Origin: Chloroflexota bacterium
GTDB lineage: Bacteria > Chloroflexota > Chloroflexia > Chloroflexales > Roseiflexaceae
DNA: 33,585 nt
Direction: 5' to 3'
Assembly: GCA_030550675.1 (NCBI GenBank)
Contig: JAUQOW010000020.1
Span: forward strand, 1 to 33,585
This document shows, piece by piece, positions 1 to 33,585 of the stretch. The stretch's first letter is position 1. Every line of letters begins with the position of its first letter. The position numbers and the translations under genes were made by a program. The notes under the pieces are model-generated. The model did not search any database. It was not told the DNA's origin and saw only the letters and a program-made list of their open reading frames with translations.

Positions 1-283
1 CGACCGAGGTGAATTCGTTGAGGAACAGGCTTTCGCCGGAGATGGCGCGCTTGAACATCCCGCCGAGCCCGCCGCCGCGGGTGTTGGTCGCCATCTGGAT
101 ATTGCCCGACATCCACGACATCGCGCCTGACTCGGAGTAGACCGTCTCGCCGGGGTCGAGTTCGAGGATCACAGCCTGCATAGTGGTTCCGATGATCTGG
201 TACTCCATCCCGGTCACGCCGCGCCCGCGCGCCGTTACGACAGGATCGGGAAGGTGCAGGCGATTGCTGCCATAATCAACCAT
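1..283 (-). CDS. AIM24 / TIGR00266-family protein, C-terminus truncated by the window edge
   Basis: Open frame from ATG at 283 to the edge; reads [94 protein letters not shown], with AIM24-like motifs; AGGAG upstream of the start. Confidence 0.8.
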
Positions 284-440
284 GAGGGAAGCGCTCCTTT
301 CCTGATATTGCGAGGTGCCGCGGCATACGCTTATAGCCCTCGACAGGGTACAGTGTATGCCAGGATGTAGTGGTGCGTCAAGAGGCTTTTTCAGAGCGTC
401 CTCCCCTGCAGATGGCGTTTCTATCTCCGCATCGCTGTCG

Positions 441-2306
441 TCACCTCGACCGGGGCGGTCCGGTGAAGAAGGTGAAGCGCTGATCGACGCCTTCGACATA
501 GACGCAGGCTTGCAGATCAAGACCGCTGAGGATTTCAATCACCTGGTCGTTGCTCAATCCGACGGTCACTTCCCGCGGTTCGAGGTCGGGACGCGCCGGA
601 CGCTGCTCCGGCGGCGCCGCGCACAACCCCGGATCGCGCACGACATCGACGATCAGGCGACCACGTTCGTTGCGCACGGCTCGGCGCGGCACAAGCAGCG
701 CATTCTCGCGCTCCGCCACCACGATGTCCGCCCCAACCGACATCCCGGCGCGAACCCGCGGGTCGGTGTTGGAAATGCCAATTCGCACCTGGTACGATGT
801 GACCGCCGCCTGCGGCAGCGCCAGCGGGCTGATCGTCTCGACCGTCGCCGCCAGCGTGATCTCCGGCAGCGCATCGAGCGTCAGCGTCACCGGCTGACCG
901 ACGCGCACCCGCGTGATATCGATTTCATCAACCGTGACATCAACATAGAAACGCTCAAGGTTGGCGATCACAATCGCGGGACGCCCCGGCGTCGGCGTTT
1001 CGCCGATTTTCAGGTTCACCTCGGCAACGACGCCGCTGAAGGGCGCTTTGAGCACTGCTTCGTCGAGGGCTAGCCGCGCCAGATCGCGCGCGGCGCGCGC
1101 CCCGTCCACCTGCGCGCGGGCTGCCGCCAGGTCTGCCGGGCGTGGATCGGCGCGCAGACGTTCCAGGTTCGCCCTTGCCGCTTCGTAGGCGGCGCGCGCC
1201 GCTTCGAGCTGCCCGCCGCGCTGATCGCCGCGCATCCGGTCGAGCGCAGCGCGGGCGCTTGCGACCTGTGCGCGCGCCGCAGCCAGCACATCCGGTTCAG
1301 GAGTGGCAAAAAGGAGATCGCGGTTGGCGCGCGCGACTGCCAGTTGTCCCTCGGCGAGTTCAACGCCGGTCGCCTCTGCCTGGCGTGCATTGTCGTAGTT
1401 CACCTGCGCCTGAGCGACTGCGTTTTCAGCGCTGCGCAACGCCGCTTCCGCCTGAACGAAGGCGTCGTAGTACTGCTGGCGCTGCGAGTCGTTCAGAATG
1501 TTCGGGCGAGTCTGCCCTGGACGGTTCGGGTCAGCCACCGTGCGCACGATCGGATCAGCGCCGGTTTCACGCACATACTCCCAGTTCTGTTTCGCCGTCG
1601 AGTAGCGCGATTGCGCCTGGGTCAACTGGTTGACCGCCTGCTCCAGTTGGATCTGCGCATTGGTTTTGGCGGCGGAGAGTTGGGCGCGCTGGCGTTCCAG
1701 GTTCAGTTCCGCCTCGCGGACGCGCGCTTCGGCGGTCTGCACATCCGATTCGCGCGGACCCCTGAGCAACTGATTGAGGCGCGCCTCCGCCTGTCGCAGT
1801 TGCTCCTCGGCAGCGCGCATATCCGCTGTGGTGACGCTCCCTTCCACCTGCCGCAGCTGACCGGCGGCCTGCGCCAGTTGCGCTTCAGCAGCGGCGATCT
1901 CGGCAGGCGACGGACCGGCAAGCAGTCGGTCGAGGTTCGCCTGCGCCTGCGCCAGCTGCGCTTCCGCCTGTGCGAGACGCAGCTCCAGTTCGCGGGTGTC
2001 GAGTCGCGCCAGCGGCTGACCCTTTTCCACTGCATCTCCGGGGCGCACCAGCACCTCAGCCACCCGTCCGGTCACGGCAAAACTGAGATTGACCGTCTGA
2101 ACGGGGGCGATCTGCCCGGTGGCGTTGACGGTGGCAATCAGGGTATCAATGCGCGGGTTGACCAGCCCATAACTGCGCGCTGGCGCCTGTTGCCCGCCGC
2201 GAAAGAAAAAGACTCCCGCAGCGCACGCCGCTACGATGAGCACCAGCCCGACAGCAGTGATCAACGCGCGTCGACCGGGCCAGCGACGCGCAGACGTTGT
2301 TGACAT
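441..2306 (-). CDS. HlyD-like efflux periplasmic adaptor (membrane fusion protein) with very long coiled-coil hairpin
   Basis: N-terminal TM, biotinyl-lipoyl-like half motifs ([24 protein letters not shown] ... [18 protein letters not shown]), Ala/Gln-rich coiled coil, beta-barrel region. Confidence 0.9.
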
Positions 2307-2315
2307 GACCTTCCT

Positions 2316-3293
2316 CTATCCAGCAGTGTCGAAGACAGCCGTCGCATCGGCGACAAGCGTCGCAAGATCGGCGATGAGCGCGGGAGCGGCGTTGGGGATG
2401 GCAGAACGAGCGTACTTCAATCCAAGCGCCGCCGCTCGTTCCGCCATACGCACGTCGAGTTCGTAACAGACCTCGACATTATCGTAGACACTATTGATCG
2501 GAACCGCCAGCACATGTCCGAACCCTGCACGGGCAATCTCTTCCAGCGCAACCAGCACATCGGGACCAAGCCACTGCCCCGGACCTTCGGCGCTGTAGTA
2601 TGCCAGATATCCGCCAGCACAGCCAAGCGCGGCAACCAGGCGCTGCATCATCCGGCGCAACCGCCACTGATAGTCGGTTTCGGGCTTGCGCGCGCTTTCA
2701 GCAACGCTGTGCGCAATCGCAAGCAATGCCACCCAATGGCGCTCACTGCCTGCAAGACGCTCCAGCGTGATCGCCGCGTTCGTCGTCAACGCCGATACGT
2801 ACCCCGGCAGTTCGGGCCATTCAGGAATCAGGTGCACGCGCACCGGCTGATCCAGGCTCGCATGGGCGCGGTCGAGCGTTTCCTGATAACTGCGCAGACT
2901 CATGTGCGAAGCAACAGGGCTGAGCGGCAACACGACGACCTGCTGCACGCCCATCCGAACGAGATGGGCAAGCGCATCGGCGACGCTCGGATGCCAGCGG
3001 CGCGCGCCGAGCGCAACCTGGAAGCGGTTCCCGTAGCGGTGCATCAATTCGTCAGCGAGCGCCGCCGCCAGGCGCCTGGCGGCGGAACTCCCGCCGTCGC
3101 CGCTCCATACACGCAGGCAACGCTCCCGCATAAACGCAATATCTTCCGGCGACGGCGGATGCCCGTGGTAGTGAGCAGTCAGGTATGGAACGATTTCGGC
3201 GAGCGTCGTCGGTTCGCCATATTCCATCACGAGCACGCCGATCTGTGACGATGTTTCAGGCGTCATTGTTGACCTCGTTGTTTCCGAGGTCAT
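2316..3293 (-). CDS. hemH: Ferrochelatase family protein (divergent)
   Basis: GVLVMEYGEPTTLAEIVPYL, HHGHPPSPEDI-like N-terminus, VVVLPLSPVASHMS..SY, IAHS, WLGPDV, VEVCYELDV motifs in ferrochelatase order. Confidence 0.8.
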   Translation of the reverse strand: MTSETTRSTMTPETSSQIGVLVMEYGEPTTLAEIVPYLTAHYHGHPPSPEDIAFMRERCLRVWSGDGGSSAARRLAAALADELMHRYGNRFQVALGARRWHPSVADALAHLVRMGVQQVVVLPLSPVASHMSLRSYQETLDRAHASLDQPVRVHLIPEWPELPGYVSALTTNAAITLERLAGSERHWVALLAIAHSVAESARKPETDYQWRLRRMMQRLVAALGCAGGYLAYYSAEGPGQWLGPDVLVALEEIARAGFGHVLAVPINSVYDNVEVCYELDVRMAERAAALGLKYARSAIPNAAPALIADLATLVADATAVFDTAG

Positions 3294-3318
3294 TATAACA
3301 GGTTTGCGACAGAAATCA

Positions 3319-5163
<1,845 letters not shown>

Positions 5164-5474
5164 GAGCGCTTCCTTTCTGAAGGTTTCCTGAAAAAACTGA
5201 CGCAACGGCGCAAAAAAGACGCAAGGGAGCGTTGGATTGATTGCGAGGATCTGCGCTTTTGCGCCTTCTTGCCAGCCCGTTCGAACGAACACCGAGAAAT
5301 ACAACCGGCATATTGTCGTTGCCAGACCGGCCGTCCGCACTGGTTCAGGACGCGCAAGCCCCGCTGGAGCTCGCACAAGCCAGTGCTGATGAAGGCACAG
5401 ACGTACATCAGCAGAACAGCGCCGCCGGGGTGCTCGCTCGCCAGGTGCGGACCAGTAATTGAATCCGGCAGACC

Positions 5475-5621
5475 CATGCTGCCAGGTCGCGCGGTCTTTG
5501 GGCGGCGGGCTAATGAACCAGGACTGCCAGGTTGCGCGCTCCCTGCACTATGGACTAATGAAGATCAGGAATCAGGTAAACTCATGCTGCCAGGTCGCAT
5601 GATCTTTGGGCGACGGGCTAA
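5475..5621. repeat. Three diverged copies of a ~39-bp repeat (CATGCTGCCAGGTCGCrYGrTCTTTGGGCGrCGGGCTAA)
   Basis: Near-identical copies at 5475-5513 and 5583-5621, plus a diverged copy starting about 5521 (actgccaggttgcgcgctccctgcactatggactaatgaa). Confidence 0.7.
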
Positions 5622-5686
5622 AGCCCTGGCTGAGTACATTGAAGCCCCTTCGGGGCTTTCCCGATCTCAGCCAGAGCTTCAGCCCG
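5614..5686. repeat. Nested imperfect palindrome (REP/MITE-like)
   Basis: CGGGCTaAAGCcCTGGCTGAG (5614-5634) pairs with CTCAGCCAGaGCTTcAGCCCG (5666-5686), two mismatches; inner hairpin AAGCCCC-TTC-GGGGCTT at 5642-5658. Confidence 0.8.
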
Positions 5687-5850
5687 CAGCGCCCCGGCAG
5701 CACCGCACTATCTCTCTAATCTTCACTCAGCCCTCGCTCAGGACACGGAAGCTCAGCAGGGGCTAGCCCAATCTCTGCCGGGGCTTCAACCTGCGGCGTT
5801 CTTAATGCTTGAAAACGCCAGGAAACGCCACAAGGCATGCCCTGCTGACA

Positions 5851-6130
5851 GGCGACCCGGTCGCCCCCGACTGGCGCAATCCGCTGTGCTGATTGGAACG
5901 ACACCTGGCTGCGTGGGGCATACGCAGCGCTACGTGCCGAATAGGAAGACGCTCGCTGCGCTCCATTTGTGCCACCCGTCGCCGGATGGTTTTGGTGGAG
6001 CGCTCACAGGCGGCGGCGCGCCTGGGAGGCATCCGCTGATCTCTCGATGTTCCGCCGATCGTATCGGCGTTAGCCCTGTCGCGCGACAGGGAACCTCCGC
6101 CTCGTCAACTGCGGGAGATTTATCCCGCAG
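5851..6130. repeat. Cluster of five hairpins in a non-coding region
   Basis: GGCGAC-CCG-GTCGCC (5851-5865); GCTGCGT-N7-ACGCAGC (5908-5928); CGCCGAT-CGT-ATCGGCG (6053-6069); CCCTGTCGCGCGACAGGG (6074-6091); CTGCGGGA-GATTTA-TCCCGCAG (6109-6130). Confidence 0.65.
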
Positions 6131-6242
6131 TCCATGCGCTTCTCAATGACCTTTGAGCTGCTCATCACCTCCTGAAGCCCCTGAACGACGTCCCTGCCGG
6201 AAGCATACTTCAGACTGCGCCTCACGTCAAGATCCGGCAGGA

Positions 6243-6572
6243 TTACACTTCTTTCAACTTCAGGTCATCACAACGTTCATACAACACCACGCCCGTGCGT
6301 TCGATCTCCTCTCGAACCTCTGGATCGCTAATCATGTTAAAAAGCGACAGATCGAACGTGTACGGCAGCAACAGATCATCGAGTTCATCCATGATGTTTC
6401 CCAAAATGGAAAGGTCCAGATCATCGCCGATCAGAGTCAGGTCAATATCAGAGCCAATCTTGTAGTTTCCACGTGCGCGTGAACCATAGAGGACCGCTTT
6501 CTTCACCCATGGATGACGAGAAAGCACACGGCAAATTTGCTCAACGGTTGAGTTTTTCAGTCCGTGTTTCAT
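6243..6572 (-). CDS. MNT-type minimal nucleotidyltransferase (antitoxin of HEPN/MNT pair)
   Basis: GSRARGNYKIGSDID matches GSx10DxD; stop/start overlap (ATGA) with the upstream HEPN gene. Confidence 0.9.
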   Translation of the reverse strand: MKHGLKNSTVEQICRVLSRHPWVKKAVLYGSRARGNYKIGSDIDLTLIGDDLDLSILGNIMDELDDLLLPYTFDLSLFNMISDPEVREEIERTGVVLYERCDDLKLKEV

Positions 6573-6991
6573 GGCGTCCTGGCGAGGAGCTGTTCCATTT
6601 TGTCGGAAAGCGCAACGAACTGAGGATAATACTGCTGGATGATCGATCTGGCGATTAATACAGCCGTTTCTTCATTATACGTGTGTGATGTCAGATTGCG
6701 ATCCCGAATCATATCCATCCAAAGATCGCCCTGATCCAGCAAACCGCGCTTGAACGCTTCACGAGTCGTGTCTGTTGAGCCGTACAACGGCGCCACGCCT
6801 TGAAGTTCCAGGAAATCCTTGAGCATATTCCACGCTAGTTCGTGGGTGAATTCGAATGCCTGGATCAGCCCCTGCTCTTCGAGCCTGGACAGAGGACGTT
6901 CGGCGGCAAGATCCACCGCTTCGCGCAAGCGCGATAACGCTTTCCTGAAACGACTCAGCCGCTGCCGCAGACGAGCATCTGGCTCACCCAT
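6569..6991 (-). CDS. HEPN-domain (HI0074/HepT-like) protein, putative toxin
   Basis: RNLTSHTY matches Rx4HxY; likely start MGEPDARLRQRLSRF at 6991, internal to the tracked ORF. Confidence 0.87.
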   Translation of the reverse strand: MGEPDARLRQRLSRFRKALSRLREAVDLAAERPLSRLEEQGLIQAFEFTHELAWNMLKDFLELQGVAPLYGSTDTTREAFKRGLLDQGDLWMDMIRDRNLTSHTYNEETAVLIARSIIQQYYPQFVALSDKMEQLLARTP

Positions 6992-7235
6992 AACAATACC
7001 CTGAACCGGATACGTAAAAACTTGCGACCTGCATCGCTGGCATAGTACCATACCGGACGCTGCGTTTCAATCCGCTCGATAACGTTCCCTTACCAGCAGA
7101 TTCGCGCGAATCCGTGGCATCTGCGCGAATCCGTGTCTACTTCATAGAGCCGCCTCTTCACATGCACCCCAGGTATGGTACGATACTCCATAGAAAAACC
7201 ACACCACATCACGTCTGAACTCAGGGAGCGAACAC

Positions 7236-8423
7236 ATGTCCGGCAGGCTTGCCCGCCGTGTGGCAGGGTTCGGCACAACGATCTTCACCGAGATGAGCGC
7301 GCTGGCGCTGGAGCGCGGCGCGATCAACCTGGGACAGGGATTCCCCGATTTTCCGGGTCCGGCTTTTGTGAAAGAAGCGGCAGCCGCCGCCATCCACGCC
7401 GACATCAACCAGTACGCGCCGATGCCTGGTCTGCCCCGCCTGCGACAGGCAGTTGCCGCACAGTGGGAACGCGACTACGGACGCGCGGTGGACTGGCAGC
7501 GCGAGGTGACGATCACCAGCGGCGCAACCGAGGCGCTCTGCGACGCGATGCTGGCGCTCGTCAACCCTGGAGACAGGGTGGTGATCTTTGAGCCAGCGTA
7601 TGACGCTTATGCGCCCGACATCACCCTGGCAGGCGGCGCGCCGCTGCCGGTGCGTCTCTATCCGCCAGACGACGGACACGCGGCATGGTGGTTCGATCCA
7701 GCAGAACTGCAAGCCGCCTTTGCGCACAAACCAGCGCTCATCATCATCAACACGCCGCACAACCCAACCGGCAAAGTCTTCACGCGCGCCGAACTGGAAC
7801 TCATCGCCGGTCTCTGCCAGGATTACAACACCATCGCCGTCACCGACGAGGTATACGACCGGCTGGTGTTCGACGGCGCGGCGCATGTGCCGCTGGCGAC
7901 GCTTCCTGGCATGTGGGAGCGCACATTGACGCTCAACAGCGCCGGGAAGACCTTCAGCGTCACCGGATGGAAGATCGGCTACGCCGTAGGACCGGCGCAC
8001 CTGAACCACGCGCTGCGGCAGGCGCACCAGTGGGTGACCTTCGCCACCTCCTCGCCGCTGCAAGAGGCGATTGCCATCGCGATCGAGCAGGCGGCGGTCA
8101 ATGGCTACTACCACGAACTGCTGCGCGACTACCGCGAACGGCGAGCGCGCCTGGAACGGGCGCTCAAAACCGCAGGACTGCCCACACTGCCGGTAGAGGG
8201 CGCCTATTTCATCTCCGCCGACATCAGCGCCGTCGGCTGGACCGACGATCGCGCTTTCTGCCGCTGGCTCACGACCGACATCGGCGTAGCGGCAATCCCC
8301 ACGTCGGCGTTCTACAGCGATCCGGCGGGCGCGCCGCGCCTGGCGCGCTTCTGCTTCGCCAAGCGTCTGGAGACTATCGATGCGGCTGCGGAGCGTCTGG
8401 CTGCGTTGCGCAGTCGCGTGTAA
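7236..8423 (+). CDS. PLP-dependent class I/II aminotransferase (methionine/kynurenine aminotransferase-like)
   Basis: INLGQGFPDFPGP, TSGATEAL, NTPHNPTGKVF, SAGKTFSVTGWKIGY (PLP Lys). Confidence 0.93.
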   Translation: MSGRLARRVAGFGTTIFTEMSALALERGAINLGQGFPDFPGPAFVKEAAAAAIHADINQYAPMPGLPRLRQAVAAQWERDYGRAVDWQREVTITSGATEALCDAMLALVNPGDRVVIFEPAYDAYAPDITLAGGAPLPVRLYPPDDGHAAWWFDPAELQAAFAHKPALIIINTPHNPTGKVFTRAELELIAGLCQDYNTIAVTDEVYDRLVFDGAAHVPLATLPGMWERTLTLNSAGKTFSVTGWKIGYAVGPAHLNHALRQAHQWVTFATSSPLQEAIAIAIEQAAVNGYYHELLRDYRERRARLERALKTAGLPTLPVEGAYFISADISAVGWTDDRAFCRWLTTDIGVAAIPTSAFYSDPAGAPRLARFCFAKRLETIDAAAERLAALRSRV

Positions 8424-8576
8424 CGGCGTTTGAGAAAATAATCCAGTATTGCCAGTTCTGTCTCGTGTACGCGAGATTCACAACGGCGCCATGCGGCTTC
8501 AACCGCCAGGCTGATTGTGAAACAGTAAAACAATCATGAACGTCTAACCAACTGTCAGGAACACACAGGAGGGGAG

Positions 8577-9773
8577 ATGCTTATGCGCGTCGTGCGCATT
8601 CTGATATTGACGACTGACGCGGGGAGCGGACACCGCAGCGCCGCGCAGGCGCTCGAGGCGGCGCTGTTGCACACTTATCGTCAACATATTCAGGTTGCGA
8701 TCGCCAATCCGCTGCACGAACCATCAAGTCCATCACTGCTCCGGCGCGCAGAAGCATTTTACCTTTCAACCATGCAGCATGCGCCTGAGCGGTATGATCG
8801 AGCGCACACCCTGACCGATGCAGCGGCGTATGCCGCGTTATTGCGCGGCGCGATGCGCCTGGCAATCGGTGACGCGCTACACCGCCTGCTGGTGCGCCAT
8901 GCGCCGGATGTCGTCATCAGCGTCTATCCACTCTTCACGGCGCTGGTCGCCGACGCCTATCGCAACGCACGCGGACGTCCCGGACTGGTGACGGTCGTCA
9001 CCGATCTGGGGCATGTCCATCACACATGGTTCTCTCCAGAGGATGATCTGTGCATCGTACCGAATGCGCAGGTGCGCACCCGAGCGCTGAGTTGCGGACT
9101 GAAGCCGCAGCAGGTGCACATTGTCGGCATTCCAGTCCATCCCCGATTTGCTGCGCAGCGCGGCGAGCCCGAAGCGGTGCGGCGCGATCTTGGCTGGCGC
9201 ACCGATCTGGTCACCGTGCTGATCTCTGGCGGCGGCGCGGGCGTGGGTCCGCTGGCGGAACTGGCGATCGCCGCCGATGAAGCGTGTCAGAACCTTCAGA
9301 TCGCAGTTGTTGCCGGTCGCAACAGCGATCTTGCGACAAAATTGCGCGCGCGCGACTGGAAGAATCCCGTGCACGTCTACGGCTTTGTTCCGCTGGCGGA
9401 TATGATGTACGCATCAGACATCATTGCCACCAAGGCGGGCGGGTTAAGCGTCAGCGAAGCGCTGGCAGTCGGGCGTCCGCTTCTGATCTACGGCGCGGCG
9501 CCGGGGCAGGAAGCCGGCAATCTGGAGTATGTCGTGCGGCGCGGCGCAGCGCAGTACACGCCGGACGCCCGGCAGTTCGTCGCTGCGCTGCAACGCTGGA
9601 TTGAACGACCGGAAGCGCGACAGGCGGCAGCAGACGCAGCGCGCGCGGCTGGTCGTCCACTGGCGGCGTTCGAGATCGCCGATATGGTGTGGGACCTTGC
9701 AACATCGCGCGCCGCCGCGCCGCGCCTGGCGCCGCGCCTGTCGCTGAGCGAGTGGTTGAGCTCGTGGCGGTAA
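8577..9773 (+). CDS. MGDG synthase / MurG-like glycosyltransferase
   Basis: ILILTTDAGSGHRSAAQALEAAL, VTVVTDLGHVHHTWF, IVGIPVHPRFA, SGGGAGVGP, TKAGGLSVSEALAVGRPLLIYGAAPGQEAGN. Confidence 0.87.
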   Translation: MLMRVVRILILTTDAGSGHRSAAQALEAALLHTYRQHIQVAIANPLHEPSSPSLLRRAEAFYLSTMQHAPERYDRAHTLTDAAAYAALLRGAMRLAIGDALHRLLVRHAPDVVISVYPLFTALVADAYRNARGRPGLVTVVTDLGHVHHTWFSPEDDLCIVPNAQVRTRALSCGLKPQQVHIVGIPVHPRFAAQRGEPEAVRRDLGWRTDLVTVLISGGGAGVGPLAELAIAADEACQNLQIAVVAGRNSDLATKLRARDWKNPVHVYGFVPLADMMYASDIIATKAGGLSVSEALAVGRPLLIYGAAPGQEAGNLEYVVRRGAAQYTPDARQFVAALQRWIERPEARQAAADAARAAGRPLAAFEIADMVWDLATSRAAAPRLAPRLSLSEWLSSWR

Positions 9774-9780
9774 ACAAATG

Positions 9781-9856
9781 TGGAGGCGTTGCGGTGCAAC
9801 GCCTCCACGAAATGTTACACTGCAACGTCTCTGCGAGGCATTGCGGTGCAACGCCT
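9781..9856. repeat. Two palindromic repeats between convergent genes
   Basis: TGGAGGCGTTGC-GGT-GCAACGCCTCCA (9781-9807, perfect) and GAGGCATTGC-GGT-GCAACGCCTC (about 9834-9856, one mismatch). Confidence 0.8.
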
Positions 9857-9876
9857 CTACCCGGGGAACCGACCTC

Positions 9877-11508
9877 TTAGAAGTCCATCCCGCCGCCTGG
9901 CGTCGGCGTCGCTGGCTTCTCCTCCGGAATATCGGCGATGAGCGCCTCGGTGGTCAGCAGCAACCCCGCGATCGAGACGGCGTTCTGCACCGCCGAGCGG
10001 GTCACCTTCACCGGGTCAATAATGCCCATCTCAATCATGTTGCCGAATTCGCCGGTCAACACGTTGTAGCCGATATTCTTGTCGTTCTTCTCCTTCTGCA
10101 GGCGGCGCACCGTATCGATAATCACCGCGCCGTCCTCACCGGCGTTGCGCGCCAACTGGCGCATTGGCTCCTCAAGCGCGCGGCGCAGAATCTGCACGCC
10201 GTACTTCTCGTCCTCATACGTCACCTGGACGCGGTCAAGCGCCGGGATGGCGTTGAGCAGCGCCACGCCGCCGCCGGGCACAATGCCTTCTTCAACCGCC
10301 GAGCGCGCCGTCGAGAGCGCATCCTCAACGCGGTGCTTCTTCTCCTTCAGCTCCGGCTCGGTCGCAGCGCCGACCTTCAGCACCGCCACGCCGCCCGCCA
10401 GCTTCGCCAGGCGCTCCTGCAACTTCTCACGGTCGAAGTCGCTGGTCGTGGTCTCGATCTGCGCACGGATCTGCTCAATGCGAGCGCGGATGGCGCGCTC
10501 ATCGCCGCGACCCTCAATGATCGTCGTGTTGTCCTTGTCCGACACAACACGGCGCGCGCGACCCAGGTCCTCGACCGTCGCGCTGTCGAGCTTGCGACCA
10601 ATCTCCTCCGAAATGAGCGTACCACCGGTCAGGATAGCGATATCCTGCAGCATCGCCTTGCGGCGATCACCGAAGCCGGGCGCCTTCACCGCCAGCGCAT
10701 TGATCGTGCCGCGCAGCTTGTTGACCACCAGGGTCGCCAGCGCCTCGCCGTCAACGTCTTCGGCGATGATCACCAGATTCTTGGTGACCTGCAACGCACG
10801 CTCGAGCACCGGCAGAATATCCTGGATGCTGCTGATCTTCTTATCGGTGATCAGAATGTAGGGGTCCTCGATCTCAGCCTCCATCCGCTCGGGGTTGGTG
10901 ACGAAATAGGGCGAGATGTAGCCGCGATCGAACTGCATGCCTTCAGTGTATTCCTTCTCGAAGGCGATGCCCTTGCTCTCCTCGACCGTGATCACGCCAT
11001 CTTTGCCGACCTTCTCCATCACCTCGGCGATCAGCTCACCGATCTCGGTATCGGCGGCGGAGATGGCTGCGACGTGCGCAATATCGGCGCGGTCGCGCAC
11101 TGGAGTTGCAGCGCTCTTCAACTCAGCGACCACTGCTTCGACCGCCTTGTCGAGACCGCGCTTGATCAGCATTGGGTTGGCGCCGGCAGCCACCATCTTC
11201 AAGCCTTCATTGACAATCGACTGCGCCAGAACGGTGGCTGTGGTCGTCCCGTCGCCAACGACGTCATTCGTCTTGGTGGCGACTTCGACCAACAGGCGCG
11301 CGCCCATATTCTCGAAGGGGTCCTTCAGTTCAATCTCCTTGGCGACGGTGACGCCGTCGTGAGTCACAGTCGGCGCGCCAAACTTCTTATCGATCGAAAC
11401 ATTGCGCCCACGAGGTCCGAGCGTCGTCTTGACAGCGTCGGCGACAATATCAACGCCACGCTTGAGGGCGCGGCGCGCCTCTTCATGGAAGTACAACTGC
11501 TTTGGCAT
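9877..11508 (-). CDS. groL: Chaperonin GroEL (Hsp60)
   Basis: [59 protein letters not shown] ... [13 protein letters not shown]-terminal GGGMDF. Confidence 0.99.
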
Positions 11509-11570
11509 AGGAGTCCTGTCCTCCTGATCAGACAGAATTACAGCCTGACGACTTTACGATAGCAACGCCA

Positions 11571-11876
11571 CTACTCCTGGATAATGCCCAGGATATCCTT
11601 CTCGGAGAGAATGAGATACTCAACGTCGTCGATCTTGAACTCGGTGCCGCTGTATTTGGCGAAGATAACGCGATCACCGGGCTTGACGGACATCGGAATG
11701 CGCTTGCCGTTGTCATCGAGGCGCCCTTCGCCAACCGCCAAAACCGTGCCTTCCATCGGGCGCTCTTTGCTCGCCGTATCCGGCAGATAGATGCCGCTCT
11801 TGGTCTTCTCCTCGCGCTCGACCGGCTTGACGACAACGCGATCAGCGAGCGGTCGGATGCGGAAATCCGTGCTCAT
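11571..11876 (-). CDS. groS: Co-chaperonin GroES
   Basis: [35 protein letters not shown]..; ATG at 11876 (tracked ORF is N-extended). Confidence 0.98.
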
Positions 11877-11926
11877 ATCGATGAAACCTCCTTCGATACC
11901 GTGCACTGTGCAGAGAACTGAAGCGG

Positions 11927-11953
11927 TTAGCACTCTCGACGGAAGAGTGCTAA
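11927..11953 (-). promoter_or_regulatory. CIRCE element (HrcA operator) of groES-groEL
   Basis: TTAGCACTC-N9-GAGTGCTAA, perfect; arms extend to GCGGTTAGCACTC/GAGTGCTAACCGC (11923-11957). Confidence 0.97.
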
Positions 11954-11962
11954 CCGCTCTCT

Positions 11963-11991
11963 ATACTAACGAAATCGGTTGTTTTTGTCAA
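11963..11991 (-). promoter_or_regulatory. Sigma70-type promoter of groES-groEL
   Basis: Minus strand TTGACA (11986-11991), 17-nt spacer, TAGTAT (11963-11968), immediately upstream of CIRCE. Confidence 0.85.
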
Positions 11992-11999
11992 GTCCCATT

Positions 12000-12026
12000 T
12001 TAGCACTCAGCGGACGAGAGTGCCAG
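12000..12026. promoter_or_regulatory. Second, degenerate CIRCE-like site
   Basis: TTAGCACTC-N9-GAGTGCCAG: perfect left arm, first six bases of the right arm match. Confidence 0.6.
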
Positions 12027-12158
12027 TAGACATAATGAGACAACGAACGCACTGCGTCAACAGCATTCTAGGCAGACTGCCACAGTCATGCTACAATCGT
12101 AGCCAACCCTGTTTCGACATGCGCGGTAACGCGGAAGTTCGTGTGAAGGAGGCTGCGG

Positions 12159-13148
12159 ATGCGTCTCGAACGAAACCTGGGAATGGACCTGGTGCGCTGC
12201 ACTGAAGCGGCGGCGTTACGCGCCGCCCGCCTCATGGGTCGTGGCGACAAGAACGCCGCCGATCAGGCGGCGGTCGATGCCATGCGCTTTGCGCTCGACG
12301 CTGTTCCCATGAACGGGGTAGTGGTGATCGGTGAAGGAGAAAAGGACGAAGCGCCCATGCTCTATATCGGTGAAAAGGTGGGCACCGGCGATCCGCCAGA
12401 GGTTGACATCGCCGTCGATCCGATCGAGGGCACGACATTGCTGGCTGAGGGTATGCCGGGCGCAATTGCTGTCGTGGCGATCGCCGAACGCGGTTCCCTC
12501 TATCACTGGTCAGGCATCGCCTACATGGACAAACTGGCGGTCGGACCGCAGGCGCGCGGTGCGATTGACATCAATGCGCCAGTCGCCGAAAACATCCGCA
12601 ATGTCGCTCGGGCGCTCAAGAAGGAAGTTGAAGATATTACGGTCGTGGTGCTCGACCGACCGCGCCATAAGGAATTGATCCGTCAGATCCGCGAAACCGG
12701 GGCGCGCATTAAGCTCATTCTGCACGGCGACGTGTCCGCAGGCATTATGACCGCTATCGAGGATCCGCCCGCCGACATCCTCATGGGCATCGGCGGCGCT
12801 CCTGAAGCAGTCATCACAGCATGCGCCATGAAATGTCTGGGCGGCGAAATCCAATGCAAACTCTGGCCCAGGAATGACGATGAGCGCGCCCTTGCCGCCG
12901 CGAATGGCATCGACCTTGATCGCGTGTACCGCACATCTGACCTTGTGCGCGGCGAGAACGTGTTCTTTGCCGCCACCGGCATCACCGACGGCGAATTCCT
13001 GCGCGGGGTGCGCTATTTCAGCGGCGGCGCCCGCACCTATTCAGTCGTGATGCGTGCGGCGTCAGGCACCGTGCGCTACATCGAGTCGCGCCACGACTGG
13101 ACAAAACTTATGCGCATTTCCGACGTGGATTACATCCATGTCGCATAA
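12159..13148 (+). CDS. glpX: Class II fructose-1,6-bisphosphatase
   Basis: IGEGEKDEAPMLYIGEKVG, DIAVDPIEGTTLLAEG, GIGGAPEAVITACAMKCLGGE; AAGGAGG before the start. Confidence 0.97.
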   Translation: MRLERNLGMDLVRCTEAAALRAARLMGRGDKNAADQAAVDAMRFALDAVPMNGVVVIGEGEKDEAPMLYIGEKVGTGDPPEVDIAVDPIEGTTLLAEGMPGAIAVVAIAERGSLYHWSGIAYMDKLAVGPQARGAIDINAPVAENIRNVARALKKEVEDITVVVLDRPRHKELIRQIRETGARIKLILHGDVSAGIMTAIEDPPADILMGIGGAPEAVITACAMKCLGGEIQCKLWPRNDDERALAAANGIDLDRVYRTSDLVRGENVFFAATGITDGEFLRGVRYFSGGARTYSVVMRAASGTVRYIESRHDWTKLMRISDVDYIHVA

Positions 13149-13180
13149 CGCGGGCTGATGGCTGAACATTCAACCCGCGC

Positions 13181-14248
13181 TCACAATACGCCTACATTGG
13201 AGTGATCTCCCAGCACCAGGCGGTATGCCTTTGGTTTGCGCGGCGAGCGTGTCACCTCGACATACCGCCCGATCAGGCTATCCTCCAGGCGGTGCGGGAG
13301 ATCACGAATGACGCAGTGCTCCAGCACAATTGAATGCTCGATCTCAGCGCTCTCAATGACGCAATGGTGATAGATCGACGTAAAGGGTCCAATGTAGGCG
13401 TTGATAATGCGCGTATGTTCACCAATGATCGCCGGACCGCGGATGGTGCTGTTGATGATCTCCGCCCCCTTCTCGATGATCACCTTGCCAATCAGGTGCG
13501 AGTCGCGATCTACGAACCCCTCGACCGACGCTGACATTTCTTCCAGGATCAGACGATTCGCCTCCAGCATATCGTCCTTTTTCCCAGTATCGATCCACCA
13601 GCCGTGGTGGATGTAGGGAAAGACGCGCCGTCCATGCTCCACCAGCCACTGGATCGCATCGGTAATTTCCAGTTCGCCGCGCCACGAGGGACGGATCGCT
13701 TCGACCGCCTCCCAGATGCTGTTGTCGAACATATAAATGCCGACCAGCGCCAGATTCGACGGCGGCTGGCGTGGTTTTTCGATCAGGCGCACGATCTGTC
13801 CTCGCTCGTCGAGCACCGCCACGCCGTATTGCTCTGGCGTGGCAACCTGCTTGAGAACAATTTGCGCATTGTAGTCGCTCGCGCCAAACTGCTGGAGCAG
13901 CGGCGCAATCCCTCCCTGAATGCAGTTATCACCCAGAAACATGACAAACCGGTCATCCCCCAGAAAGTCGCGCGAGATCTTGACGGCATGCGCCAGACCG
14001 AGCGGCTCGTCCTGTTCGATATAGGTAATCCGCACGCCCCAGCGACTGCCATCGCCGACGGCGGCGCGCACTTCGGGTCCGGTGCTGCCGATCACGACGC
14101 CAATGTCTTCGACGCCAGCATCGCGGATCGTTTCAATGACGCGGAAGAGCACCGGCTTGTTGGCGACCGGCACCAGTTGCTTGGCGCTGGTATAGGTGAT
14201 GGGACGCAAGCGAGTGCCTTTGCCGCCGCTGAGAACCAGTCCTTTCAT
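13181..14248 (-). CDS. Glucose-1-phosphate thymidylyltransferase (RmlA long-form-like)
   Basis: MKGLVLSGGKGTRLRPITYTSAKQLVPVANKPVLF, FLGDNCIQGG, C-terminal hexapeptide-like repeats; ATG at 14248. Confidence 0.92.
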   Translation of the reverse strand: MKGLVLSGGKGTRLRPITYTSAKQLVPVANKPVLFRVIETIRDAGVEDIGVVIGSTGPEVRAAVGDGSRWGVRITYIEQDEPLGLAHAVKISRDFLGDDRFVMFLGDNCIQGGIAPLLQQFGASDYNAQIVLKQVATPEQYGVAVLDERGQIVRLIEKPRQPPSNLALVGIYMFDNSIWEAVEAIRPSWRGELEITDAIQWLVEHGRRVFPYIHHGWWIDTGKKDDMLEANRLILEEMSASVEGFVDRDSHLIGKVIIEKGAEIINSTIRGPAIIGEHTRIINAYIGPFTSIYHHCVIESAEIEHSIVLEHCVIRDLPHRLEDSLIGRYVEVTRSPRKPKAYRLVLGDHSNVGVL

Positions 14249-14351
14249 AAACCCTTCCTCACGTAAGTGGATTCTATGAGCGCCTTCCACATTGTAATGG
14301 CGCCAGATGATCGATGGATAACAGTCACAGCGCCGCCCCCCACACACAGAT

Positions 14352-14378
14352 ACGCCCGTGCCTGTCCAGCACGGGCGT
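14352..14378 (-). terminator. Hairpin between the NlpC/P60 gene and the nucleotidyltransferase gene
   Basis: ACGCCCGTGC-N7-GCACGGGCGT perfect 10-bp stem; no strong U tract. Confidence 0.5.
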
Positions 14379-14403
14379 GTGCGACGACGATGGGAAAAGC
14401 GTT

Positions 14404-16041
14404 TTACCGGCGCACTCGGATAGCGCCATAATAGCGCGACGTCCAGTACGATCCCCAGATGCTGGACACCTGCACGCCGTAGCGCGGCGTCATCGCGTGA
14501 ACGATACGACCGCCGCCGATGTAAATAGCCACATGGCTGATTCCGCGCCGTCCGCCGGTGTTGCGGAAGAACACCAGATCGCCCGGCGCCAGATTCTCCA
14601 TGGAGCCGACCGACGCGCCATACGCGGTATTGAACTGCGCAGCGGCGCTGCGCGGCAGGTTAACGCCAAACTGGCGATACACATAACTGGTGAACCCGCT
14701 GCAATCGAACCCGGTCGCCGGGCTTGCGCCGCCCCAGCGATAGCGTGAACCGACAAGCTGAACGGCAAAACTGGCGACATCGCCGCTGGCGGGGATATTC
14801 GCCAGACCGGCGCTCGCGCCGGGGCGACCGCCGCTCATCGGCAACGCCGGGAAGTCGCGGCTGACCGGCACGCGCCGCAGCACGTGCGCCGTCGTGCTGA
14901 TCAAATCGCGGAACACCCACGCCTTGGTCCCGTCCGGCAATCGCACTCGCAACCAGTCCTTGTACTTGCCAATCAGATCAACCTGCACACCCGCATCGAT
15001 CCGACCAATGCGATCATAGCGCGAGTCGGGACCTTTACGCAGATTCACGCTGTTCTCAGCGATCACGCCCACCAGCGCCGGATTCGGATCAGGAATGGTC
15101 TCTGCGACCAGCAGGCGTTTGACGACCGAGGGATCAACATTCAAGAACTCGGCTTTCACCCACCCATCAAGACCGCCGGGAGCGCCAACGTGGAACCAGT
15201 CCTGATAGATTTCATACAGTTCCAGCTGCATATTCTGCTTCAGGGTCGTGATCGGCACGTAATGCGTACCGGGACCGTCCCGCAGTTGCAGACCGCTTTC
15301 GCGCACAGTTGCAATCTTCGGCGGCGGCGGGGGCGGGATGGCGCTCTCCTGCACCTCAAACAGCGTATACGACGCCGCTTCCGAGATATTGAGCACTTCC
15401 CCCGAAATCCAGTAGACCGGACCATCGACCCGCTCACGAACCTGGAACCAGTCGCCGTAGCGACCGATCACCTGCACCGGCATATCGCCGGAAATGCGCC
15501 CGACCGCATCATATTCAGTGCCGGGACCATTCCGCAGATAGGCGCGTTCCACAGCAATCGTCGCCGGCACCACGATGGGCGCGAGCGCCTCACTGCGCGA
15601 AATGAGCGAAAGCGGCACCGGCAGATCGGCAGTCTCTTCCAGCGGCGCATCGCCAATGGCGGCATCAAGATCGATGGGCGCCAGCGGCACGGTAAACTCA
15701 CTCCCTTCCTGCGGAACAACCGGCGACGGAACGGCTGGGGTCAATACTCCCGGACGAAGCTGTGACAGAAGCATGGCTACAGGGAGGAGCAGAGCAACCA
15801 GCGCATGAAGGATGACGCGAGCCGGAAGACGGGCAAGCAGATCAGAGGGGGAGCCGAACCGGGCGGACCGAACCGTTTGCCATCGAGTTGCGAGAGCGCG
15901 AGTGAGCGATGTTTGTTGTCGCCTTCGGGCAAGTGCGCGGCGCTGCAGCGACTCAAGGCTGTACGGGTCCGACGTCATACCCCGATGACTTTGCTCGATC
16001 ATGGAGCATCTCCTGGCGGTATACCCTGCGACATGCACCAC
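14404..16041 (-). CDS. SH3-repeat NlpC/P60 cell-wall peptidase; start may be internal (MIEQSHRG or MTSDPYSL)
   Basis: N-terminal TM, three bacterial SH3 modules (AYLRNGPGTEYDAVGRI, GLQLRDGPGTHYVPI, VNLRKGPDSRYDRIGRI), NlpC/P60 core FDCSGFTSYVY ... GISHVAIYIGGGRIVHAM. Confidence 0.93.
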   Translation of the reverse strand: MVHVAGYTARRCSMIEQSHRGMTSDPYSLESLQRRALARRRQQTSLTRALATRWQTVRSARFGSPSDLLARLPARVILHALVALLLPVAMLLSQLRPGVLTPAVPSPVVPQEGSEFTVPLAPIDLDAAIGDAPLEETADLPVPLSLISRSEALAPIVVPATIAVERAYLRNGPGTEYDAVGRISGDMPVQVIGRYGDWFQVRERVDGPVYWISGEVLNISEAASYTLFEVQESAIPPPPPPKIATVRESGLQLRDGPGTHYVPITTLKQNMQLELYEIYQDWFHVGAPGGLDGWVKAEFLNVDPSVVKRLLVAETIPDPNPALVGVIAENSVNLRKGPDSRYDRIGRIDAGVQVDLIGKYKDWLRVRLPDGTKAWVFRDLISTTAHVLRRVPVSRDFPALPMSGGRPGASAGLANIPASGDVASFAVQLVGSRYRWGGASPATGFDCSGFTSYVYRQFGVNLPRSAAAQFNTAYGASVGSMENLAPGDLVFFRNTGGRRGISHVAIYIGGGRIVHAMTPRYGVQVSSIWGSYWTSRYYGAIRVRR

Positions 16042-16197
16042 AAAGAGTCCGGTTCTGCAAAACCGAACCGATGTGCGGTGAAGCAGGGCATATCGTTAAC
16101 GGATGACACGATGAGGCGAGTGTACCATAAGGTGTTAAAAATTGCAAACGAATGATGCGACATCGGTTATTACAGCGTTGCAGATGCGACGAATCCA

Positions 16198-16215
16198 GGC
16201 AGGCGAACGCCTGCC
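16198..16215. repeat. Short hairpin downstream of the GDPD gene
   Basis: GGCAGGCG-AA-CGCCTGCC. Confidence 0.45.
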
Positions 16216-16243
16216 GTTGACCGAATATAAACCATGATCGTCA

Positions 16244-16966
16244 TTACGTCAAGTTTTTGACAATCATCCGTCGCAGCACGTCCGGGACATCGGTAATGAT
16301 GCCATCCACGCCGAGCCTCAGGAACCGCTGCATCTCATCGGGATCGTTGACCGTCCAGACATGCACGCGATACCCGGCGCGGCGCACAATCGGCAGCACG
16401 TGGTCGAGCAGAGGGATCTGCCAGGCAGGATGCCAGGCGACCGCGCCCACCCGCTTAAGATCCAGAAAGGGCCAGCTTTCGCGCAGTCGCACATCGGGGC
16501 GAAACGTGGGAATGCCCATCAGAAGGGCGCGCGGCAGATCGGGCGCAACCGTGGCCACCTCTGCCAGCGCTTCGTCCCAGAAAGAGGAAATCAGCACTTG
16601 ATCAATCACCTGTTCGCTGCGCAACAGGCGCACCACATCGGCGCCGATGCCGCGCTCTTTCAGTTCGATGTTCAACTGCATCCCGCGCTCGCGGGCGAAG
16701 GCGCAGACCTCGACCAGGGTCGCAACACGTTCGCCGCCAATATCGAGTTGACGCAGATCGGCGAGCGTACAGCGCGCCACGGGTCGTCCTCGCGCTTCCC
16801 AGCGCGCCGTTGTATCATCGTGGAACACAACCAGGACGCCATCGGCGGTGCGCTGCACATCGAGTTCGCACATATCGGCGCCCTGCCGGGCGGCAAGTTC
16901 AAACGCGCGCAACGTGTTCTCCGGCGCATAGGCTGAAGCGCCGCGATGGGCGATCACCAGAGTCAT
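16244..16966 (-). CDS. Glycerophosphodiester phosphodiesterase
   Basis: MTLVIAHRGASAYAPENTLRAFELAARQGADMCELDVQRTADGVLVVFHDDT.. Confidence 0.96.
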   Translation of the reverse strand: MTLVIAHRGASAYAPENTLRAFELAARQGADMCELDVQRTADGVLVVFHDDTTARWEARGRPVARCTLADLRQLDIGGERVATLVEVCAFARERGMQLNIELKERGIGADVVRLLRSEQVIDQVLISSFWDEALAEVATVAPDLPRALLMGIPTFRPDVRLRESWPFLDLKRVGAVAWHPAWQIPLLDHVLPIVRRAGYRVHVWTVNDPDEMQRFLRLGVDGIITDVPDVLRRMIVKNLT

Positions 16967-16987
16967 AGCACACCGTTCCTCGTGACA

Positions 16988-17019
16988 ACAAAATCCCCGC
17001 TCCTGGCGGCGGAGCGGGG
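16988..17019 (-). terminator. Rho-independent terminator of the SWIM-like gene
   Basis: Minus strand CCCCGCTCC-N7-GGAGCGGGG followed by ATTTTGT. Confidence 0.75.
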
Positions 17020-17040
17020 AGCGGCGGTCGCCATAGGGGG

Positions 17041-17598
17041 TTAACTCAACGCGCTGACAAAATGCTCCTCGACGGCGATTTTGCCCGGCTCACGGGCGAT
17101 AGCGGGCAACATCGGCGCCAGAATGCGCTGCAACGCCATCACGTGCGCGCAGGTATTCCACACGCGGAATGTCGAGCAATCGCACGACCATCCGGTTTCG
17201 GTCAGCGCCAGAACGTGGTCGTTGTTATTGCCGTGGAAGCGCGCTCGCAGCGCCTGGATTTCGATCCGATCCAATTCGTGCACGTAGCGGCGCGACTTCT
17301 CAATCATGCTGATCAATTCGGAATGGATAATGATCGGACCCGGCTCGCGCGCTTCCGCCGACAGCATCGGCGCCAGCGCCTTCTGCAGCGTCATGACATG
17401 CGCACACACGCCGCGCAAATGGAACACTTCGCAATCGCATGCCCAACGACCGTGGACGAGTTGAACGCTGTGATCATTATTGCCGCCGTGGAAACGAACC
17501 GCGATCTCGTCGAGAGCGATGCGCTCCGGTTCCTCCGCATAGCGCCGGGCTTTTTCGATCTTCCCGATCAAATCCGAGTGCATATCCCGCCTCCTCAT
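17041..17598 (-). CDS. Tandem SWIM-like zinc-finger protein of unknown function
   Basis: Two homologous halves, each with CxCx8CxH (CDCEVFHLRGVCAH; CDCSTFRVWNTCAH). Start may be MHSDLIG rather than MRRRDMHSD. Confidence 0.82.
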   Translation of the reverse strand: MRRRDMHSDLIGKIEKARRYAEEPERIALDEIAVRFHGGNNDHSVQLVHGRWACDCEVFHLRGVCAHVMTLQKALAPMLSAEAREPGPIIIHSELISMIEKSRRYVHELDRIEIQALRARFHGNNNDHVLALTETGWSCDCSTFRVWNTCAHVMALQRILAPMLPAIAREPGKIAVEEHFVSALS

Positions 17599-17658
17599 CT
17601 AGTGCTTGCAGGCAAGCCCTTGCGGCTTCGCCCGTCTTCCGCGCCTTGGCGCAAAACC

Positions 17659-17694
17659 GAAGCGGCACAGACTGATACACGTCTGTGCCGCTTC
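17659..17694 (-). terminator. Strong hairpin between tRNA-Leu and the SWIM-like gene
   Basis: Perfect 14-bp arms GAAGCGGCACAGAC/GTCTGTGCCGCTTC, 8-nt loop; minus strand continues GGTTTTGC. Confidence 0.6.
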
Positions 17695-17940
17695 ATGCTG
17701 TTCCGTATTCAACTGGCGCTTCACTTCGCATGGCCAGCATTCCCTGCCAGAGACTGCGCCATAATTCACAATCTTAATCGGTCGTTAGCATTATAGAGGC
17801 GCCGCACACGTGAGTCAAGCCTGAGTCAGCGCCGGGCGCAACTGTCGATTTGCGCGTCCCAATGCCTGAAAAGGTGACGATTTCGCAAGATCGCCGCCGC
17901 TGCGACGGGGGCAAGTTGTTGAATCTCAACTCGAAGCGGA

Positions 17941-18025
17941 TGGTGGGGACGGAGGGACTCGAACCCTCACGGATTGCTCCACAAGTTCCTAAGACTTGCG
18001 CGTCTGCCAGTTCCGCCACATCCCC
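17941..18025 (-). tRNA. tRNA-Leu (anticodon UAG), CCA encoded
   Basis: Minus strand GGGGATGTGGCGGAACTGGCAGACGCGCAAGTCTTAGGAACTTGTGGAGCAATCCGTGAGGGTTCGAGTCCCTCCGTCCCCACCA; anticodon arm CAAGT-CTTAGGA-ACTTG, T-loop GGTTCGAGTCC, long variable arm. Confidence 0.97.
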
Positions 18026-18229
18026 ACACGTCAATTGTAGCAATTCTTGAGGCAGGATGCAAACGGCGGCAGCGCCGACGACCACGAATCATACGACATA
18101 ACCTCATACGAAGAAACCTCGTGCATGCTGTTGACGATCCCGATCCCTTCGTGTACAATGATGCAAGCCATCCACCGATGGCGCGTTCTAACTAATCCTT
18201 TACTCCTGAGACCCTTAAGGAGCCGGGCA

Positions 18230-18877
18230 ATGCCTGACGAGCGTGGCAGCGCAGATGAACTTGAGGTGCGATACTACCCTAACCTGATCGGCCGCCTGTA
18301 TCTTATCAGCCTCGAGGACGTCATGGGGCGAAATGGCGTCAATGCGCTGTTGAACCTGGCCGGAACCCGGCATCTGGTCAATAACTACCCGCCGAACAAC
18401 CTCAAGCGAGAATTTCCGTTCTCGGATTTGTCGGCGATCTCCAAAGCGACGGAGACGATGTACGGGCCACGCGGCGCGCGCGGCATGGAACTGCGCGCCG
18501 GACGCTATGCGTTCAACCTGGGGCTGAAAGAATTCGGTCCGCTCCTCGGTATGGCTGACCTTGCGCTGAAACTTATGCCGATGACGATGAAGATGAAGAT
18601 CGTCCTCAACGCCACGGCGCAGACGTTTGATCGCTTCAGCGATCAGCCATCCCATGTTGAGGAGCGTAAAGGTCAATTCCTCTACATTATTGAAAAATGC
18701 CCGATCTGCTGGGGGCGCAAGTCAGATCGCCCCGTCGGGCATCTGGCGCAGGGCATTCTCGAAGAAGCGCTCACCTGGGTAACTGGCGGTCACTCGTTCC
18801 GTATCGAGCAGACGGAGTGCCAGGGCATGGGGTGCGAACGCTGCATCTTCGCCATTGACAAAGACCCGATCGATTAG
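18230..18877 (+). CDS. V4R (4-vinyl reductase-type) domain protein
   Basis: MPDERGSADELEVRYYPN..; C-terminal CPICWGRK..GILEEALTWVTGGHSFRIEQTECQGMGCERCIFAIDK; AAGGAG RBS. Confidence 0.8.
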   Translation: MPDERGSADELEVRYYPNLIGRLYLISLEDVMGRNGVNALLNLAGTRHLVNNYPPNNLKREFPFSDLSAISKATETMYGPRGARGMELRAGRYAFNLGLKEFGPLLGMADLALKLMPMTMKMKIVLNATAQTFDRFSDQPSHVEERKGQFLYIIEKCPICWGRKSDRPVGHLAQGILEEALTWVTGGHSFRIEQTECQGMGCERCIFAIDKDPID

Positions 18878-19100
18878 TCGTCGCACTGTAACCGTTGTTT
18901 TGGAGGTGCAAACGTCTTGCACAACGCCGACAGGACGGGCACGCTCCAAAAGATGACGCACAAACGCACGTTCGATAGTCCGGCTCTGTCTGTCGGGCTA
19001 GGCGCTACGTGTGTTTTTGTGTTTTCGGAAGCTGAAAAGAACGCCGTCTCCGATACGCTTTGTTGACCCCGGTGCGTAATTCGACTGTAATCTCATGCCC

Positions 19101-19136
19101 TTGAAGGGTCGCTTCCCTATTCTGTATAGTACAGAA
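19101..19136 (+). promoter_or_regulatory. Putative promoter with overlapping operator-like dyad
   Basis: TTGAAG-N18-TATAGT; TTCTGTA-TAG-TACAGAA (19120-19136) is a perfect dyad over the -10. Confidence 0.5.
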
Positions 19137-19200
19137 CAGAGCCTGGAAGGAGGTTCTGTCTCTCCTTCAATTCCGGCTATCGTTGCGGGGAGTCGCATCT

Positions 19201-20601
19201 ATGAAACGCATCATCATCCGTGAGCGCACGCTCATCCCCCCGTTCGGCGAGCCGGCGCGCGATCTGCGCGTGCTGAATAAACCGCTCTGGCTGTTGCAAC
19301 GTGATCTGCTCGCTCCCTATTGTCGCGGCGCATTGGAAGTCGACTCGCTTGAGGAGGTGCCGCCGGTCAATGAAGAACTGCTCGTCTACCGCGATAATCT
19401 GTTCTTCAATGAGTATCTGATCGACGCCTTCATCCGCGAAGCGCGCAGGACCGGGCGCGCCTGCCGCATCGCCTTTGCACGCGACGATGCGGCTATCGTC
19501 ACGCATGCCCTGCATCTCCAGGAAGGCATCCGCCTCGATGAACGCCATGGCGTATATGTCGCCGACCTGTTCTACTATCCGCGCGGTCCCGATGCGGACC
19601 CGGAGCCGCTGGTGATCGATACGCTGCCGCGCGAAATGGGGTACTACCATATCCCCAGTTACATGGCGCGCCATGGCGACCTGGTGTTTCAGGTGCCCAT
19701 GCGCGCGTTCCTTTCCATCGAAAATTGGGTGCATGTCTTTCTGGCGAATTCGCCATTCGGCGTCTTCTCGTGGGGACGGATCCACGAGCAACTGGTCGAG
19801 GAAAGCTGGAAAGAGAAAATTGCAGTATCATTGACGACGCTGGCAGAACGCCTCAACCCGTTCGCTCCGCCCTGGCGCAACCATTTCCTGGCATGCTCGC
19901 GCCTGGTGAAGGTCGGCAAAAATTGTTCGATCGATCCGACGGCGATTATTCACGGACCAACGGTCATCGGCAATAATGTCTATATCGGCGCTGGCGTTGT
20001 GATCACCAACAGTTTGATCGGCGACAACGTCAACATCATGCAGGGGTCGCAGATTATGTTGAGCGTGGTGAGCGACCGCTGCTACCTGCCATTCAACGCC
20101 GGGCTGTTTATGACGACGCTGATGGAAAACTCGATGGTCGCCCAGCTGAGTTGTCTGCAGTTATGCGTGGTTGGTCGGAACACGTTCATCGGCGCCGGGA
20201 ATATTTTTACGGACTTCCATCTGCTGAATCGCCCAATTCGCACCTTCCACCGCTGGAAGGGCGCCGAAAAACCGGAATTGGTCGAGGTGGGATTGCCGGT
20301 GCTGGGATCCGCCGTCGGTCATAATGTGAAGATCGGCAGCGGTTTTGTCGTGTACCCGGCACGTATGATAGAATCAAATACCGTGCTGCTCTACTCGGCG
20401 CCGGATACCGTCATCGGGCACAACGTGGTTCATCTGGCAGGCGACGATGAGAGCGATGCCGATGAGCACGGCGACCTGCGCCGCACGATCTACCGCTGGC
20501 CTCAGCGGTACGACCCCGCTACGCACAACGGCGACGATGAGCCGCACGGTCCGATACTGGTATCGATGTCGCTTGCGCAATCCGTTCCTGCGCGACGCTA
20601 G
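19201..20601 (+). CDS. Left-handed beta-helix / GlmU-like (NTP_transf_4-like) protein
   Basis: Hexapeptide repeats NCSIDPTAIIHGPTVIGNNVYIGAGVVITNSLIGDNVNIMQG; N-terminus RVLNKPLWLLQRDLLA; start MKRIIIRERT at 19201. Confidence 0.78.
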   Translation: MKRIIIRERTLIPPFGEPARDLRVLNKPLWLLQRDLLAPYCRGALEVDSLEEVPPVNEELLVYRDNLFFNEYLIDAFIREARRTGRACRIAFARDDAAIVTHALHLQEGIRLDERHGVYVADLFYYPRGPDADPEPLVIDTLPREMGYYHIPSYMARHGDLVFQVPMRAFLSIENWVHVFLANSPFGVFSWGRIHEQLVEESWKEKIAVSLTTLAERLNPFAPPWRNHFLACSRLVKVGKNCSIDPTAIIHGPTVIGNNVYIGAGVVITNSLIGDNVNIMQGSQIMLSVVSDRCYLPFNAGLFMTTLMENSMVAQLSCLQLCVVGRNTFIGAGNIFTDFHLLNRPIRTFHRWKGAEKPELVEVGLPVLGSAVGHNVKIGSGFVVYPARMIESNTVLLYSAPDTVIGHNVVHLAGDDESDADEHGDLRRTIYRWPQRYDPATHNGDDEPHGPILVSMSLAQSVPARR

Positions 20602-20612
20602 GAGGCTGTTTC

Positions 20613-21557
20613 GTGAGCAAAGAGAAAATCCTGGTCGTCGAAGACGCCCCTGATATTGCCAGTCTGCTCAAGATTTATTTTACGTCGCAGGGGTATGAAG
20701 TCATGACCGCGATGCGCGGTCAAACCGCCCTCGAAATCTGCCGGAAGACGCCGCCCAACCTGGCATTGCTCGATGTCAATTTGCCCGACATGGAAGGGTA
20801 TGAAATCGGCAAGGCGCTGCGCCAGAGCGCACGAACCCGCCATATTCCGATCATCTTCCTGACGGCGCGCGGCGAAAAGCAGGATCGGCTCAAAGGTCTC
20901 GGCGAGGTTCAGGCGGAGTATTACATTGTCAAGCCCTTCGACATTGAAGAGGTGCATACGATCGTCAAGGGCGCCCTTGATCGGGCGCGCCAGAAGAACC
21001 TGACCCATCCGGTCACGAACCTGCCGACCGCCGAGTTGATCAATGAGCAGTACCGCACCCTGCTCGCCAGCAGCGGTTGGGCGCTGGCGCTGGTGCATAT
21101 CAACGGCTTTGATGCGTTTACCCAGTCCTATGGCGCAATGGTCGGCGAAGAGGTGCTGAAATTCACCGCCCTGCTGATCAGCGAGGCGATCAACGATCTG
21201 GGGCGCCCCGAAGATTTCGCCGGGCAGATGATTGTTGGTCCGTCGTTCGTGATTACGTCGACGCCTCAAGCCATTCAGGCGATCTGTCAGCGATTGTGCG
21301 ACCGGTTCGATGCTGATATTGGGCTGCACTACGACTATAAGGATCGTCGCAACGGGTATATCACGGTCCAGAGCGAAGACGGCAGCGTGCGCCAATTGCC
21401 GTTGATGTCGCTCTCGATCGGCGTTCTGACCAGTGATGACGGTCCGTTCTACGATATTCGCGAGCTCAGCGAAAGCGTCGAGGAGGTTCGCCAGCGCGCC
21501 GTTGTTGAAGCGCGTGAGCAGGGGCGGAAAAGCCACATGGTCATCGGGCGGGCATGA
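20613..21557 (+). CDS. Response regulator with degenerate GGDEF-like C-terminal domain
   Basis: REC: ILVVEDAPDIASLL, LLDVNLPDMEGYE, FLTARGE, VKPFD. C-terminal HPVTNLPTAELINEQ..WALALVHINGFDAF looks GGDEF-like but lacks GG(D/E)EF. GTG start with GGAGG. Confidence 0.85.
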   Translation: MSKEKILVVEDAPDIASLLKIYFTSQGYEVMTAMRGQTALEICRKTPPNLALLDVNLPDMEGYEIGKALRQSARTRHIPIIFLTARGEKQDRLKGLGEVQAEYYIVKPFDIEEVHTIVKGALDRARQKNLTHPVTNLPTAELINEQYRTLLASSGWALALVHINGFDAFTQSYGAMVGEEVLKFTALLISEAINDLGRPEDFAGQMIVGPSFVITSTPQAIQAICQRLCDRFDADIGLHYDYKDRRNGYITVQSEDGSVRQLPLMSLSIGVLTSDDGPFYDIRELSESVEEVRQRAVVEAREQGRKSHMVIGRA

Positions 21558-21611
21558 AAGGTCGGCGGTCTGGCTGTACGCCGTCGCTGGCATGACGACA
21601 GGTCCCTGTCA

Positions 21612-24600
21612 ATGGACGCCACAACTGTTACGTCACCACACGTTCGAGCATGGGAACTTCTCACAGGACTGGCGGAGTACGGCCGATCCATCAGCGGCGA
21701 TGCGCAGTCCCTGGTGCAACGTGTCGCCGAACTGGCGCAGGATCATCTGCCCTGTCCGTGGGGCGTGATCATGGTGCAGGTCGGAGGGGCGCCGGTCAGC
21801 GCCGGTTGGGGCGTCAGCCCAGAGTGGCGTCAGCGCCTGATTGAACGCGCCATTCCTGTTCCAGCCCAAACGATCGAAGCGCCCCTCTACTATCGTGATG
21901 AACCTGCTGGCATGTTGTGGCTTGGCATGCCAGCCGCTCATCATGAACAACTCGCCCCTGGCTTTCTGACAACCCTGCGGCATCAGATCGAACTGCTCGT
22001 CGCGCTGCTGCACCACGACTCTGGACCGACCGTTGAAACGCCGGACGAGTCGCGCCAGCGCCAGTACGCCAGTGAGATGGATACGCTGCGCGCGTTGAGC
22101 GCGCATCTGGGGTCTGGTCTTGCGCTGGAAGAACTCTCGCCTGCGGTGGTCCGGTGGGCGCAGCAACTCATTCCGTGCGCCGCCGCCGCCCTCAGCCTGA
22201 TCAACCCGGATACAGGCCTGCTCGAACCGGCGGCGACCATCGGCGCTCCGTTCGCATCGCCGGCGTCCGTCCCGGAGGACAACCGTCAGGCGCTGAATGA
22301 ATGGGTCGCCCGTCATCGGCGGACGATTCGCCTCTCCGATATGCGCTACGCTCCGGTGCCTCCGGCACTCGACGCCTTCGCCGATGGGCGCCCCATTCGT
22401 GCATATATGGCGATCCCGTTGCAGGTGGGGAATCAGGTGGTCGGCGTTCTCGAGTTGCTGGACGTTCAGCCCGACCGTTTCGGCGAACACGAAGAACGCC
22501 TGATCGCCATTCTGGCGGCGCAGGCGGCGCAGGCTGTCGCCAGCGCGCAACGCTACGCTGAGGACGACGAACATCTCCAGAGTCGCCTGCTGCAACTGCG
22601 CTCGTTGCAACGCATCAGCCGTGAACTGACCTCCACGCTCTATCTGCACAATATTCTCGACTTTGCGCTGAAAGAGGCGTTGCGAGCCACTCACGCCACC
22701 CAGGGGTACGTTGCACTGCGCGGCTATGCGGTGGAGCGCGAAGCGTTTGAGATGGAGCAATCCGATGCCTTTGGCGTAGCGGTTTCACCGCAAACGTATG
22801 TCGCGCTGCGATCCGTCGGCGAGAATGGACCGGTGCGCCTGATCGTCGCTGAAGGATATGCGCCTGGCGATCACGACCGCCTGATCAATGCGACGCTGGA
22901 TGGCGCCAACGTCATCGCTGCCAGCGTGATGGCGCGCGGCGAGGCGCGGATTGTCGAGAAACTGACCGATGACGATCGCCTGGCGGCGATCGGACCGGCG
23001 CCAGCATCGACGCTGGCAGCGCCGATCTATTATGAAGAACAGGTCATCGGCGTCATCAATCTGCACAGTACGCGGGCGCGCGCTTTTAATCGCGATGCGC
23101 TCGATTTCATTCGCGCCGTCGCTGATCAGATCGCGCTGGCGATTGGCAACGAAGAACGATACCATGAACAGCGCCGCCAGCGCGACCTGCTGGCGCAACG
23201 CGCAACGACGCTCAATGAGGTGCTGCGCATTGGGCAGGAAATGCGCGCCGACCGGTCGCTCGATGACGTGCTTGAACAGATCGCCTTCAGCGTCGCCGAG
23301 ACTGCGCGTTTCCGGTCGGTTGCGTTTTACCTGATCGATAACGATAACGATAACGATGAGAGCGCAACCGTCTCGCTCGTCGCCGCCGCCGGGCTGCCGC
23401 TCGCCGAAATTGAGCGCCTGCGTCGCCGTCATCTGCCGGTATCCGTGATCGAACAACTGCTCGATCCGCACTATCGTATCGGTCGGAGCTTTTTTGTGCC
23501 CGGTCAGCGCATACGGGAACTGGTCGACGGCGCGGATCTGCGCTTGCTCTCGCCCCTGGAGACAGAAGGAACGCGCACGCCGGATGAGTGGCAGATCGAT
23601 GATGTCCTGATCGTCCCGCTCTACCGAAGCAAGTCGCGGTTGGTGGGGATTATGGTGGTCGATGAGCCGTATGACCGTCAACTCCCCACCCCTCGCTCTG
23701 TCGAGACGCTCGAGATTTTCGCCGATCAGGCGGCGATCGCCATCGAAAACGCCATGCTGCTGCGCGAAGCGCGGTCCCAGGCGAAGCAGATGGCGTCTCT
23801 CTACCGCGCCAGCGCTGCAATGGTCTCTTCGCTCGATCTCGACAGTTTGCTCGACCGGATTTATGCCGAGATCGAGGCGCACGTCGGAACGCCGTCGTTC
23901 TGCTTTGTGGCATCGTACAATCCGTTCCGTGATGAACTCTGCTTCGAGATGTTCAAGCGAGAAGGCGCCACGGCAGCGCATCTGCACAAGCGCATCATTC
24001 CGCGCAGCGGGTTGAGCGGTTGGGTGATCGAGCACCGGAAAATGCTCTACATCGAGGATTTTTCGGAAGAACAGGATCGCCTGCCGGTCACGCCGGTCAA
24101 CCTGGGAGAGCCGATTCGATCGTGGGTGGGCATTCCGCTCATGCGCCAGAACCAGCCCATCGGCGTGCTCTCGGTGCAGAGCTTTGAGCCGCGTGCGTTC
24201 AGCGCACGCGACGTGCAGTGGCTGTCGACTGTCGCCAATCAACTTGCGGTTGCGCTGTCGAATGCGCAACTCTTCGCAGAGCGCGGGCAGCGCATCAACG
24301 AACTGAACCTGATCAATCACATTGGTCACATCACCAGTTCGACGTTTGATATTGAGCAGATGTTCGCTGGCGTCTACGAGGCGCTGGCTGGCTTCCTTCC
24401 CATCGATGGATTCGCTGCCTGCGTCTATGATGCCAACAGCGATCAAATAGGTCAGACCTTCGTTGCCAGCGCCGGAAAGCGCCTGTATCGGCGCATGAAC
24501 CGCGCGCCTTCCCCCAATGGTCTGATCCGGCGCGTGGTCGATGCGCAGCAACCGATCCGACTGGACGATCGGCGGGATGCGGCGGTGGATGCCTGCCTGG

Positions 24601-27600
24601 ACGCCGCGCTTTCGGGAGAAACGGATTGTGTGTTCGCCTCGTGCGTCGGCGTGCCCCTCGTCGTCGGCGAGCGCGAGGTTGTCGGCGTGCTGGTGCTGCA
24701 AAGCGGCATGCCGCGCGCGTATGGCGATCGCGAGCTTGCGTTCCTGAATACCGTCGCAGTGCAGGTGGCGCTCGGCGTGCAGAATATTCGGCTGTTCACC
24801 GAAGCGCGCGACAGCGCAATGGCGTTACAGCGCAAGGTCAGCGAACTATCGGCGCTGCTGCGGGCTGCACAGGTCCTCAGTTCTTCGCTCAAACCGGACG
24901 ACGTGTTGCAATCGCTCATGGCGATTGTTGCCGAACAGTTGCAGGTCGATACCGTCGCGCTCTGGAAGATCGATGCCGACGGATTCCTGACGCCAGCCGC
25001 CATGCAGGGCATCCCGATCGATATGGCGCGGGTGCTGCGCGTGCCAATCGGCAGAGGATTGACGGGGCGCGTCGCTGCCAGCGGTCAGCCGCTGGTGGTG
25101 GCAAATGTTGAGGAAGATGGCACGTCGCTCTATCCGCAGTTCAACCGTGAGCATCAATACACCTCATTTATGGGCGTTCCGGTTGTCTACCGTGAACAGA
25201 CCATCGGCGTCCTCAGCGTGATGACCGTGCCGCAGCGCGCGTTCAGCGCCGACGAGGTCACGTTGCTGGCAGGCATCGCCGATCAGGCGGCGATTGCGCT
25301 CGAAAATGCGCGATTGTTTGCCGAACGCGAGCGCCGGATCGCTGAGTTGACGGCGTTAAACCATATCAGTCAGGCGATCAATGTTTCGCTCAGCACCGAG
25401 GAGATTCTGGAGGCGCTCCACCGCGGCATGAGCGAAGTGCTCGACACGTCCCAATCGTTTATTGCCCTGTACGACGCTAAAACGCGCCGCCTGACATTCC
25501 CGCTGGTCTATGAAGATGGCCGTCGTGCGCCTGAGAGAGAAACGGAGGTTATTGTTCTCGACGATCTGGCGGGCGGCTTGACGCCTACGGTGATTCTCGA
25601 GCGTCGTCCGCTCCTGTTGCGCACCCAGCAGGAGGTTGACGCCGTGGCGCTGCACCCCGCCGATCTCAACAAGCCGCCGATCTGTTCCTGGCTGGGTGCG
25701 CCGATCATTCAGGGCGATGAGGTCCTTGGCGTCCTCAATGTCCAGAGTTATGAGCCAGGACGGTTCGACGAGGATGCACAGCGCTTCTTAATGACGGTCG
25801 CCAATCAGGCGGCTATCGCGTTGAGCAATGTTCGCCTGTTCCAGAGCGAACAGGAGCGCCGCCGGGTGGCGGATACGCTGCGCGAAGTCGCGCAGATGAT
25901 GACCGGCGTGCTGGCGCTCGACGATATTTTTGGCATGATCCTCGACCAGTTGGCGCGGATCGTTCCCTATGACACGGCTTCGCTCATGCTGCGCGAAGGG
26001 GACATGTTGCGCATCGTGGCGGCGCGCGGCTTTGACGAGTCGATCCGCGAGCGCGTTGAACATCTCCAACTGCGCGTCGATGATGATCCGTCGCTGGCGC
26101 GGGTGCTGCACACTCGCCGTCCCTACGTTCTGATTGATGCGCGCGAGGCGCCGCCATCCAGCGTCGATGATGGCACGGAACACATCCGCGGCTGGATCGG
26201 CGCCCCGCTGCTGCTCGGCGATGACGTCATCGGCATTCTCAACGTCGACAGCACAACCGTCGGCGCCTACGACGAAGAGGATGCACAACTCGCATTCGCG
26301 CTGGCAAGCCAGGCGGCGCAGGCGATCCGCAACGCGCGCCTGTTTGATGAGGTGCGGCGCTTTAACGCAGAACTTGAGCAACTGGTCAGTGAACGCACAG
26401 CGGCGCTCCAGGAAGCCAACGCCCGCCTCGCCGCCGAACGCGACCGGCTACAGGCGGTGCACAGGATTACATTGGAACTGACTGCCAGCCTTGACTTGCA
26501 AACGACCCTGAACCGCACCCTGGCGCTCGCGTCTGAAGCGGTCGGCGCACGGCGCGGCTCGATTATGCTCAAGGACCTCCAGAGCGGACAGCTCATCTGC
26601 CGGGCTGTGCTCAACATTGATGGAACCGTTGAGTCGAAGCATATACCGATCACTTTTGAGAAGGGATTGGGACTTTCGGGATGGGTCATGCACCATCAGG
26701 AAGCGGTCTGTATCGCCGATGTGCGCAACGATGCGCGCTGGCTGCGCGAAGAAGGACGCGCTGAGGAAGTGCGGTCGGTCATCGCTGCGCCGTTAATGAC
26801 CCAGGACGGACCGCAGGGAGTGTTGATTCTGACCAGCCCGCAAGTCAACTTCTTTGGTCAGGATCAACTGCAACTTCTGGCGACTATTGCCAATGAAGTG
26901 GCGATCGTCATCCATAACGCCATGCTCTACACGATTATCAATGAAATCGCCACAGAGCGCGGCGAGTTGTGGTCACAGCAGCGCGAAGAGAATAGCAAGA
27001 ACCAGGCGATCCTCCAGAGCCTAGGCGAAGGGGTCATTGTCGTTGACGAAGATCAGAACATCGTGCTCTACAATGCAGCCGCCGAACAGATCCTGGGCAT
27101 TCCAGCCCGGTTTGTCGCCAATAAGCCGCTGGCGCGGATCGCCGAGTACTGTGAGGACGACCAGGGCGCCGAACGCGCTCGACGCATCTACGAAGGGCTG
27201 CGTCAGGGGTTGCAGGCGCTTGCTGAAGCGCAAAAGAACCATAACCGGGTGCTGGAGCTGCCAGAACCAACGCAATCGATTGTCTTGAATTTCGCACCCT
27301 GGGTAGGACCGCGCAATGCGATCTACGGCAGCGTGGTCGTGCTCCACGATATTACCCGCGAAGTCGAAGCCGACCGCGCAAAACGCGAGTTTATTTCCAA
27401 CGTCTCGCACGAGTTGCGCACCCCGCTGACATCAATCAAGGGATATGTCGATCTCCTCATGCTCGGCGCCAGCGGACCGCTCAATGAAAGTCAGACGTCG
27501 TTCCTGAACGTGGTCAAGAGCAACACGCACCGCCTCATGAACCTGATCAACGATATTCTGGAGATCGGACGGATTGACGACAACAAGGTCAAGCTGAACT

Positions 27601-28109
27601 TTGAGAGCGTCTTCATCGGCGATATCTTTGAGGAAGTCAGGAAGATGCTGCGCGCCGAGATTGAACGCAAGCGCCTGTCGTTCAGCATTGAGGTTGCTGA
27701 ACAGACGCCGCCAGTGATGGCTGATGAGACGCGCCTGACCCAGGTGGTGCTGAACCTGGCGTCGAATGCAGTGAAGTACACCTACCCTGAAGGCATCGTC
27801 AAGCTGCGCGCCGGACTGAACCCCGCCGGATTGCTCCAGGTTGATGTTATCGACAATGGCGTCGGCATTTCACCCGAACAGCAGCAACATCTCTTCCGTC
27901 GCTTCTACCGCGCCGACAACCCGCTCCGCGATGAAGCCGGCGGCACCGGTCTCGGGTTGTCGATCGCCAAGTCGTATGTCGAAATGCACGGCGGTCAGAT
28001 GTGGGTAGAAAGTGAACCGGGCAAAGGCAGCACCTTCAGTTTTATTATCCCGCTGACCCAGCCAGCGTCAGAGTCCGAAACGGAAGCGACGAAGCAGAGT
28101 CGATCATGA
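21612..28109 (+). CDS. Multi-GAF (about 10) - PAS - HisKA - HATPase_c hybrid sensor histidine kinase
   Basis: Repeated GAF endings (e.g. GVLSVQSFEPRAFSARDVQWLSTVANQLAVALSNAQLFAE), PAS LGEGVIVVDEDQNIVLYNAAAEQILG, H-box FISNVSHELRTPLTSIKGYV, N/G boxes NLASNAVKYT, DNGVGIS, GTGLGLSI; no evident TM. Confidence 0.95.
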   Translation: MDATTVTSPHVRAWELLTGLAEYGRSISGDAQSLVQRVAELAQDHLPCPWGVIMVQVGGAPVSAGWGVSPEWRQRLIERAIPVPAQTIEAPLYYRDEPAGMLWLGMPAAHHEQLAPGFLTTLRHQIELLVALLHHDSGPTVETPDESRQRQYASEMDTLRALSAHLGSGLALEELSPAVVRWAQQLIPCAAAALSLINPDTGLLEPAATIGAPFASPASVPEDNRQALNEWVARHRRTIRLSDMRYAPVPPALDAFADGRPIRAYMAIPLQVGNQVVGVLELLDVQPDRFGEHEERLIAILAAQAAQAVASAQRYAEDDEHLQSRLLQLRSLQRISRELTSTLYLHNILDFALKEALRATHATQGYVALRGYAVEREAFEMEQSDAFGVAVSPQTYVALRSVGENGPVRLIVAEGYAPGDHDRLINATLDGANVIAASVMARGEARIVEKLTDDDRLAAIGPAPASTLAAPIYYEEQVIGVINLHSTRARAFNRDALDFIRAVADQIALAIGNEERYHEQRRQRDLLAQRATTLNEVLRIGQEMRADRSLDDVLEQIAFSVAETARFRSVAFYLIDNDNDNDESATVSLVAAAGLPLAEIERLRRRHLPVSVIEQLLDPHYRIGRSFFVPGQRIRELVDGADLRLLSPLETEGTRTPDEWQIDDVLIVPLYRSKSRLVGIMVVDEPYDRQLPTPRSVETLEIFADQAAIAIENAMLLREARSQAKQMASLYRASAAMVSSLDLDSLLDRIYAEIEAHVGTPSFCFVASYNPFRDELCFEMFKREGATAAHLHKRIIPRSGLSGWVIEHRKMLYIEDFSEEQDRLPVTPVNLGEPIRSWVGIPLMRQNQPIGVLSVQSFEPRAFSARDVQWLSTVANQLAVALSNAQLFAERGQRINELNLINHIGHITSSTFDIEQMFAGVYEALAGFLPIDGFAACVYDANSDQIGQTFVASAGKRLYRRMNRAPSPNGLIRRVVDAQQPIRLDDRRDAAVDACLDAALSGETDCVFASCVGVPLVVGEREVVGVLVLQSGMPRAYGDRELAFLNTVAVQVALGVQNIRLFTEARDSAMALQRKVSELSALLRAAQVLSSSLKPDDVLQSLMAIVAEQLQVDTVALWKIDADGFLTPAAMQGIPIDMARVLRVPIGRGLTGRVAASGQPLVVANVEEDGTSLYPQFNREHQYTSFMGVPVVYREQTIGVLSVMTVPQRAFSADEVTLLAGIADQAAIALENARLFAERERRIAELTALNHISQAINVSLSTEEILEALHRGMSEVLDTSQSFIALYDAKTRRLTFPLVYEDGRRAPERETEVIVLDDLAGGLTPTVILERRPLLLRTQQEVDAVALHPADLNKPPICSWLGAPIIQGDEVLGVLNVQSYEPGRFDEDAQRFLMTVANQAAIALSNVRLFQSEQERRRVADTLREVAQMMTGVLALDDIFGMILDQLARIVPYDTASLMLREGDMLRIVAARGFDESIRERVEHLQLRVDDDPSLARVLHTRRPYVLIDAREAPPSSVDDGTEHIRGWIGAPLLLGDDVIGILNVDSTTVGAYDEEDAQLAFALASQAAQAIRNARLFDEVRRFNAELEQLVSERTAALQEANARLAAERDRLQAVHRITLELTASLDLQTTLNRTLALASEAVGARRGSIMLKDLQSGQLICRAVLNIDGTVESKHIPITFEKGLGLSGWVMHHQEAVCIADVRNDARWLREEGRAEEVRSVIAAPLMTQDGPQGVLILTSPQVNFFGQDQLQLLATIANEVAIVIHNAMLYTIINEIATERGELWSQQREENSKNQAILQSLGEGVIVVDEDQNIVLYNAAAEQILGIPARFVANKPLARIAEYCEDDQGAERARRIYEGLRQGLQALAEAQKNHNRVLELPEPTQSIVLNFAPWVGPRNAIYGSVVVLHDITREVEADRAKREFISNVSHELRTPLTSIKGYVDLLMLGASGPLNESQTSFLNVVKSNTHRLMNLINDILEIGRIDDNKVKLNFESVFIGDIFEEVRKMLRAEIERKRLSFSIEVAEQTPPVMADETRLTQVVLNLASNAVKYTYPEGIVKLRAGLNPAGLLQVDVIDNGVGISPEQQQHLFRRFYRADNPLRDEAGGTGLGLSIAKSYVEMHGGQMWVESEPGKGSTFSFIIPLTQPASESETEATKQSRS

Positions 28110-28945
28110 GCGCGATCCATATCGACAACCGATTAGTGCACTATGAGGTCGTCGGTCGCCGCGGCGCGCCGGTGATCTTCCTGCACAGCTGGCTTGGATC
28201 GTGGCGCTACTGGTTGCCGACGATGGAGCACGCCGCCGAACGGTATCGCACGTTCGCCATCGATTTCTGGGGGTTTGGCGAGTCGGACCGACGCGACGGC
28301 GCATTTTCCATTGCGGAGTACGTCGATCTGGTCATGCGCTTCATGAACCAGCTCGGCATTGCGAGAGCCAGCGTCGTCGGGCACGGATTGGGCGGAATGG
28401 TTGCGCTCCGCGCCGCCAGCCAGCATCCGGACCGCTTCACCCGCCTCATGATCGTCAGCACCCCAATCCAGGGATCACAGATTCAAAACCATATTCGTCC
28501 CAGCGCCCTGTCGCGCCTTTTCAATCGCGTCGCGCCCGGCAATGTCTGGACGCGCCTGATGCGGCAGCTCAATGTCGATTATCCGCAGATTTTGAACGAA
28601 ATTATCGAGGATACCGATAGCCTTTCTGAAACAGTGGTGCAACGTGTGATCGCGTCAGTCGCCGAGACCGATCTGCGCGGAGACCTGGAACGCCTGGAAA
28701 CGCCGCTGCTGGCGGTCTTCGGCGAAAAGGACGCGATTGTGTCGCCTGACCAGGCGCGTTTTCTGCACGATGACCACGCTTCAATGCAACAGGTCATCAA
28801 ACTGCCGCGATCAAACCATTTCCCCTTTCTCGACCAACCCAACGTTTTCAACCGCCTGCTGATGGATTTTCAAGAGAGCAAGGGCACGCAGGTAGAGATC
28901 AAGACCGAGTGGCGACGACGGGTGAGCCAACTGGAGTATATCTGA
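28106..28945 (+). CDS. Alpha/beta hydrolase-fold protein with Ser-to-Gly nucleophile elbow
   Basis: VIFLHSWLGSWRYW, IDFWGFGESD, VVGHGLGGMVAL (expected GxSxG), FGEKDAIV, RSNHFPFLDQP; start overlaps the kinase stop by 4 nt. Confidence 0.92.
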   Translation: MSAIHIDNRLVHYEVVGRRGAPVIFLHSWLGSWRYWLPTMEHAAERYRTFAIDFWGFGESDRRDGAFSIAEYVDLVMRFMNQLGIARASVVGHGLGGMVALRAASQHPDRFTRLMIVSTPIQGSQIQNHIRPSALSRLFNRVAPGNVWTRLMRQLNVDYPQILNEIIEDTDSLSETVVQRVIASVAETDLRGDLERLETPLLAVFGEKDAIVSPDQARFLHDDHASMQQVIKLPRSNHFPFLDQPNVFNRLLMDFQESKGTQVEIKTEWRRRVSQLEYI

Positions 28946-29069
28946 GGCGCGAAGCGCAGGGTGCGGGGTGTGAGGTGCAAGGGCGGCGGTTCCGCAGTCG
29001 CATGAGGGCGTCTTGCGTCCTCTGTGTCTGGATGCTTTAACGAGCAGTGCGACAATACAGGTGAAAGGG

Positions 29070-30110
29070 ATGCACGACAATACAATGGAAGCGCTGGTCT
29101 GGCTGGGACCGCGCAAGATGGAAGTGCGGCGCGAACCCGTGCCTCAGCCGAGACCGGGTGAGGTGCTGGTCGAAGTTGCAGCGGTTGGAATCTGCGGGTC
29201 GGAACTGAGCGGATATCTGGGAGAGAATAGCCTGCGCAAGCCGCCGCTGATCATGGGGCACGAAGCCGCGGGACGGATCGCCTTCGACAGCGATGCACTG
29301 CTGAGCGACGGCTCGCCTGCACGGGCTGGCACGCGAGTGACGTTCAACCCCCTCGTCACATGCGGCGCATGCGATCTCTGTCGAGCGGGGAAGAACAACC
29401 TGTGCCGCAACCGACAGTTGATCAGCGCGCATCGTCCAGGCGCATTCGCCGGGTATGTCGCAGTGCCCGCGCACCTCTGCGTTCCCCTGCCGGATCACGT
29501 GTCGCTGACCCTGGGTTCGCTCACCGAGCCGCTGGCGTGCAGCGTGCGCGCCGTGGCGCACGCTGGCGCACCGCAAAGCCTCGTGATTCTGGGCGCCGGA
29601 CCGATTGGACTGCTCTGTTTAATCGCGGCGCGCGCCGCTGGCGTGGATCAGATACTGATCAGCGATGTTTCCGAGCGCCGCCTGGCGGTTGCGCGCGCCT
29701 GGGGCGCAACCGCGACTGTGAATGCACGCGATGATGTGCTCGCGGCAGTGCAGGCGTTGGCGCCAGGCGGCGCGGATGCTGCGATCGATGCAGTGGGGCT
29801 GACCATCACCCGCGAGCAGGCGGTGCGCGCCATTGCGCCGGGCGGGCGGGCGGTTTACATCGGATTGCACGAGGAACAGTCGATGTTCGCCGCCAATTAC
29901 GTCGTTCGCCAGGAGATCACGGTCGTGGGCAGTTTCACCTACAGCGATGCCGATTTCAGGCGCGCGCTCGATCTTCTGGCGGCGGGATGGGTGTCGCTCG
30001 ACGGCGACTGGCTCGAAGAACGTCCGCTGGCGGCGGGGCCGGCGGCATTCGCAGAGTTGATCGCTGGCGCGACGCGCGCAACCAAGATTGTGCTGCGCGT
30101 CGCAGCATAG
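29070..30110 (+). CDS. Zinc-dependent medium-chain alcohol dehydrogenase
   Basis: GICGSEL, GHEAAG, CGACDLCRAGKNNLC structural Zn loop, LGAGPIGLL Rossmann; start at 29070 or 29085. Confidence 0.92.
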   Translation: MHDNTMEALVWLGPRKMEVRREPVPQPRPGEVLVEVAAVGICGSELSGYLGENSLRKPPLIMGHEAAGRIAFDSDALLSDGSPARAGTRVTFNPLVTCGACDLCRAGKNNLCRNRQLISAHRPGAFAGYVAVPAHLCVPLPDHVSLTLGSLTEPLACSVRAVAHAGAPQSLVILGAGPIGLLCLIAARAAGVDQILISDVSERRLAVARAWGATATVNARDDVLAAVQALAPGGADAAIDAVGLTITREQAVRAIAPGGRAVYIGLHEEQSMFAANYVVRQEITVVGSFTYSDADFRRALDLLAAGWVSLDGDWLEERPLAAGPAAFAELIAGATRATKIVLRVAA

Positions 30111-30334
30111 CAGGGCGGTGTAGGGCATGCTGCATACATCAATCAAGAAAAGGGAAACCGGTGCGACATAACGCACAGCGTGTTGATCGACGAACAGCGA
30201 CTATGCTCGCGCAGGCGACTTCGTCGTTATGCAAAAAAAGAGGTTCGGGCGATGAAAGAAGCGCTTTCATTAGAACAACGTTAGATATCTGTTAGAAAAA
30301 TGCAAGATCTGGCATATCTGGAGAGATGCAAGCC

Positions 30335-30363
30335 TTGCAATCTCTTAGGAGGCGTGATATACT
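30335..30363 (+). promoter_or_regulatory. Promoter upstream of the 32-aa ORF
   Basis: TTGCAA-N17-TATACT with TGA before the -10. Confidence 0.65.
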
Positions 30364-30443
30364 GAAAACAGAAAAAAGTTGATGGAATATCGATATTCAC
30401 ATCATGAGACGCTGCTTTCAAACCTGACGAAAGGAGGTTGGCC

Positions 30444-30542
30444 ATGACGCCGTTTGTGGTTGGCTTCTTCATCATCGTGTTTATCGTCGCAGCGTTGTTC
30501 TTCCTGTCGATGATCATGTCGGGCAAGCCGGAAGCCCGGTAG
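30444..30542 (+). CDS. Small single-TM membrane protein, 32 aa
   Basis: MTPFVVGFFIIVFIVAALFFLSMIMSGKPEAR; AAGGAGG 7-8 nt upstream; consensus promoter and terminator flank it. Confidence 0.8.
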   Translation: MTPFVVGFFIIVFIVAALFFLSMIMSGKPEAR

Positions 30543-30572
30543 TGGGACAGTGATGCCGCTATCAGGCACAGA

Positions 30573-30611
30573 CAGGGGGCAGGCGCTGATGCCTGCCCCC
30601 TGTGTGTTTTT
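30573..30611 (+). terminator. Rho-independent terminator after the small ORF
   Basis: CAGGGGGCAGGC-GCTGAT-GCCTGCCCCCTG then TGTGTTTTT. Confidence 0.85.
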
Positions 30612-30734
30612 GGACCCTTCCCCCTGCGGTTACGAACCTTTAACCTCCTGACACCTCCTCTTCTCTCTGCGTCCCGTGGCGGTATGTTAGGATTGTGACA
30701 GGCCACGCAGCATATCAGCGCAATGTAAAGCATT

Positions 30735-30794
30735 TGTACGCGCTCTGTACATCTTATGCGCGATTTTGACGCAGTACATTAATCATGATATGCT
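30735..30794 (+). promoter_or_regulatory. Promoter region of the Fe-S oxidoreductase
   Basis: TTGACG (30766-30771)-N17-TATGCT (30789-30794), extended TGA; upstream dyad TGTAC-N7-GTACA (30735-30751). Confidence 0.6.
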
Positions 30795-30936
30795 ACGGAA
30801 GCATTGACACATCTGCTATTGTTCATGAGCATCGCGCAGTGATGCGCCCCGCCTGAGTTACGCCCGTCCCTCGCTGCGGCGGATACCTGGATGCACGCCA
30901 TTATAGTTCTGGCCCTGAGGCCCTGGGGAGCTCCGT

Positions 30937-33120
30937 ATGACCGAAGCCTTCCGTCAAATCTATTGGAATGTCGGCGAGACGCTTGGTTCACTGACCGTGT
31001 ATGGCTCTTCCCTTATCGTTCTGGCTGTTCTGACGTGGGGTGTGCTGCGCGATGTCAACCGCTGGCGCAAGGGGCGTCCCGATGCGCGGATCCAAAACCT
31101 CGGCGCGCGCGCCGTCGAGTTCCTGGTGCAGGTCTTCGGGCAGAAGAAAACCCTCAAAGACCGACGCCCCGGCGTGATGCACGCGCTGGTCTTTTTCGGG
31201 TTTCTGGCGTTGTTCATTGGCACCGATATTATCGCGGTCGAGGAGGACTTTACCATCCCGCTGATGGGTGAGAATGCCGGGAAAATCCTGGTCGGCGAGT
31301 TCTACAAGAACTATGAGCTGATCATGGATTTTATGGGTCTGGTATTTCTTGCTGGCATCATCTGGATGGCATACCGCCGCTATACGAAGCATCCTGATCG
31401 GCTGCACAATCGACGAACCGACCTGTGGGCGCTGGTTGTGCTCGGATACATCGGAATCAGCGGCTACTTCATCGAAGGGTTGCGCCTGGCGAATCAGACC
31501 ATTGGCGGCATCCCGGTCTTCACGCAAGACTGGGCGCCGCGCGCGTTTGTCGGCTACGGACTGGCGACTGTCTTCCGGAATGTCGGACTGGGAGATGGCA
31601 GTCCGGTCGGATTGGGGCTGCACCTGTTCTTCTGGTTCAGCCATACGCTGGCTACCGCTGCATTCCTGGCATCGATCCCGTTCTCAAAACTTCAGCATAT
31701 CATCTACACGCCGCTGAACACCTTCTTCCGCGATCTGGAGCCGAAAGGGGCGCTAACGCCTATTCCGAATCTGGAAGCCGAGATCGAGAAGGACGAACCG
31801 CGTCTTGGCGTTGCGACGCTGGCGGATTTCACCTGGAAGCAGCGGCTCGATTTTGATGCCTGCATGCAGTGCGGGCGCTGCCAGTCGAAATGTCCGGCAT
31901 ATGCATCGGGTTCGCAACTCTCGCCCAAGTTCCTGATCACCAAGATGGCGAATCTGCAGCGCGGCGAGCCGGTGCTGCTCCACGACGGCAGCCTGGGACG
32001 CGCGCACACAGTGCTGACGACCGACCAGTACAATGAGGCGCCCAAGCCGGTCGCAGAGCGCCAGTTTGTCTATGCAAAGATCGATGGCGACCGCGAGACG
32101 CTGCCGTTGATCGAGCATGAAATCTACACTGAGAACGAAATCTGGTCCTGCACCACGTGCCGCGCCTGTATGGAAGAGTGCCCGGCGATGATCGAGCACG
32201 TCGATCTGATTGTGGACGTGCGCCGCAACCTGACGATGATCCGCAGCGAGGTGCCGTCGAATGTCAAGCGAGTGCTGGAAGGCATTGAGCGCGCCGGCAA
32301 TCCGTGGCGTCTGCCAGCGCGCGAGCGCACCGCCTGGACTGACGGGCTGGACGTGCCGACCATGGCGGAAAAGGAGAGCGCCGAGGTGCTCTACTGGGTC
32401 GGCTGCGCGCCCGCCTACGATGAACGCTCAAAGCGTGTCGCACGCGCCATGGTGCAACTGCTGACACGCGCTGGCGTCGATTTCGCGATCCTCGGCGAGG
32501 AGGAGAGTTGCACCGGCGACCCGGCGCGGCGTATGGGCGAGGAGCTGCTGTTCCAGGCGCAGGCGCAGGCAAATATCGAGACCATGCACCAGTATAAGTT
32601 CAAGAAGATCGTGACGACATGCGCGCACTGCTTCAACACGCTCAAGAATGAGTATCCACAGTTCGGCGGGCGCGCCGGCATCGATTACGAGGTCATTCAC
32701 CACACCGACCTGCTGGCGCAACTGGTGCGGGAAGGCAAACTGACGCCGAAGCGACCGATCAATCAGAAGGTCGTTTACCACGACCCCTGCTACATTGGAC
32801 GCTACAACGACATTTACGACGCGCCGCGCAATGTGCTGCGCGCCATCCCTGGCGTGCAACTCGTCGAAGCGCCCGATTGGAACCGCGAACGCGCGATGTG
32901 CTGCGGCGGCGGCGGCGGCAATGTCTGGATGGAGGGGTGGGGCAAGCGCGGCGTCAATGCCATCCGCCTCGAGCAGTTGATGCAGGAGAAGCCGGAAACC
33001 CTGGCGCTCGCCTGCCCCTTCTGCATGGTCATGTTCGAGGACGCCGCCAAGAACGCTGGCGTCGATGAGCAACTGGCGCGCAAGGATATGGCGGAACTGC
33101 TGCTCGAGTCGCTGGAGTAG
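30937..33120 (+). CDS. Membrane Fe-S oxidoreductase (nitrate-reductase-gamma-like TM + 2x4Fe-4S + CCG domains; HmcF/EtfD-like)
   Basis: N-terminal TM helices, CMQCGRCQSKCP and CTTCRACMEECP, CCG-like motifs WVGCAPAYDER..SCTGDPARR..CAHC and YHDPCYIGR..MCCGGGGGN..CPFC. Confidence 0.92.
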   Translation: MTEAFRQIYWNVGETLGSLTVYGSSLIVLAVLTWGVLRDVNRWRKGRPDARIQNLGARAVEFLVQVFGQKKTLKDRRPGVMHALVFFGFLALFIGTDIIAVEEDFTIPLMGENAGKILVGEFYKNYELIMDFMGLVFLAGIIWMAYRRYTKHPDRLHNRRTDLWALVVLGYIGISGYFIEGLRLANQTIGGIPVFTQDWAPRAFVGYGLATVFRNVGLGDGSPVGLGLHLFFWFSHTLATAAFLASIPFSKLQHIIYTPLNTFFRDLEPKGALTPIPNLEAEIEKDEPRLGVATLADFTWKQRLDFDACMQCGRCQSKCPAYASGSQLSPKFLITKMANLQRGEPVLLHDGSLGRAHTVLTTDQYNEAPKPVAERQFVYAKIDGDRETLPLIEHEIYTENEIWSCTTCRACMEECPAMIEHVDLIVDVRRNLTMIRSEVPSNVKRVLEGIERAGNPWRLPARERTAWTDGLDVPTMAEKESAEVLYWVGCAPAYDERSKRVARAMVQLLTRAGVDFAILGEEESCTGDPARRMGEELLFQAQAQANIETMHQYKFKKIVTTCAHCFNTLKNEYPQFGGRAGIDYEVIHHTDLLAQLVREGKLTPKRPINQKVVYHDPCYIGRYNDIYDAPRNVLRAIPGVQLVEAPDWNRERAMCCGGGGGNVWMEGWGKRGVNAIRLEQLMQEKPETLALACPFCMVMFEDAAKNAGVDEQLARKDMAELLLESLE

Positions 33121-33149
33121 AGGTTAGAGGTTAAGGGTTAGGGGTTAGG
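33120..33149. repeat. Heptanucleotide tandem repeat (RRGGTTA)x4
   Basis: GAGGTTA GAGGTTA AGGGTTA GGGGTTA GG directly at the stop codon of the preceding gene. Confidence 0.75.
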
Positions 33150-33182
33150 AAAACCCAGAAGGAACCATTGACCAGGTTAGGA

Positions 33183-33535
33183 TGTAGAGGCAGGTCCCCG
33201 CGCCTGCCTGCCCCAGTTGATCTGCGTCACGTAGGGGCAGGCCCCTGTGTCTGCCCCGCGTCGATCTGCGCCACGGAGGGGCAGGACCCTGCGCCTGTCC
33301 CGCGTCGATCTGCGCCACGGAGGGGCAGGACCCTGCGCCTGCCCTGCAGCGGGCGCCCACAGGGGGGCGCCCCTACAGTGGCGACCTCACGGGCGCGCCA
33401 ATGCCGAACGCCCCCGCCAGTGTAGGGGCAGGTCCCTGTGCATGCCTGCCCTGCTTCCGCCCTGCGTCGATCCGCGCCACGCAGGGTCAGGTCCCCGCGC
33501 ATGCCCCGCAGCGGGCGTCCACAGGGGGGGCGTCT
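33183..33535. repeat. GC-rich ~44-bp tandem/interspersed repeats
   Basis: TAGGGGCAGGNCCCTGYGYCTGCCCCGCGTCGATCTGCGCCACGG-type units with 44-bp spacing (33233, 33277, 33321); GCAGCGGGCGYCCACAGGGGGG at 33346-33367 and 33508-33529. Confidence 0.75.
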
Positions 33536-33585
33536 CAGGAGTAGAGTTTTCAGGGTGCGAGGGGTGTTTTCCGCATCCTGACGCC

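Follow-up and report, generated by a model that had tools for sequence, protein, structure and literature searches.

The window analyzed here, the whole stretch of 33,585 nucleotides from position 1 to 33,585 of the forward strand of contig JAUQOW010000020.1 (assembly GCA_030550675.1), derives from a Chloroflexota bacterium of the family Roseiflexaceae, termed here the Roseiflexus bacterium. It contains a run of codirectional genes encoding a sensory kinase, a response regulator, and proteins of less usual kind, with a promoter region inside the run:

18230..18877, + strand, V4R-domain protein (Bet3/TRAPP-related fold family), 215 aa, by Pfam V4R
19076..19093, + strand, direct repeat GTAAT-N6-GTAATCT, candidate binding site of an OmpR/PhoB-type activator, from the repeat count in loci
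19101..19130, + strand, promoter TTGAAG-N18-TATAGT, conserved in relatives
19117..19139, no strand assigned, dyad CTATTCTGTATAGTACAGAACAG spanning the -10 box, a candidate operator of the Roseiflexus group, with its core kept in six loci
19201..20601, + strand, left-handed beta-helix protein of hexapeptide repeats, its N-terminal domain nucleotidyltransferase-like, 466 aa, by Pfam Hexapep
20613..21557, + strand, response regulator with an intact receiver and a degenerate GGDEF domain (VGPSF), 314 aa, by domain search
21612..28109, + strand, giant histidine kinase with nine clear GAF domains, PAS, HisKA, and HATPase_c, 2165 aa, by domain search
28106..28945, + strand, ABH2, a pseudo-enzyme of the alpha/beta-hydrolase fold, 279 aa, by Abhydrolase_1

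The hexapeptide gene starts with ATG at 19201 and the response regulator gene with GTG, behind an AGGAGG at 20600-20605; an AAGGAG stands ahead of the ATG of the V4R gene. The kinase and ABH2 genes share an ATGA overlap that may couple their translation. The initial annotation of this DNA described an operon of four same-strand genes, and the four open reading frames do lie as it placed them, with gaps of 11, 54, and -4 nt. Their linkage was upheld but the size of the unit was not, as the V4R gene also belongs to the cluster.

The plausible promoter with a dyad that had been noted before the operon was recovered, both elements being kept in six Roseiflexus-group loci with the direct repeat just upstream. 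The promoter ahead of the hexapeptide gene is conserved more widely, across the Chloroflexales. The exact GTAAT-N6-GTAATCT repeat was found in 30 of 51 loci, where 0.005 would be expected, and has a single exact site in this genome; the exact form of the dyad likewise occurs only once. A regulon sharing either element was rejected, each being essentially unique to the operon in this genome. A LexA-type operator was also rejected for the dyad because its CTGT-N5-ACAG spacing is wrong for the Escherichia coli type.

The gene order is conserved far beyond chance expectation. A multi-GAF kinase gene lies downstream of the response regulator in 54 of 56 related Chloroflexota loci and the hexapeptide gene upstream of it in 52 of 56; a hydrolase gene follows the kinase in 39 of 56, with the exact 4-nt overlap in 29 of those 39. 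The codirectional order is retained across classes, and a gene-neighborhood comparison of the kind proposed at the outset found the genes linked rather than separate across Chloroflexales, Herpetosiphon, and Anaerolineae-type genomes. In loci of Roseiflexus, Kouleothrix, Herpetosiphon, and Anaerolineae, the hexapeptide gene is preceded by the V4R gene. An unrelated housekeeping gene, uvrA, is a further conserved neighbor in Chloroflexaceae and Herpetosiphon.

Anaerolineae-type genomes carry an extended cluster encoding a DUF4388 protein, a small GTPase, a catalytic hydrolase (ABH1), V4R and hexapeptide proteins, an acyl-reductase-like protein, the regulator, the kinase, a receiver, and the pseudo-hydrolase. 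Clusters uniting GTPase, V4R, regulator, kinase, and ABH2 occur outside the Chloroflexia (L143-L146, L153). In Anaerolineae-type genomes, the clustered V4R protein is paralogous to that in the window (~36-46% identity, vs ~48-54% for another copy). Some genomes (L152, L154) keep the GTPase-ABH1-hexapeptide part with no adjoining kinase, so the two parts are separable. In Roseiflexus, GTPase, ABH1, and reductase genes are found at other loci, away from the operon, and a functional link to the GTPase there therefore rests on orthology.

All sampled Chloroflexales and Herpetosiphon genomes carry the core set except a few reduced Roseiflexaceae, one reduced genus of which is without the gene set, and so do many Anaerolineae-type genomes. 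A strong hexapeptide-protein match was obtained in 53 of 301 Chloroflexota genomes, all 53 of which also have V4R, and GTPase and ABH1 co-occur in 37 of 39 chosen genomes, missing only in the two members of the reduced genus; such counts are confounded by shared ancestry. Several genomes retain the remainder of the set but have no acyl-reductase-like gene. The range outside the Chloroflexota was judged by a scan of 84,980 species genomes with the regulator, in which good full-length matches fell within the Chloroflexota save for one Gracilibacteria-labeled contig (L029) that is probably mis-binned. We found no description of the core gene set in the open-access literature. The suggestion that this was a candidate undescribed signaling operon is therefore supported: the operon is undescribed, strongly conserved, and co-inherited, and it includes a pseudo-hydrolase.

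The kinase was originally credited with ten GAF domains. Nine are clear, and the tenth corresponds to an N-terminal segment that has the look of a degenerate GAF by eye; related kinases have 5-17. The N-terminal part of the protein is GAF, and the sole PAS domain (~1798-1914) lies beside HisKA. In an alignment, the catalytic motifs (HisKA His, N and G boxes) are kept in ~39 of 42 kinases. Hydrophobic segments occur close to the N-terminus of some kinases (L146, L153), and certain lineages may therefore receive the input at the membrane. The receiver Asp, Thr, and Lys are conserved, giving the regulator the residues of an orthodox two-component partner. Its GGDEF domain had rightly been called degenerate, having VGPSF at the motif and a sub-threshold Pfam GGDEF score (21.9 bits vs a cut-off of 23.8). 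A PleD-like diguanylate cyclase was accordingly rejected, VGPSF replacing GG[DE]EF.

ABH2 has lost its nucleophile Ser to Gly94 and kept His238 and Asp209. The nucleophile elbow reads GHG[LM]GG, and the absence of G-x-S-x-G rules out a catalytic serine alpha/beta-hydrolase. The pseudo-hydrolase label proved not only right but general, none of the 43 kinase-linked copies having the nucleophile Ser (40 Gly, 2 Ala, 1 Asp). The second paralogue in the same lineages, ABH1, has GHSxGG in 34 of 34 sequences; across both paralogues the His is present in 77 of 77 and the Asp in 76 of 77, and they have a Trp/Asp-rich pocket signature in common. No Pfam name was obtained for the gene beside ABH1 (L142:9071-9763). 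The lineages have a natural enzyme/pseudo-enzyme pair with the pseudo-enzyme tied to a kinase, making the evolution of a receptor from a hydrolase directly testable.

The hexapeptide protein has ~80 invariant columns across 33 sequences. Its best Foldseek match was a sugar-1-phosphate nucleotidylyltransferase with a beta-helix, from a structure model (pLDDT 62) too weak for firm fold claims. It falls well short of the GlmU and LpxD cut-offs, and a GlmU-type bifunctional nucleotidyl/acetyltransferase was rejected at 39 bits against an equivalog cut-off of 367. The V4R protein exceeds the Pfam V4R gathering cut-off (42 vs 31 bits). It was rejected as a BchJ 4-vinyl reductase (TIGR02019, 28.2 vs 74.3 bits), and it has close relatives in Herpetosiphon, which is non-phototrophic. 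The cluster GTPase, encoded outside the window, has intact G1, G3, and G4 motifs (GxxxxGKT, GTPGQ, NKQD), and its nearest solved relatives among PDB matches are Arf-like GTPases and MglA; judged by motifs and similarity, it is an MglA-type Ras-like GTPase.

We tentatively favor, at a little under an even chance, a two-component module that includes a ligand-binding pseudo-hydrolase and has a small-GTPase/V4R/hexapeptide machine as its target. The conserved order, the concordant presence and absence, the loss of the ABH2 nucleophile, and the intact kinase and GTPase motifs speak for this module; the separate GTPase, ABH1, and reductase loci of Roseiflexus, the paralogous V4R of Anaerolineae-type clusters, and the separability of the two parts speak against it. 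With its nucleophile lost and the rest of the pocket kept, ABH2 is probably a non-catalytic ligand-binding subunit or co-receptor that would contact the GAF-array kinase, its putative ligand being akin to the substrate or product of ABH1. The kinase would combine the ABH2 signal with GAF and PAS inputs and, we infer, phosphorylate the adjacent response regulator. Because its GGDEF domain is non-catalytic, the regulator would most likely pass the signal on through protein contact. Its likely target is the conserved machine encoded by its neighbors, the V4R and hexapeptide proteins, with the small Ras-like GTPase and its DUF4388 partner as predicted output in trans in Roseiflexus. The occurrence of the same genes beside a Ras-like switch in relatives hints at a lipid- or membrane-linked signaling pathway.

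It is conceivable, although unlikely, that the genes instead form a self-regulated biosynthetic or lipid-modification cluster, concerned with an envelope compound that contains acyl or sugar groups. This compound would be made or trimmed by ABH1, the acyl-reductase-like protein, and the hexapeptide protein (as a nucleotidyltransferase- or acyltransferase-like enzyme) and bound by V4R, the two-component pair would tune its production, and the GTPase would act as a spatial regulator. In favor of this are the binding of hydrophobic molecules by V4R proteins (PMC2253512), the kinship of the reductase with acyl-ACP reductase and PigE (no Pfam name was obtained for the N-terminal extension of fused reductase proteins), the intact triad of ABH1, and the nucleotidyltransferase-like fold of the hexapeptide protein. 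However, the low GlmU and LpxD scores of that protein, the dispensability of the reductase in several genomes keeping the rest, and the lack of a consistently linked acyl carrier or glycosyltransferase argue against this reading. We regard as improbable the view that two separate systems, regulator/kinase/ABH2 and GTPase/ABH1/V4R, are neighbors in some lineages only, the operon having its output elsewhere, for example in gene expression via another regulator. The separate loci in Chloroflexales and the genomes with one part not alongside the other (L152, L154) are consistent with it, but presence and absence are concordant, and the V4R-hexapeptide pair forms a bridge, accompanying regulator and kinase in Herpetosiphon and Roseiflexaceae, and the GTPase in other classes.

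The initial annotation cited RsbQ/RsbP of Bacillus as a precedent for a hydrolase paired with a sensor protein. In a sensor like the RsbQ-RsbP pair of Bacillus subtilis, ABH2 would make or supply a small molecule to a sensory domain of the kinase. The tight coupling of an alpha/beta-hydrolase gene to a sensor-protein gene is indeed shared, and PAS modules related to that of RsbP are joined to histidine kinases (PMC3183031). The analogy is nevertheless weak, and an RsbQP-like sensor very improbable, as RsbQ requires its Ser-Asp-His catalytic triad (PMC3183031) and the Ser is lost here family-wide. Moreover, RsbQ pairs with an N-terminal PAS, whereas the partner here has a GAF N-terminus, 5-17 GAF domains, and HisKA/HATPase_c, and no PPM phosphatase; membership of the RsbQP sensing module was rejected. 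Scarcely credible is genomic inertia maintaining the order with no common function, for which the conserved uvrA neighbor speaks but against which stand conservation across classes, the 4-nt kinase-ABH2 overlap, and the operon-specific conserved promoter.

A precedent for combining a histidine kinase and a small GTPase with a further protein that stimulates the kinase is CvnA/D/F of Streptomyces (PMC13343842). The favored two-component module resembles the actinobacterial conservon/AGPS (CvnA-F) in its histidine kinase, Ras-like GTPase, and accessory sensory subunit modulating the kinase (PMC13343842, PMC4316618), but differs in its DUF4388, V4R, and hexapeptide proteins, hydrolase pair, and response regulator, and in Roseiflexus its GTPase gene lies elsewhere. 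Neither a roadblock (CvnB) nor a CvnC gene turned up among the scanned genes of the window and related clusters, and conservon membership was rejected on the missing roadblock match and a GTPase adjacent only in clusters outside the Chloroflexia. A small GTPase beside a DUF4388/PATAN protein recalls the MglA/PATAN polarity modules of Myxococcus and Thermus, PATAN genes lying near some group 1 and 5 MglA genes (PMC4316618). In contrast, extra V4R, hexapeptide, and hydrolase proteins are present here, and no MglB was seen in the clusters. The Chloroflexus gliding machinery is listed as unknown (PMC7004002), and the MglA-type module would be a candidate regulator of it.

V4R is a prokaryotic relative of Bet3 (PMC2253512), and the clustering of its gene with that of a Ras-like GTPase recalls TRAPP/Bet3 with Rab GTPases in eukaryotes and Asgard TRAPPC3. 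This link in bacteria bears on the origin of TRAPP-Rab control; the system here is, however, bacterial and, in contrast to TRAPP, no longin or roadblock subunits were seen. ABHD5, the NDRG family, and GID1 have a hydrolase fold with a damaged triad and are used for binding or regulation. ABH2 is similar in fold and damage, but its partner is a bacterial histidine kinase and it has lost the nucleophile alone, keeping His and Asp. More speculatively, and we think rather unlikely, V4R (TRAPP/Bet3-fold) and DUF4388 proteins may regulate the Ras-like GTPase in a bacterial G-protein machine controlled by the two-component kinase, its input being a non-catalytic hydrolase-fold receptor derived from the catalytic hydrolase kept in the pathway. 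If true, bacteria would have their own counterpart of TRAPP-Rab control and of the hydrolase-fold hormone receptors of plants.

The host genome is a Roseiflexus, and the response regulator of the window is 94-96% identical to regulators of Roseiflexus MAGs in a scan of species genomes. The four open reading frames and the intergenic gaps described in the initial annotation were confirmed in the window sequence. Pfam assigned Hexapep to the hexapeptide protein, Response_reg and a below-threshold GGDEF to the regulator, nine GAFs, PAS, HisKA, and HATPase_c to the kinase, and Abhydrolase_1 to the kinase-linked pseudo-hydrolase, ABH2. The regulator retains the phospho-acceptor Asp54, and its GGDEF motif is replaced by VGPSF, a substitution conserved across orthologues. 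Around 39 of 42 aligned kinase sequences have an intact catalytic core, and the number of GAFs ranges from 5 to 17 in related loci. Between the window and locus L056 of a different genus, the kinases are only 52% identical as opposed to 87-90% for the other operon proteins, indicating fast evolution of the tandem GAF array, with what looks like rapid turnover on these sequences. Roughly 80 alignment columns of the hexapeptide protein are invariant, and its predicted fold, a weak model, is closest to proteins that combine a nucleotidyltransferase with a beta-helix. A separate NTP_transferase protein that also matches LbH weakly (13181-14347, minus strand), 5 kb from the hexapeptide protein, probably belongs to ordinary sugar nucleotide metabolism.

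Scanning 84,980 species genomes with the regulator recovered Chloroflexota orthologues of 43-96% identity; one matching contig labelled Gracilibacteria (L029) is probably mis-binned. Of 56 loci (L009-L064), 52 have the hexapeptide gene together with the regulator, 54 have the kinase, and 40 have an ABH gene; most of the absent partners fall where a contig or locus ends. The median gap is 14 nt between the hexapeptide and regulator genes and 92 nt between regulator and kinase, and the kinase and ABH2 genes overlap by exactly 4 nt (a gap of -4 nt) in 29 of 39 loci. One exception is Kouleothrix aurantiaca COM-B (L014), where a stop interrupts the hexapeptide frame, the kinase is short, and ABH2 is missing; this operon looks degraded. 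In Herpetosiphon and some Anaerolineae-type genomes (L146, L150, L151, L153), the kinase and ABH2 are separated by a receiver-only protein, about 124 aa long, which is absent in Roseiflexus. A V4R gene 5' of the hexapeptide gene is conserved in Roseiflexus, Kouleothrix, Herpetosiphon, L058, and Anaerolineae loci, and is found at a separate locus in Chloroflexaceae-type genomes (f4). In the window, a tRNA-Leu gene (17941-18025, minus strand) lies directly 5' of V4R.

The promoter and dyad proposed on first reading are both present, the promoter as TTGAAG-18-TATAGT at 19101-19130 and the dyad at 19117-19139. A block comprising GTAATTCGACTGTAATCTCATGCCCTTGA and CTGTATAGTACAG is conserved nearly letter for letter in six Roseiflexus-group loci with diverged flanks. 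An exact GTAAT-N6-GTAAT repeat precedes the hexapeptide gene in 30 of 51 loci (0.005 expected from first-order shuffles), or 43 of 51 allowing up to one mismatch, usually followed downstream by CTTG and TATAGTA; among these 51 loci, no such repeat was detected in those of Herpetosiphon or in L060/L061. Spacing of 11 bases is typical of OmpR/PhoB-type sites, and the repeat is a candidate site of this type. The repeat and the 13-bp dyad core each occur once in the window's genome, so control looks specific to this operon. Elsewhere in the window are:

5948-6151, minus strand: glmS ribozyme/riboswitch (86.4 bits)
3319-5376, minus strand: GlmS-type gene downstream of it, its start at least 570 bases away, an unusually long distance

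Outside Chloroflexia, the operon is part of a longer co-directional cluster (L060, L061, L143-L146, L153) made up of DUF4388, small GTPase, catalytic hydrolase paralogue ABH1, V4R, hexapeptide protein, acyl-reductase-like protein, regulator, kinase, receiver-only protein (some clusters only), and ABH2. By coordinates, the GTPase gene shares a cluster with ABH1 in every one of the 19 genomes examined outside Chloroflexia, joined by the hexapeptide gene in 17 and V4R in 14. The Roseiflexus counterparts in the window's genome (G000) are:

G000:C97: GTPase/DUF4388 pair
G000:C132: ABH1
G000:C27 and C389: reductase-like fusions

In Chloroflexales, proteins of 680-840 aa (C27, C389; L239, L240) carry the acyl-reductase-like domain as their C-terminal part, and their N-terminal part matched no Pfam family in L239 and L240. 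The Roseiflexus genomes G001 and G003 have another small-GTPase paralogue no more than about 8 kb from a paralogue (33% identity) of the degenerate-GGDEF regulator, a hint that there is a second regulator-GTPase pair. The coordinates for this observation are:

G000:C97:2011-2526 (L215)
G003:C1:4901210-4909211 (L217)

A strong hexapeptide match (E < 1e-90) occurred in 53 of 301 Chloroflexota genomes, all 53 also having V4R, and V4R occurred without it in three of the 301, a concordance confounded by shared ancestry yet including an apparent secondary loss in a reduced Roseiflexaceae genus. GTPase and ABH1 were present in 37 of 39 chosen genomes; among these 39, neither member of the reduced genus yielded the GTPase, either hydrolase, or the reductase, and V4R and the hexapeptide protein were not found in the one member tested. 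These genomes of about 3 Mb (G012 and G015, genus g8), lacking the module components tested, offer a natural phenotype comparison.

The 77 distinct ABH sequences aligned fall into two groups, ABH1, free-standing or beside the GTPase, and ABH2, beside the kinase. The nucleophile is Ser in 34 ABH1 rows (including one distant hydrolase, L240), as opposed to Gly (40), Ala (2), or Asp (1) in ABH2. His is kept in 77 of 77 sequences and Asp in 76, along with H-Y-E, H-x-W-x-G-S-W-x-x-W, and D-F-W-G-F-G stretches. With Ser replaced in 43 sequences and the other motifs retained, the nucleophile loss is, at the level of sequence, specific and old, and the pocket is strongly constrained. This supports a binding role, and we infer that ABH2 binds a ligand related to the substrate or product of ABH1. 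The ABH2 structure model (pLDDT 79) has many hydrolase matches with no clear nearest, plant DAD2/KAI2-type proteins among them.

In the best-supported picture, kinase and ABH2 would form a two-component input module that, with its regulator, acts on a GTPase/DUF4388/V4R/hexapeptide machine, for which polarity, gliding, and lipid metabolism are candidate outputs. We found no prior description of the module in open-access text, and its novelty is provisional. V4R and the TRAPP subunit Bet3 are homologues (PMC2253512), which makes the clustering of V4R with a Ras-like GTPase notable; operons of V4R with Ras-like GTPases are generally absent in the Asgard archaeon MK-D1 (PMC10933270). The Streptomyces AGPSs, which likewise bring together a kinase, a GTPase, and an accessory sensor, provide a precedent for this combination (PMC13343842).
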